Below, piece by piece: positions 1-55,556 of a DNA stretch of 55,556 bases. A program made the position numbers and the translations under genes. Below the pieces are notes generated by a model. The model made no database searches. It saw only the letters and a program-made list of their open reading frames with translations, and was not told where the DNA came from. Position 1 is the stretch's first letter, and each line of letters opens with the position of its first letter. The DNA comes from an uncultured Acholeplasmatales bacterium (lineage in GTDB: Bacteria; Bacillota_I; Bacilli_A; Acholeplasmatales; Anaeroplasmataceae), in the NCBI GenBank assembly GCA_944324805.1, contig CALUXS010000011.1:1-55556 (forward strand), read 5' to 3'.

Positions 1-2
1 AT

Positions 3-2300
3 TTAGTATATGAGGGTGTATTTAAAGAAATAGGTCTTTATGATGTTGTTATAAAAAGTGCAGAAACAGATAATTATCTTGCTAGTGAAGTGAAAGTGAC
101 TCTAGTAATTGTTGACGGAACAGCTATAAATGATAAAGAAGCTACATATGGTGATGCATTATCAAGTGTAAGTTTACCAACATTAGAATTTGCAACATGG
201 AGATGGGAAAATCCAGATCAAGTAATTAAAGAAGTTGGTTCAATAACTATAAATCTAATTTTAGATTTTAATGATGAAAGTTTAGAAGATAAGACATTTG
301 CAGTTAAATTTAATGTTTCAAAGAAACAACTAAATATAAATTCTTCTAATATTAACGTAGTTTATGATGCAAATGAGCATGAAATAACATATAGTATAGA
401 AGGCTTAGTTGGAGATGATTTAGCACCAAAGGTAAATGTTGAGGTTGTTTCAGGTGCAGAAAATTTAGATAACTTGAAAGCAACTAAAGCAGGAACATAT
501 AAAGTAATATTAAGTATTTTAGAATCAGAGTTCTATTTAGGCTGTGAAAAAGAAGTAACAATGACTATTAATAAAGCTGATGTAAAATTAACAATAAATA
601 ATGAAGAAATTGGTAATGAAAAAGTATTTGAAACATATATATTATCTCAAGATACAACATTGACTTATAGTTATACACCAGCTATAGAAGGAATACTTGA
701 AATAACAATTAATGAAAAAGATACAATACCAGCCGAATTAACTGGTGAAATAGTAGTTCCTACAACAATTTCAGGAGCATATGAATATGTATTTAGCACT
801 ACTGATGAAAATGTAAATTCAGTAACTTATGTAATAACATATAATGTGTACATTGCTAAAGTGTCAACAAACACAGATATGAATGCTGAAGGACAAGGAT
901 ATGTAACATTAGATGATGCAATAATTAATTCGAAAGACGCATCAACAAAAACATATATTTACGTGTATGGTGATACTACAATAGGTACAGGTGAACAAGA
1001 AGAATTAACATTAGGACAAAATGTAGAATTATACTTACCACATGATAATAGAACCAAATATGAACAATATACAATAGAAAGTGATTTGGGTGATCCTGAT
1101 ACTCCAAACGGAATTTCTAGTAGTTTAACTAAATATAGAAGTGTTGAGTTAATCTATGGCACTAAATTAATTATAAATGGATGTTTAACTATTGGTTCTA
1201 ATAGAGGAAAAGGAGGATACGGAAATCAAGCTATCCAAGGTGAAATTTCTAGTTCATACTCAGAATTAACAGTTAATGGAACTTTAGTTGTTGGAAATAC
1301 AGGTAAAATATTCTGCCCAGGATATATTGTTGGAACAGGCAATATAGAGGTATTAAATGGAGGAGTTATATATGAACCTTTTGTAATCGAGGGATGGAAA
1401 GGTGGAAGTAGTGCTGCCGGTTCATATCAAGATGGTAAAATAATGCCATTTAATCAGTATTCTATGGATAATATTAGGGTAGAAACTAAAATAAATTATG
1501 GTGCTAAGTATATTGGTTATGCATCAATTTGGACTGGAAAGACTAAGTTTACCCCAAATCAATGGAATTCTGCTGAATATAAAATTATTGATGATGGAGC
1601 ATTGATATCTATTGAAAATGAAGAATCATATATAATAAAAAAATGGGTACAATCGAATGGTATTTTTAAAACAGAATTATCACTTTTTGGTCAATTTCAT
1701 GATAATCCAGGAATTTTAAAATTGGATTTAGGAATAATTAGTGTTGATATTAATACTGCAAATGTATTCTTCTCCTTACCTTATAATTTGAAATTTATAT
1801 TAGAAAATGGAACTAAATTTACTTTAAATCATAATTATAAAATGCTTCCAGGCTCAGAAATTATTGTAAGAGACGGAGCAGAACTTGAAATTGTTTCATC
1901 AGGTCAATTAATAGTGTATAACGACTGGGTTGACTTGGGACTAAACAATGATGGTATATCATATGTTTATCCTGTTAAAGATAATCCTATATTTTTAATA
2001 GAAGGAAAATTAATCGTTTCTGGTTCATTTGCTGGAACTATCTCTATTAGTCAAAGTAAAAAAGCAGTTGTTGATTTTTCTTCAATGACAGATAGTAGTA
2101 AAGTTGAAATAAGTTCAGAAGAGGGTTATGGTGTAAATGAAGGATGGTTGCTTCCTAATTTTGTATTTAAACCAGGAGCAATAGAAACTGAAAAAGCAAA
2201 CTATATTCTAGTTTCTGAAGATGGAACAGAAAATATAATTTTATTAGAAAAAGGGAAAAATTTTCTTCAATCTGGAAATAGTTTAGTGGCAACTTCATAG
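3..2300 (+). CDS. MBG-domain cell-surface protein, 5' partial
   Basis: The frame is open from the left edge of the window, so the start lies outside it; about 765 codons are visible. Residues near the beginning form an MBG-type Ig-like module (YDANEHEITYSIEGLVGDD, later TKAGTYKVILSI), a fold common in repeat-built Gram-positive surface proteins. The middle and C-terminal parts are glycine- and asparagine-rich with short beta-strand repeats (for example TKLIINGCLTIGSN, SELTVNGTLVVGN), suggesting a beta-solenoid. No LPXTG motif or terminal membrane anchor is present, so attachment, if any, must be N-terminal. A hairpin terminator follows the stop. The function is unknown; an adhesin or surface-layer role is inference. 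Confidence 0.75.
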   Translation, partial: LVYEGVFKEIGLYDVVIKSAETDNYLASEVKVTLVIVDGTAINDKEATYGDALSSVSLPTLEFATWRWENPDQVIKEVGSITINLILDFNDESLEDKTFAVKFNVSKKQLNINSSNINVVYDANEHEITYSIEGLVGDDLAPKVNVEVVSGAENLDNLKATKAGTYKVILSILESEFYLGCEKEVTMTINKADVKLTINNEEIGNEKVFETYILSQDTTLTYSYTPAIEGILEITINEKDTIPAELTGEIVVPTTISGAYEYVFSTTDENVNSVTYVITYNVYIAKVSTNTDMNAEGQGYVTLDDAIINSKDASTKTYIYVYGDTTIGTGEQEELTLGQNVELYLPHDNRTKYEQYTIESDLGDPDTPNGISSSLTKYRSVELIYGTKLIINGCLTIGSNRGKGGYGNQAIQGEISSSYSELTVNGTLVVGNTGKIFCPGYIVGTGNIEVLNGGVIYEPFVIEGWKGGSSAAGSYQDGKIMPFNQYSMDNIRVETKINYGAKYIGYASIWTGKTKFTPNQWNSAEYKIIDDGALISIENEESYIIKKWVQSNGIFKTELSLFGQFHDNPGILKLDLGIISVDINTANVFFSLPYNLKFILENGTKFTLNHNYKMLPGSEIIVRDGAELEIVSSGQLIVYNDWVDLGLNNDGISYVYPVKDNPIFLIEGKLIVSGSFAGTISISQSKKAVVDFSSMTDSSKVEISSEEGYGVNEGWLLPNFVFKPGAIETEKANYILVSEDGTENIILLEKGKNFLQSGNSLVATS

Positions 2301-2310
2301 TTTAAAATAT

Positions 2311-2348
2311 AAAAAAGGTGATGTGATTTTAAATCACACCACCTTTTT
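2311..2348. terminator. Bidirectional hairpin terminator
   Basis: The arms AAAAAGGTGATGTGATT and AATCACACCACCTTTTT form a long stem with one wobble pair, flanked by A and T runs. It lies between convergent genes (surface protein on plus, PHP phosphatase on minus) and can serve both. Confidence 0.85.
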
Positions 2349-2361
2349 ATATTGAAAATAT

Positions 2362-3195
2362 TTATTTAGTTATTTCCATAAAATTAGATATATTTAATCC
2401 TAATTCTTTTGTAAAAGCTTCAACATCAGCTACATCTTGGTTCCAAAGATTTTCAGGGTTATGAGCATCAGCTCCGATAACGATTTTTAAATCTTTGTAT
2501 TCTTTAGCAATTGTCCAAAATTCTTTTAAAGGATACAACCAATCACTGCCATTAACGCCATATTTACGTGAATTAGCTGGTCCATTAGCGTTTACTTCTA
2601 GGTAAACATTGTTTTTGATAGCTGCTTCAACAAGCATTCTAGTAACTTTTTCACAATGGCAATCGAATGTATGATTACCATTTTCATCTTTGTATTGAAA
2701 ATAAAATAAGTCAGGATGAACTAGACAATTAAAAATTCCTGTTTCCATACCCTTTATTGCAATATTTGCATAATCGTAAATAGTTTTATAATTAACATCA
2801 TCATAAGAATTTAACTCTTTACCATTTGATAGGAAATAGTGAATTCCTAGATTTAAATAATCAAGGTTAGCCTTTAAGCCAATGTAATATTCTTCATGAC
2901 CAGGAATGAATTCTGTTTCTAGACCACGATATATTTTAATATCTTTACTATATTTTGAAATTGCATCATCTAAACTAGGAAGATATATCTCGTAGTATTC
3001 GTTTAATTTCATATTTCTATGAATCCAGTTATACATGTATTCCTCATGACTCATAAAATCTTCAGGAACTGGTGCGTGATCAGACATTCCGATTTCTTTA
3101 AAGCCTAATTCAATTGCTTTTTTTATGTAATCTTCAGGCATTCCAATTGCATGATTACATAATTTTGTATGTGTATGATAATTTGCTTTTAACAT
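2362..3195 (-). CDS. Histidinol-phosphatase-type PHP hydrolase
   Basis: This 277-residue protein belongs to the PHP family (HisJ/HisK type), trinuclear-metal phosphoesterases that in many Bacillota dephosphorylate histidinol phosphate. The N-terminal metal motif NYHTHT and the following MSDHAPVP are typical. Further ligands are visible as GLETEF, NCLVHPDLF and the C-terminal IGADAHNP. The start is preceded by GAGGT at suitable spacing. No other his gene is in the window, so the true substrate may be another phosphate ester. It is transcribed alone from a region 3196-3240 that contains TATAAT-like sequence on the minus strand. Confidence 0.85.
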   Translation of the reverse strand: MLKANYHTHTKLCNHAIGMPEDYIKKAIELGFKEIGMSDHAPVPEDFMSHEEYMYNWIHRNMKLNEYYEIYLPSLDDAISKYSKDIKIYRGLETEFIPGHEEYYIGLKANLDYLNLGIHYFLSNGKELNSYDDVNYKTIYDYANIAIKGMETGIFNCLVHPDLFYFQYKDENGNHTFDCHCEKVTRMLVEAAIKNNVYLEVNANGPANSRKYGVNGSDWLYPLKEFWTIAKEYKDLKIVIGADAHNPENLWNQDVADVEAFTKELGLNISNFMEITK

Positions 3196-3313
3196 TTTAT
3201 GACCTCAATTCTTTTCCCCTAAGGGAACTTATATTATACACTATTTTTTATATAAGTCAAAATTATTATAACATATTTAAAAATATAGTGTTGTAAATTA
3301 TTTTTTACAATAT

Positions 3314-3338
3314 AAAAGCCTATTCTAAGATAGGCTTT
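3314..3338 (-). terminator. Terminator of the HIT gene
   Basis: Arms AAAGCCTAT and ATAGGCTTT are followed on the minus strand by a T-rich stretch, just after the HIT-gene stop. Confidence 0.8.
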
Positions 3339-3343
3339 AAAAA

Positions 3344-3739
3344 TTAAGCTAGTTTATTTTTTAATTCATCTAAATCAACTTTATTACCATGATCAGTAAA
3401 AGTTATTTTTAAATCATCATTTTCATAGCGAGGTAAAATATGTACATGGAAATGCTTTACTGTTTGTCCTGCTAACTCCCCATTGTTATTTAAAATATTG
3501 CAAGAACTAGCATTAAGTTTTGTAGTTATTTCTTTAGCTAACTTATGAACAACCTCTTGTAGATGTAAATATAAATCTAAAGGCATTGAGAAAATATCGT
3601 CATAGTGTTCTTTAGGTATAACTAAGGTATGACCGTATGTTGCTTGTGAAATATCTAAAATAGCAATTACCTTATCATCTTCATAAATTTTTTTACTAGG
3701 AATTTTTCCTTCATTAATTAAACAAAATACACAACTCAT
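3344..3739 (-). CDS. HIT-family nucleotide hydrolase
   Basis: This 131-residue protein has full HIT-family length. It starts with a CVFCLI zinc-type cysteine pair and carries the histidine triad HFHVHILP near residue 100 (H-x-H-x-H), where the middle histidine is the nucleophile. The motif GHTLVIPKEHY is also typical. Family members hydrolyse adenosine phosphoramidates or dinucleoside polyphosphates in the cytoplasm; the exact substrate cannot be read from sequence. A GGAGAA ribosome binding site precedes the ATG. It is a single-gene unit with its own terminator. Confidence 0.9.
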   Translation of the reverse strand: MSCVFCLINEGKIPSKKIYEDDKVIAILDISQATYGHTLVIPKEHYDDIFSMPLDLYLHLQEVVHKLAKEITTKLNASSCNILNNNGELAGQTVKHFHVHILPRYENDDLKITFTDHGNKVDLDELKNKLA

Positions 3740-3808
3740 AATTATTCTCCTTTTTTTAAATTATAGGATATTTTTTTTATTAATGCAATTTTCTTTTAAG
3801 CAAAATAA

Positions 3809-3836
3809 TTTGAGTTTAAAATAAATATGGTATAAT
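3809..3836 (+). promoter_or_regulatory. Sigma-A-type promoter of desulfoferrodoxin gene
   Basis: The -10 box TATAAT is preceded by TGG, giving an extended -10 (TGGTATAAT). TTTGAG lies 16 bases upstream as a weak -35. The SD sequence AAGGAGG follows. Confidence 0.6.
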
Positions 3837-3856
3837 ATAGTCAAGGAGGAATAAAT

Positions 3857-4231
3857 ATGAAATTTTATTTTTGTAATACTTGTAAAAATGTTGTAGAAAT
3901 GGTTGTAGATCATAAGGTTAAACCTTTTTGTTGTGGTCAACCAATGGTTGAATTAGTTGCTAATACTACTGATGCAGCAAAAGAAAAGCATGTACCAGTT
4001 GTTAGTGTTAATGGAAATGAAGTAGAAGTTGTAGTAGGAAGTGTTTTACATCCACAAACTGAAGCTCACTTAATTAATTTTATTGTTGTAGAAACTACAA
4101 ATGGTGTTTATCGTAAGGATTTAACTCCAACAGATGAACCTAAAGCAAGTTTTTCTTTAAAGGCTGATGAGAAAGTTGTTGCAGCATATGCTTATTGTAA
4201 TCTTCATGGTCTTTGGAAAGCAACTTTATAA
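3857..4231 (+). CDS. dfx: Desulfoferrodoxin (superoxide reductase)
   Basis: This 124-residue protein is a two-iron superoxide reductase, which reduces superoxide to peroxide without making oxygen and is typical of anaerobes. The N-terminal desulforedoxin domain has Cys6, Cys9, Cys25 and Cys26 (CNTC, then CCG) for the FeCys4 centre. The catalytic Fe(His)4Cys centre is complete: His45, His65, His71, Cys114 and His117 (last motif CNLHGLW). It is monocistronic, with an AAGGAGG ribosome binding site and a strong terminator. No rubredoxin or rubrerythrin gene, the usual electron partners, is visible in the window. Confidence 0.95.
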   Translation: MKFYFCNTCKNVVEMVVDHKVKPFCCGQPMVELVANTTDAAKEKHVPVVSVNGNEVEVVVGSVLHPQTEAHLINFIVVETTNGVYRKDLTPTDEPKASFSLKADEKVVAAYAYCNLHGLWKATL

Positions 4232-4242
4232 TTTTTAGGTTG

Positions 4243-4272
4243 AAAATGTACCATTTTTATGGTACATTTTTT
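4243..4272 (+). terminator. Terminator after desulfoferrodoxin gene
   Basis: Perfect arms AAAATGTACCAT and ATGGTACATTTT with a four-base loop and a T run. Confidence 0.9.
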
Positions 4273-4293
4273 GCGAGAGAGGATGATTAATGT

Positions 4294-5037
4294 ATGAAAG
4301 GCTATATTCACTCATTTGAAAGCTTTGGAACTGTAGATGGCCCTGGTATTAGATATGTAATATTTTTAAAAGGATGTCCTTTACGTTGTAAATATTGTCA
4401 TAACCCTGATACATGGACAAGAGAAAATGCCAAAGAGTATGAGGTAGATGAAATAGTTAAGGAAGCACTTCGTTATCGTGGTTATTTTGGAGATAAAGGC
4501 GGAATTACATTGACTGGTGGAGAACCATTATTGCAATTTGATTTTGCTTTAGAGCTATTTAAAAAATTTAAAGAGAATAATGTAAATACAGCATGTGATA
4601 CATCTGGATATATGTTTAATCCAAATGATCCTGAAAACGTTAAAAAACACGAAGAGTTAATTAAATATGTAGATTTATTTTTATTAGATATAAAACATAT
4701 TAATAATGAAGAACATCAAAAATTAACAAGAGTAAGAAATGAAAATATTTTAGCATTTGCCAAATTCTTGAGTGATCATGGTAAGAAAATTTGGATTCGT
4801 CATGTTTTAGTTCCGGGTATTACCTTGAATGATAAATATTTAGTAGAATTAAAGGAATTTATTGATACATTAAAGACAGTAGAGAAAATTGAAGTATTAC
4901 CATATCATACAATGGGAGTAGTTAAATACAAAAATTTAGGTATTCCTTATCCGTTAGAGGGAGTAAATCCACCATCTAAAGAGGAAGTAATTCATGCTAA
5001 GAAAATATTAGGAGTTATTAAAGATGAAACTAAATAA
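4294..5037 (+). CDS. pflA: Pyruvate formate-lyase activating enzyme
   Basis: This 247-residue radical SAM protein installs the glycyl radical on pyruvate formate-lyase. The 4Fe-4S motif is C28-x3-C32-x2-C35 (GCPLRCKYCHNP). The SAM-binding GGEPLLQ and the opening FGTVDGPGIRYV are characteristic of PflA. Its partner pflB is not adjacent, although most Bacillota keep them together. The thioredoxin-like gene downstream overlaps it by 14 bases, so the two are co-transcribed and probably translationally coupled. It supports mixed-acid fermentation under anoxia. Confidence 0.93.
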   Translation: MKGYIHSFESFGTVDGPGIRYVIFLKGCPLRCKYCHNPDTWTRENAKEYEVDEIVKEALRYRGYFGDKGGITLTGGEPLLQFDFALELFKKFKENNVNTACDTSGYMFNPNDPENVKKHEELIKYVDLFLLDIKHINNEEHQKLTRVRNENILAFAKFLSDHGKKIWIRHVLVPGITLNDKYLVELKEFIDTLKTVEKIEVLPYHTMGVVKYKNLGIPYPLEGVNPPSKEEVIHAKKILGVIKDETK

Positions 5038-5338
5038 AGAAAATTATAAAGAAGTTTTAAAAGGTATAAGTGTAGTTGAGGTTTCTGGAGAAAGCTGTGC
5101 TAATTGTTTAACGCTAATGCCTATCCTAGCTAGACTTGTAGGTAATAGAAATGATTGTACACTTCACCATTTAGAGGTTGATGAAACAACACTACCTATT
5201 TGTGAAGAATTTGGTGTAGAGGCAGTTCCTACAATTCTTATTATGAAGGATGATAAGGTTGTAAGTAAATGTCGTGGCTATCAGCCAGAAGAAATACTAG
5301 AAATTTGGTTAGATTCAAAAATTGAAGAAATAAAATAA
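5024..5338 (+). CDS. Thioredoxin-like protein
   Basis: This 104-residue protein has a thioredoxin fold with the redox pair C25-A-N-C28 (CANC rather than the usual CGPC). The cis-proline segment FGVEAVPTILIM and the following CRGYQPEEI match the family. The start is chosen from the AGGAG 10 bases upstream, inside pflA. The altered active site and the link to pflA suggest a dedicated redox partner or thiol protector for glycyl-radical or iron-sulfur chemistry, which is inference. A strong terminator follows. Confidence 0.85.
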   Translation: MKLNKENYKEVLKGISVVEVSGESCANCLTLMPILARLVGNRNDCTLHHLEVDETTLPICEEFGVEAVPTILIMKDDKVVSKCRGYQPEEILEIWLDSKIEEIK

Positions 5339-5339
5339 C

Positions 5340-5383
5340 AAAAGGCTTTTAAAGTAAATTATTACCTACTTTAAAAGCCTTTT
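5340..5383. terminator. Bidirectional terminator between thioredoxin-like and GNAT genes
   Basis: The arms AAAAGGCTTTTAAAGTA and TACTTTAAAAGCCTTTT form a near-perfect 16-17 bp stem flanked by A and T runs between convergent genes. Confidence 0.9.
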
Positions 5384-5912
5384 ATATTTGGGCATTAAGC
5401 ATTACAACATTCTTTAAATATTCAAAGAACATATTATATTTAGTTTTTTCTAGCAAATTTGGATATGTCATTATTAATAATAAATGGTCATCAATATTTT
5501 TATGATATGAAGGATGATAGTGAATGTATTTATTTTCTATAAAACCAACACTTTCATAGAATAATTTTCTTTTATAATCAATTGGATTTTTTAAAGGATC
5601 AATTTCTAAAATTATAGTTTTACCTTTTTCTTTTAATAAATTAAGACACTTTCTACCATAGCCAAGATTTCTTTTTTCTTCTAAAATGGCTAAATGCTCA
5701 ATATAAATAAAATCATTAGTTTCCCAATATAAAACTAAACCTACAAAAGAATTTTCAACATAAATTAAAGAAAATCTATAATCTTCATTATTCAATATTT
5801 CTAATTGGGATTTTTCAATTCTTTGTTCGTGAAAGGGAAAACTCTTTTTATAAAGATTTATTGCCTCTAAATAATTTTTATCTTTGCAATTTTTTACTCT
5901 TACTAATTCCAT
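5382..5912 (-). CDS. GNAT-family N-acetyltransferase
   Basis: This 176-residue protein has GNAT motif A, EEKRNLGYGRKCLNLLKE, which forms the acetyl-CoA pyrophosphate loop. The preceding strand is IYIEHLAI, and a late YESVGF motif is also present. The acceptor substrate is unknown. Its stop overlaps the shared terminator. It is transcribed divergently from the membrane-protein/TetR operon, and the intervening region holds a small palindrome. Confidence 0.8.
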   Translation of the reverse strand: MELVRVKNCKDKNYLEAINLYKKSFPFHEQRIEKSQLEILNNEDYRFSLIYVENSFVGLVLYWETNDFIYIEHLAILEEKRNLGYGRKCLNLLKEKGKTIILEIDPLKNPIDYKRKLFYESVGFIENKYIHYHPSYHKNIDDHLLLIMTYPNLLEKTKYNMFFEYLKNVVMLNAQI

Positions 5913-5928
5913 CTTATCTCCTCAAATA

Positions 5929-5944
5929 GACATTTAAGAATGTC
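5929..5944. promoter_or_regulatory. Candidate operator palindrome
   Basis: GACATT-TAAG-AATGTC is a perfect inverted repeat in the divergent region between the GNAT gene and the operon that encodes a TetR-type regulator. TetR proteins commonly bind such sites near their own promoter. The assignment is inference. Confidence 0.35.
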
Positions 5945-6008
5945 ATTGTTGTTCTATTGTAAAAAATTATAAGCTAAAATGATGTTGTAAACAAGGAGGA
6001 AAATAAGA

Positions 6009-6365
6009 ATGAATACAGATAGAATTTATGCATTATCAATTGTGAACGAATATTCAAAAAAGGAGGATTCAAAGGTTGTTCAACTAAAGAAGTTAGATTC
6101 TAAAGTGAAAACAGCACCATTAGTATTAGCAATTAGCTTAGGAATTGTTTTTACGCTTATATTAGGTACAGGAATGTGTTTTTGTATGGGAGTGTTAATT
6201 GAAGGAAATATAGCATTTATTATTGGTATAATATTAGGTATAATAGGAATAGTAGGATGTAGTTTTAATTACTTTATTTATCGTAAATATTTAGCCTTTA
6301 ATAAAGCTAAATATGCAGGAGATATTATTGAAATAGCTAAAGAGATAGCTAATAAGGAGGATTGA
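6009..6365 (+). CDS. Small two-TM membrane protein of unknown function
   Basis: This 118-residue protein has a charged N-terminal 40 residues followed by two hydrophobic helices (about 37-65 and 68-90) and a short hydrophilic tail. AAGGAGG precedes the start. The adjacent tetR-type gene begins six bases after its stop, so it is probably the regulated target or partner of that regulator. I do not recognise a family. Confidence 0.7.
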   Translation: MNTDRIYALSIVNEYSKKEDSKVVQLKKLDSKVKTAPLVLAISLGIVFTLILGTGMCFCMGVLIEGNIAFIIGIILGIIGIVGCSFNYFIYRKYLAFNKAKYAGDIIEIAKEIANKED

Positions 6366-6370
6366 TTTTA

Positions 6371-6958
6371 ATGAGCAGTACTTACAATAAGCATGAAAGC
6401 AAATATTTTAATACTGCTCAATTAATGGATGAAGCCTTATTAAAGCTTTTAGAAGAAAAAGAGTATGATTATATTACTATAAGTGAGCTTTGTAAAAAAG
6501 CTGGGGTTAATAGATCTACATTTTACCTTCATTATAGGGGAATGGATGATTTATTAAAAGAAACTCTCATTTATTCAAATGAAAAATTTAATAATTATTT
6601 TAAAAAACTATCATTACCTGACTTAAGAAATGCTATGAAAGAAAAATTGATTTTTATATGTCCTGAATATTTAATTCCATATTTAAATTATATAAAGAAC
6701 AATAAAAAATTATTTTTAATTGCTAAGTCAAAACCCGAACTTTTCAACGTGAACATTTCGACTAATGAAGCTGAAAAAAATGTGATTTTTCCTATTTTAG
6801 AGCGTTTTAATGTTCCTAAAAATGAGATGAAGTTTACAGCTGTATTTTATATGAAGGGTGTAGAAGCAGTTGTTTTAGAATGGGTAAAAAATGATTGTAA
6901 GGAAAGTATAGAATATATAACTAATTTAATAATAAAATTTGTTGTAACAAAAGATTAA
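6371..6958 (+). CDS. TetR/AcrR-family transcriptional regulator
   Basis: This 195-residue protein has an N-terminal TetR helix-turn-helix (YITISELCKKAGVNRSTFYL, then HYRGMDDLL). The C-terminal ligand domain resembles the TetR_C_7-like group. ATG at 6371 is preferred because AAGGAGG lies 10 bases upstream; a TTG at 6362 would leave no spacing. It likely represses its own operon, perhaps through the palindrome at 5929-5944. The inducer is unknown. Confidence 0.9.
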   Translation: MSSTYNKHESKYFNTAQLMDEALLKLLEEKEYDYITISELCKKAGVNRSTFYLHYRGMDDLLKETLIYSNEKFNNYFKKLSLPDLRNAMKEKLIFICPEYLIPYLNYIKNNKKLFLIAKSKPELFNVNISTNEAEKNVIFPILERFNVPKNEMKFTAVFYMKGVEAVVLEWVKNDCKESIEYITNLIIKFVVTKD

Positions 6959-6976
6959 ATATTTTCTATTAATAAT

Positions 6977-7017
6977 AAAAAACCGATTTAAGTTAGTATT
7001 GCTTAAATCGGTTTTTT
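6977..7017 (+). terminator. Terminator of the TetR operon
   Basis: The arms AAAAAACCGATTTAAG and CTTAAATCGGTTTTTT form a perfect 16 bp stem ending in T residues. Confidence 0.93.
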
Positions 7018-7032
7018 TAGTTTTAAAATTTT

Positions 7033-7320
7033 TTACCAAATTGCATCGGCAAGATTTGGATAATCAATAAATTGATTTCTATTTCCTTGGTATTCGTAAA
7101 TTCTATTATTTCTTTGAATCTCGAATGCATCTACTGGGTCTAATTCATTCCATTCTAGTAAGATTGAAAGTTTACCCATTGACATGTCATCTAATGTATT
7201 TAAATTATCATCTAGGTGTAATTCTAAATACATTGTTGCCATATAGAATAGTATTCTAGCTACATCTCCTCTATGATCTCCACTATAATTAAAGGGATAA
7301 GTATTACGATAAATTAGAAT
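7033..7320 (-). pseudogene. Endonuclease I family nuclease, 3' remnant
   Basis: The reading frame from 7320 down to 7033 has no proper start, but the translated fragment is clearly the C-terminal third of an endonuclease I (EndA/NucM-type) protein. It shows GDHRGDVARILFYM and then QRNNRIYEYQGNRNQFID, the family's conserved RGDVAR and RN-x-x-I-x-x-YQGNRNPF-type blocks. The N-terminal catalytic half with the histidine and DGHNL-type motifs is missing. The remnant begins directly after the cytidine deaminase stop codon and in the same frame, so the cdd 3' end lies at a deletion or recombination junction. An in-frame ATG at 7242 could give only a 69-residue peptide. Confidence 0.85.
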
Positions 7321-7731
7321 TTAACAGACCACAGGTTTCCATGCAAAAGGAAGTAAATCTTTTGCTTTTACTTTAATGAGATTACCGTTTTCATCATTAA
7401 CAATGACCTTAATATCCGGGCAATATTCAAGTAGCATTTGTCGACAATTGCCACATGGCGAGATTACACAATTAAGGTGTTTTTCATGAACAGCAACTAT
7501 TGTATCAAATTCTCGTTCTCCATTTGATATTGCAATACCTATAGTAATGTATTCTGCACAGGAACCATGAATACCATCACAATTTACACCTTTATATATA
7601 TTCCCATTCTTACATAAAACGGTACAACCGACAGTATGATTGTATATTCCGTCGTCAAAATTTTCCGCTAACACCTCTAAACCCAATTTAATTAATTTTT
7701 TGTCAGTATCTGTAATTGGATATCTCTCCAT
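7321..7731 (-). CDS. cdd: Cytidine deaminase
   Basis: This 136-residue protein is a homotetrameric-type cytidine deaminase that converts (deoxy)cytidine to (deoxy)uridine in pyrimidine salvage. The catalytic zinc motif is present as SCAEYIT (Cys ligand and proton-shuttle Glu) with the two further Cys ligands in PCGNCRQ. FAW near the C-terminus is also typical. GAGGAG precedes the ATG. A truncated nuclease remnant follows immediately in frame, but the deaminase itself is full length. Confidence 0.93.
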   Translation of the reverse strand: MERYPITDTDKKLIKLGLEVLAENFDDGIYNHTVGCTVLCKNGNIYKGVNCDGIHGSCAEYITIGIAISNGEREFDTIVAVHEKHLNCVISPCGNCRQMLLEYCPDIKVIVNDENGNLIKVKAKDLLPFAWKPVVC

Positions 7732-7953
7732 TTTTTAATCTCCTCATCAAATTCTGATTTTTGTTCTAAACTAAAAACTCTTTTTATCAATTATTTTTTG
7801 TATTGTAATGTAAATAGATTATATCACAAATAATGTGATTTTTTTACTATATAACAACTTTTGCTAAAAACATTCGACTTTTAACGATTTCGTTATATTT
7901 CTTTGATACTCATCTTGGTATTGAACTTTAAATTCAGCTTAAATTTTTGCAAT

Positions 7954-7991
7954 AAAAAAGGCTTGATATCATAATTTTACTATATCAAGCC
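7954..7991 (-). terminator. Terminator of tRNA-Leu
   Basis: The arms GGCTTGATAT and ATATCAAGCC are followed on the minus strand by a run of T, directly downstream of the tRNA. The remaining stretch to the cytidine deaminase start (7732-7953) holds no gene that I can see. Confidence 0.88.
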
Positions 7992-8004
7992 GTGTAATCT
8001 AATA

Positions 8005-8088
8005 TGGTGTGGGTAGTGGGATTTGAACCCGCATGAAATGTTCACTACCGTCTGAAGATAGCGCGTCTACCAATTTCGCCATACCCAC
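8005..8088 (-). tRNA. tRNA-Leu (anticodon CAG)
   Basis: The minus strand folds into an 84-nt class II tRNA. The acceptor arms GTGGGTA and TACCCAC pair, with discriminator A and an encoded CCA. The D-loop has AAATTGGTAGACGC as in leucine tRNAs. The anticodon stem CTATC/GGTAG encloses TTCAGAC (anticodon CAG). A variable arm is followed by GGTTCAAATCC in the T arm. Confidence 0.95.
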
Positions 8089-8110
8089 ATAAAATAGCTA
8101 ATTGAATTAG

Positions 8111-9118
8111 CTATTTATAGTTGAAATATATGTTATTGTTTTTGAAACTAACCCGAGCTTTAGCTCCGCATTTTATTGGCATTGAAGGGGCAATGTGTCC
8201 TAAATCTATATCAAATAAAATAGGAGTATTTAATTCCTTTAAAATATCTATTACAGCATTATATTTATTTACGCCCATTATCTCTATATCACCACATAAT
8301 GGTCTTCCGAATAAGAAGGCTATACTTGTATCAAACCATCCTGCCTCTTTTAATTCAAATAATGCTCTTCTAATTTGTAAAGGATTTAAATCACATGCTT
8401 CTAAAAACCAAATAATTTCTTTGTCTTTAATAAAATTTTTCACATTATCATATTTAGTTCCACATAAATTTACTAAAACATCTAAGCATCCACCTAATAA
8501 TATACCAGTAAATGGCTTTTGATAGTTAAAAGGAGTAATTACTTTAGGTTCAGTTAGGTTTAAAGCACATAAAGGATTTTTTTCTTTATTAAAGCTTTCT
8601 TTTTCATATTTCTTATATCCTTTAAAGTTTTTTTCTCCTTGTATCATTCTTAAGGCATCACGATTATCTAAAATATTTCTTTTTGGATAAAAACTTGGAA
8701 AGTTTGGTCCATAAATAGTTACTAAATTACATAATGTAGTTAGTGTGAATGTTAAGTTCGTATTATCAGAAAAACCCATAAACCATTTTGGAGGAAGTGT
8801 TTTAATTTCTTCAAAGTTAATGAATGGTAAAATTTCATTCATTAATTCTCCACCACCAACTGAAATTATGATATCACTATTAGATTTATAGGCTTTCATA
8901 AATTCATTTGCTCTATTTTCAGGAGTATTTGAACTTACAATTCCGTCATTTTTAAAAATATTTTCTCCTTCAAATATAATATGTCCATTATGTTTAAATT
9001 TTTTTATTGCCTCAATTAATCTAGTTTTATAAGGCTCTGTTGTACAACCAAAACTTGGGGCAATTAGGTCAATTGTCATATTTGCAGTAATTTTCTTTGG
9101 TTCTTGCATAAAATTCAC
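8111..9118 (-). CDS. S66-family peptidase (LD-carboxypeptidase / MccF-like)
   Basis: This 335-residue serine peptidase belongs to family S66. LD-carboxypeptidases trim muropeptides, while MccF-type members cleave microcin C-like aminoacyl-nucleotides. The catalytic Ser is in MGFSDNT, the Glu in FLEACDLNP and the His in DLGHIAPS. The early DLIAPSFG and SVGGGELMNEIL motifs also match. The sequence looks closer to the MccF-like branch, but this is inference. It is a single gene between tRNA-Leu and a divergent operon. Confidence 0.88.
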   Translation of the reverse strand: MNFMQEPKKITANMTIDLIAPSFGCTTEPYKTRLIEAIKKFKHNGHIIFEGENIFKNDGIVSSNTPENRANEFMKAYKSNSDIIISVGGGELMNEILPFINFEEIKTLPPKWFMGFSDNTNLTFTLTTLCNLVTIYGPNFPSFYPKRNILDNRDALRMIQGEKNFKGYKKYEKESFNKEKNPLCALNLTEPKVITPFNYQKPFTGILLGGCLDVLVNLCGTKYDNVKNFIKDKEIIWFLEACDLNPLQIRRALFELKEAGWFDTSIAFLFGRPLCGDIEIMGVNKYNAVIDILKELNTPILFDIDLGHIAPSMPIKCGAKARVSFKNNNIYFNYK

Positions 9119-9156
9119 TCTCTTGTATTTTTTGTGTTTATTATATCATAAAATAT

Positions 9157-9164
9157 GGTATAAT
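9157..9164 (+). promoter_or_regulatory. Extended -10 promoter element
   Basis: TGGTATAAT (9156/7-9164) is an extended -10 like that of the desulfoferrodoxin gene, here placed 50 bases before the operon starting at 9215. The -35 is not distinct. Confidence 0.5.
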
Positions 9165-9214
9165 GGTAAAGGAAGAAAGGATTATTTACTAAATTTTATA
9201 GTAAATGGTGTTTT

Positions 9215-9721
9215 ATGAATATATTTAAGAAGAAAAAACCTGTAGACCCTTTAGCCTTTGTTGGTTTTTTAGATTCAAAACCATTTCATTATTTCAATGA
9301 GGGGCTTTTATACGCTAAAAACAGAATAGTAAAAAAGACAAGTAGCTATGTAATTTTTACTAGAAATTATAATGGTGTATTATTTAAATTTACTTTGGTT
9401 AATGATTTTCCTAATTTTAATATCTTAGAGACAACAATTAAGTGTTTAGAAGAAGAAAATTTGTTATCTGAAGAAGAAAAAGATACTAGCAAGAGTGTTA
9501 ATCTATATGTTATTGATGATTATTCTGATGATGCTAAAAAATTTGCTAAGGAAAATACTTTTTTAGCTAAAAAAGGCTATCAACAAATATTATTATATAA
9601 CAAAGATGAAGTTAGACTTGATTATTTTTCACCATTGCCTGAATTTGATTTTGAACTAATGAAATTTTATAGGACAGCAGTGTTTTTTGATTTAGCATGT
9701 CATGATCAGGAGGATTACTAA
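9215..9721 (+). CDS. Hypothetical protein, first gene of LRAT/ROK operon
   Basis: This 168-residue, soluble, lysine- and phenylalanine-rich protein has no signal peptide or membrane segment. It begins MNIFKKKKPVDPLAF. I do not recognise a family. Its stop overlaps the next start by one base (TAATG), so it is coupled to the two-TM protein downstream. A weak similarity in pattern to the soluble part of that neighbour (a stretch of alternating strands after a TxSSYVIFTRNYNG-type segment) hints at related folds, but this is speculative. Confidence 0.7.
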   Translation: MNIFKKKKPVDPLAFVGFLDSKPFHYFNEGLLYAKNRIVKKTSSYVIFTRNYNGVLFKFTLVNDFPNFNILETTIKCLEEENLLSEEEKDTSKSVNLYVIDDYSDDAKKFAKENTFLAKKGYQQILLYNKDEVRLDYFSPLPEFDFELMKFYRTAVFFDLACHDQEDY

Positions 9722-10383
9722 TGAAAATGTTAAAGAAGTGGCAGCTATGGACTATTTTTTTAGTTACAATAATAGTTGCTGTTTTACTTATTTGGTGGAA
9801 TTTATATGCTACTAATAGAACAATCGTAACAATTCTTTTAGTTATTGATTTTTTAATTATGACCTTTGCACTACAAATGGCAATTGCATCGACTTTTAAA
9901 TATAAGCCTAAACCAAAACATTATAAAAAAGCTAATCATCCATTTGATGTTGATAATTTTGCAGATAAGCTTATTAAAAATGGTTATACGCAAAAGAGTA
10001 CACGTTTTGGCTTTGGTTTTATGAAGATAATTGGCAAAACGGCATATAAAATTGTTTGTATTACAGATGCAAATGAATATTTGAAGCCAGCAGAAGAGTT
10101 AACAGAAGAAGAAAATAAAAAGCAAAAGGCTGAAACACCTGGCTTAAGTAAATGTACAAGATTTGTTGGTTTTGAGGTCTTTTTAGACCATAATCAAAAA
10201 GTTCTTGAAAGACTACCTGATTTTTCATTTCAAGGTAAAAATATTTTTTATGAAGGCTTTTATTATGATGGAGATACAAAAAATTTAGTTGAGGTCAATG
10301 TGATAAAGCCTGATGAGGAATTTAGGGCAGCAGTAGAAACATTACGTAAAGACTTAGGAGTTGAGCTAGATGTGGATAAGTAA
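9721..10383 (+). CDS. Two-TM membrane protein of unknown function
   Basis: This 220-residue protein has two N-terminal hydrophobic helices (about 8-28 and 33-58) followed by a basic KPKPKHYKK linker and a soluble domain of about 150 residues, presumably cytoplasmic. No family was recognised. It overlaps the preceding gene by one base and the LRAT-domain gene by 14 bases, so the three are almost certainly expressed together. Confidence 0.7.
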   Translation: MKMLKKWQLWTIFLVTIIVAVLLIWWNLYATNRTIVTILLVIDFLIMTFALQMAIASTFKYKPKPKHYKKANHPFDVDNFADKLIKNGYTQKSTRFGFGFMKIIGKTAYKIVCITDANEYLKPAEELTEEENKKQKAETPGLSKCTRFVGFEVFLDHNQKVLERLPDFSFQGKNIFYEGFYYDGDTKNLVEVNVIKPDEEFRAAVETLRKDLGVELDVDK

Positions 10384-10762
10384 AAAGCCTCATTTTGGTC
10401 AAGCAGTTAGAGTTAAAAGAGGCTTTTATGATCACTATGGTATTTATGCAGATGATAAAACTGTTATTCATTTTAGTGCGCTAGATGATGATGGATTACT
10501 TCATCCTGAAAAGGTAAAAGTAATTGTTACTGATTTTAATACCTTTTTAAAAGGAGATAGTTATGAGGTATTAGAATATGATGAAACTAATAAGCCAATA
10601 AGAAATGAAATGGAAATTGTCAGTTATGCATTAAGTATGGTAGGAACTGGTGGATATAATCTATTCACTAACAATTGTGAGCATTTTGTAAATGATTGTC
10701 TTTATGGAAAAAAGACGTCATCACAAATTGATTCAATAAAAATGTTATTTGGAGGAAAGTAG
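10370..10762 (+). CDS. LRAT-domain (NlpC/P60-like) protein
   Basis: This 130-residue protein carries a lecithin-retinol-acyltransferase (NC) domain, a permuted papain-like fold. The catalytic His is in DHYGIYAD and the Cys in the hallmark NNCEHFVNDC. Bacterial members are thought to act as thiol acyltransferases or lipid hydrolases, but few have been tested. GGAG precedes the ATG, which lies inside the previous gene. Placement behind a membrane protein suggests action at the inner face of the membrane (inference). Confidence 0.88.
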   Translation: MWISKKPHFGQAVRVKRGFYDHYGIYADDKTVIHFSALDDDGLLHPEKVKVIVTDFNTFLKGDSYEVLEYDETNKPIRNEMEIVSYALSMVGTGGYNLFTNNCEHFVNDCLYGKKTSSQIDSIKMLFGGK

Positions 10763-10771
10763 GAAAAAGAT

Positions 10772-11662
10772 ATGTATTTTGGTGTTGATATTGGAGGAAC
10801 TTCAATAAAGGTTGGTGCGTTTAATTCTGGTAAACTTGTTGAAAAATGGTCTATTAAGTTAGATTTTAAAACGGCAGAGGAATTAGTAGATGCCATTTAT
10901 AATTCTATAATTTCACGTTATGATTCAATTGGTGGGATTGGAATTGGTTGTCCTGGCTTTATTATTGATAATTTTATTTCCTCTTCTGCAAACATTCACT
11001 TTTTAAATCAAACAAATTTAGTAACATTGTTTCATTTAAAAACTAATGCAAAAATCAGATTAGTAAATGATGCAAACGCAGCTGCTTTAGGCGAAGCCTT
11101 TTTCTGTGGCTACAAGAATTTACTTTTTGTAACCTTAGGAACAGGTGTAGGTGGCGGTTTAGTAATTAATGGTAATATTCTAGAAGGCGCTCATGGAGCA
11201 GGAATGGAGCTTGGTCATTTACACAACGATGATGTTTATAATTTCACTTGTGGCTGTGGTAAAAAGGGTTGTGTTGAGACATTATCTTCAGCAACAGGAC
11301 TTGTTAATATTGCCAAATCTTTAGTTGGTAAATATAAAACAAGTGTTAAAGAACCATTTAATGCTAAACGTATTTTCGATGGTGCAAAAGAGAATGATGA
11401 GTTGGCAACTAAGGCAGTAGAAATATTCAGCGATTATTTAGGAAAGGCGCTTGCAAATGCATGTATTTTAGTTGATCCAGGTATTGTTATGCTTGGTGGC
11501 GGAGTTAGTAATGCAGGTGAATTCTTACTTGTAAGAGTTCAAGAGGCATTCAAAAAATATGCTCTACCTATAATACAAGATACTAAAATAATATTAGCTG
11601 CTCTAGGTGATGAAGCAGGTATGTATGGTGCATATTATTTAGTAGCAAATAAAGAAGACTAA
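10772..11662 (+). CDS. glk: ROK-family glucokinase
   Basis: This 296-residue sugar kinase has the N-terminal phosphate motif GVDIGGTSIKVG. The ROK signature spans GTGVGGGLVINGNILEGAHG. The zinc site is GHLH followed by CGCGKKGCVE. These fit glucose-6-phosphate formation from glucose and ATP. A related ROK kinase of other hexoses or N-acetyl sugars cannot be excluded. The start lies nine bases after the LRAT gene, and the gene is followed after three bases by the zinc-ribbon protein. Confidence 0.88.
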   Translation: MYFGVDIGGTSIKVGAFNSGKLVEKWSIKLDFKTAEELVDAIYNSIISRYDSIGGIGIGCPGFIIDNFISSSANIHFLNQTNLVTLFHLKTNAKIRLVNDANAAALGEAFFCGYKNLLFVTLGTGVGGGLVINGNILEGAHGAGMELGHLHNDDVYNFTCGCGKKGCVETLSSATGLVNIAKSLVGKYKTSVKEPFNAKRIFDGAKENDELATKAVEIFSDYLGKALANACILVDPGIVMLGGGVSNAGEFLLVRVQEAFKKYALPIIQDTKIILAALGDEAGMYGAYYLVANKED

Positions 11663-11665
11663 TTT

Positions 11666-12352
11666 ATGAAGCCTATTGTAAAAAATTATAAACCTGAGAT
11701 TATTACATGTCCAATATGTGGAAATAAACTAAGCTATTCTTATGCTATTTCTGCAAAGACAATAAGTTTTTCTGGTGGTAAGCATTTTTTTGTAAGAAAT
11801 TTGGCTTATAAATGCAAATTATGTAATAATCAAACCTATGTATCAGCAACTGCCTCTAAGTTTGCTTTAACGGGATGTCGTTATTCGATGAAGGTATTGT
11901 TTATAATATATTATTATAAGTGTCAAAAGTATTCACGTGAACAAATTTGTGATTTACTAGCTGATAATGATATTATTATTTCTGAACGTAATGTTGATAT
12001 TCTTTATAAGAAATTTTTAGCTTATTTAAGTAAGGATTATTTACTAGAATTAGATAAGCATTATAATGATATGCTTATTAAATTTAAGCAAATTAGGCTT
12101 TCGATTGATTTAGTTAGCTATAATAAAAGAAGATTAGTTATAATAAGAGATAATTTTTCTCAGGAAATAATTGGCTTTTATGTTTTTGATTCTATTAATG
12201 ATCCAAAGTTAAAAGAAACATTAGGACATTTTTTAAATAAAAATTTACTTATTACGCATATTATATCAATACGTAAAGATGATACATTTATACCATTATT
12301 AAAGGAATTAGCCCCAATTAAAACTAAGTTTTCAGTATTTTTAAAAATATAA
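11666..12352 (+). CDS. Zinc-ribbon protein resembling a truncated transposase
   Basis: This 228-residue protein has an N-terminal zinc ribbon (CPICG and CKLCNN). A helix-turn-helix-like segment follows (YSREQICDLLADNDIIISER), then a segment RLSIDLVSYNKRRLVIIRD that resembles the first strands of an RNase H-like DDE integrase core. The order zinc ribbon, HTH, partial DDE domain is that of several insertion-sequence transposases, but the protein is too short for a full catalytic core. It sits cleanly in an operon three bases after glk, without visible inverted repeats. It may be a domesticated DNA-binding protein or a decayed transposase. Confidence 0.6.
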   Translation: MKPIVKNYKPEIITCPICGNKLSYSYAISAKTISFSGGKHFFVRNLAYKCKLCNNQTYVSATASKFALTGCRYSMKVLFIIYYYKCQKYSREQICDLLADNDIIISERNVDILYKKFLAYLSKDYLLELDKHYNDMLIKFKQIRLSIDLVSYNKRRLVIIRDNFSQEIIGFYVFDSINDPKLKETLGHFLNKNLLITHIISIRKDDTFIPLLKELAPIKTKFSVFLKI

Positions 12353-12373
12353 AATAGGAGTGTGAAAGTAAAA

Positions 12374-12853
12374 ATGAATGAAATGGAAAAATTTGTAATA
12401 GATGAAATTGACAAAAAGATTTTAAATATTATACAAGAAAATGGAGATATTTCTAATTTAGACTTATCACGAAAGGTTGGACTTGCTCCTTCATCTTGTT
12501 TATTGAGAGTAAAAAATTTAAAGGAACATGGATTAATAAAAAAGACTGTTACAATAGTTAATGAAAAGGCGTTAGGTTATCAGGTTATGGCTTTTTTACA
12601 TATAAGCTTAAAGGCTTTAACAAAAGAGGTTGTTGATGAATTTGTAAAGCAAGTTACAGCTTTACCTCAAGTTGTTGAATGCTATATGACAACTGGTGCT
12701 GGTGCTTTTTTAATCAAGGTAATTGCAAAGGATTTACAAGGATATCGTGATTTTATTCTTGGTACATTACTTTCAATTCCATCTGTTGGCAATGTTGAGA
12801 CTTCATTAGTAATTGGAGTAGAAAAAGATACAACAGTTATACCAATTAATTAA
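12374..12853 (+). CDS. Lrp/AsnC-family transcriptional regulator
   Basis: This protein of about 159 residues has the full length of the Lrp/AsnC family. The N-terminal HTH (IDEIDKKILNIIQENGD, then LSRKVGLAPSSCLLRVKNL) is followed by a RAM ligand-binding domain with VVECYMTTGAGAFLIKV. These proteins sense amino acids and bind DNA as octamers. ATG at 12374 is preferred to GTG at 12362, which abuts the AGGAG. A terminator closes the operon. The asnA-type palindrome at 16793-16808 is a possible target. Confidence 0.9.
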   Translation: MNEMEKFVIDEIDKKILNIIQENGDISNLDLSRKVGLAPSSCLLRVKNLKEHGLIKKTVTIVNEKALGYQVMAFLHISLKALTKEVVDEFVKQVTALPQVVECYMTTGAGAFLIKVIAKDLQGYRDFILGTLLSIPSVGNVETSLVIGVEKDTTVIPIN

Positions 12854-12856
12854 TTC

Positions 12857-12885
12857 AAGAGTCCTTTTTAGAGGACTCTTTTTTT
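12857..12885 (+). terminator. Terminator after Lrp-family gene
   Basis: Arms AAGAGTCCT and AGGACTCTT are followed by seven T residues. Confidence 0.9.
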
Positions 12886-12895
12886 GGGAGGATTT

Positions 12896-14704
12896 ATGGA
12901 AAGACTAGGATACTTATGGCGTTGGAGTAAGAAATACGCGTTAATAATTATTTTTATCATTATTTTAAATTTTGTTTTACAATGGTTATATTCCTATATT
13001 TCTCTTTTTGTTCAAGTAGCATTTGATGTGCTAGGAAAAGAAAGTGGAAATATTAATTTGCCAAACTTCTTACTAGACTTTTTTTATAGCTTTAAAGAAC
13101 CTATAAAAATAATAATTGTAATAGCAATAGCAATGATTTTACTACAAGCAAGTAGATCATTTATGCGTTTTTTAGATGGATACATAAGAGGTAAGACAAC
13201 AGAAAACATTGGTTATGATATGAGAGTTACAATGTATAATCATATAGGTGACTTATCATATAGTTATCATAATCAAAGTGATATAGGAGATTTGATTCAA
13301 AGATGTACATCAGATATAGACACATCATCTTCATTTATTTCAAGTCAATTTCCAGAGTTAATAAATATTTTTGTTACTATTGGTATAGGCGCATATCAGG
13401 TAGGGAAAATAAATATAACTTTAATGCTTGTTAGTCTAGCATCAATACCACTTCTTGGAATATCATCAATAATTTGGTTTAATTATGTTAACAAAAAGTT
13501 TTTAGAGGTTGAGCACGCAGAAAGTAAAATGACTACAATCGTACAAGAAAATGTAAATGGTGCTAGAGTAGTAAGAGCCTTCGCTAATGAAAAATATGAA
13601 TTTGAAAAAATGGATGCAGCAAATAAGGAATTTGCAAGACGTGATATGGCCTTAGCTAAAAAAGAGGCTTTATATTGGGGTTTTTCAGACTTTGTAGTTG
13701 TTTTCCAATATGCTTTAACTATATCAATTAGTATTTATTTAGCATATAAGAATGAGGTTAATTCAGCAGATATTGTGGCATGTTTATTGCTTTTAGGAAT
13801 GTTAGTTTGGCCAATTCGTGGCTTAGGAAGAATTATTTCTAATTTTGGTAAAACATTAGTTGCAGTAAATAGAATGGAAGAAATATTAAAGGAAAAATCT
13901 GAATATGAGGATAATGGTAGTCTAGAACCTGTAATTAATGGAAATATTACTTTTAAAAATGTTTATTTTCATTTTGATGATACTAATAATCACCTTCTTA
14001 ATAATATTTCGTTTAATATTAAAGCTGGAGAAACAATCGCAATTGTTGGAAAAACCGGAAGCGGAAAAACAACTATTTGTAATTTGTTAACTAGGTTTTT
14101 GAATAACACAGCAGGAGATATTTATATTGATGATACTAATATCAAGGATATTGAAAAACATTATTTAAGAAGACAAATTAGAATGGTTTTACAAGATCCT
14201 TTCTTGTTTTCAAAGACAGTATATGAGAATATTAGTATAATTAATGATTCATACTCAAATTTAGAAGTAAAAAGAGCAGCTAAGCTTGCTCATATTGATG
14301 CAGAAATAGAAAAGTTTGAACATGGATACGAAACAATTGTTGGTGAAAAAGGAACAACATTATCCGGTGGTCAAAAGCAAAGAATAGCTATCGCACGAAT
14401 GCTAGTAGATGATTCACCAATTATTATATTTGATGATTCCTTATCAGCTCTTGATACTAAGACAGATTATTTAATTAGAGAGGCTTTGAAGAACAAAAAC
14501 AAAAGAACTATGATTATTATTACTCACCGTACAACAACAGCTAAGGAAGCTGATAGAATTATGGTTTTAAATAACGGAACAATTGAGGCCTTTGATACAC
14601 ATGAAAATTTAATAAAAAAAGATGGATTATATAAGGAATTATGGGAAATTCAGGGTAATTTAGAAGCTGAATTTAAAGATATTTTAGAAAAGGAGGAACG
14701 CTAA
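12896..14704 (+). CDS. Heterodimeric ABC exporter, subunit with degenerate Walker B
   Basis: This 602-residue half-transporter has an N-terminal six-helix type-I exporter domain followed by an ATPase domain from about residue 335. Walker A is GKTGSGKTT and the signature LSGGQKQ is intact, but Walker B ends FDDSLSALD, with Asp in place of the catalytic Glu. ATG at 12896 is chosen because GGGAGG lies just upstream. The partner gene starts one base after the stop. This Asp substitution is the hallmark of the non-catalytic half of BmrCD/TM287-288-type exporters. The substrate (drug, lipid or peptide) is unknown. Confidence 0.92.
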   Translation: MERLGYLWRWSKKYALIIIFIIILNFVLQWLYSYISLFVQVAFDVLGKESGNINLPNFLLDFFYSFKEPIKIIIVIAIAMILLQASRSFMRFLDGYIRGKTTENIGYDMRVTMYNHIGDLSYSYHNQSDIGDLIQRCTSDIDTSSSFISSQFPELINIFVTIGIGAYQVGKINITLMLVSLASIPLLGISSIIWFNYVNKKFLEVEHAESKMTTIVQENVNGARVVRAFANEKYEFEKMDAANKEFARRDMALAKKEALYWGFSDFVVVFQYALTISISIYLAYKNEVNSADIVACLLLLGMLVWPIRGLGRIISNFGKTLVAVNRMEEILKEKSEYEDNGSLEPVINGNITFKNVYFHFDDTNNHLLNNISFNIKAGETIAIVGKTGSGKTTICNLLTRFLNNTAGDIYIDDTNIKDIEKHYLRRQIRMVLQDPFLFSKTVYENISIINDSYSNLEVKRAAKLAHIDAEIEKFEHGYETIVGEKGTTLSGGQKQRIAIARMLVDDSPIIIFDDSLSALDTKTDYLIREALKNKNKRTMIIITHRTTTAKEADRIMVLNNGTIEAFDTHENLIKKDGLYKELWEIQGNLEAEFKDILEKEER

Positions 14705-14705
14705 T

Positions 14706-16529
14706 ATGTACGAAGAAGCAGAAGAACTTGATTATTCAAATAGTGATGTTAAGCCTTGGAGAAAAATATTTACCATTGTTTTAAGAGAAAAAAAGAGTGC
14801 TATAATGATGCTTATCTCAGTTATTCTATTAGCTTGTGCAGATTTGGCATATCCTCTTTTTAATCAATATGCCATTGAAAAGTTTATAGAAGATAGAATT
14901 TTTGACACGGTGACATATTTTATTATTATGTATGTAGCATTTGCAATATTTTATGGTTTGATTGTATCTTCATTTTTGTATTTTGCAAATAAGATCCAGG
15001 TATTTACAGCCTATGAACTAAGAAAAGAGGCTTTCCATAAACTTCAGGAACTGCCTTTTAGCTACTTTGATCAAACTCCACAAGGTTGGATTATGGCTCG
15101 TGTTACAAGTGATTCTAGAAAGCTTTCAATAATCCTTTCCTGGGGCTTTATTGATTTCTTTTGGGGCTTTTTAACAATGATTGGCATTTTAATTATTCTT
15201 TTAGTTAAAAATCCTTTATTAGCATTAATAATAGTAGCTATTTTACCATTATTACTAGCCTTTTCTATTTTTATGCGTAGAATTATCTTGAAGCATTATC
15301 GTAGTGCAAGAAAGATAAATTCAGAAATTACCGCAGCTTATAATGAAGGCTTTTTAGGTAGTAAAACAATAAAGAGTTTAGTTATAGAAGAAAAAACAAG
15401 AAAAGCTTTTGATGATAAAGCTAGAAAGTATCGTAAAAGTGCTATTAGAGCTGCTATGTTTTCAGCGCTTTTTGGTCCGGTAATTTTTATAATCGGATAT
15501 ACAGGTGTTGCTTTAACGCTATTTGAAGGCGGAAATATGGTATTAGGTGGAACACTTTTAGTGTCAGAACTATACCTTTTCATTGATTATACTATCAAGT
15601 TTTTTGATCCAGTAATTAGTATTTCTAGAGTACTTGGTGATTTCCAACAAGCACAAGCTTCCGCTGAAAGAATTGTTTCATTAATTGAGTATGAGCCAGA
15701 AATAAAAGACACTGAAGAAGTAATTGATAAATATGGTACAATTTTTGAGCCAAAAAGAGAAAATTTTGAACCATTAATAGGTGATATTGAATTCAAAAAT
15801 GTTTCCTTTAAATATGCAATTGGTGAAATGGTTTTAAAGGATTTTAATCTTAAGATCAAGGCAGGAACTAATGTGGCCTTAGTTGGTCATACAGGCTCAG
15901 GCAAATCAACTATCGTAAATTTGATATGCCGCTTCTATGAACCAACAACAGGAGAGATACTAATTGATGGTAAAAACTATAAGGAACGTTCAATAGGATG
16001 GTTACATGAAAATTTAGGATATGTTCTACAAAGCCCACAATTGTTTAGTGGAACTATCTTTGATAACGTTAGATATGGTAAGTTAGATGCGACTATTGAG
16101 GATGTGAAAAAAGCTTGCGAGATAGTTCATGCTGATGAATTTATTAATAAGCTAGATGATAATTATTATACGGATATTGGTGAAGGAGGCTCTAAACTAA
16201 GCTTAGGTGAAAAGCAATTATTATCATTTGCGAGAGCTTTAATTGCTGATCCTAAAATATTAGTTTTAGATGAGGCAACTTCATCAATTGATACTAAAAC
16301 AGAAAATTTAATTCAAGATGCTATTACTAAAGTGTTAAAGGGTAGAACAAGTTTTATGATTGCTCACCGCTTATCTACAGTAGTAAATGCTGACTTAATT
16401 TTAGTAATGAAAGATGGAAAAATAATTGAATCAGGCAAACACCATGATTTATTATTGAACAAAGGATATTATTTTGAATTATATAAGACACAGTTTATGA
16501 AAGAAGCAACAAATAAGCTTATTAACTAA
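14706..16529 (+). CDS. Heterodimeric ABC exporter, catalytic subunit
   Basis: This 607-residue half-transporter is the partner of the preceding gene. Walker A is GHTGSGKST and Walker B is canonical (LVLDEATSSID). Its signature is altered to LSLGEKQ, so this degenerate signature would face the Asp-type site of the partner. The combined complex would have one active and one degenerate ATP site. AAGGAGG precedes the ATG. An acidic N-terminal tail (MYEEAEELDY) lies before the first membrane helix. Confidence 0.92.
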   Translation: MYEEAEELDYSNSDVKPWRKIFTIVLREKKSAIMMLISVILLACADLAYPLFNQYAIEKFIEDRIFDTVTYFIIMYVAFAIFYGLIVSSFLYFANKIQVFTAYELRKEAFHKLQELPFSYFDQTPQGWIMARVTSDSRKLSIILSWGFIDFFWGFLTMIGILIILLVKNPLLALIIVAILPLLLAFSIFMRRIILKHYRSARKINSEITAAYNEGFLGSKTIKSLVIEEKTRKAFDDKARKYRKSAIRAAMFSALFGPVIFIIGYTGVALTLFEGGNMVLGGTLLVSELYLFIDYTIKFFDPVISISRVLGDFQQAQASAERIVSLIEYEPEIKDTEEVIDKYGTIFEPKRENFEPLIGDIEFKNVSFKYAIGEMVLKDFNLKIKAGTNVALVGHTGSGKSTIVNLICRFYEPTTGEILIDGKNYKERSIGWLHENLGYVLQSPQLFSGTIFDNVRYGKLDATIEDVKKACEIVHADEFINKLDDNYYTDIGEGGSKLSLGEKQLLSFARALIADPKILVLDEATSSIDTKTENLIQDAITKVLKGRTSFMIAHRLSTVVNADLILVMKDGKIIESGKHHDLLLNKGYYFELYKTQFMKEATNKLIN

Positions 16530-16556
16530 AGGGGATTTAATCCCCTTTTTCTTTTA
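16528..16556 (+). terminator. Terminator of ABC exporter operon
   Basis: Arms AAAGGGGAT and ATCCCCTTT with a short loop and a T-rich tail. Confidence 0.88.
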
Positions 16557-16561
16557 TATAA

Positions 16562-16588
16562 CAAAAAAAGGACTTCTATGAGTCCTTT
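16562..16588 (-). terminator. Terminator of tRNA-Gly
   Basis: On the minus strand AAAGGACTC and the matching GAGTCC-type arm (here AGTCCTTT) form a hairpin ending in a run of T. Confidence 0.8.
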
Positions 16589-16599
16589 AAGTTCGATTT

Positions 16600-16674
16600 T
16601 GGAGCCACAGATGGGAATCGAACCCACATCATCTGAATGGCAATCAGATGTACTAGCCATTGTACTACTGCGGC
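16600..16674 (-). tRNA. tRNA-Gly (anticodon GCC)
   Basis: The minus strand folds as a 75-nt tRNA. The acceptor arms GCCGCAG and CTGTGGC pair with one G-U, with discriminator U and encoded CCA. The anticodon stem TCTGA/TCAGA encloses TTGCCAT (anticodon GCC). The T arm contains GGTTCGATTCC. Confidence 0.94.
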
Positions 16675-16792
16675 GTGCGTGTATTATTATAGCATAATTA
16701 TTTATAAATGCAAGAGGGAAAATTAAAAAAATGTTTTTTTATTTTAAAATGTTTATGAATAGATAATATTTTAAAAATGAAAGAACTAAAAT

Positions 16793-16823
16793 ACTATAAA
16801 TTTATAGTCTAAGGATGTATAAT
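16793..16823 (+). promoter_or_regulatory. asnA promoter with palindromic candidate operator
   Basis: TATAAT at 16818-16823 forms the -10. The perfect 16-base palindrome ACTATAAATTTATAGT (16793-16808) covers the expected -35 position. A regulator bound there would control asnA; an Lrp/AsnC protein is encoded at 12374. The assignment is inference. Confidence 0.5.
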
Positions 16824-16847
16824 AATAAACTAAAGTGAGGTAATAGT

Positions 16848-17834
16848 ATGTATCAATCTAAATTAAACTTAAAAGAGACTGAAATTGCAATAAAAAAGGT
16901 AAAAGATACTTTTGAAGCCTATTTAGCAAGCAGCTTACAGCTTATGAGAGTATCAGCCCCACTTTTTGTTTTATCAAAATCAGGTCTAAATGATAATTTA
17001 AACGGAGTAGAAAAACCAGTATCTTTCGTAGCTAAAGGAATTAGTGATTCTGAGATTGAAATTGTCCATTCTTTAGCAAAATGGAAGCGTATGGCTTTAG
17101 CACATTATGGATTTTCGGTAGGAGAAGGTCTTTATACTGATATGAATGCCATTAGGAAGGATGAGAATGTTGATCATCTACATTCAATTTATGTCGATCA
17201 GTGGGATTGGGAAAAAATAATTACAGAAGATGAAAGAGATAGATTGTATCTAGAACTTATTGTTAGAACTATTGTTCATGCACTTTATTTAACTCAAGAG
17301 GAGCTTTTAAAGGATTTTCCTAACCTAGATAGATATGTTTTTGATGATGTTTTCTTTATAACAACAAAAGAATTAGAAAAACTATATCCTAATTTAACAC
17401 CAAAGGAAAGGGAACACCAAATTGCTAGAGTCCATAATATTGTTTTTATAATTGGAATAGGGTGGCCTTTAGCTAATGGTAAGCCACACGATGGTAGAAG
17501 TCCGGATTATGATGACTGGAATTTAAATGGTGATTTACTAGTTTATCATCCTTACCTAGATGAAGCAATTGAGATTAGTAGCATGGGAATTAGAGTAGAT
17601 TCAAAGAGCTTAATTGAGCAACTTCGCTACAAGGATATGACAGAAAGGCTAGAATATAATTATCATCAACTAATTATGTCAAAACGTTTGCCACTTACTA
17701 TAGGTGGTGGTATTGGACAATCACGTATCTGTATGTTACTTTTAAATAAGATTCATATAGGTGAGGTTCAAGCATCTCTATGGTCTAGTGAAGAAATAAA
17801 AAAATGTAAGGAAAAAAATATTAATTTATTGTAG
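16848..17834 (+). CDS. asnA: Aspartate-ammonia ligase (AsnA)
   Basis: This 328-residue protein is the ammonia-dependent asparagine synthetase, related in fold to class II aminoacyl-tRNA synthetases. Its length matches the roughly 330 residues of the family. Typical blocks are LMRVSAPLFV, AKWKRMAL, HSIYVDQWDWE and the C-terminal GGGIGQSRICMLLL, equivalent to class II motif 3. It makes asparagine from aspartate, ammonia and ATP. GAGG precedes the ATG. The peptidase gene begins nine bases after the stop, so this is an amino-acid operon. Confidence 0.96.
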   Translation: MYQSKLNLKETEIAIKKVKDTFEAYLASSLQLMRVSAPLFVLSKSGLNDNLNGVEKPVSFVAKGISDSEIEIVHSLAKWKRMALAHYGFSVGEGLYTDMNAIRKDENVDHLHSIYVDQWDWEKIITEDERDRLYLELIVRTIVHALYLTQEELLKDFPNLDRYVFDDVFFITTKELEKLYPNLTPKEREHQIARVHNIVFIIGIGWPLANGKPHDGRSPDYDDWNLNGDLLVYHPYLDEAIEISSMGIRVDSKSLIEQLRYKDMTERLEYNYHQLIMSKRLPLTIGGGIGQSRICMLLLNKIHIGEVQASLWSSEEIKKCKEKNINLL

Positions 17835-17843
17835 GTGATTTTT

Positions 17844-19064
17844 ATGAATTATGAATTAAGAAGAAAAAAATTATTTGAGGAAATGGAAGAAAATAGTATT
17901 TTTGTTTTCTTTGCTAAAAGACCTAGTGAGGATGCTAAAAGATATGATATAGATCGTAATTTCTTCTATTTGACAGGAATTGCAGAATTTGATGACGTAT
18001 TAGTTTTAATAAAGAAAAATGGTAAATGTAAGGAAAAACTATATATTCATCCTATTGATTTAGCTCAAGAAAAATGGACAGGAGAAACTATTCGTAAAGA
18101 AGAAGCTAAAAAGGTAGCTCAAATTGAAGAGGTCGGATTAATAACAGATTATTTTAGTGATATATTGAAAGAATTAGATTATGATACTAAATTGTATTTA
18201 TTATCTAAAGAAGATGATACTAAGGATTATTCATATGAAGACTATTTTGGTCGTACAATTTTAAGTAAAAAACTAGTAACTATCGTAAATGGTAATAGTT
18301 TATTGAAACGTTTAAGAAGTGTAAAGGATGAAGAAGAAGCATCTTTAATAAGAAAGGCAAACATTATTACAAACGAAGGCTTAAATGCTATTTTAGACAA
18401 TTTAAAGCCAGGTTTAATGGAATATCAAATTGAATCATTTTTTGATCAAGCAATTAAATTTAATGGAGCTACAGGTTATTCATTTCCAACTATAGCAGCT
18501 TCAGGAATAAATGGAACTTGCTTGCACTACAGTGAAAATAAAGACGTTCTAAAGGATGGAGATTTGATATTATTTGATTTAGGAGCTTCATACAAAACAT
18601 ATTGTGCAGATGTTTCAAGAACATATCCTGTAAATGGAAAATTTAGCGATAGACAAAAGCTTGTTTATGAAATAGTTTTAAATGGTCAAAAATTAATCGA
18701 AAGAACAGTAAGACCTGGATATACAACTAGAGAATTAAATCAAATATTAATTGATTATTTTGCCGTTGAATTAAAGAAAATTGGATTAATTAAAGATAGG
18801 AGCGAGGTTTCTAAATATTATTTCCATGGTGTTAGTCATCATTTAGGTATGGATTGTCATGATTTTTGCCTATATGAAAAATTAAAAGCAGGTGCGATTA
18901 TTTCTAATGAGCCTGGACTTTACATTCCTGAGTGGAATATTGGAATTCGTATAGAAGATGATTTATTTATAACAGAAGATGGGTGTATAAATTTATCAGC
19001 AGGAATTATAAAAGAAGTTAAAGATATTGAAGAGTATATGGCAAAAAGAGGTACAAAATGTTAA
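17844..19064 (+). CDS. pepP: Xaa-Pro aminopeptidase (M24 family)
   Basis: This 406-residue protein has an N-terminal creatinase-like domain and a C-terminal pita-bread M24 metallopeptidase domain. Metal ligands are visible: the two Asp in FDLGASYKTYCADVSRTY, His in FHGVSHHLG, Glu in SNEPGLYI and Glu in GIRIEDD. It removes N-terminal residues that precede proline. ATG at 17844 is preferred to GTG at 17835 for spacing. The next gene overlaps the stop by seven bases. Confidence 0.92.
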   Translation: MNYELRRKKLFEEMEENSIFVFFAKRPSEDAKRYDIDRNFFYLTGIAEFDDVLVLIKKNGKCKEKLYIHPIDLAQEKWTGETIRKEEAKKVAQIEEVGLITDYFSDILKELDYDTKLYLLSKEDDTKDYSYEDYFGRTILSKKLVTIVNGNSLLKRLRSVKDEEEASLIRKANIITNEGLNAILDNLKPGLMEYQIESFFDQAIKFNGATGYSFPTIAASGINGTCLHYSENKDVLKDGDLILFDLGASYKTYCADVSRTYPVNGKFSDRQKLVYEIVLNGQKLIERTVRPGYTTRELNQILIDYFAVELKKIGLIKDRSEVSKYYFHGVSHHLGMDCHDFCLYEKLKAGAIISNEPGLYIPEWNIGIRIEDDLFITEDGCINLSAGIIKEVKDIEEYMAKRGTKC

Positions 19065-20077
19065 GCTTTAAAAATGATTATAGTGAGGGCTGTGCAAACG
19101 AGGTATTAGAGGCTCTAATAAAGACAAACGATTTAAAAACTGTTGGTTATGGTGAGGATGAATATACTAAACAAGCTGAAAATCTAGTTAAAAGCTTAGT
19201 TGCTGATGAGAATGTTGACATATATTTTTTAGTTGGCGGAACTCAAACGAATTTAACAGTTATTAGCACCTTAAAGCCATATGAGGCAGTAATAAGTTGT
19301 GATACAGGGCATATAAATGTACATGAAACAGGAGCGATTGAAGCTACAGGACATAAGGTAATTGCAGTAAAAAATAATAATGCAAAATTAACTCCAGAGG
19401 CAATAGAAGCTGTAATTAAGTCTCATACAGATTATCATATGGTTTTACCAAAGATGGTATATATCTCGAATTCAACTGAATATGGTACTATCTATACAAA
19501 AAAGGAATTAGAGGATTTAAGAGCCATTTGTGATAAATATAATTTATATCTATTTATGGATGGAGCTCGTTTAGGCTCAGCTTTAATGTCTAAAGATAAT
19601 GATCTTACTTTAATAGATATAAATAGATTATGCGATGTATTTTACATTGGTGGTACTAAAAATGGGGCCTTGTTTGGTGAGGCAGTTGTAATTAGAAATA
19701 ATGAATTAAAGCCTTATTTTAAATACTTAATTAAGCAAAACGGAGCTTTACTTGCTAAAGGTCGTCTATTAGGTGTTCAATTTTATACACTTTTAAAGGA
19801 TAATCTATATTTTAGATTGGCTCAAAATGCTAATGATTGTGCTAATTTAATTAGAGAAAAGCTAAATGAATTAGGTATTAAAGAATATATGCCAAGTACT
19901 ACTAATCAAATTTTTGTTAAATTATCTAATGAAGTTGCAAGTAAGCTTCATCAAGAAGTTTTGTTTGAGGATTTTTTAGGATTAGATGATGGAGTAGTAG
20001 TTCGTTTTGTAACTTCATTTGCTACTAAAAAAGATGATGTAGTTGCATTTACAAAAATTCTTGAAAAATATTTATAA
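19058..20077 (+). CDS. ltaE: Low-specificity threonine aldolase
   Basis: This 339-residue PLP enzyme of the beta-eliminating lyase/threonine aldolase family cleaves L-threonine to glycine and acetaldehyde. The opening FKNDYSEGCANEVLEAL replaces the usual SDT-type motif. The PLP-binding Lys is in FYIGGTKNGALFGE. FMDGARLGSAL carries the Asp that contacts the pyridine ring. The ATG lies inside the end of pepP (ATGTTAA overlap), giving translational coupling in the asnA-pepP-ltaE operon. Confidence 0.9.
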   Translation: MLSFKNDYSEGCANEVLEALIKTNDLKTVGYGEDEYTKQAENLVKSLVADENVDIYFLVGGTQTNLTVISTLKPYEAVISCDTGHINVHETGAIEATGHKVIAVKNNNAKLTPEAIEAVIKSHTDYHMVLPKMVYISNSTEYGTIYTKKELEDLRAICDKYNLYLFMDGARLGSALMSKDNDLTLIDINRLCDVFYIGGTKNGALFGEAVVIRNNELKPYFKYLIKQNGALLAKGRLLGVQFYTLLKDNLYFRLAQNANDCANLIREKLNELGIKEYMPSTTNQIFVKLSNEVASKLHQEVLFEDFLGLDDGVVVRFVTSFATKKDDVVAFTKILEKYL

Positions 20078-20098
20078 TATAAAATTAAAAAATGAGCC

Positions 20099-21812
<1,714 letters not shown>

Positions 21813-21826
21813 TAAACATCAATATA

Positions 21827-21862
21827 AAAAGGCTTTCAAGTTGAAATGATAAGCCTTTTAGT
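21827..21862 (+). terminator. Terminator after pyrG
   Basis: The arms AAAAGGCTT and AAGCCTTTT are separated by a 15-base loop that may extend the stem. Confidence 0.75.
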
Positions 21863-21913
21863 TTATAATAACTAATGGTAATAAACATTTAAAAAAAATT
21901 GGAGGAATATTTT

Positions 21914-22783
21914 ATGCCATTAGTAAATGCAAAAGAAATGATGTTAAAGGCAAAAGAAGGTCATTATGCCGTTGGTGCTTTTAACATTAACAACTTAGAA
22001 TGGACAAAAGCCATTTTACTTGCTGCTGAGGAAGCAAAATCACCAGTTATGTTAGGTGTATCTGAAGGTGCTAACAAATATATGACTGGTTATAAGGTAG
22101 TAGCTGCTATGGTTAAAGCAATGATTGAAACTTTAAATATCACTGTACCTGTAGCATTACACTTAGACCATGGTACTTATGAAGGTGCTAAGGCTGCATT
22201 AGAAGCTGGTTATTCATCAGTAATGTTTGATGGTTCTCATTATCCATTTGAAGAAAACGTAGAAAAAACAAAAGAAATTGTTGCTCTAGCAAAGAAGTAC
22301 AACGCTACAGTTGAAGCTGAAGTAGGTTCAATCGGTGGTGAAGAAGATGGTGTAGTTGGTGCTGGTGAATTTGCTGATCCAGAAGAATGTAAGAATATTG
22401 CAAGCTTAGGTATTGATATGCTTGCTGCTGGTATTGGTAATATTCATGGTGTATATCCAGCTAACTGGCCAGGATTAAATTTTGAAGTTTTAGAGCAAAT
22501 TAAAGAAAAATGTCCAGGTATGCCATTAGTATTACATGGCGGTACTGGTATTCCTGCTGAAATGGTACAAAATGCAATCAAATTAGGTGTATGCAAGGTT
22601 AATGTTAATACTGAATGCCAATTAGCTTTTGCTAAAGCTACACGTGAATATATTGAAGCTGGTAAAGATCAAGTTAAGAAAGGCTTTGACCCACGTAAAT
22701 TATTAGCTCCAGGTGCTGAGGCTATTAAACAAACAGTATTAGAAAAGATGAAGATGTTCGGTTCAGTAGGAAAAGCAGAATAA
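21914..22783 (+). CDS. fba: Class II fructose-bisphosphate aldolase
   Basis: This 289-residue zinc-dependent aldolase of glycolysis cleaves fructose-1,6-bisphosphate to DHAP and glyceraldehyde-3-phosphate. The zinc motif LHLDHG, the phosphate-binding LHGGTGIP and the NVNTECQLAF block are present. The catalytic Asp is in the HLDHG motif. ATG at 21914 follows TTGGAGGA at good spacing. Related tagatose-bisphosphate aldolases share these motifs, but FbaA is more likely for a fermenter. Confidence 0.93.
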   Translation: MPLVNAKEMMLKAKEGHYAVGAFNINNLEWTKAILLAAEEAKSPVMLGVSEGANKYMTGYKVVAAMVKAMIETLNITVPVALHLDHGTYEGAKAALEAGYSSVMFDGSHYPFEENVEKTKEIVALAKKYNATVEAEVGSIGGEEDGVVGAGEFADPEECKNIASLGIDMLAAGIGNIHGVYPANWPGLNFEVLEQIKEKCPGMPLVLHGGTGIPAEMVQNAIKLGVCKVNVNTECQLAFAKATREYIEAGKDQVKKGFDPRKLLAPGAEAIKQTVLEKMKMFGSVGKAE

Positions 22784-22811
22784 AATAAATTTTAATTTTA
22801 GGAGAATAAAG

Positions 22812-23450
22812 ATGCGTATAGTTTTAATCAATGAAAATTCACAAGCTGCAAAAAATGAATTAATCTTCACAACTTTAAAGAATGTTGCTGAAAAATATGG
22901 TCATACTGTAGTTAACTATGGTATGTTTGGTCCTGAAGACAAATCATTAACTTATGTTCAAAATGGTTTGCTTGCTGCAATTTTATTAAATAGTGGAGCA
23001 TGCGACTTTGTTGTTACAGGTTGTGGAACAGGAGAAGGAGCTATGCTAGCTTTAAACTCTTTCCCTAAAGTATTATGTGGTCATATTGTTGATCCATCTG
23101 ATGCTTATATGTTCAATCAAATTAATGATGGTAATGCAGTTGCATTCCCATTTGCAAAAGGTTTTGGTTGGGGTGCTGAGTTAAATCTAGAATATTGCTT
23201 TGAAAAGTTATTCAATGGTCCTAAAGGCCAAGGATATCCTCGTGAAAGAGCAATTCCTGAACAAGCAAATAAGAAGATATTAGATGGAGTAAAAGAAATT
23301 ACTCATACTAAGATGATTGATATCTTAAAGAATATTGACCAAGAATTCCTACTAAATACAATTGATAGAGATTCATTCAAGAAGCATTTCTTTGAAGATG
23401 CTAAGGATGAAGAAATCAAAACATACTGCAAAAAAGTATTAGGCTTATAA
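22812..23450 (+). CDS. RpiB/LacA/LacB-family sugar-phosphate isomerase
   Basis: This 212-residue protein belongs to the RpiB/LacAB isomerase family. The catalytic Cys lies in VTGCGTGEGAMLA, and the start MRIVLINENSQAAKNEL matches the nucleotide-like fold of the family. The protein is longer than classical RpiB (about 150), with a C-terminal extension of about 60 residues as in an uncharacterised subgroup. It probably interconverts aldose and ketose phosphates. The substrate is not certain. It follows fba after 28 bases and ends at a strong terminator. Confidence 0.8.
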   Translation: MRIVLINENSQAAKNELIFTTLKNVAEKYGHTVVNYGMFGPEDKSLTYVQNGLLAAILLNSGACDFVVTGCGTGEGAMLALNSFPKVLCGHIVDPSDAYMFNQINDGNAVAFPFAKGFGWGAELNLEYCFEKLFNGPKGQGYPRERAIPEQANKKILDGVKEITHTKMIDILKNIDQEFLLNTIDRDSFKKHFFEDAKDEEIKTYCKKVLGL

Positions 23451-23463
23451 TTAGGCTACATCA

Positions 23464-23500
23464 AAAGAGTTAGAAATGATTTCATTTCTAACTCTTTTTT
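23464..23500 (+). terminator. Terminator after RpiB-like gene
   Basis: The arms AAGAGTTAGAAATG and CATTTCTAACTCTT form a perfect stem followed by a T run. Confidence 0.93.
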
Positions 23501-23516
23501 TATTTATACAATTTTT

Positions 23517-23547
23517 TTGAATAAACTTAATAATAGAGTGTCTTATA
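23517..23547 (+). promoter_or_regulatory. Shared upstream element, copy 1 (candidate ECF promoter)
   Basis: TTGAATAAA, 13 bases, TGTCTTATA. The same two boxes with the same spacing occur at 26806-26836 ahead of the sigma-factor operon. TGTC at the -10 position recalls the GTC-type -10 of ECF promoters. The leader here would be very short (start codon 17 bases after the second box). Confidence 0.6.
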
Positions 23548-23563
23548 AGTGAGGTGAAGAGAT

Positions 23564-26500
23564 ATGAATGATGTTGATAAGATTAAAAAAAGTTTTAAGA
23601 TGGGAAAAATGTTATTGCTATTCTATGTGATAACTCTTTTAATTAGCTGTTTAGCGTTAATTTACATAATATCTAATGATTTAATTAAATTTTTTCCTTA
23701 TCGTAGTTATGATAATGTAGAATTGATGCTTTTATCTTTTGGTTTAATTATATTTTTTCCTTCTTTTATTTTGTCATTAAAGAGTATAACAATTAAAAAA
23801 GTAGTAATATTAAGAAAATTATTCTTTTTTCAATTACCATACTTTGTTGGTTTTTCAATTGCTGGAATTATTCTTTATAAGAACATTATTTTTAATGTTT
23901 TAGCAATAATTATTTTTGTTTTTTTGTTGCTTGATTTATTTTTAATCATAAGAAGTAGAAAAAGTAATATATTTTATAGTAAAACTAAGAAAAAATATAA
24001 ACAAATAGAAAAAAGTAATTTAGAGGTTGTCATCAAAAATGAAAAAACACATGAATTACAAAAATTATATGATAATTTTGATTATCAAGGAGTTGTAAAT
24101 TTAGAAATTCCAATAGATTTAAATAAGGCGGATGAAGAAAATAGAAATATTAGTTATTACGATTCAAATTTCCTTTCTAATTTAGCAGGGAAAATTATAA
24201 GAGGATTTCTCTTAATAATTAGTTTAGGAATTCTTTATCCTTTTGTTAAGTGCATGAAAATTTCATATGAGATAAAACATACTAAATATGATGGTAAAAG
24301 CCTCTATTTTGATGGTAATGGACTTCAACTTATAGGTAAATGGATATTGTGGATGCTACTTTCTATTGTGACACTTGGTATTTTTTTGATTTTCATTCCT
24401 AATAAAATAACTAAATGGCGAGTGCACCATACTCATATTAAGGGAGTAGAAGAGAATAGCAGTCATTATGATGGATTTGCATTATCAAGATTTTTTAGAG
24501 GAGTATTAGGTTTTATAATTTCACTATGCACATTATTTATTGCTTATCCATTTGTTAAATGTTGGTTAATTAAATATCAATATAGAAACACTTATTACGA
24601 TGGTAAAAAGCTTTCTTTTTATGGTAAAGGTAGTAGATTATTTGGTAAATGGATACTATGGCTTTTTTTAGGGGTTATAACAATAGGAATATTTATCTTA
24701 TTTATTCCTGGACGTTTCAAACGTTGGACTATCAAAAATACTCATTTTGCTGAAAATGATACTGTATTTAAAGAAGAAATAGATATGTGTTATGGAAAAA
24801 GTAAGATTGTGTCAAATTTAATAGGAACAGCTTTAAAATTTGCAAGTTTAGCTGTTGTTGTTTTTTTACCAACTGCAATTTTTAATAATTATTTCACAAA
24901 CATTAATGATATTAATAAAATAAAAAGAATAATGGAAGTCAACTTATCGTATGATGGAGCAGTAGATAATCTTAAATTAAAAGAATATGAAGAAAATGTT
25001 TTATATAGTAAAACAGGATCAACAGTTACATATTTATATTTTGATGAAAGAAAAAATCTTATAGCAATAGAAATGAATGTAGATAAAGATTTAAATTCTA
25101 ATGGTGAAGTGAAAAATCTAAGAATTTTAACTCCACTTTCAGATATTTTAGAAGAAAACTTAATTTATGAAATTAATTATAAAGATGGTTCATATCTTAT
25201 AGCGCGAAGCAAAATTATTAATAAAACAAAGCTTGAAGAAAAATATGAAATAACTTTTAAAGATTTTTATGATAACAATCAAAAAATAGTAGTAAATCAG
25301 AATTACGGTATGTTAAAGGAAACTGTAGTTAAAGAGAAAATAACAGTTGAATACTATGATTCTGGATATTCACAAATTAGTGATTTAATGGTTGTCAAAG
25401 GAGAAGGTATTTTTGATGGTGACAACTTTGAATTATGCCCAAAAATAATTTTTAATGAAGGTATAACAGGTATAAAAAATATAGATTATTATAATTCTGG
25501 AACAAAAATGATTTTGCCAGATACTTTAGAATATATAGGGGAAAATTCATTTGTAGGAATGAAACAAGAGGAATTGATTTTACCTTCTAATGTTAAAGAA
25601 ATTGATGCTAAAGCTTTTTCTAATGTTGAAATATCGAAACTTTCAATTCCAGAAGGGGTTACTAAGTTAAATCAAATTTTTTATAGAAATTCAATAATAG
25701 ATGAATTAGTTATTCCAAATACAATTCAAACAATTGAAAGGGATGCTTTAAAAGATGTTAGTATCAAAAAATTAACGATACCATTCATTGGTGAAAGTAG
25801 ATTGAACCCTGATGGTATTAGTTATCTAAATTGTAATAAAGATAAGTTAGAGGAATTACATTTAACAGATGCTAAAATGATAAGCTCTAAAGCTTTTTCT
25901 AAATATAATAAACTCAAGTTAATTGAATTAAATGATGGTCTTGAAGAAATAGGTACTGAGGCTTTTTTAGATTTAAAACTTGATGAGTTAATAATACCAA
26001 ATGGCGTATCTAGTATACCTACAGGAGCTTTTTGTTATGCAGATATTAATAAGCTTATCTTACCTAAGTCACTGAGAAAAATTGAAGCAAATGCATTTGA
26101 AAATGCATATATTGATAAAATTATCTTTGATGAAGGTATAACAATTTTAACAGCTGAAAGTTTCCGATTTGCTAATATTGAAGAAATGATTTTGCCAAAT
26201 TCAGTTAAAAAGATAGAAACTAATGCTTTTTATAATGCTAATATTACTACGCTAACAATAAATTCAAACATTGAAATAATAGAAGATATGGCCTTACAAG
26301 AAGCAAGTATTTACTCATTGTCAATTCCTTTTATAGGTAATACTAAAGATGATAATGAAGGAATATTATATGATTTTGGGGTAGAAAGAACATTAAAGAA
26401 ATTAACAATTACAAACTCTAAAGTCATTAATTCTAATGTTTTAATAGATAATAAAGGAATGAATTATGAGGATATCAATGAAATTAATTTAGATGAGGGA

Positions 26501-26725
26501 GTAGAGGTTATTAGAAGATATGCTTTTATACTTCCAAACTGGTACTTCAAGCTACAAAATTTGTATTTACCTTTAAGTATTAAGACGATAGAGGAAGATG
26601 CTTTCAATGATTCGCTTCTTTATTTCACATATGCAGGAAGCAAAGAAGATTGGGAAAAAATAGATAATAAATGCGAAAGGCTTGATGAATTAGTTAAGAA
26701 AGGTAGCGTAACATTTTTAAAATAA
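23564..26725 (+). CDS. DUF898-like membrane protein with BspA-type leucine-rich repeats
   Basis: This 1053-residue protein starts with four or so hydrophobic helices (residues 10-125). Two copies of a YjgN/DUF898-like membrane module follow (about 205-290 and 310-400; each has ILYPFVKC or IAYPFVKC, then YDGK, then GKWILW). Another helix near residue 420-440 precedes a large, probably exported part. That part carries tandem LRR_5/BspA repeats (IPEGVTKLN, LPNSVKKIE, FENAYIDKI). It ends with the YAGSKEDWEKI motif common after BspA repeats. The function is unknown; its promoter element matches that of the sigma operon downstream. Confidence 0.85.
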   Translation: MNDVDKIKKSFKMGKMLLLFYVITLLISCLALIYIISNDLIKFFPYRSYDNVELMLLSFGLIIFFPSFILSLKSITIKKVVILRKLFFFQLPYFVGFSIAGIILYKNIIFNVLAIIIFVFLLLDLFLIIRSRKSNIFYSKTKKKYKQIEKSNLEVVIKNEKTHELQKLYDNFDYQGVVNLEIPIDLNKADEENRNISYYDSNFLSNLAGKIIRGFLLIISLGILYPFVKCMKISYEIKHTKYDGKSLYFDGNGLQLIGKWILWMLLSIVTLGIFLIFIPNKITKWRVHHTHIKGVEENSSHYDGFALSRFFRGVLGFIISLCTLFIAYPFVKCWLIKYQYRNTYYDGKKLSFYGKGSRLFGKWILWLFLGVITIGIFILFIPGRFKRWTIKNTHFAENDTVFKEEIDMCYGKSKIVSNLIGTALKFASLAVVVFLPTAIFNNYFTNINDINKIKRIMEVNLSYDGAVDNLKLKEYEENVLYSKTGSTVTYLYFDERKNLIAIEMNVDKDLNSNGEVKNLRILTPLSDILEENLIYEINYKDGSYLIARSKIINKTKLEEKYEITFKDFYDNNQKIVVNQNYGMLKETVVKEKITVEYYDSGYSQISDLMVVKGEGIFDGDNFELCPKIIFNEGITGIKNIDYYNSGTKMILPDTLEYIGENSFVGMKQEELILPSNVKEIDAKAFSNVEISKLSIPEGVTKLNQIFYRNSIIDELVIPNTIQTIERDALKDVSIKKLTIPFIGESRLNPDGISYLNCNKDKLEELHLTDAKMISSKAFSKYNKLKLIELNDGLEEIGTEAFLDLKLDELIIPNGVSSIPTGAFCYADINKLILPKSLRKIEANAFENAYIDKIIFDEGITILTAESFRFANIEEMILPNSVKKIETNAFYNANITTLTINSNIEIIEDMALQEASIYSLSIPFIGNTKDDNEGILYDFGVERTLKKLTITNSKVINSNVLIDNKGMNYEDINEINLDEGVEVIRRYAFILPNWYFKLQNLYLPLSIKTIEEDAFNDSLLYFTYAGSKEDWEKIDNKCERLDELVKKGSVTFLK

Positions 26726-26744
26726 TTTTTTAAAGTTAATTACT

Positions 26745-26786
26745 AAAAAGATGATTTGTATTTTACATATAAATCATCTTTTTTTA
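26745..26786 (+). terminator. Terminator after DUF898-LRR gene
   Basis: The arms AAAAAGATGATTT and AAATCATCTTTTT form a 13 bp stem with a T run. Confidence 0.93.
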
Positions 26787-26805
26787 TAATAATCAAAAAA
26801 AAATA

Positions 26806-26836
26806 TTGAATAAATAGGTTAGAAATGTGTCTTATA
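26806..26836 (+). promoter_or_regulatory. Shared upstream element, copy 2 (candidate ECF promoter)
   Basis: TTGAATAAA and TGTCTTATA are again separated by 13 bases. They lie 135 bases before the first gene of the lipoprotein/sigma operon, which fits autoregulation by the encoded sigma factor. The leader between the element and the start is A/T-rich. Confidence 0.6.
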
Positions 26837-26971
26837 TTTATAGTCAAGATTTTTTTGATTATTTAATTAGCAAAAACAGGAAAAAAATCAAAAAAAATTG
26901 GCTATATTGTGTTGTTTTTTTATTTTTTTGTTAAAATATAAATAGGAAATACTTTGATTTGAGGGTTAGTT

Positions 26972-28939
26972 ATGAAACGGATTTTGAGCTTATTTTTATT
27001 GATTTTTATTATATGTGGATGTAATGGTTCTAATGATAGTCAGTCAAATGAGAAGTTTGAGGATTTAGAACTACAGATTGAGGTAAAAGCCAATTTAATT
27101 TCTAACGAATATTTGTTAGAAGGAGATACTATTTCATTTATTTTTACTGCAAATAAATTAATTGAAAGTGTAATGATAAATGGTAAGTATTATATTCTAG
27201 TAGATGATAAGGTTGATTATCGTGTTCCTAATATAGATGAATTAAAAATAGATATTACTAAGATAAGAATTGCAGGAGTTATTTATGATTTATATAAAAC
27301 TTATGATTATAAAATAATTTCTAAAGCTGAATTGACAGAAATTAGTATAAATACAGATATCAAACCTAATGGTATAGGAATTAAATTAGAAAATTACAAT
27401 CACAACTTTCCTATTTATGTGCGTATAGTAAGTAGTGTTGATAATTTTATTAGTGATGTATTATATGAAGATAATCTATACTTTGACGATTTAAAAATAA
27501 ATAGTTTTTACGCAGTTAAACTATATCTTTTAAAAGAAAATGAAGAACACTTTGTTTTTAGAGAGATTGATGTTGTCACTAGTGACATATTAACTATATC
27601 AGAAACTAAGGTAGATCCATATGGATATTTATTAAAAGTAGAACCAATAAATGGGTTTAGTATTGATTATTATACATTTGGTGATAATAAATATGAATAT
27701 GAGTCAAATTTAATAAATGTAACAAAGCCAAAAGGGAAAGATGAATATTATGATTTAGTATTTTATGGAACTTGTAATGGAAAGAGTGCTAGCTATCATA
27801 CAAGTTTATATTTTGATTATGTTTCTAGTGAGGGTGATTTTGAAATTGAAATTTCAGAATATTCGACAGAATATGTAATTAATGTTATTTCTAATTATGA
27901 TTATCGGTTATATCAAACATATGAATTAAATATTTATTTAGGTGACGCATTATTAGATTCTATAAATAGTAATTACTATAGCTTAAAGGATTTTTATTTT
28001 GATAGGGAATACGTCATTAGTGCTACTATAAGTTTTATAGATTTTGAAACCTTAGAAACAAAAACAAAAACTAAGAATATTACTTTTAAAACTAAAAGTT
28101 ATTATGAAGGAAATAATGAATTTATTAGCATTAGCGAAGATCAAGGAGTATTTATTGTAAAAAATTTAGCACCTCATGATTTAGAAATATATTATATAGA
28201 AGTATTCTTTGGAACTGAGCTTGTTAAAACCACAACAAGCTTAGTAATATCTTCATTAGATGCTGGTAAAGAGTATATTATTAAAGTTCATTATTTACTA
28301 AATTTACATAATGGATTAGATTGGCAGGAAAATAGTGAAGTTTTTGTTATGAGAACATCCTATATAGAACCTAATTATGAAATAAAATATGATGCAACGT
28401 ATGGTATGGTAAATTACGAAATAGTTGGAGATGATATAAACTCTCTAATAATTGAAAAAGAAGTTAGATTATATGAAGACTCAGTTCTTTTAGATAAAAA
28501 TGCTAATTTTATAGGTACTTTTTCAAATTTAGATTATCAAAAAGATTACTATATTTATTTTTATTATAAATTCTATTCTTTAGGAGTTCAGGAAAATATT
28601 ATTAGGACATTTCCAATTAATGTTACTAAGCCTTTAGATGAGCCGGATTTTAATGTTAATTTTGATTCTGAAAAATCAGTTTTAGAAGTTATAAGCAGCG
28701 TAGAATATGACTATAATGTTGTAATTAATAAAATAGAAGAGTTGTTGTTTAATTTTCCTGTTGATGTAAAACAAGAGAATAACAAAATATATTTATCTAA
28801 TTGGCCATTAGAAGAATTAAGTAAATTCACATATGAATTTGATTTGGATGTTGAATATCAATATAAAGGTAAGGACAAAAAATATAATTTAACATTCTAT
28901 TTAATGTATGAAGGTGGGGTGTGGGATTTGTTATGTTAG
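26972..28939 (+). CDS. Lipoprotein with FN3-like domains, sigma operon gene 1
   Basis: This 655-residue protein has a lipoprotein signal (MKRILSLFLLIFIICGC, lipid Cys17) and is otherwise soluble, beta-rich and exported. Near residues 45-110 it carries a segment with VMINGKYY and later DITKIRIAGVIYDL, which resembles the first domain of the two other envelope proteins of this operon. Further downstream are several FN3-like modules with Y-x-I/V-x-V strands (KEYIIKVHYLLNLHNG). It overlaps the sigma gene by seven bases. It is probably the outside-facing component of an envelope-sensing system (inference). Confidence 0.85.
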   Translation: MKRILSLFLLIFIICGCNGSNDSQSNEKFEDLELQIEVKANLISNEYLLEGDTISFIFTANKLIESVMINGKYYILVDDKVDYRVPNIDELKIDITKIRIAGVIYDLYKTYDYKIISKAELTEISINTDIKPNGIGIKLENYNHNFPIYVRIVSSVDNFISDVLYEDNLYFDDLKINSFYAVKLYLLKENEEHFVFREIDVVTSDILTISETKVDPYGYLLKVEPINGFSIDYYTFGDNKYEYESNLINVTKPKGKDEYYDLVFYGTCNGKSASYHTSLYFDYVSSEGDFEIEISEYSTEYVINVISNYDYRLYQTYELNIYLGDALLDSINSNYYSLKDFYFDREYVISATISFIDFETLETKTKTKNITFKTKSYYEGNNEFISISEDQGVFIVKNLAPHDLEIYYIEVFFGTELVKTTTSLVISSLDAGKEYIIKVHYLLNLHNGLDWQENSEVFVMRTSYIEPNYEIKYDATYGMVNYEIVGDDINSLIIEKEVRLYEDSVLLDKNANFIGTFSNLDYQKDYYIYFYYKFYSLGVQENIIRTFPINVTKPLDEPDFNVNFDSEKSVLEVISSVEYDYNVVINKIEELLFNFPVDVKQENNKIYLSNWPLEELSKFTYEFDLDVEYQYKGKDKKYNLTFYLMYEGGVWDLLC

Positions 28940-29439
28940 AAGATAAAATCTTAGTATATAGATTGAAAAATGGCGATGAATCAGCATTTGATAAACTATA
29001 TTATAAATATGCGCCTTTAATAAAATATATTATTTATGACATAACAAAAAGAAGTGATGTTATAGAGGATATTTGTCAAACTGTATTTATGAAGCTATGG
29101 GAAAATATAAAAAATTTTAAAGGTGGAAGTTTTAAATACTATCTTATTCAAATTGCTAAAAATGAGTCTAAAAATTATTTACGTTCGAGACAAATAGAAG
29201 ATAAATATCTAGAAAATTTAGATTTTTTTACTTTATATAACTTAGATACTGGGATTTGGCAACAGGTAAGAGATAAACTAGATAAAACGGAGCAAAGAAT
29301 AATAATACTTCATTTTATTTATGGTGTTAGTTTTAGTGAAATAGCTAATATCATAAATATAAAAAAAACCACATGCTTTTATATTTATAAAAAGGCATTA
29401 GCAAAAATGAAACAATATTATAAAGGAGATGAATGTTGA
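28933..29439 (+). CDS. ECF-type RNA polymerase sigma factor
   Basis: This protein of about 168 residues has the sigma-70 region 2 (DESAFDKLYYKYAPLIKYII, then DICQTVFMKLWENI) and region 4 (LDKTEQRIIILHFIYGVSFS, then EIANI) of extracytoplasmic-function sigma factors. Region 3 is absent, as expected. ATG at 28933 is preferred to GTG at 28921; it lies inside the stop of the upstream lipoprotein gene. The stop overlaps the next start (TGATG). Its regulator is probably the membrane protein encoded next. A candidate target promoter is shared by its operon and the 23564 gene. Confidence 0.93.
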   Translation: MLEDKILVYRLKNGDESAFDKLYYKYAPLIKYIIYDITKRSDVIEDICQTVFMKLWENIKNFKGGSFKYYLIQIAKNESKNYLRSRQIEDKYLENLDFFTLYNLDTGIWQQVRDKLDKTEQRIIILHFIYGVSFSEIANIINIKKTTCFYIYKKALAKMKQYYKGDEC

Positions 29440-30707
29440 TGAGAAAATTAAAAAAACTAATGAAAAATGACCTTAATGCTATTTCATCAACATCAGAATT
29501 AGCAAAAATAAAAGAAAATATTGTTTTTAATAAAAAGAAATCACCATTAATTTTTATGGGTAGCGTGACTTTTTTAACTATACTTTTAGGAAGCATAATT
29601 ATATTATTTTTAGGGCTTAGAACAAAGGTTTCTTTCTTAGGAATGGAAATAGTAAGAAATAATAGTTTAAAATCTGTGAAAGATTCGAGCATAATTGTAG
29701 AAGAAGCAAAAGAATATTATGCGAAACCTGGGGAAGTAATAACATTAGAACTTAATTTTAACAATGAAAATTATTATGATATTGTATCATTTGTTGTAAG
29801 TGGAACACCATATACTAGTTATATGTTTAATGATGGCTCTAACTATAAAACTATTTATGTTGACTATCAAGTTCCTAGTGTGTCTGGCACCTTTTTCATA
29901 TCAGTATCGGAAATTAAGTATATAGATGGCACGAAAATTAAAAACGTAAAAATGGAAGGAAATGATACAGTTGAAATTGGTATCATGTATGCAAATTGTG
30001 ATATTGAAATAGAGAATTTTAGAAGTGATGTAACTAGTATAGCATTTGACATTAAACAAAACTTACCTAAAGAATTGCTTGATGACATAGAATTATTTAT
30101 TTATGAAAAAGATACATTAATAGATAAATTTACGATTAAAGAGTCATATGTAGTGACCAATTTAAAGCCTGGAACTATATATAAATTAGAAATAAGTGGT
30201 ATTGTCGACTTATTAGATGGTAAAGGGAAATATAAACATTATTTCCTAGAAAAAGAAGTTAGTACCAAATTACCTTTTTCATTATCAGAAATAGAAATTG
30301 GTAACAATTATGCAGATTTTTCCAAGTTACCAGCAACGGTATATTATGAAGGAAAAGAAGTGATAAGACTAGATAATTTAGATGAAAATGAAGTTTATGA
30401 AGTGTTAATAACGTATTCTTACAATAATACTTTATATGAATATTATTATTATTTTTCTCCAAGTAATAAGGAATTACCAACTATATCTTTTGATGCGTTA
30501 GTAAAACTTGATAGTGGAGGATATCTTTTAACTTTCACTGCGGACAAAAAATATGATTATTATGTTAAGGAAAATAAATGTAATCTTATCAATGATACAT
30601 ACGTGATCACTATTCAAGATATTATAGATTTAAAAGTTTCTGTTTATTTAGATAATGAATTTATAGGAGATGTTCAATATGAAAAAAATAGGAATAATTT
30701 TATTTAG
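29439..30707 (+). CDS. Anti-sigma-like membrane protein
   Basis: This 422-residue protein has a basic cytoplasmic N-terminus of about 30 residues (MRKLKKLMKNDLN), one hydrophobic helix (about residues 33-52) and a long exported domain. This single-pass layout directly behind an ECF sigma gene fits an anti-sigma factor, though no zinc-binding HxxxCxxC motif is present and the cytoplasmic part is short. The exported part begins with FVVSGTPYTSYMF and SVSEIKYIDGTKI, like the flanking lipoproteins. ATG at 29439 is favoured over 29433 by spacing from AAGGAG. Confidence 0.75.
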   Translation: MRKLKKLMKNDLNAISSTSELAKIKENIVFNKKKSPLIFMGSVTFLTILLGSIIILFLGLRTKVSFLGMEIVRNNSLKSVKDSSIIVEEAKEYYAKPGEVITLELNFNNENYYDIVSFVVSGTPYTSYMFNDGSNYKTIYVDYQVPSVSGTFFISVSEIKYIDGTKIKNVKMEGNDTVEIGIMYANCDIEIENFRSDVTSIAFDIKQNLPKELLDDIELFIYEKDTLIDKFTIKESYVVTNLKPGTIYKLEISGIVDLLDGKGKYKHYFLEKEVSTKLPFSLSEIEIGNNYADFSKLPATVYYEGKEVIRLDNLDENEVYEVLITYSYNNTLYEYYYYFSPSNKELPTISFDALVKLDSGGYLLTFTADKKYDYYVKENKCNLINDTYVITIQDIIDLKVSVYLDNEFIGDVQYEKNRNNFI

Positions 30708-32505
30708 CATAATGTTATTGTTTGTAATGGTTTCTTGTAACAAAGAAACAAATCAAGTTGAAGAGGGAAATGTAAAATTTAGGGATGTTTTCATCTCGTT
30801 GCAAGAAAATAATTATAATCATTATTCGGTTAATAATACAAATCAGGAAGATCAGTATATAAAACCAAATCAAAAATTCTATTTGCATATAAATCTTGAT
30901 AATCCTGAGTCTAATGAAATAATTTCTGTTATTATAAATGGTGTCAAATATCAATCTTTCAATTTTGAAAAAGAATCTACTAGTGAAGAAATAATCATAG
31001 AATTAGAAAGTAAAGAACCAGGAATTGAATATTATCAGGTTGAGGAAATAAAATACATTCAAAACCTTGATATTTTTAATGTTATATTTAATTTTAATGA
31101 TGCATTAATAAAAGTTGTAGTAAGTAGAGTTGATGTACCTAAGATTTATGTAGAAATAGATAATGCACAAGAAAAAATGTTAACTATAAAATATCGTATT
31201 ATTTCTGATTTAATCTATAATGATAAATATCGGTTTATTTTAATGAAAGATGGCCAAATAGTTAAAATGGCAGATGTATCTGACTTTAATTCACAATTAA
31301 ATTTTTATGATTTAGAAGAAGGAAAACAATATGACTTATTAGTTGTCTGTTATGCAGATATGCTTGATGGTAATGGTGAGGTGGCGATGACAATTTATAA
31401 TGAATCATTCTTATCATATTCACCAATAACATTTCAAAACATTATCTGTTATGATGATAAGATAACATATAATTTAAAATTTGATATAGAACCTTTAAGT
31501 TATAAAGTACTTTTAAATGATGATATTGATATAACAAATACTAATGAAGTTGAAGGGTTAGAATCAGATACAAATTATAAATTAACAATATTATTTAAAA
31601 GAGTAAATGGTAAAGAAGAAAGAGTAGATTTATTCGTTAGAACAAAGTCTAATGTAATACCTGAAATTAACAATTTCCTATTAGAACCAAATAAAAACAG
31701 TATTAAATATCAAATTCAATTTAATGATATGTCTAAGCTTGAGGAAGCATCTTTGAAAATTTATGATAAAAATGACCAATTAATTGAAGAAACTAAAAAT
31801 TTTTCTGGTGAAGTTGATGGTCTGTTAAGTAATAATATTTATAAGTTTACCATTATTTATTCTTATTACATAAATAATGAAAAAAAGACTATTGAATCAA
31901 CTAAGTATGCAATAACATTAAATGTAAAAAAACCTGTATTTAAGCCAATTATTGTGACTTTTGATGATCATATTTATTGTGGATATGATCTTGATGATGT
32001 AGATGGTACGGTTAAATATACTAGAATATATTTTGCAGGTTCTAGTAAATACGAAACGTTACTAAATGATGCAAATAATTGCCTCAAAGAATTAGAAAAG
32101 AATTCAGAATATACTATTATTTACAAACTTGATGTTGATTATAATGATGGTGCAGGAATAAAAACATTAATTTATAGTTATAAAGTAAGGGCTATAGAAA
32201 GTATAAAACAATTAGAATGCGATATTAGTCCTAGTTCAAATCAAGTGAATATAAGTATTAGTTCTATAAATTATTTAAATAATCCTAGTCTTAAAATAGA
32301 AGAAATAGAATTATATAGGGTGATAAGTAGTCTTGATATGGAATACGTTGGTTCATACAATATAGATAATAATAACTCACTTACTATAGATTCTTTAGAT
32401 ATTAATCAGGAATATTCTATCAATATAAAATATTCATATAATTCATACTTAGATGGTATAAAGTTTTATAATAATGTCTATGGTTTTACTACATGTGAAG
32501 TCTAA
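30679..32505 (+). CDS. Lipoprotein with FN3-like domains, sigma operon gene 4
   Basis: This 608-residue protein has a lipoprotein signal (FVMVSC, lipid Cys20) and begins inside the preceding gene (29-base overlap, AGGAG at 30665). The first exported domain has SVIINGVKYQSFNF and VEEIKYIQNLDIF, closely matching the anti-sigma-like protein. Later repeats carry a recurrent turn, as in YADMLDGNGE and LDVDYNDGAGIK, equivalent to VDLLDGKGKY in its neighbour. The operon ends at a long hairpin terminator. Function is unknown; partner or competitor for the sensor domain is inference. Confidence 0.85.
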   Translation: MKKIGIILFSIMLLFVMVSCNKETNQVEEGNVKFRDVFISLQENNYNHYSVNNTNQEDQYIKPNQKFYLHINLDNPESNEIISVIINGVKYQSFNFEKESTSEEIIIELESKEPGIEYYQVEEIKYIQNLDIFNVIFNFNDALIKVVVSRVDVPKIYVEIDNAQEKMLTIKYRIISDLIYNDKYRFILMKDGQIVKMADVSDFNSQLNFYDLEEGKQYDLLVVCYADMLDGNGEVAMTIYNESFLSYSPITFQNIICYDDKITYNLKFDIEPLSYKVLLNDDIDITNTNEVEGLESDTNYKLTILFKRVNGKEERVDLFVRTKSNVIPEINNFLLEPNKNSIKYQIQFNDMSKLEEASLKIYDKNDQLIEETKNFSGEVDGLLSNNIYKFTIIYSYYINNEKKTIESTKYAITLNVKKPVFKPIIVTFDDHIYCGYDLDDVDGTVKYTRIYFAGSSKYETLLNDANNCLKELEKNSEYTIIYKLDVDYNDGAGIKTLIYSYKVRAIESIKQLECDISPSSNQVNISISSINYLNNPSLKIEEIELYRVISSLDMEYVGSYNIDNNNSLTIDSLDINQEYSINIKYSYNSYLDGIKFYNNVYGFTTCEV

Positions 32506-32536
32506 TTAGTAAGATTAGTTTTAAATTATAAATATG

Positions 32537-32592
32537 AAAAAAAGCTAAGAATAGTATACTAGGTAATAGCTAGTATAAAATCTTAGCTTTTT
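32537..32592. terminator. Long bidirectional terminator hairpin
   Basis: The outer arms AAAAAGCTAAGA and TCTTAGCTTTTT and the inner arms TATACTAG and CTAGTATA form a long interrupted stem between convergent operons. Confidence 0.88.
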
Positions 32593-32593
32593 A

Positions 32594-33619
32594 TTATTCA
32601 TTTCTTGGGTTAGATATTACTTCTTCATAGATGGATTTTAACTTTTTACCAATTAGTTTAATATCTCTTGCTTCAACAACCTTATAGCCTTCATTTATTA
32701 TTTTCTCTTGATTATTATTAAGAATACTATTTATTTCCTTAATAAAGCCTTCATTGCTAGATGCCATATGACAGTTAACATCTTTTTCTAGCCAACCATT
32801 ATAAACAGGGATATCTCTTACTAAAAGTGGTAATTTAGAAGCCAAAGCTTCTAAGGTTACAATACCTTCTGTTTCTTCATAGCTTGGGAAGAAGAAAAGA
32901 CTAGCTTTAGCAAAGGCTACCTTTTTATAATTCATATTTATATAACCTGGTAATATTACATTACTAGGTTTATTTTTTATAGCTTTCATAATTGGTCTTG
33001 AAGTAATGAATTTATAACGCTGGCCAAACCAAATGAATTTTATGTCAGGGAAGCTTCTAGCTACCTCAATAAAGTCTTGTAAGCCTTTACGCATAAAATA
33101 AAATCCCATACCAATAATGAATTTATCATCCTTTTTTAGTCTTAAAAATTTATAGAAGTTTTCTACATCAGCATCATCATATTTAGTATCTAAGTGATAT
33201 TTTTCTAGGTTTATACCATTACTTAAAGCGAAAATCTTAGCTTTAACTTTGTAGTTTTCAATTAATCCCTTAGAGTAAGTAGTAGGGGTAATAATATAAT
33301 TTGCATTTTTATACATACGCATTAGATTATGGTTAAACCAAGGGGCAATAATATTAGAAAACTTAAAGGAATTTAAGAAATCTTCTTTAGTAGAATGCCC
33401 GTGAGCAACTACCGGAATTCCTTTTTTTTGTAATTTTTTCATAAAGCGATAGGAACGATAAAATAAGGTATTTATATGACAAATATCAAAGTTATCTTTA
33501 GGATTAAATGTAACCTCAATTCCATTTGCCTCTAAAGCTTCCTTTTGATGACGTAAGGCATTGCCTATTCCAGACTTACGCATTTGTTTTTGATTTTGTG
33601 AATAAATTAGAACCTTCAA
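32594..33619 (-). CDS. Glycosyltransferase family 4 protein
   Basis: This 341-residue GT4 (GT-B fold) enzyme has the C-terminal nucleotide-sugar motif EETEGIVTLEALASKLPLLV with the E-x7-E pair. The middle motif is GMGFYFMRKGLQDFI. The start TTG at 33619 follows AAGGG and gives MKVLIYSQ, a normal GT4 opening; ATG at 33637 would overlap the upstream gene. The family includes diacylglycerol glucosyltransferases that build membrane glycolipids in low-GC bacteria, a plausible role. It is the last gene of the lysS operon. Confidence 0.85.
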   Translation of the reverse strand: MKVLIYSQNQKQMRKSGIGNALRHQKEALEANGIEVTFNPKDNFDICHINTLFYRSYRFMKKLQKKGIPVVAHGHSTKEDFLNSFKFSNIIAPWFNHNLMRMYKNANYIITPTTYSKGLIENYKVKAKIFALSNGINLEKYHLDTKYDDADVENFYKFLRLKKDDKFIIGMGFYFMRKGLQDFIEVARSFPDIKFIWFGQRYKFITSRPIMKAIKNKPSNVILPGYINMNYKKVAFAKASLFFFPSYEETEGIVTLEALASKLPLLVRDIPVYNGWLEKDVNCHMASSNEGFIKEINSILNNNQEKIINEGYKVVEARDIKLIGKKLKSIYEEVISNPRNE

Positions 33620-33620
33620 A

Positions 33621-34136
33621 TTAAAACACCCTTTCATAGGCATTACGCTCAGGCTCAATTTTTTCTCTTTTTATATATATTGTTCCACAAAGAGAAAAGC
33701 CCATTTTTAATGCCAATTTATTCATAGGAATATTTTTTTTATGTGTATCAATACGAACAGAAATACCTTTAGTTTTTGCTAGATCAAACGCATAGTTAAT
33801 TAGCATTTGACTAGCATTTGTACCATAGTATTCCTTTTTTATTGCAATTCTATGAATGGCCAAATAATTATTAGACGATGTTAACCATTTACCATCAATA
33901 TGATTATAGTTTTCATCTATACCAACTTTTAATGCCATCATTCCAATTATTTTTCCGGCATTTTTTAAAACATAAAGAGAATTATCATTAATATCATTTT
34001 CAAAATCATTATAACTAGGATAACCACTTTCTCTTGTCCATTGCTTGAATCCCATTGACTCTATTAGTAATCTAGCATCTTCAACAATCTCTAAAATAGC
34101 ATTAATGTCTTCCTTAGTGGCAATGGTGATGTTCAT
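33621..34136 (-). CDS. GNAT-family N-acetyltransferase
   Basis: This 171-residue acetyltransferase has the motif IHRIAIKKEYYGTNASQMLI (strand 4 and acetyl-CoA loop) and NKLALKMGFSLCG near the C-terminus. The Q/R-x-x-G-x-G/A loop is relaxed. The substrate is unknown. It overlaps the upstream gene by 23 bases and the glycosyltransferase start lies one base after its stop, so all three are coupled. Confidence 0.85.
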   Translation of the reverse strand: MNITIATKEDINAILEIVEDARLLIESMGFKQWTRESGYPSYNDFENDINDNSLYVLKNAGKIIGMMALKVGIDENYNHIDGKWLTSSNNYLAIHRIAIKKEYYGTNASQMLINYAFDLAKTKGISVRIDTHKKNIPMNKLALKMGFSLCGTIYIKREKIEPERNAYERVF

Positions 34137-34740
34137 CGTGATCTCCGTGAATTTTTTCGTTTATAAACTCATTATAAATATCATTATCCTTTTCTTCTAA
34201 CAAATCATAGGTCTCAGCAATTTGATAGAAGATAGATTCTACAGGATTAATTTCTAACTTATGATGCTCAAACATAGGAATTGTAAGCTCATCAAGCATT
34301 ACAAACATAGCATCATCAACATTTTCGTGTTTTTCTAGTTTTGCTAAAATTTTACTTTCAAAGTCCTCAAGTTTTTTCATATCGCTTGAGAAATCATCAG
34401 TCGCATTTAAAAGTTCATCTTCAAAGTCTTCAACGTAAAGAAGAAGATTAACACTTTTAGCACATTTTTCCATTGCTATAATATTTCTATTAAAAGTAGA
34501 ATCTAACAATGTTTCAATAGTTAATAACTTGTCGTGAAGATAATTAAAGCCTGAATCAAAAATAAATTCTTCATCTTCAGTTAAAGGACGTTTCTTTTCT
34601 ACTAATATATCATATAGATAATCTAAAACTAGGTAAACGGGATAAATTCTTTTGATAATAGCACTATCATTTTCAATTAAAGTATTAAGAAGGTCGAATT
34701 TTTCGACCTTCCAATTTGCATAATCTGTGAAAATATCCAT
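34114..34740 (-). CDS. Hypothetical helical protein with His-rich C-terminus
   Basis: This 208-residue acidic, helix-rich protein has no membrane segment and no family I recognise. It ends HGDHDEHHHCH, a likely metal-binding tail (nickel, zinc or copper) of seven His/Cys in eleven residues. That tail is encoded by DNA that also encodes the start of the following GNAT gene in another frame. It starts one base after lysS. It may be a metal-handling or structural protein; the role is open. Confidence 0.75.
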   Translation of the reverse strand: MDIFTDYANWKVEKFDLLNTLIENDSAIIKRIYPVYLVLDYLYDILVEKKRPLTEDEEFIFDSGFNYLHDKLLTIETLLDSTFNRNIIAMEKCAKSVNLLLYVEDFEDELLNATDDFSSDMKKLEDFESKILAKLEKHENVDDAMFVMLDELTIPMFEHHKLEINPVESIFYQIAETYDLLEEKDNDIYNEFINEKIHGDHDEHHHCH

Positions 34741-34741
34741 A

Positions 34742-36226
34742 TTAGCCTCTTTGTTTGTTGTGAGGGAAAAGAATTACATCACGGATATTAGTTTTACCTG
34801 TTAATAACATGATTAAACGATCAATACCAATACCAATACCGCCTGTAGGTGGCATACCATATTCTAGAGCTTCAACGAAATCAGTATCAATTTCACAGGC
34901 TTCATCATTACCTAGCTTTCTTTCTTCTAATTGTTCTTCAAAACGTCCTAATTGATCAATAGGGTCATTTAATTCACTGAAGGCATTTGCATACTCTGTT
35001 GCACCGATAAATAATTCAAAACGATCAGTAAAGCGTGGATCTTTTTCATTACGTTTTGCAAGAGGAGAAATTTCAACAGGGTGACCATAAAGAAGTGTAG
35101 GTTGGATTAAATCCTCTTCACAGAATTCCTCAAAGAAGGCATTAATAATATGACCAACACCAGTGAAGTGGTTAGGAACCTCAACATTATGAGCCTTAGC
35201 TATTTCTTTAGCTTCTTCAAAAGTCATTTGTTTAAAGAAGTCTACTCCAGTTTTTTCTTTAATTGCATCAACCATGTGAAGACGTTTGAATTTAGATAAA
35301 TCATATGTTACGCCATTAAATTCAACAATAGAAGTACCTAGAACTTCTTGTGTAACACTCTTGAAGAAATCTTCAACTAAATCCATCATACCTTCCATAT
35401 CTGAATAAGCTAAATAAGCTTCAACGGTTGTGAATTCAGGATTGTGACGAGCATCTACACCCTCATTACGGAATAATCTACCAATTTCATAAACAGCTTC
35501 CATTCCACCAACGATTAAACGTTTTAATGGTAATTCTGTAGCTATACGTAGATAAAATTCCATATCTAAGGCATTGTGATGAGTTGAGAAAGGACGTGCT
35601 GCAGCACCACCTAAAATTGGTTGTAATACAGGAGTCTCTACTTCAACAAATCCTCTACCATCGAAGAAATGTTGAACAGCTCTAATAATTTTAGGACGCA
35701 TAAAAGCAACTTTTCTACTTTCTTCGTTAACAATTAAATCTACATAACGTCTACGTCTTGCCTCTTCAACATCTTGTAAACCATGGAATTTTTCAGGTAA
35801 TGGTCTTAAGGCTTTTGTTAAATGAGTGAATTTTTGACATTTTACAGTTAAAGCGTTAGTGTTAGTACGCATTACGTATCCTTCAATACCTAAAATATCC
35901 CCAATATCAGATTTGATAAAAACATCGTAGCTATCTTCACCTAACATATCTTTTGCTAAATAGCATTGGATAGTTCCAAATTTATCTTGAATGTTAATAA
36001 AGCCGATTTTACCTTGGCGACGTTTAGCAACCATACGACCAGCAATTTTAACTACAAATTTTTTCTCTTCTAGAGTTTCTTTATCGTAGCAATCATATTT
36101 TTCTAAAATAGTTTTTGAGTTGTCAGTTCTATCAAAACGAGAGCCAAAAGGCTTAATACCTTTTTCTTTTAAATATTCAAGTTTCTCTCTTCTGATTCGT
36201 TCTTGTTCAGTTAAATTTTCATTCAT
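34742..36226 (-). CDS. lysS: Lysyl-tRNA synthetase, class II
   Basis: This 494-residue enzyme charges tRNA-Lys. The N-terminal OB-fold anticodon domain (KIAGRMVAKRRQGKIGFINI) is followed by the class II core. Motif 2 is seen in FRNEGVDARHNPEFT and motif 3 in GIGIGIDRLIMLLTGK. The length fits LysS. ATG at 36226 follows GGAAGGAG, and the longer start at 36244 has no good site. It leads the minus-strand operon of a His-tailed protein, a GNAT and a glycosyltransferase. No T-box leader is present. Confidence 0.97.
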   Translation of the reverse strand: MNENLTEQERIRREKLEYLKEKGIKPFGSRFDRTDNSKTILEKYDCYDKETLEEKKFVVKIAGRMVAKRRQGKIGFINIQDKFGTIQCYLAKDMLGEDSYDVFIKSDIGDILGIEGYVMRTNTNALTVKCQKFTHLTKALRPLPEKFHGLQDVEEARRRRYVDLIVNEESRKVAFMRPKIIRAVQHFFDGRGFVEVETPVLQPILGGAAARPFSTHHNALDMEFYLRIATELPLKRLIVGGMEAVYEIGRLFRNEGVDARHNPEFTTVEAYLAYSDMEGMMDLVEDFFKSVTQEVLGTSIVEFNGVTYDLSKFKRLHMVDAIKEKTGVDFFKQMTFEEAKEIAKAHNVEVPNHFTGVGHIINAFFEEFCEEDLIQPTLLYGHPVEISPLAKRNEKDPRFTDRFELFIGATEYANAFSELNDPIDQLGRFEEQLEERKLGNDEACEIDTDFVEALEYGMPPTGGIGIGIDRLIMLLTGKTNIRDVILFPHNKQRG

Positions 36227-36323
36227 TTTATTTACTCCTTCCAAAAAGCTAAATTATTATATCATAAAATTTTTAAAAATTAAACAGAAAGCAAAGAAAA
36301 ATAGCCTTATTACTAGCTAATTA

Positions 36324-36353
36324 TTGAATATTTAAGGTTTTTAGTGTTATAAT
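36324..36353 (+). promoter_or_regulatory. Promoter of aminotransferase gene
   Basis: TTGAAT and TATAAT lie 18 bases apart. The -10 is inside an imperfect palindrome TAGTG-TTATAATTAG-CACTA that could be an operator. Confidence 0.6.
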
Positions 36354-36374
36354 TAGCACTAAAAGGAAGGTGTT

Positions 36375-37628
36375 ATGATGGGACTTTTAGCAAAACATTC
36401 AGTAGTTAAGCATGATAGTTCAACAATTTTACAAAAAGCAGCAATAGCTAAGGAAGCAAAAAAGAAGGATCCAAGTGTAATAAATGCGACTATTGGTATG
36501 CTTTATGGTGAGGATGAAAAATTCTATACATTTAAGTGTGTAACTGAAGCAGAAAAAGAGGTTATGGGCCAAGAACGTTATGGTTATGCAAATACAATTG
36601 GTACTAAATCTTTCTTAGATGGCGTAGAATCTTGGGTTTTCCAGGATTATGAAAAGGAAATGAAAAGTGTTATGCATGTAAAAACATTAGCTACTCCTGG
36701 TGGTAGTGGTGCGTTAAGCAATTCATTTTCTAACTATTTAAATCCTGGTGAGAAGGTTTTACTTCCAAATTATATGTGGGGAAACTATATGCAAGTTGCC
36801 TATGAAAATTATTTAGGCTATGAAACTTATGATATGTTTACAAAGGAAGGCACCTTTAATACCGCTGATTTAAAACAAAAATGCCTAGAATTAAAAAAGG
36901 AACAAGGCAGGGTAATGCTAGTTATTAATGATCCATGTCATAATCCAACCGGATACTCAATGACTCATGAAGAATGGATAATGCTAGTTACAATCATTAA
37001 TGATTTATCAAGAGATGGAACTCCTTTTATTTTAGTTTATGATATGGCATATATAGACTATGATAAAAATGGTCTTGAGGCTTCAAGAGATAATATCCGT
37101 TTATTTGAAACATTCAATGATAATGTTTTAACAATTTTATGTTTCAGTGGCTCTAAAACATTAGGTTTATATGGCTTACGTATTGGAGCTATGATTGGTG
37201 TAACTAAAACAAAAGAAGCGATTGATGATTTCGTCAATTCATCTCAGTATTCAGCTCGTACAAAATATAGTATGGCAACTACATATGGTATGAATTTAAT
37301 AGGCACAATTTTCACTAATCCTACTTATAAGAAAATGTTTTTAGAAGAATTAGCTGATGTAAGAGAAATGCTTGTAAAAAGATCTAATGCCTTTATTGAA
37401 GAGGCTAAAAAGTATAATATTCCAACCTTACCTTTTAAATGTGGTTTCTTTGTGACAATATTATGCGAAAAAGATGAGGCATTATATGACTATTTAGCCT
37501 CTAAAGGAGTATATGTAGTTCCATTAGGAGGAAGCATTAGAATTACATTAGCTGCCATAAATGAGGAAAATTGCAAGAAATTACCAAAACTTATTAGGGA
37601 AGCCTTTGACTATGTCAACAATAACTAA
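36375..37628 (+). CDS. PLP-dependent aminotransferase (aspartate/aromatic type)
   Basis: This protein of about 416 residues is a class I/II fold-type I aminotransferase. The PLP Lys is in FSGSKTLGLYGLRIGAMIG. INDPCHNPTGYSM carries the conserved Asn-Pro-Thr-Gly, and LVYDMAYIDY has the Asp that binds the pyridine ring. The group resembles aspartate/aromatic aminotransferases; the amino donor is not certain. ATG at 36375 or 36378 may be used (AAGGAAGG upstream). The AAC(3)-family gene overlaps its 3' end by 17 bases. Confidence 0.88.
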   Translation: MMGLLAKHSVVKHDSSTILQKAAIAKEAKKKDPSVINATIGMLYGEDEKFYTFKCVTEAEKEVMGQERYGYANTIGTKSFLDGVESWVFQDYEKEMKSVMHVKTLATPGGSGALSNSFSNYLNPGEKVLLPNYMWGNYMQVAYENYLGYETYDMFTKEGTFNTADLKQKCLELKKEQGRVMLVINDPCHNPTGYSMTHEEWIMLVTIINDLSRDGTPFILVYDMAYIDYDKNGLEASRDNIRLFETFNDNVLTILCFSGSKTLGLYGLRIGAMIGVTKTKEAIDDFVNSSQYSARTKYSMATTYGMNLIGTIFTNPTYKKMFLEELADVREMLVKRSNAFIEEAKKYNIPTLPFKCGFFVTILCEKDEALYDYLASKGVYVVPLGGSIRITLAAINEENCKKLPKLIREAFDYVNNN

Positions 37629-38391
37629 GGAAAGCCTTATTTTAGATTTAAAAAAGGCAGGGTTAAAACCTACGGATACAGTACTTGTTCATTCTTCTAT
37701 GAAAAAGATTGGGAAAATTGATGCTAATGTAGTTTTAGATGCCTTAATGGAATATTTTAAGGATGGATTATTACTACTACCAACTCATACGTGGGCTAAT
37801 ATTAAAGAGCCTTTTGCAACCTTTGATGTAGAAAAAAGTATGCCTTGCGTAGGTATTTTACCAACTTTAATGTTAAAAAGATCTAATACCTATCGTTCTC
37901 TTCATCCTACTCATAGTATTTGTGCATATGGTAAAGATGCTATAAATTATATTAAAGGAGAAGAACTATTAACTACTCCATGTGATCCTAAAGGGGTATA
38001 TGGTAGGCTTTTTGCAAGAGATGCTAAAATTCTTTTGATTGGTGTTAATCATGTTAAAAATACATATATTCATAGTGTTGAAGAAAGCTTTGATGTTGAA
38101 AATAGAATTGCTCTTAATAGTACCCCATATTATATAAACGATAAAGGTAGAGTTATTTTAGTTAACTTACATCGTCACTATTGCTCATTACATCCACATG
38201 TATCAGAATGCTATCAAAGGCTAGAGGAAGCTTTTATTTATAATAAGGCTGAAATAACTTCTAAATTTGGTGATGCTGATATGATTGTTTGTAATGCTAG
38301 AGGTATTTACAATACAGTTAGTAAAATTTTAGCGCATGAGAAGCAATCATTAGTTGAATTAGAGGAAATACCAAGCTCTTGGTGGAGCTAG
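37612..38391 (+). CDS. AAC(3)-family (antibiotic N-acetyltransferase-like) protein
   Basis: This 259-residue protein belongs to the AAC(3)/YokD/FrbF family of acetyl-CoA-dependent enzymes. The motifs DTVLVHSSMKKIG, LPTHTW, SLHPTHSICAYG and LIGVNHVKNTYIHSVEE match, including the catalytic His and the Glu. Many family members act on small amines unrelated to resistance, so the aminoglycoside link is weak. ATG at 37612 lies within the aminotransferase end, with GGGA upstream. Co-transcription with an aminotransferase suggests modification of an amino-acid-derived metabolite (inference). Confidence 0.85.
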   Translation: MSTITKESLILDLKKAGLKPTDTVLVHSSMKKIGKIDANVVLDALMEYFKDGLLLLPTHTWANIKEPFATFDVEKSMPCVGILPTLMLKRSNTYRSLHPTHSICAYGKDAINYIKGEELLTTPCDPKGVYGRLFARDAKILLIGVNHVKNTYIHSVEESFDVENRIALNSTPYYINDKGRVILVNLHRHYCSLHPHVSECYQRLEEAFIYNKAEITSKFGDADMIVCNARGIYNTVSKILAHEKQSLVELEEIPSSWWS

Positions 38392-38405
38392 TATTTCCTT
38401 TTTTT
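38364..38405 (+). terminator. Terminator overlapping the AAC(3)-family stop
   Basis: GGAAATACCAAGCTC inside the last codons pairs with GAGCTAGTATTTCC (one bulge) across the stop, followed by seven T. The 5' arm is coding. Confidence 0.88.
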
Positions 38406-38497
38406 GATATTTAGTATCATTTACACAATATTTTCATAACTTTTAATTTTATAATAGTGTATACTTTTCACGCATTAAATAAGAAAGGAATTTATAG

Positions 38498-41176
38498 ATG
38501 AAAAGATTTATTTTAACATTTATTATTCTTCTTAGCTCAATTACTATTTATAGCTGTAAAAAAGAAGAAATAATTGATATCTCAAACATTAGCTTTAATG
38601 ATAAAAGTTATGTTTATGACGGAAAAGAAAAAACAATAGAAATAGAAGGAAATTTACCTGAAAATGTTAGTGTATCATATCGTGATAATAAAAGAATTGA
38701 AATAGGAAGTGTTACTGCAGCGGCAACACTTAAGAATACAAAAAATGATACTATTTTAAAGGAATTATATGCGACATTAACAATTTTAGAACCAACAATT
38801 GATTTAGATAATATTAGCTATACTGATTCAATTATTCCATATGATGGTCAAATGCATGAGTTATTGCTAACAGGTAACATTCCTGCAGGATATGAGGTTA
38901 AATATTATAATAATACTTTAACTAATCCTGGTGTAACAATTGCTAAAGCAGAAATTATTAATTATAAAGGTATTGTTATTAAAGAATATGAGGCATCTTT
39001 AACAATTCTAGAGGATAATGAGATTAAATTTGATTATTTAAATGAATTGAAGCTAGATTATACGGCAGTTGGTTATAAAAATTTAGTTTATAATCAAGAT
39101 TTAGATGGAAATAGACTTTCTTTAAATGATAGTGGTAAAGAAAGAGAATTTGAAAATGGTATTTTTGCTCATGCTAATTCTACAATTATTTTAGATAATA
39201 TAAAAGGGATGGGGTATGAGACATTTACAAGTTATATCGGTATTAATAAAACCGGAAGAGTTAGAGAAGGCGCTACGTTAGAATTTAAAATATTTGTCGA
39301 TAATAAGTTAGTGTATAGTAGTGGTAAAATGACTAAAAGCTCTAGTATGCAATTTGTAGAAATTGATATTAAAGGAGCAAATAGATTAACTCTATATGCG
39401 GATAGTATTGATAATAATGGTTTAGATCATGCTACTTACTGCGAACCTAAACTTACATATCGTAGTAGTGTAGGGCCTAAAATTGTTGTAAGTGATATTA
39501 CAATTCCTAGCAAATACCAATTAACTAGTGATAATATTTTAGAAGTATTTTCTGCCTATGACAAAACAGGTACAAAATTAGAAGAAGATATTTCTTATAG
39601 TTTAACTAAAATAAATGATGAATTGTATAAAGTTAAATATTATGTAATAAATAATGGTATGATAAATTCAAAAGAAGTTTCTTTAAATATTTTAAATGAA
39701 GATAGATTTATAAAAAAACTTACCCTAGAAGAGTTAAAAAAGCCATTTGCTAATTACTTATATTATGGCTATTGGCTTCTATCAACAGAAGGAAGAAAGG
39801 CATATGATTTAATATTAAATGGCCTTTTAAATGTATCATTAGAAGATAGCGATAAAACAACAATTACTTTTAAGCTTCAAGATAATGATATTTATGTTTA
39901 TCCAAGTGAAGCAACCCTAATAAAAAAATATATGTCATATGATGAATCACGAGTTTACTTTACCTATTATTGGCGTGAAGGTGATAATGCAGGTGTTAGC
40001 TATACAACTAAAAATGGTTTAATAGATACAATAACCTTTAAACTTTATAATGGTAGTGGAGGATATTATTATAATCATAATTTAGATGAAATTTATCAAA
40101 ATGGTGAAGATTTAGTTTCCTCTTGGTTAGTTGATTTAAAAGATGATATGACAGATTTTCAAGCTTTAAACATAGTTCAAAGGAAACTACAAAATAGTAC
40201 AAGCTATGCTAATGTTAATTATGCAGATGGCTTTTATGGTGTTTTTATCAATAAAAATGCGATATGCTCAGGTTATTCTAAAGGTCTAGAATATGTATGT
40301 CATAGGCTTGGCATAAAGGTTTTATATGATGTTGGTTATGCTGGCGCAGCTCATGCATGGAATAGAGTAATGCTAGATGGAAATTGGTATATGAATGATG
40401 CTACTTGGGGATTATCATTTGAAGGTGAGGATTATTTTGCAAGCTCAGGAAGATATTCTTATTATAATTATGCAAAGATGCCTAAACTTGTAGAGAAAAG
40501 ATATAATACTAATTTAACTAAATACCCTTTAATTAGTATTTTAGAAACAAACTTCTTATTAGTTAAAGGAGAAGAATTTGACATTAATAAATATTTAAGA
40601 ATAGATTCTAGTGTTTCAAATATTGTAGAAATTACTAAAATTGAAGGAGATCTTTCTTTAGAAAACTCAGGAACATTTATAAGAAAAATAAAGGTATTTA
40701 CGAATATCGGTAACACACTTGAGGCTGATTTAACATTTAATGTTATGAATAATAAATTTAGTGTTCTAAAGGAAAACACTACTATACCTACAAATTCAGA
40801 AACTAGTTTTTTTGATGAGCTATATTTGTGGAATGGAATAGCAGAAGAAAAGTTTACAGGCTTTAAAATGAAAGCAATAAGTAATAAAAATGCTACAATT
40901 TCTATTGATGTAGATAATGCTAAAGCATTCTCAATTTACTTTAGTATTGATAAATCAATTAGAGATAACGTTCCTTGGGGAAGCTATGCAAATGCTACTG
41001 TTTTATTTTATATAGATGATAACTTAGTTTCTACATATAATAATATTGGTTGGAAAACACCATATAATTATGAAACTATTTTAATTCCTGAAGGAAGTAA
41101 GAAAATTACTATTGAAGTAGTGGGTAGTTCAGGACAAGATAGAGTAGCTTTTGGTAGTCCAACATTATATAACTAA
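38498..41176 (+). CDS. Lipoprotein with NPCBM and transglutaminase-like domains
   Basis: This 892-residue protein has a lipoprotein signal (TIYSC, Cys20). Two repeated Ig-like modules follow (VYDGKEKTIEIEGNLPEN and PYDGQMHELLLTGNIPAG, about 30-165). An NPCBM carbohydrate-binding-type domain follows (about 190-330, with GIFAHANSTI and YIGINKTGR). A transglutaminase-like domain has the complete triad Cys590 (NAICSGYSKG), His619 (AAHAWN) and Asp634 (NDATWG). A C-terminal NPCBM-like domain ends the protein. It probably acts on cell-wall peptides or surface glycans as a protease or crosslinker (inference). Confidence 0.88.
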   Translation: MKRFILTFIILLSSITIYSCKKEEIIDISNISFNDKSYVYDGKEKTIEIEGNLPENVSVSYRDNKRIEIGSVTAAATLKNTKNDTILKELYATLTILEPTIDLDNISYTDSIIPYDGQMHELLLTGNIPAGYEVKYYNNTLTNPGVTIAKAEIINYKGIVIKEYEASLTILEDNEIKFDYLNELKLDYTAVGYKNLVYNQDLDGNRLSLNDSGKEREFENGIFAHANSTIILDNIKGMGYETFTSYIGINKTGRVREGATLEFKIFVDNKLVYSSGKMTKSSSMQFVEIDIKGANRLTLYADSIDNNGLDHATYCEPKLTYRSSVGPKIVVSDITIPSKYQLTSDNILEVFSAYDKTGTKLEEDISYSLTKINDELYKVKYYVINNGMINSKEVSLNILNEDRFIKKLTLEELKKPFANYLYYGYWLLSTEGRKAYDLILNGLLNVSLEDSDKTTITFKLQDNDIYVYPSEATLIKKYMSYDESRVYFTYYWREGDNAGVSYTTKNGLIDTITFKLYNGSGGYYYNHNLDEIYQNGEDLVSSWLVDLKDDMTDFQALNIVQRKLQNSTSYANVNYADGFYGVFINKNAICSGYSKGLEYVCHRLGIKVLYDVGYAGAAHAWNRVMLDGNWYMNDATWGLSFEGEDYFASSGRYSYYNYAKMPKLVEKRYNTNLTKYPLISILETNFLLVKGEEFDINKYLRIDSSVSNIVEITKIEGDLSLENSGTFIRKIKVFTNIGNTLEADLTFNVMNNKFSVLKENTTIPTNSETSFFDELYLWNGIAEEKFTGFKMKAISNKNATISIDVDNAKAFSIYFSIDKSIRDNVPWGSYANATVLFYIDDNLVSTYNNIGWKTPYNYETILIPEGSKKITIEVVGSSGQDRVAFGSPTLYN

Positions 41177-41184
41177 TTACAAAT

Positions 41185-41214
41185 CCCATAATTTCCCATA
41201 ATTTATACATAATT
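41185..41214 (+). promoter_or_regulatory. Three direct repeats, candidate response-regulator site
   Basis: CATAATT occurs at 41187, 41197 and 41208, spaced 10 and 11 bases, one helical turn. The first two are parts of a perfect tandem CCCATAATTT repeat. OmpR-type regulators bind such repeats, and one is encoded at 41404. The last repeat sits where a -35 would be for the -10 TATACT at 41232. Confidence 0.5.
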
Positions 41215-41242
41215 AATAGAGAATTATTTAATATACTCTAGG

Positions 41243-41370
41243 TGTCTTCTAAGGAAGACATATCTATCACTCTCCCTTAAAAAATGATAGATACTTTTTC
41301 ATAAGCAAACTATAACTCTCCCAGATAAAGGCCGACTTAAACTTTTTTAGGTTGGTCTTTATCACTTTTT
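41243..41370 (+). ncRNA. Candidate small RNA with C-rich motifs
   Basis: A -10-like TATACT (41232-41237) has no good -35 but precedes an ordered structured region: hairpin TGTCTTC-TAAG-GAAGACA (41243-41260), hairpin with arms TATCTATCA and TGATAGATA (41261-41293) and a strong terminal hairpin (41324-41363) with T-rich tail. ACTCTCCC occurs twice, once in the second loop and once in a single-stranded stretch. Such C-rich stretches can pair with Shine-Dalgarno sequences, as in RsaE/RoxS-type sRNAs. It could alternatively be a leader of the two-component operon. Confidence 0.45.
41324..41370 (+). terminator. Strong terminator ahead of two-component system
   Basis: An 18 bp stem (41324-41341 with 41346-41363; arms start GATAAAGG and end GTCTTTATC) contains three G-U pairs, a four-base loop and then a T-rich tail. 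Its 3' arm also supplies the -35 of the next promoter. Confidence 0.88.
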
Positions 41371-41380
41371 ATAGTATAAT
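41352..41380 (+). promoter_or_regulatory. Promoter of two-component operon
   Basis: TTGGTC (41352-41357), 17 bases and TATAAT (41375-41380). The -35 lies inside the 3' arm of the preceding terminator hairpin. Confidence 0.65.
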
Positions 41381-41403
41381 TTAAGTAAGAAAGAAGGGTT
41401 ACG

Positions 41404-42069
41404 ATGTATAAAATTGCCGTTGTTGAAGATGAAAAGGACTTAGGAAGTTTATTAATAAAATATCTAGAAAAGGAAGGATATGAGGCAACCTTATTTACAA
41501 ATGGTGAAGATGCCTTAAAAAATGCAGCTATTCCTTTTCATTTATGGATCTTAGATATAATGCTACCTGGTGTTACATCAGGCTATGATCTTATTAAGGA
41601 AATTAGAAAAGTAAAACCAGAAATGCCAGTGATTTTCACATCAGCTCGTGATCAAGATATTGATAAAATTATGGGACTTGAATTAGGTTCTGATGATTAT
41701 TTGGCAAAACCATATTCTCCAAAGGAATTAATGTTAAGAATAAAAAGATTGTTAGAGCGTTGTTATAAAGCTTCAAAGGAACATGATACTATTTCTTATG
41801 AAGGTTATGTAATTGATTTAGAAAAGCGTTCGGTAATGTTAGATAATGAAATCATTGTTCTGACATCTAAGGAATATGACCTACTTTGTTACTTAATTGA
41901 AAATAAGAATAAAGCCTTAGCACGTGAACAAATTATAACTCACGTTTGGGGTGATGATTATTTTGGTAGTGATAGAGTAGTAGATGATTTACTACGAAGA
42001 TTAAGAAGTAAAATGCCAAAAATTAATATAGAAACTATTTATGGCTATGGGTATCGATTATTATGGTAA
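41404..42069 (+). CDS. OmpR/PhoB-family response regulator
   Basis: This 221-residue protein has a receiver domain with VVEDEKD acidic pocket, phosphoacceptor Asp in LWILDIMLPG, and the KPYSPKEL lysine. A winged-helix DNA-binding domain follows (TSKEYDLLCYLIENK, then RVVDDLLRRLRSK and GYGYRL). AGAAGGG precedes the start. The kinase gene overlaps the last seven bases, so the two form a coupled pair. The CATAATT repeats upstream are a possible binding site. Confidence 0.95.
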   Translation: MYKIAVVEDEKDLGSLLIKYLEKEGYEATLFTNGEDALKNAAIPFHLWILDIMLPGVTSGYDLIKEIRKVKPEMPVIFTSARDQDIDKIMGLELGSDDYLAKPYSPKELMLRIKRLLERCYKASKEHDTISYEGYVIDLEKRSVMLDNEIIVLTSKEYDLLCYLIENKNKALAREQIITHVWGDDYFGSDRVVDDLLRRLRSKMPKINIETIYGYGYRLLW

Positions 42070-43373
42070 ATATTAAACGTGGTTTAACCTCTAAAATATT
42101 CTTTTTATTTTTTTCAGTAATAATAATTGCGTTTGGCTTTGTTACGGTAGTAGTAATATATTCATTGCAAAATATAAGTACTGATGAACTTTATTATAGA
42201 TTACATGCGTATTGTGACATTACATCTTATGACTGGCGAAATGGTAAAGAAGTTAGACCTGGAAATGAAACGGGTTATACATATGGAATTACTCAAGGAA
42301 TGGTAGATCAAAATGGTAACATATTAGTTAGTACCATTATTCAACGTAATATGGATAAATATTTTAGTGAATCAGAATTTCAACAATTCATTGATAATGT
42401 AGTTGTTGGTAAAGGACACTATATTGATCAAGAAAAGGATGACCTCTATTATGTTTATCAAGTTGATCCTGAGACTAGATATTTTATCATTATGATGGTC
42501 GATGATATGTATTCAAATTACTTTACGCAAAGAGTAGTTATCCAAATAGTTTTGATATTTGTTGTTGTTATAATTCTTATTTCAACTATTGTATCTAGCT
42601 GGGTTACAAGGTTAGTAAAGAGAATACAAGGTATTCAAGAACATGTAAAAACAATGAGTAAAAATAAGTATGAGAAAAATTATATTGATGATGGTGATGA
42701 TGAAATAGCGGACCTATCATTGAGTATTGAAAATATGCGTCTTGAAATAAAGCAAGCTGAGGACACTAAAAGAGAAATGCTACAAAATATTAGTCATGAC
42801 TTTAAAACTCCAATAGCAGTTATTAAAAGTTATGGTGAGGCTATTCAAGATGGCGTTTTGACAGATGAAGCTGCAGGAATAATAATTAAACAAGCAGACT
42901 TACTGAAATCTAAGGTTAATCAATTATTACAATATAATAGGTTAGAATATCTAAATAAAGATGGCGAATTTGAAAATGTTAATCTAAAAGAGGTATGTCA
43001 AGAAATAATTAATAATCGAAAAATTGGCTCAGAAATAAAATTTGAATCTAATCTAGAAGATTGTTATTTTTTAGGCTATCGTGAAAACTTTAATACAGTT
43101 ATAGATAATATTGTTGATAATGCACTACGTTATGCAAAAACAAAAATTGTAATTACTACAAAGAAGAATAAAGTAACAATATATAATGATGGTGAGGCTA
43201 TTGAAGAAAAATTCTTAGATACTAATTTTAAACCATACGAAAAAGGTTCTAAAGGACAATTTGGTTTAGGTATGAGTATTGTTAAGAAGACTCTTGATTT
43301 CTTCAATTTAAATCTTGCAGTTTATAATGAACAATATGGTGGAGTATCATTTGTCATTTATAAAGTAGAATGA
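42063..43373 (+). CDS. Sensor histidine kinase
   Basis: This 436-residue kinase has one N-terminal membrane helix (about 9-33), an extracytoplasmic sensor loop of about 125 residues, a second helix (about 160-185) and a HAMP region. The H box is MLQNISHDFKTPIAVIKSYG with the phosphorylated His. The ATPase has the N box NIVDNALRYA and the G box FGLGMSIVKKT. It should phosphorylate the overlapping response regulator. The signal is unknown; envelope stress or a peptide is plausible. Confidence 0.94.
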   Translation: MVNIKRGLTSKIFFLFFSVIIIAFGFVTVVVIYSLQNISTDELYYRLHAYCDITSYDWRNGKEVRPGNETGYTYGITQGMVDQNGNILVSTIIQRNMDKYFSESEFQQFIDNVVVGKGHYIDQEKDDLYYVYQVDPETRYFIIMMVDDMYSNYFTQRVVIQIVLIFVVVIILISTIVSSWVTRLVKRIQGIQEHVKTMSKNKYEKNYIDDGDDEIADLSLSIENMRLEIKQAEDTKREMLQNISHDFKTPIAVIKSYGEAIQDGVLTDEAAGIIIKQADLLKSKVNQLLQYNRLEYLNKDGEFENVNLKEVCQEIINNRKIGSEIKFESNLEDCYFLGYRENFNTVIDNIVDNALRYAKTKIVITTKKNKVTIYNDGEAIEEKFLDTNFKPYEKGSKGQFGLGMSIVKKTLDFFNLNLAVYNEQYGGVSFVIYKVE

Positions 43374-43422
43374 TATCTTGCAAATAAAGGTAAGATGTGA
43401 TATATTTAACCCGCACCAAAAA

Positions 43423-43463
43423 AGACAGTTCGTGACCATCCTGTCTCTAAACAAAACTAGGGA
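43423..43463 (+). promoter_or_regulatory. PreQ1-I riboswitch aptamer
   Basis: P1 arms AGACAG (43423-43428) and CTGTCT (43441-43446) enclose a 12-base loop TTCGTGACCATC. An A-rich tail CTAAACAAAACTAGGG follows, close to the tail of known preQ1-I aptamers (AACAAAAC-x-AGGG in the Thermoanaerobacter example). Loop ACC and tail GGG can form the pseudoknot. It precedes a VUT-family transporter, a known preQ1 target. Confidence 0.85.
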
Positions 43464-43466
43464 GAT

Positions 43467-43488
43467 GGGCGCCTAGTGCGCCTTTTTT
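43467..43488 (+). terminator. PreQ1 riboswitch terminator
   Basis: GGCGC-CTAGT-GCGCC with six T. The loop-side CCTAG (43472-43476) could instead pair with CTAGG in the aptamer tail (43457-43461), an antiterminator. Ligand binding would sequester the tail and favour termination (off-switch). Confidence 0.85.
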
Positions 43489-43525
43489 CTTGGAAATGGC
43501 CACTACTTTTAGTTGGAGGTTCAAG

Positions 43526-44278
43526 ATGAGAAAAAAAATAAAAGAAGAATTAAAAGAGTTTAAACTACTTTTAAGGTCAATACCAGGAGTAGTAGTAGCT
43601 CTTTTCATTGCCTCAGTAATGGCAATGAATTTATTAGCTAACAAGAGTATTAATTTACCATTTTCTTGGTTAGCTTTAGATTGTGGAATTATTGTATCGT
43701 GGTTTGCTTTTTTAGCAATGGATGTTATTACAAAACGTTTTGGTCCTAAAGCAGCTACAGAAATTTCAATCTTAGCAATTTTAGTAAACTTATTATTTTC
43801 CTTAATTTTCTTCATAGGAAGTATAATTCCAGGTGTGTGGGGAGAATCTTATATTCCAGGTAGCGAAGATATTATTAATGGTGCCTTAAATAATACTTTT
43901 GGCGGAACTTGGTATGTAATATTAGGTAGTACAATTGCATTTTTAGCTTCAGCATTTGTTAATAATTTTTCTAATTTTGCAGTAGGAAAAATATTTAAGA
44001 AAAATCCTGATGGAGCAGTAGCTTATTTTTCAAGGACATACGTTTCAACATGCTTAGGACAATTTGTAGATAACTTATTGTTTGCATTAATAGTTAGTCA
44101 TGTGTTTTTTGGTTGGACTCTTATTCAATGTATTACATGTGCTTTAACAGGAATGGTAGTTGAACTTTTATGGGAAGCTCTTTTCTCATATTTTGGTTAT
44201 AGAGTAAATCAAAAATGGCAAACTGAAAATGTCGGAAATGAATATTTGACTTATAGAAAATTAAAGGAGGCAAACTAA
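43526..44278 (+). CDS. VUT-family queuosine-precursor transporter
   Basis: This 250-residue membrane protein has about six to seven hydrophobic helices and the Vut_1/YhhQ-type blocks WFAFLAMDVITKRFGPKAA and YFSRTYVSTCLGQFVDN. The family imports queuine, preQ0 or preQ1 for tRNA queuosine synthesis. ATG at 43526 follows TTGGAGG, whereas an upstream TTG lies in the leader. A preQ1 riboswitch controls it. The SDR gene downstream starts immediately after the stop and would share the riboswitch. Confidence 0.92.
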   Translation: MRKKIKEELKEFKLLLRSIPGVVVALFIASVMAMNLLANKSINLPFSWLALDCGIIVSWFAFLAMDVITKRFGPKAATEISILAILVNLLFSLIFFIGSIIPGVWGESYIPGSEDIINGALNNTFGGTWYVILGSTIAFLASAFVNNFSNFAVGKIFKKNPDGAVAYFSRTYVSTCLGQFVDNLLFALIVSHVFFGWTLIQCITCALTGMVVELLWEALFSYFGYRVNQKWQTENVGNEYLTYRKLKEAN

Positions 44279-44926
44279 TTGAAGGTATTAATAACAGGAA
44301 CATCAAATGGTATAGGAAAAGCTATAGCTTTAGAATTCTTAGAACATAATCATGATGTTATTGGAATTGATATTTTGCCACAAACTATTAACAATCCTAA
44401 ATATACACATATTATAAAGGACATTTATAATGATGAATTACCAGAAATATCTGAAGTAGAGATATTAATAAACAACGCTGGTGTACAAAATAGTAGTGAC
44501 GATATTGATATCAACCTAAAAGGAACAATAAAGGTTACAGAAAAATATGCTTTTAATTCTAATATCAAAAGTGTTTTATTTATAGCTTCTAGCAGTGGAA
44601 GTACAGGTGCAGAATTCCCATTATACGCAGCTAGTAAGGGTGGAATGATTGCATATATGAAAAATATTGCAATTAGAATTGCTAAATATAATGCTACTTC
44701 TAATAGTTTATCTCCTGGTGGTGTAATAACTGATTTAAATAAACATATATTAGAAGATGAAAAACTTTGGAATGAGGTAATCAATGAAGCCTTGTTAAAA
44801 AAGTGGGCTAGTGTAGAAGAAATAGCAAAGTGGGCATACTTCGTAACAGTTATTAACAAATCAATGACAGCACAAGATATTCTAATTGATAATGGGGAAG
44901 CAGCAAACTTTAATTTTGTTTGGTAA
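44279..44926 (+). CDS. Short-chain dehydrogenase/reductase
   Basis: This 215-residue SDR has the NAD(P) motif TGTSNGIGKA, the NNAG motif (INNAGVQNS), the catalytic Ser region IASSSGSTG and YAASK with Tyr and Lys. It begins with TTG directly after the transporter stop, with AGGAGG upstream. The substrate is unknown. Being in the preQ1-controlled transcript is odd for an SDR, although it could act on a queuosine-related or unrelated carbonyl. Confidence 0.9.
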   Translation: MKVLITGTSNGIGKAIALEFLEHNHDVIGIDILPQTINNPKYTHIIKDIYNDELPEISEVEILINNAGVQNSSDDIDINLKGTIKVTEKYAFNSNIKSVLFIASSSGSTGAEFPLYAASKGGMIAYMKNIAIRIAKYNATSNSLSPGGVITDLNKHILEDEKLWNEVINEALLKKWASVEEIAKWAYFVTVINKSMTAQDILIDNGEAANFNFVW

Positions 44927-44928
44927 AT

Positions 44929-44955
44929 AAAAAGGGTAGGCATTACGCCTACCCT
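44929..44955. terminator. Bidirectional terminator between SDR and pduL
   Basis: Perfect arms AGGGTAGGC and GCCTACCCT with a five-base loop; T-rich on both strands. Confidence 0.9.
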
Positions 44956-44969
44956 AATTTATTTTAAAA

Positions 44970-45542
44970 TTACTTAACTAATTCACCGTAAACTACACCA
45001 GATAAAGCACCAGCATTAGCTTCATCAGTATCAATATGCATAGCTAAAGCATATTTAGAAGAAACTCTAACTACAGTATCTTCGAATACTAATTTACGTC
45101 CTGTTTCATTTAAAACCTTAACTGCTACAATGTCACCATTATTAACGCCGAATTCAGCAGCATCTTCAGGAGTCATGTGGATATGACGTTTTGCAACGAT
45201 TACACCTTCAGTTAATTCAACTTCTCCAGCAGGACCAACTAATTTACAAGGAGCAGAACCTTTAACATCGCCTGATTCTCTAACAGGAGCAACAACACCT
45301 AATGTTCTTGCATCTGTGAAAGATACTTCAACTTGGTTTGCACTTCTTTCAGGTCCAAGGATTGAACAATTTAATTCACCTTTAGGTCCAACAACCTTAA
45401 CTTTTTGGTTAGAAGCAAATTGTCCAGGTTGAGAAAGCATCTTTTTAACTTCAAGAGTAGCACCCTTACCGAATAATACTTCTAAAGCTTCCTTTGTAAC
45501 ATGTACGTGTCTAGCACTAGTTTCAATTAAAATTTGTTTCAT
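44970..45542 (-). CDS. pduL: Phosphate propanoyltransferase (PduL)
   Basis: This 190-residue PduL-type phosphotransacylase converts acetyl- or propionyl-CoA to the acyl phosphate. Zinc ligands are in SARHVHVT, KRHIHMTPEDAA and AMHIDTDEANA. There is no N-terminal encapsulation peptide before the fold (MKQILIETSARHVH), and no microcompartment genes surround it, so it probably acts in the cytosol in acetate formation with an acetate kinase elsewhere. It is monocistronic, with a GGAAGGG-type ribosome binding site. Confidence 0.93.
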   Translation of the reverse strand: MKQILIETSARHVHVTKEALEVLFGKGATLEVKKMLSQPGQFASNQKVKVVGPKGELNCSILGPERSANQVEVSFTDARTLGVVAPVRESGDVKGSAPCKLVGPAGEVELTEGVIVAKRHIHMTPEDAAEFGVNNGDIVAVKVLNETGRKLVFEDTVVRVSSKYALAMHIDTDEANAGALSGVVYGELVK

Positions 45543-45752
45543 AATTATTACCCTTCCTTTTACATTGTTATTATAGCACTTTTACTTTTATTATCAAGAA
45601 AAAATATTTTTTTCACAAAAAAGAAGCCTAAAGGATTAAATAGCTAGGTCTCTAACATTGTTAAATGAACATAAATTATGGTAAAATATATAATAGATGT
45701 TTATGTATTAGCATCGTTAAAAATAATATAAATTTAAAGCTTGAGGTATAAA

Positions 45753-46934
45753 ATGTTTAAAAAATTAGCAAGACAAAAGGTTTTTCGTGATCCTTTATAT
45801 GGCTATATTGAGGTTGAATACGAAATTATTAGTAAATTAATAGATTCAAAAGAAGTTCAGCGCCTTAGAAGAATTAGGCAATTAAGTGGAGTTAGTATGG
45901 TTTTTCAAACTGCAGAACACTCACGTTTTACTCATGCTTTAGGATGCTACCAAATGGCAAATTTGGTGTTAGAAAAGGTTACAGGAGCAAAAGACACACT
46001 CACAATTTATGAGCAGCTTTTATTTTTGATTTCTGCATTACTTCATGATGTTGGTCATGGACCATATTCACATGCCTTTGAAGAGGTTTTAGAAACATCT
46101 CACGAAGAAATGACAGCACGTATAATTGAATCTTCTATGACAGATATAAACAAAATATTATTAGAAGGAGGAATAAATCCTTTTGATGTGGCATCAATCA
46201 TTAGAAAGAATTCAAAATATAAAATAGTTGAAAAGCTAGTCTCTTCAGAATTAGATGTAGATAGGATGGATTATTTAACAAGAGATGCTTATTTCACAGG
46301 AGCAACTTATGGAACAATTGATCGTAATAGATTGTTGCGTAGCCTAATTATAAATAAAGATGGTGTATTTGTTAGAGCTTCTGGAGTCCATTCAGTTGAA
46401 TCATATCTAATGAGTAGATATCATATGTATTTCCAGGTTTACTACCATCCTGTAGCTAGAGCCTATGAATTACTTTTAGAAGGTATTTATAAGCGAATTA
46501 AAGATTTGACAGATGAAAATATTAAAGTAGAAGCTAATATTGTTGAATTCATAAATGTATTAAGAGATAACAATAGAATTGTTGATTATATTGCATTAGA
46601 TGATGCCTATGTAAATGGCTTTGTTAAGCAATTAACCAATTCGAATGATCATATTTTAAAAACCTTAAGCCAAGCCTTTTTAAATAGAAAATTATTCAAA
46701 TACATTGATGTAAAAGACAAGATTGATACAAGCAATTATAATAAAAATAAATATTATTATAATGAATCTACTGTAAGTGCAGTAGCGTATTTAGCGAGTA
46801 AAGGTGGTATTAATATGCTATTAGAGGATGGTAGCATTGTAAAGCTTGAAGATTATTCACCAATAATAAATTCATTAGTAGATTCATCGTATAAGACTTT
46901 AACTAGAATATACTATTTTGAGGAAGAAAAATGA
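45753..46934 (+). CDS. HD-domain phosphohydrolase (YdhJ/SAMHD1-like)
   Basis: This 393-residue protein begins with KVFRDPLYGYIEVEYEI, as in the YdhJ/SAMHD1-like HD group. The metal motifs HSRFTHALG and LLHDVGHGPYSHAFE are intact, as is the later ELDVDRMDYL. Relatives hydrolyse dNTPs, although many are untested. GAGG precedes ATG 45753; the upstream TTG is not favoured. The RNase M5 gene overlaps it by four bases (ATGA). Confidence 0.9.
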   Translation: MFKKLARQKVFRDPLYGYIEVEYEIISKLIDSKEVQRLRRIRQLSGVSMVFQTAEHSRFTHALGCYQMANLVLEKVTGAKDTLTIYEQLLFLISALLHDVGHGPYSHAFEEVLETSHEEMTARIIESSMTDINKILLEGGINPFDVASIIRKNSKYKIVEKLVSSELDVDRMDYLTRDAYFTGATYGTIDRNRLLRSLIINKDGVFVRASGVHSVESYLMSRYHMYFQVYYHPVARAYELLLEGIYKRIKDLTDENIKVEANIVEFINVLRDNNRIVDYIALDDAYVNGFVKQLTNSNDHILKTLSQAFLNRKLFKYIDVKDKIDTSNYNKNKYYYNESTVSAVAYLASKGGINMLLEDGSIVKLEDYSPIINSLVDSSYKTLTRIYYFEEEK

Positions 46935-47467
46935 AGCAAATTATAGTCGTAGAGGGTAGACATGATTTAATAAAAATAAAAGAGGTTTATCCTGATAGTA
47001 ATGTATTAATAACAAATGGAAGAGAAATAAGCCAGGATACTATTAATACCTTAAAAAAATATAGTAAGGATTTTGAAATAATATTATTTTTAGATCCTGA
47101 TAGTCCTGGTGAAAAAATTAGAAATGAAATAACAAAAGTAATTCCAAATTGTAAGCATGCCTTTTTACCAAAGCATTTAGGTATAAGTAAAAATAAAAGA
47201 AAGGTCGGCATAGAGCATGCAAGTAATGAAGCTATTAAGGATGCTCTAGCTAAGGTTTATAATAACGCAAAAATTACAAATAACTTTTCAATGGCAGATT
47301 TATATAATTTAGGTTTAGTGGGAAATAAGGATTCGAAGAAAAAAAGAGATTTTATTAGTTTGAATTTAAATATTGGAGCCCCAAATGCTAAAACCTTTTT
47401 ACAGCGTCTTAATCAATTTGGCATAGAAAAAGAACAAGTAGAGGAGCTTTTAACTAAATATGAGTGA
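46931..47467 (+). CDS. rnmV: Ribonuclease M5
   Basis: This 178-residue TOPRIM protein matures 5S rRNA. The TOPRIM Glu is in IVVEGRHD, and the acidic pair is in LFLDPDSPGEK. GIEHAS is a typical later block. It overlaps the HD gene by four bases and ksgA by eight. The rnmV-ksgA-ispE order is the classical Bacillota arrangement. Confidence 0.95.
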   Translation: MKQIIVVEGRHDLIKIKEVYPDSNVLITNGREISQDTINTLKKYSKDFEIILFLDPDSPGEKIRNEITKVIPNCKHAFLPKHLGISKNKRKVGIEHASNEAIKDALAKVYNNAKITNNFSMADLYNLGLVGNKDSKKKRDFISLNLNIGAPNAKTFLQRLNQFGIEKEQVEELLTKYE

Positions 47468-48263
47468 AGTAAGAGCAAAAAAGAAATTTGGTCAAAATTT
47501 CTTACAGGACAAAAATATAATTAATAATATAATTGAAGAAGCAAATATTGATTCTGACACTTTAGTAATTGAGATAGGGCCTGGTACAGGAGCTTTAACT
47601 AGACATTTAGTTTTAAAGGCTGGCTATCTAATTGCTTATGAAATTGATACTGATTTAGTACCTCTTTTAGAAGAAGAATTTAAGGACAAGCAATTTAAGG
47701 TAGTTAATCAAGATATATTAACTGTAAACTTAGAAGAAGAAATTAGTAAATATAAAGATAAATATAGTAATGTTGTTATAGTAGGAAATTTACCTTATTA
47801 TATTACAACCCCAATAATATTAGGATTATTAGAAAAAAATTTAGACGTTAAAGCATATGTATTTATGGTCCAACTAGAAGTTGCTGAACGTTTAACAGCT
47901 ATAAAGGGTGGTAAAGAATATAATGCCTTATCAGTACTAATTAATTATAAAACTAAAGCATCAAAGTGTTTTAATGTTTCACCTAATGCTTTTAAGCCAG
48001 TACCTGGGGTTTGGAGTGCAGTTATTAAAATGGTACCTAGAGAGTATCATATTAAACCAAAGAATGAAAAATTCTTTTTAGAATTAAATAGAGCTATTTT
48101 TAAACAAAGAAGAAAAACTTTAGCTAATAATTTACAAAATTTTAATATTAAAAAAGATAAAATAAATGAAGCACTAAAAAAACTAGATTTGAAACCTACC
48201 TGTAGGAGTGAAGAGCTTTCTGTAGAAGAAATAATAAAGCTAAGTGACATATTAGGTGAGTAA
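47460..48263 (+). CDS. ksgA: 16S rRNA dimethyladenosine transferase
   Basis: This 267-residue methyltransferase dimethylates two adjacent adenines near the 3' end of 16S rRNA. It opens KKFGQNFLQDKN. The SAM motif is VIEIGPGTGALT, and the catalytic NLPYYITTP follows. The C-terminal helical domain is complete (KQRRKTLANNLQ). It overlaps rnmV by eight bases. Confidence 0.96.
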   Translation: MSEVRAKKKFGQNFLQDKNIINNIIEEANIDSDTLVIEIGPGTGALTRHLVLKAGYLIAYEIDTDLVPLLEEEFKDKQFKVVNQDILTVNLEEEISKYKDKYSNVVIVGNLPYYITTPIILGLLEKNLDVKAYVFMVQLEVAERLTAIKGGKEYNALSVLINYKTKASKCFNVSPNAFKPVPGVWSAVIKMVPREYHIKPKNEKFFLELNRAIFKQRRKTLANNLQNFNIKKDKINEALKKLDLKPTCRSEELSVEEIIKLSDILGE

Positions 48264-48264
48264 A

Positions 48265-49086
48265 ATGATAGAAGAAAAGGCCTATGCAAAGATTAATTTA
48301 ACATTAAGAATTTTACCTAAAAGAAGTGATCTATATCATGGTGTTGAAACTATAATGGCACCTATTGATTTATATGATAGTATAACGATAGAAAGTGCTC
48401 CTGAATTTAAAATAGTTGGTCTAGAAATAGAAAATAACATCATGGAAAAAGTAGCTAAAATTTTCTTTGAAAAATATCATCTAGATGGTAAAGTGAAAAT
48501 AAAAATTGTAAAGAAAATTCCTGTGGCTGCTGGCTTAGCTGGTGGTTCAAGTGATGCCGCCGCTACTTTAAGAGGACTTAATAGATTTTATAATTTGAAT
48601 TTACCTTTAAAGGAATTAGAAGATATTTGTAATATGGTTGGATCGGATGTAAGCTACTGTTTATATCAGAAATTGGCGTTTTGCGAAGGTAGAGGAGAAA
48701 TAGTAAGCTTATTAAATGTTAATTATAAAAAAATTCCTCTTTTATTAGTAAAACCTGACTTTGGCTTAAGCACAGCCTTAGTATACAAGAATTATCAATA
48801 TATTAAACGTAGCTATGATAAAAGAATAATTCTAGATGCTTTAATAAATAACGATATTGATGCCTTAGAAAAAAATATCTTTAATGATTTAACAATATCT
48901 AGTCAAGGACTGAAACAAGAATTAAAAGAATTAGTACAATTTATAGAAAAACTTGGTTTTAAAGCTTTTCAAAGTGGGAGTGGCCCAACGTATTTTATTT
49001 TAAATTATAATGAAGCACTTTTAGAACAAATTAAAAAAGTATATCCTAACTACTTTTATTTAGAAACATTTTTAATGGGGGAATAA
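48265..49086 (+). CDS. ispE: 4-diphosphocytidyl-2-C-methyl-D-erythritol kinase
   Basis: This 273-residue GHMP kinase belongs to the MEP isoprenoid pathway. AYAKINLTLRIL is the usual opening, the ATP loop is PVAAGLAGGSSDAAA, and SGSGPTYF is the third motif. ATG at 48265 is preferred to GTG 48256, which lies inside ksgA. Other MEP genes are not in the window. The glycosidase gene begins two bases after its stop. Confidence 0.94.
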   Translation: MIEEKAYAKINLTLRILPKRSDLYHGVETIMAPIDLYDSITIESAPEFKIVGLEIENNIMEKVAKIFFEKYHLDGKVKIKIVKKIPVAAGLAGGSSDAAATLRGLNRFYNLNLPLKELEDICNMVGSDVSYCLYQKLAFCEGRGEIVSLLNVNYKKIPLLLVKPDFGLSTALVYKNYQYIKRSYDKRIILDALINNDIDALEKNIFNDLTISSQGLKQELKELVQFIEKLGFKAFQSGSGPTYFILNYNEALLEQIKKVYPNYFYLETFLMGE

Positions 49087-49088
49087 AA

Positions 49089-50921
49089 ATGAAACAAAGT
49101 TTTGTAGAAAAGTTTGATGTAATTAATACGAAGATTGATGTTGAAAATCCATTAACAATCGGAAACGGAAACCTAGCCTTTACTATGGATGTTACAGGTT
49201 TGCAAACATTAAAAAAAGATTATAATTTAATTCCTTTAATGACTATGACAAATAAATTCGCCACAAAAGAAACTACGCTAGCTTTAGAAAAAGAAAGCTT
49301 TATAGCTCGTGATGGTAGAATCGTTTCTTATATGACTAAGAAGGAAGGTCAAGAAGAAGCTTTTGATAGTTTAAGGACAAATCATTTTAAATATAATTTA
49401 TTTAATTTGGCTTTTTATTATAATGATGAATTAATTAAGTCAGAAGAAATTAGCAATATAAATCAACATCTGTATTTGTATTATGGGTTAATTGTATCTA
49501 AATTTACATATAAAAATGAAGAGGTAACAACAAGGGCCTATATAGACTACAAATATAATACTTTAGTATTTAGTTTTAAATCAAAGCTATTCAAAAAAGG
49601 TTTAAATGTTAGACTTTCTTCTAACGTGGCTTGGTATAATAAAGAAGGAAGCAAGGAAGAAAGAATTAATATAGCATATGATAAAGAAAAAATCTTAATT
49701 GAAGATTTATATCGTAAAGATGAAATATTTTATGCTTTAAAAGATATGTTCATTGTAAAAAAAGAAGATTCTATTGCTTTTTATAGTTCTAAAGAAGAAA
49801 ATGAAATGACATTAGGTATTAATGAAAAAATAAAAAGAAGTCTAAATTTATGGCCAGAGTTTTGGAACAAAACAAAAGAATATTATAATGATAATTTAGA
49901 AATAGAAAGAAGAATAGTATTATCATTATATTTAATTAGAGTTAATAGTCTAGGTATTTATCCACCGGCTGAAACTGGTTTAACATGTAATAGCTGGTAT
50001 GGCAAATTTCATTTAGAAATGCATCTATGGCACGATTTAGGCATGATTTATTACGGTCATTATGATTTAGTTATACCATCAATAGACTATTATTTTACGA
50101 TTTTAGATGAAGCTAAAAAAAGAGCAGCATCAAATGGTTTTAAAGGCGCAAGATGGCCTAAAATGACTGATTTAACAGGGTTAGACTCACCATCAGACAT
50201 AGGCTGCTTATTGATGTGGCAACAACCACATATAATATTTATGTTATCAGAAATAAAAAGATTAAACCCAAGCTTTGATATGACAAAATATAATGAGCTA
50301 ATTGAAGAAACGGCATTATGTCTTGCAAGCTTTTTTGTAGAAGAAAATGGGAAATATTATTTAGATAAACCTTTAAGGCCTGCTCAAGAATTTTATGAGC
50401 CTGAAACAGTAGATTCGCCAATTTTTGAGGTTGAGTATTTCATTTATTCTTTAGCGTTAGCTAATAAACTTTTAGGTAACCATAAAAATAAAGAAAATTT
50501 TGAAAAAATTATTAAAAATGCAGTTATGCCACATGTTTTTGAAGATGCATATGAAGGTCATTTAAATACAAATGAAACATATACAAAATATAATTTTGAC
50601 CATCCACTACCTATAATGGCCTATAGCTATTTTAAATCGGAAAGATTGAATCCTAAAATAGTAAAAAATAGTTTAGATAAGATTTTTAAAACATTTAAAA
50701 TAGATACAATGTGGGGATGGGATTTCCCAAGCTTTGCAATGTGTCTATATAATTTAGGAGAATATGATAAAGCAGTAGAAATGCTTTTAAGTAATTATCA
50801 AAAAAATACTTATTTGAAAAATGGTCATAATATTCAATATCCTGATCATGAGACCTTACCTTTATATTTACCTGGTAATGGAGCATTTTTAATTGCCTCA
50901 TATATGTTGTTTAATAAATAA
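49089..50921 (+). CDS. Six-hairpin glycosidase-like protein
   Basis: This 610-residue cytoplasmic protein has no signal peptide. The C-terminal half has the pattern of a (alpha/alpha)6 glycoside hydrolase (GH65/GH95/PGGHG-like clan): FHLEMHLWHDLGMIYYGHYD, then GARWPKMTDLTGLDSP and a late MWGWDFPS. The N-terminal half is beta-rich, as in those families. The family and substrate are not certain. It is coupled to ispE with a two-base gap, probably by chance of operon order. It ends near a hairpin and an IS element. Confidence 0.75.
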   Translation: MKQSFVEKFDVINTKIDVENPLTIGNGNLAFTMDVTGLQTLKKDYNLIPLMTMTNKFATKETTLALEKESFIARDGRIVSYMTKKEGQEEAFDSLRTNHFKYNLFNLAFYYNDELIKSEEISNINQHLYLYYGLIVSKFTYKNEEVTTRAYIDYKYNTLVFSFKSKLFKKGLNVRLSSNVAWYNKEGSKEERINIAYDKEKILIEDLYRKDEIFYALKDMFIVKKEDSIAFYSSKEENEMTLGINEKIKRSLNLWPEFWNKTKEYYNDNLEIERRIVLSLYLIRVNSLGIYPPAETGLTCNSWYGKFHLEMHLWHDLGMIYYGHYDLVIPSIDYYFTILDEAKKRAASNGFKGARWPKMTDLTGLDSPSDIGCLLMWQQPHIIFMLSEIKRLNPSFDMTKYNELIEETALCLASFFVEENGKYYLDKPLRPAQEFYEPETVDSPIFEVEYFIYSLALANKLLGNHKNKENFEKIIKNAVMPHVFEDAYEGHLNTNETYTKYNFDHPLPIMAYSYFKSERLNPKIVKNSLDKIFKTFKIDTMWGWDFPSFAMCLYNLGEYDKAVEMLLSNYQKNTYLKNGHNIQYPDHETLPLYLPGNGAFLIASYMLFNK

Positions 50922-50926
50922 TAATA

Positions 50927-50952
50927 AAAGGACATACTAGAGTATGTCCTTT
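50927..50952 (+). terminator. Hairpin after glycosidase gene
   Basis: The perfect arms AAAGGACATACT and AGTATGTCCTTT have only a short T tail. Confidence 0.75.
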
Positions 50953-50964
50953 CAGAGTGATGAC

Positions 50965-50992
50965 AAAAGACACTTTTTATAGGTGTCTTTTT
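50965..50992. terminator. Hairpin at left IS end
   Basis: The arms AAAAGACAC and GTGTCTTTT form a stem with T runs on both strands, just after the transposase stop. Confidence 0.75.
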
Positions 50993-50995
50993 CAT

Positions 50996-52412
50996 TTATA
51001 TGGATAACTCATAATAAAAAAAGACTTTTCGAACGAAAAATCTTAATAATTCTTTAATGTTAGAAGTACTCTTATAGAGTATTCTAGCTAATTTTATTAA
51101 ATTATGACACGCGAAAATAATCAAGACTCGGTCTTGATTTTTTTTACGTCCTCTTAAGAATGTAAAACCCAAATTATTATTAAATTTTTTTTGGGCAAAA
51201 CATCTTTCTATAGTCATTTTCCTTAATGGATATAATTCTTTACCTAATGGTGATAATCTTATCTCTCTTGCTTTTTCTGTAGCTCTTTCTAAAAAGTGTC
51301 TTTGAATTTCTTTATATTTTTGATTTGTACATCTATTCCTTAATGGACAATTCTTACAATCTTTTGCACTTGTTTTATATACCAAGTTTCCTTGTGAATT
51401 CATTCCTCTATATGTTAATAATATTCCTAATGGACATACATACACATTGTTTTCTTCGTCATATTTATAACTTGTTGATGGTATTGGTGTTTCTAAATCA
51501 TTTTCTTTTCTACTCTTACTACTTTTTGGTCTTGTATATGGTATTATTGGTTTTTTATTTGCCTTTAGCACTTCATTTAATAAAACTGGTGATGTATATC
51601 CGGCATCCATTACGACATTTTCTACTTCATTATCTTTATTTATTGTTTCTAAAAAATCTACACCTGAATTATTATCATTCATATTTCCTGGATATACTTT
51701 GGCATTTGTTACCCAACCATTTTCATCACAAGCTACTTGCGTAGAATATGCTAATTGTTTTTCCTTTTCTCCCTTATGAAACATTCCACATTCAGGGTCT
51801 GTGGTTGATACAATTTCTTTCTTTTCCTCTTTAGCTAATGGTCTTTTTCCTTCACTAATTCTTACTTCATTTATTTCATTTCGTAATGTTTCTACATATT
51901 TATTATATGATGCCTCAATCATTTTATTATCTATTTTCTTTTATTGGCATACGCTTTTGTATGTGTAGAATCTATAACAATGTTGTTTTATTTAGTAATC
52001 CTTTTTGATTAACTTTATCTAATATTTCCATAAATATATCATCAAATATCGTACTATCTGAAAACCTACGTTCATAATTTTTAGAAAAAGTATAATAATG
52101 AGGTACACTTTCAGTAAAGTCTAAACCTAAAAACCAACGATAAGCTATATTTACTTCAATCTCTTTTACAGTTTGTCTCATTGATTTGATTCCAAACATA
52201 TATTGAATAAAGACCATTTTAAATAATACTACTGGATCTATTGATGGTCTTCCTTTATCTAAACTATACAAATGTTTTACTTTATCTCTTATAAATTCAA
52301 AATCAATAGTTTTATCTATTAGTCTAACTAAATGATCTTGTGGTACTAGCATTTCCATATCTACAAATTGCATAACTGATTTTGGTCTTTTATTATCATT
52401 ATTTGTAATCAT
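50996..52412 (-). pseudogene. IS1182-family transposase, frameshifted twice
   Basis: The N-terminal part (from 52412; DUF772-like, KGRPSIDPVVLFKMVFIQY) and the C-terminal part (ending 50996; MDAGYTSPV and TIERCFAQKK) are pieces of one DDE transposase of about 474 residues. They are separated by two frame breaks. The first, near 51985, breaks after KTTL; the frame continues as VIDSTHTKAYANK, holding the first Asp of the DDE triad. The second, in an A-run near 51945, breaks before KIDNKMIEASY. Each is repaired by one added base. All three acidic residues can be found, but no continuous protein is made, so the element is probably inactive. Confidence 0.88.
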
Positions 52413-52500
52413 AATTATCACTCATTTCTTTAATACAATTATACCATTTTTAGTATCTACTAACTAGAAATACTTTTCCACTGTATAACTTTAGACAAAC

Positions 52501-52536
52501 AAAAAAGGCTATCGACAAAATTATTTTGTCAACAGC
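52501..52536 (-). terminator. Hairpin at right IS end
   Basis: On the minus strand GGCTGTTGACAAAAT and the matching arm ATTTTGTCGATAGCC form a long stem followed by six or more T. It may insulate the transposase from outside transcription. Confidence 0.75.
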
Positions 52537-52539
52537 CTG

Positions 52540-52570
52540 AGATTTGATTTTAATCAAATCTTTTTATTTT
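52540..52570 (+). terminator. Terminator upstream of collagen-like lipoprotein gene
   Basis: AGATTTGAT and ATCAAATCT with a four-base loop and T-rich tail on the plus strand. No plus-strand gene directly precedes it except the glycosidase on the other side of the IS, so the element may have been inserted between that gene and this terminator. Confidence 0.75.
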
Positions 52571-52575
52571 TAAAG

Positions 52576-52652
52576 TATATTTTTAGGGAAAAAAGTTATC
52601 TTTTCAAATCTTATCTATTGCATAGATAAGATTTAGTATATTAAAAGGAGAT
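52576..52652 (+). promoter_or_regulatory. Leader with shared GGGAAAAAAGTTAT motif and palindrome
   Basis: TATATT (52576-52581) is followed by GGGAAAAAAGTTATCTTTT (52586-52604), nearly identical to 54953-54971. A perfect palindrome AAATCTTATCTAT-TGC-ATAGATAAGATTT (52606-52634) then precedes the ribosome binding site AAAAGGAG. Confidence 0.6.
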
Positions 52653-52657
52653 TTTTT

Positions 52658-54706
52658 ATGAAAAAAATAGTATTACTGTTATCTTTATTGTTGATGCTAT
52701 CTTTTACATTTTCTTTGACATCATGTGATAATAATGGTGGTAATTTTATTAAAACAATTGAGAAGACAAGTACCGATGGTTTAGTCGACACATACACTAT
52801 AAGGTATAGTGATGGATCAACATATACTTTCACAGTAACAAATGGTGAAGATGGTGTAGATGGAATACAAGGAGAACCGGGAAAAGATGGACATACACCA
52901 GTAATTACGATCGGAGAAAACGGTAATTGGTACATTGATGGTGTAGATACAGGAAAAAGAGCAGAAGGAATTAAAGGTGATATAGGTAATGGAATTGCAA
53001 GTATCGAAAAGACATCAAGTGAAGGATTAGTAGATATATATACAATAACATTTACAGATGGAACAACTACAACATTTACAGTAACAAATGGTGCAAATGG
53101 CATAGATGGAATTCAAGGAGAACCAGGAAAAAATGGACACACACCAATAATAACAATCGGAGAAAATGGTAATTGGTACGTTGATGGTGTAGATACAGGA
53201 AAAAGAGCGGAAGTTGTTTTACCACCGCATTATGATGAAAAACATACAGTAACATTCCATTTAAATGGAGGTTCTTTACCTATTGGTTATGAAGAAACTA
53301 TAGAAGTATCATGGGGAGATACTTTGGATTTACCAATACCAACTAAATATGGTTATAATTTCATTGGATGGTTTACTGGTGACGACGTAAACGATAAAAA
53401 ATTTAGTTCGTATGATGCAGTGTTTAGAGATTTAGATTTATATGCAAAGTATGAAGTGACTGTTAAAACACAATTTAATGCATATGATGATAGTGGATTA
53501 TTACTTGACTCATTTAATAGTTTTTTTGAGGCTTTAGATGAATTATTTGTTACTGGTAATTTAAAAGGTATTATTAAACCAGTAATCAAAGATGTTGAAG
53601 GTGATGCAGTATATTCTGGTACAAATGGCTTTAGTTATTCATGGTTTGATGAAAATGGATTATCAAAAATATTTGATGATGGTGAGAAAATTAAAAATGG
53701 TCAGTTTAGTTGGTATCAAAATTATGAATTAGACTTAAAGATTCATACACAAGATAAAGCAAGTATGATGTTCCAAGCATCTAGTAATGCAAAGAATATC
53801 GGTAAATTCTTTGCACGTCCTGCTGATTTTGAAACTACAAATACAGATGGTTCAGGAGGATATCATCCATCAGGTGATCCAGATGGAATGTGGACAGGAT
53901 GGAGAGCATCTGTTTATAAAGCAGGTGTAACAACAGCACAATATTTGAGTTGGGCAGATAATAGTGGTGCATATGACAAGATGGATGCAGTATATGATTT
54001 AACTAAATCTACAATTTCTCCATCTAATAATCCAAATCAACCAGTTCGTGCTGAGATTTGGATGGGTAGTCCAGATAATTCTAATGTAACAGGTGCTGAA
54101 GCAAAATATAGTCATGTTATTATGGGTATTTCATTTGATGCTGGTACAGTTGATTCTACCAAGTATTTAGCTGATGGTACTAAACGTGAAGTAAGATTAT
54201 TCTCTGAGGTTGTTGCTTTAAATGGTGGTATGGTAGAAGCATATATGGGTGAACGTGTTTACGGTGATACAGTTGGTTATGCAACTTGGAATAAGTCAAA
54301 AGGTGTTTGGGAATTTGATTCAAAATATAATATGAGTTTAGTATTTAAGAATATTGGCTCAAAAGGCGTGTATATACTAACAGTTAATGAGAAAACTTTA
54401 ACATTTGATTTTGGTTATGAAGTTAAATTTAACGGTAATTTACGTTTGACATATGGTGTAAGTTTAACTCCTGATACATATCAAAATAATCGTAAAGTTC
54501 CTGATTTAAGAAACGGTTCAGAATGGTTAAATGTTGTTCAAGAAAGCATTGTTAAGGGATTTACTACAAAAGCGGATGTTGCGAACATGGGCTTTATGGA
54601 TGGTAGAGTTGCAAATGGAGCAAATCAAATAGGTATTTATGGTGGCGACGTTTGTGATGTTATTAAGAATGTTGAAGGACATGCAGTATTTACATTTAAA
54701 TATTAA
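52658..54706 (+). CDS. Lipoprotein with collagen-like repeats and InlB-type B repeat
   Basis: This 682-residue protein has a classical lipobox (LTSC, Cys23). Two tandem units (about 30-105 and 111-185) each combine a beta-rich half, TYTFTVTNGEDGVDG or TTTFTVTNGANGIDG, with short G-x-y triplets (GIQGEPGKDG) and GNWYIDGVDTGKRAE. An InlB B-repeat-like module follows (TVTFHLNGGS, then IPTKYGYNFIGWFTG). The C-terminal 400 residues show no known domain but are rich in Gly and Asn. It is probably exposed on the cell surface, but its role is unknown. Confidence 0.88.
   Translation: MKKIVLLLSLLLMLSFTFSLTSCDNNGGNFIKTIEKTSTDGLVDTYTIRYSDGSTYTFTVTNGEDGVDGIQGEPGKDGHTPVITIGENGNWYIDGVDTGKRAEGIKGDIGNGIASIEKTSSEGLVDIYTITFTDGTTTTFTVTNGANGIDGIQGEPGKNGHTPIITIGENGNWYVDGVDTGKRAEVVLPPHYDEKHTVTFHLNGGSLPIGYEETIEVSWGDTLDLPIPTKYGYNFIGWFTGDDVNDKKFSSYDAVFRDLDLYAKYEVTVKTQFNAYDDSGLLLDSFNSFFEALDELFVTGNLKGIIKPVIKDVEGDAVYSGTNGFSYSWFDENGLSKIFDDGEKIKNGQFSWYQNYELDLKIHTQDKASMMFQASSNAKNIGKFFARPADFETTNTDGSGGYHPSGDPDGMWTGWRASVYKAGVTTAQYLSWADNSGAYDKMDAVYDLTKSTISPSNNPNQPVRAEIWMGSPDNSNVTGAEAKYSHVIMGISFDAGTVDSTKYLADGTKREVRLFSEVVALNGGMVEAYMGERVYGDTVGYATWNKSKGVWEFDSKYNMSLVFKNIGSKGVYILTVNEKTLTFDFGYEVKFNGNLRLTYGVSLTPDTYQNNRKVPDLRNGSEWLNVVQESIVKGFTTKADVANMGFMDGRVANGANQIGIYGGDVCDVIKNVEGHAVFTFKY
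52747..53213 (+). repeat. Two tandem repeats in lipoprotein gene
   Basis: Units 52747-52968 and 52990-53213 are about 75 codons long. The last 60 bases of each (through GGTGTAGATACAGGAAAAAG) are nearly identical, while the first half is more diverged. Confidence 0.85.
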
Positions 54707-55014
54707 AAAAATTTTTTGAAAATACAATTTTAAATTTACTTAGATAATTTGTATCATTAAACTTCTTAACTATGGTATTGAATGTCGTGATAAATTATTT
54801 TTCAAGGGAACAATGATTTTGCTTATTGCATATAATTCATACAACTATGATAAATAATGCAATTTATAATCAACCATAAGTTCTAGCTTTAAATTGCTTT
54901 TTATGAGTGGCTTCAAAATATTTTAGTTTGTAAAATTTATGTTTTATATTTGGGGAAAAAAGTTATTTTTTATTATCTAATTTAATGAATTAGGATAAAT
55001 TATAGGAGGTTAGC
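54707..55014 (+). other. Intergenic region with shared leader motif
   Basis: No gene was seen. TATATT (54945-54950) is followed by GGGAAAAAAGTTAT (54953-54966), as upstream of 52658. A hairpin (TATCTAATT and AATTAGGATA, one bulge) and the SD AGGAGG come before the start at 55015. The 5' 230 bases are A/T-rich without further recognisable signals. Confidence 0.6.
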
Positions 55015-55556
55015 ATGAAAAGAATATTTAAATTAAGTATACAAAGTTTAATTTTGTTTGTATTGCTATTATTTGTTTCATCTACTGTGTCATGTAGTAT
55101 TGCGCAAAATAATAAAGTTAATTCAGAAAACTTTGAATTTAGATTGAATGAATATAATATTGAATGGCGTAAAGACAGTACTGCAGAATGGGAAGTGGTT
55201 GCTTCTGTAGAACAATTAATAGATTTAGAAGGGAAATCTGCATACGAAATTGCGGTTGAACTTGGTTTTAAAGGAAGCAAAGAAGAGTGGCTTGAATCTT
55301 TAAAAGGACAAGACGGAAGAAAAATAGAATTTAATGTAACACAAGATAAAGTAGAATGGCGATATGTTGGAGAAACAGAGTGGAAAGAACTTTTAAATCT
55401 AGAAACTATTCAAGGAGAGAATGGAAAGTCAGCGTACGAAATTGCAGTTGAACTTGGTTTTGAAGGCAGTGTAGAAGAATGGCTTGAATCTTTAAAAGGA
55501 CAAGACGGAAGAGAAATAGAATTTAATGTAACGCAAGATAAAATAGAATGGCGTTA
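55015..55556 (+). CDS. Repeat lipoprotein, 3' partial
   Basis: The frame runs from ATG 55015 (after AGGAGG) to the window edge, 180 codons, without a stop. The signal peptide ends in the lipobox TVSC (Cys27). Tandem 64-residue units contain GKSAYEIAVELGF, EEWLESLKGQDGR and EFNVTQDKVEWRY. A diverged partial unit precedes them (FRLNEYNIEWRKDSTAEWE). The SAYEIAV...EEWL-x-SLKG-x-x-G repeat is seen in many Gram-positive surface proteins next to collagen-like stretches. Its partner at 52658 shares the leader. Confidence 0.85.
   Translation, partial: MKRIFKLSIQSLILFVLLLFVSSTVSCSIAQNNKVNSENFEFRLNEYNIEWRKDSTAEWEVVASVEQLIDLEGKSAYEIAVELGFKGSKEEWLESLKGQDGRKIEFNVTQDKVEWRYVGETEWKELLNLETIQGENGKSAYEIAVELGFEGSVEEWLESLKGQDGREIEFNVTQDKIEWR
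55231..55556 (+). repeat. 192-bp tandem repeat in last lipoprotein gene
   Basis: The unit starting GGGAAATCTGCATACG at 55231 recurs at 55423 (GGAAAGTCAGCGTACG), a period of 192 bases (64 codons). Long stretches such as GGCTTGAATCTTTAAAAGGA are identical. The array runs off the window. Confidence 0.88.

Follow-up and report, generated by a model that had tools for sequence, protein, structure and literature searches.

Little is known about the ways in which bacteria that lack a peptidoglycan wall keep watch on their surface and adjust it. In the RpoE-RseA-RseB system, a sigma factor, its anti-sigma factor and a third envelope protein are encoded in one operon; RseB is not known to be homologous to the RseA ectodomain, nor is it a lipoprotein array. 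In Clostridium thermocellum, the ectodomain of RsgI6 is 57% identical to Xyn10D, the promoter of which is activated by sigma-I6 (PMC4711584). In the SigV/RsiV pair of Bacillus subtilis, the ectodomain of the anti-sigma factor binds lysozyme, and its removal involves signal peptidase and RasP (PMC4183432). Dma/Das (ECF21) of Bacteroides pairs an ECF sigma factor with a membrane anti-sigma factor, and the control that it exerts falls mainly on its own operon and on surface systems (PMC13088901).

The locus analyzed here lies in a 55,556-nt window of DNA from an uncultured Acholeplasmatales bacterium of the wall-less gut type (contig CALUXS010000011.1); all features are on the forward strand. It comprises, in this order, genes for a lipoprotein (U, positions 26972-28939), an ECF sigma factor (28933-29439), a single-pass membrane protein, the putative anti-sigma factor (T, 29433-30707), and a second lipoprotein (D, 30679-32505). 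As claimed in the first-pass annotation, the four genes overlap, by 7 (ATGTTAG, between U and sigma), 7 and 29 nt, respectively. Sigma factor, putative anti-sigma factor and further envelope proteins share one operon, as in RpoE-RseA-RseB. The U-sigma-T-D order recurs in four related Acholeplasmatales genomes, making five genomes of the genus in all, in differing neighbourhoods. Three genomes carry a paralogous module consisting of sigma, T and a giant lipoprotein (sigma-T-D). Outside the family, an ECF sigma gene is immediately followed by that of a T-like protein carrying this ectodomain in family f4 (L117) and in Clostridia metagenome-assembled genomes (L134 and L136, the latter with only a partial upstream frame); these Clostridia modules have no adjacent D. 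One genome (G035) keeps an orphan sigma gene without T.

The matches of the sigma factor to Pfam Sigma70_r2 (E 1.8e-15) and Sigma70_r4_2 (E 3.4e-6) both exceed the curated cut-offs, and TIGR02937 scores 84 bits against a cut-off of 42.9; the presence of region 2 and region 4 within 168 aa (about 160-200 aa being expected) places it in the ECF class (group 4). The T protein has the layout of a transmembrane anti-sigma factor: its gene overlaps that of sigma by 7 nt, and its one hydrophobic segment (about residues 44-62), a predicted membrane helix, follows a short, basic, cytoplasmic N-terminus (residues 1-43); the intact modules all have this arrangement. The cytoplasmic part is modelled with low confidence and resembles the partners of other ECF sigma factors only weakly, with a profile E of 1.3e-5 over 20 columns. 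It contains no His or Cys, so the His-x3-Cys-x2-Cys motif is absent and we rejected a zinc anti-sigma (ZAS) identity. Membership of the RsgI family was likewise rejected, there being no Pfam match to RsgI_N or RsgI_M and the partner sigma being of the ECF type; T may still function like RsgI. Scans of T, D and U against Pfam and NCBIfam returned no family above cut-off, and DUF4163 and DUF3298 were absent from T in the Pfam scan.

The N-terminus of T is short, and its conservation beyond the genus is weak; one may ask whether T is an ordinary surface protein that is merely co-transcribed with sigma and owes its shared domain to simple gene duplication. We consider this improbable. T lies immediately 3' of sigma in every intact module, including those of other families and of Clostridia; some relatives have, at this position, transmembrane proteins with other ectodomains (PF09826 Beta_propel or RsgI_M); and T has a transmembrane helix with a cytoplasmic tail where the lipoproteins have their anchor.

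Literature searches for the U-sigma-T-D layout yielded nothing matching. Even so, the initial statement that no described system resembles it went too far, as RsgI6/Xyn10D is a close precedent (PMC4711584). In SigI/RsgI, the operon is autoregulated, and the ectodomain of the single-pass anti-sigma factor has a secreted homolog made from a promoter that the sigma factor activates (PMC4711584, PMC12203970); the same combination is predicted for the present locus. It differs in that the sigma factor is of the ECF type, in that T lacks RsgI domains, and in that the shared part is an array of domain X (see below) and fibronectin-III-like (fn3-like) repeats rather than an enzyme or CBM, with the lipoprotein gene in the same operon. 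With SigV/RsiV it has in common an ECF sigma factor and a single-pass, here putative, anti-sigma factor with an ectodomain; unlike RsiV, T is adjoined by lipoproteins carrying the same ectodomain and has neither DUF4163 nor DUF3298. Dma/Das resembles the switch proposed here in its two components and in its main targets; Dma ends in a beta-barrel, and an ectodomain shared with a lipoprotein is not among the features described in the sections of that report available to us (PMC13088901).

The T and D proteins have a common ectodomain, made of a membrane-proximal beta domain of about 90 residues, which we call X, and fn3-like repeats. In T, X spans residues 95-184 (positions 29715-29984) and is followed by a first fn3-like domain (residues 188-280, positions 29994-30272) and two further beta domains; in D, which has a lipoprotein-type signal sequence, Cys20 is followed by a 40-residue linker, X (residues 59-150, positions 30853-31128) and fn3-like repeats. 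Residues 96-266 of T match residues 60-234 of D in BLASTP (E 8e-10), and profile-profile alignment extends the match to 344 columns (E 1.3e-26); between T and D of paralogous modules, E values reach 3e-41 over about 460 aa. An alignment of 18 sequences of the domain is consistent and contains invariant residues. Among the T and D proteins examined, none has another domain between the anchor and X. AlphaFold models the ectodomain blocks of T with pLDDT mostly between 85 and 95. Predicted single domains adopt the fibronectin type III fold: the first fn3-like domain of T superimposes on 2rb8 with a VIA-align Z of 9.1 (rmsd 2.9 over 87 residues), and an example from U gives a Z of 9.6 (rmsd 2.5 over 86 residues). 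The Pfam fibronectin type III family (PF00041) stays below its gathering cut-off in these proteins (15.9 and 15.5 bits versus 25). A turn noticed at the outset as recurring among the envelope proteins proved to be a genuine repeated element, 'LDGxG', which ends the fn3-like repeats.

The initial proposal of one exported domain in all three envelope proteins holds in full for T and D, and in part for U. This protein has a lipoprotein-type signal sequence (lipobox recognized by eye), and its AlphaFold model (mean pLDDT 82.7) is all beta, with one N-terminal Ig-like domain and several fn3-like domains. The C-terminal repeats (residues 314-541) match those of D (profile E 4e-12), whereas the first domain, which carries VMINGKYY and ITKIRIAGVIYDL, gave against X a best profile E of 0.02 over 16 columns, and iterative HMM searches were negative; direct kinship with X was therefore dropped. 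In the AlphaFold models, strand order and hairpin placement of this domain equal those of X, so it is possible that it represents a diverged copy. Biased composition could make AT-rich, beta-rich proteins resemble each other by chance, and the motif likeness of the first domain of U is indeed not significant. As an account of the whole relationship, chance is highly implausible: it is already refuted for T and D by the profile match and the invariant residues of the 18 aligned sequences, and stands only for the first domain of U.

A candidate promoter motif, recognized by eye before it was tested, would link the operon to its neighbour, a DUF898-LRR gene; the first-pass annotation mentions neither the motif nor this gene. 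The pattern TTGAATAAA-N12-GTGTCT has exactly two matches in the 1.83-Mb genome. One predicted ECF promoter (TTGAATAAA-N12-GTGTCTTAT, positions 23517-23546) lies 18 nt before the adjacent gene (23564-26725) for a membrane protein with DUF898 repeats (Pfam E 8e-12) and a C-terminal BspA-type LRR_5 region (E 5e-49); the other (26806-26835) lies 137 nt before U, where it would make the operon autoregulated. No shuffle in 3000 reproduced a motif common to three upstream regions. In the form TGAATA-N16-RTCTWAT, the candidate motif precedes both U and the LRR gene; ECF sigma factors recognise promoters in two parts and are often autoregulated. Across eight genomes, the general form of the motif has 18 matches versus 6 for the reversed control; 10 of the 18 stand before a start codon, mostly of genes for LRR or large surface proteins, and a positional binomial test for 5 of the 13 sites outside the motif definition gave values of 7e-6 to 2e-4. 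With TTGAATAA-N13-GTGTCT at two mismatches there was no surplus over the reversed control, so that pattern defines no wider regulon. In a relative (G033), the DUF898-LRR ortholog also adjoins the module and has the same promoter; the motif is absent from the U operon itself. Another genome (G036) has a motif site, and sigma was not detected there. Upstream of sigma B, a different promoter motif occurs in four genomes. These patterns suggest that the sigma switch controls the U operon and the neighbouring large surface protein.

We propose that the locus is an ECF sigma/membrane anti-sigma switch for surface proteins, in which T reports on D-type lipoproteins or on a ligand; we give this reading an even chance of being right. 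From the above, we infer sigma-T binding, sensing, proteolysis and promoter use as follows. The short cytoplasmic N-terminus of T would keep sigma at the membrane, while its outer part would present a shortened version of the surface lipoprotein encoded in the same module, with membrane-proximal X and fn3-like domains. In both proteins, X is the folded domain nearest the membrane anchor, which makes it probable that T sits among D-type lipoproteins. It might report on them through lateral contact between X domains or through a ligand that both proteins bind; the position of X fits lateral contact without proving it. An altered contact or ligand would cause T to be removed by a site-2 protease route, and the freed sigma would transcribe the DUF898-LRR gene and its own U-sigma-T-D operon. 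The genome has one site-2 protease gene; neither a site-1 protease nor a cleavage site was found.

Contact and ligand can also be taken separately. T and D might share a ligand, an external polymer or a host glycoprotein, that each binds independently and with no contact between them, ligand on T leading to more D and LRR surface proteins. The GH10 domain of RsgI6, resembling Xyn10D under sigma-I6 control, is a precedent (PMC4711584), and LRR_5 and List_Bact_rpt domains, which are characteristic of surface proteins, occur in members of the predicted regulon; the conserved X is membrane-proximal in both proteins, an odd site for catching a distant polymer, and we hold this version to be possible but rather doubtful. 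Conversely, D and other X-lipoproteins might shield T through X. When the layer is depleted, pulled or mis-assembled, T would be cleaved, leaving sigma to restore the surface proteins. RseB protects RseA. X is the best-conserved domain of both T (69% identical to G033) and D (52%), and linker lengths above the membrane are alike within modules (T 34/D 40, 38/44, 40/49, 57/71), but similar linkers can be inherited, X-X interaction is conjecture, and the Clostridia modules lack an adjacent D. Domain sharing is repeated in three relatives with the unrelated RsgI_M, common to both partners as X and fn3-like repeats are here, and the genome has no PF00905 transpeptidase, consistent with a wall-less surface. 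This shielding version, too, we rate as somewhat unlikely on its own. Only tentatively would we go as far as viewing T as an evolutionary mimic of the surface lipoprotein under its control, one that joins the lipoprotein layer by homotypic insertion; the wall-less cell would so count or inspect its own coat, the same logic having arisen more than once with unrelated domains (X plus fn3, RsgI_M). If T truly reads the state of the lipoprotein that it imitates, the proposed switch would be a compact and testable circuit of surface homeostasis, for which a promoter and target genes are predicted, and it would show that a copy of the surface protein under control can become an anti-sigma sensor.

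The origin of the ectodomain was addressed by tree tests. Lipoproteins of the X type occur widely among Bacilli with no sigma factor accompanying them; the lipoprotein is probably the older part, of which the anti-sigma factor carries a copy, the reverse of the direction first assumed. Module-wise clades of T and D, as local duplication would give, were neither supported nor rejected. A single clade of anti-sigma ectodomains was not rejected within Acholeplasmatales (p 0.28); for all anti-sigma ectodomains it was ruled out (AU p 0.0075), so anti-sigma factors probably recruited the X-type ectodomain at least twice.

The four genes of the module, encoding lipoprotein U (26972-28939), an ECF sigma factor (28933-29439), the single-pass protein T (29433-30707) and lipoprotein D (30679-32505), overlap end to start. 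As far as can be judged from sequence, the module adds a new variant to ECF/anti-sigma regulation, one in which a lipoprotein-mimicking sensor is combined with a predicted surface-protein regulon; sigma binding, sensing and promoter use are putative. The source genome (1.83 Mb, 96% complete, the window being its contig 11) was searched for a PF00905 transpeptidase and none was found, which fits a wall-less cell. Of its four closest relatives with the locus, three were deposited as uncultured Acholeplasmatales MAGs.

T and D are homologous in their extracellular parts. The window's two proteins match there by BLASTP (E 8e-10), profile-profile alignment gives E 1.3e-26 over 344 columns, and seven positions are invariant in an alignment of 18 sequences comprising T proteins and lipoproteins. 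The common unit consists of a beta domain of about 90 residues, termed X, followed by fn3-like repeats. The ectodomains of T and U gave confident AlphaFold models, in which individual fn3-like domains can be superposed on fn3 domains of solved structure (Z >9, rmsd <3 Å); the fn3 sequence score falls under Pfam's cut-off. The recurring LDGxG turn noticed in the first-pass annotation proved to be a hallmark of these repeats. The same annotation had proposed one exported domain in all three envelope proteins. This holds for T and D and is half right for U, which contains the repeats (profile E 4e-12); the pairing of VMINGKYY with ITKIRIAGVIYDL, in the first domain of U, found no support in profile comparison or iterative search. 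Predicted strand order and hairpin position of that domain agree with those of X in the AlphaFold models, so it may still be related to X.

T is built like a membrane anti-sigma factor and is a putative one: it is coupled to the sigma factor and has a short basic cytoplasmic tail, with two helices predicted at low confidence, and one transmembrane helix. Similarity of the tail to its counterparts in other ECF partners is weak (profile E 1.3e-5 over 20 columns); such partners make up most of its best non-self matches among 698 ORFs. Since the tail contains neither His nor Cys, T is not a zinc anti-sigma factor. All T and D proteins examined have X as their first folded domain past the anchor, with a somewhat longer intervening linker in D than in T; between the closest genomes, X is also the best conserved domain of T (69%) and D (52%). 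Its position and conservation favor a role near the membrane, for example lateral contact of T with look-alike lipoproteins, over distant-ligand capture. Alternatively, T and D could sense the same ligand, a logic with a better precedent than lateral contact, namely RsgI6/Xyn10D (PMC4711584). As the genome encodes a site-2 protease, T might be removed by intramembrane proteolysis, like RsiV (PMC4183432).

The U-sigma-T-D order recurs in four related genomes, G033, G031, G037 and G032 (records L130-L133), in varying neighborhoods except that the module follows fusA-tuf in both G031 and G037. G031, G033 and the source genome of the window (on contig 6) also carry a paralogous module, sigma-T-giant lipoprotein of 1429-1481 aa, whose T and D are similar over 405-459 aa (E 5e-35 to 3e-41). 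G034 has a decayed copy and G035 an orphan sigma. The module was lost or moved, since a lone lipoprotein of G033 has the flanking genes of the whole module of G032. On visual inspection, a 149-aa ORF directly before a sigma gene termed sigma B (L029, 3169-3618) resembles a degenerate paralog of sigma; no sigma match was obtained with Pfam. The D gene of G031 (L031, ~8815-8953) has a complete lipoprotein signal in frame only with a start other than ATG, GTG or TTG upstream of the first listed one, possibly a sequencing error or a rare start.

A TGAATA-type motif, first spotted by eye, takes the form TTGAATAAA-N12-GTGTCT in the regions before U and before its upstream neighbor, the DUF898-LRR_5 gene; in G033 the ortholog of this neighbor, which adjoins the module as well, has the motif too. 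In 0 of 3000 shuffles was a two-block 14-base word of this kind common to all three upstream regions. The exact core pattern matches twice in the window's whole genome, both times at this locus, and once in G033, whose U operon lacks a TGAATA-type motif. In eight genomes of the genus, the general form TGAATA-N16-RTCTWAT has 18 matches versus 6 for the reversed control. Ten of the 18 are intergenic, 15-137 nt upstream of a start codon (the site on G037 contig 4 being judged by its fuller locus), and the genes that follow these ten include some of the DUF898-LRR type and some for large lipoproteins with LRR_5 or List_Bact_rpt. Outside the motif-defining set, 5 of 13 matches occupy a promoter position (binomial probability 7e-6; 2e-4 with the background doubled). 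A surface-protein regulon is thus predicted for the sigma factor. G037 has an extra site directly after D, at the contig end. Another site precedes a 2014-aa LRR lipoprotein in G036 (contig 2, L241), despite no homolog of this sigma being detected in that genome. A distinct motif, TGG(G)AAA-N16-18-TCTTAT, lies upstream of the sigma-B unit in four genomes. The DUF898 gene of the window (23564-26725) fuses DUF898 membrane repeats to a BspA-type LRR_5 region; its homologs in the genus range from ~416 aa, lacking the LRR, to 1593 aa. In G032 a DUF898-type gene directly follows tuf, the site of the sigma module in G031 and G037.

The same design occurs with another domain. In the relatives L071, L179 and L181, whose modules are ordered ECF sigma - membrane protein - lipoprotein, the last two proteins both carry PF23750 RsgI_M (pairwise E 2e-11, 4e-20 and 2e-15, respectively). 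In another relative the sigma partner carries a beta-propeller domain (PF09826) that no neighbor shares. Domain sharing is thus recurrent, not universal, in these ECF modules. An X-type lipoprotein gene adjoins the RsgI_M module on the opposite strand in L179 and L181.

Lipoproteins of the X type that lack a sigma partner are common in Bacilli; in family f16, for example, a lipoprotein of 1000-2800 aa recurs in a single conserved neighborhood. T proteins coupled to a sigma and bearing the ectodomain described above were found in another family of the order, at L117, and among Clostridia MAGs, at L134 and at L136, where the upstream frame is only partial. Because the lipoproteins are far more widespread, the simplest reading, with the rooting not proven, is that anti-sigma factors recruited a lipoprotein ectodomain at least twice. 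The cytoplasmic N-terminus of the Clostridia T proteins looks unrelated, and the L134 protein has a C-terminal LRR_5 region. The tree groups the T proteins of Clostridia with a clostridial lipoprotein (support 100/99). A single clade of all T ectodomains was rejected (AU p 0.0075). In L117 a large X-bearing lipoprotein gene lies directly upstream of sigma and T; its frame (L118/L117, G149 contig 101) spans ~4694 aa and contains X together with over 20 fn3-like repeats.
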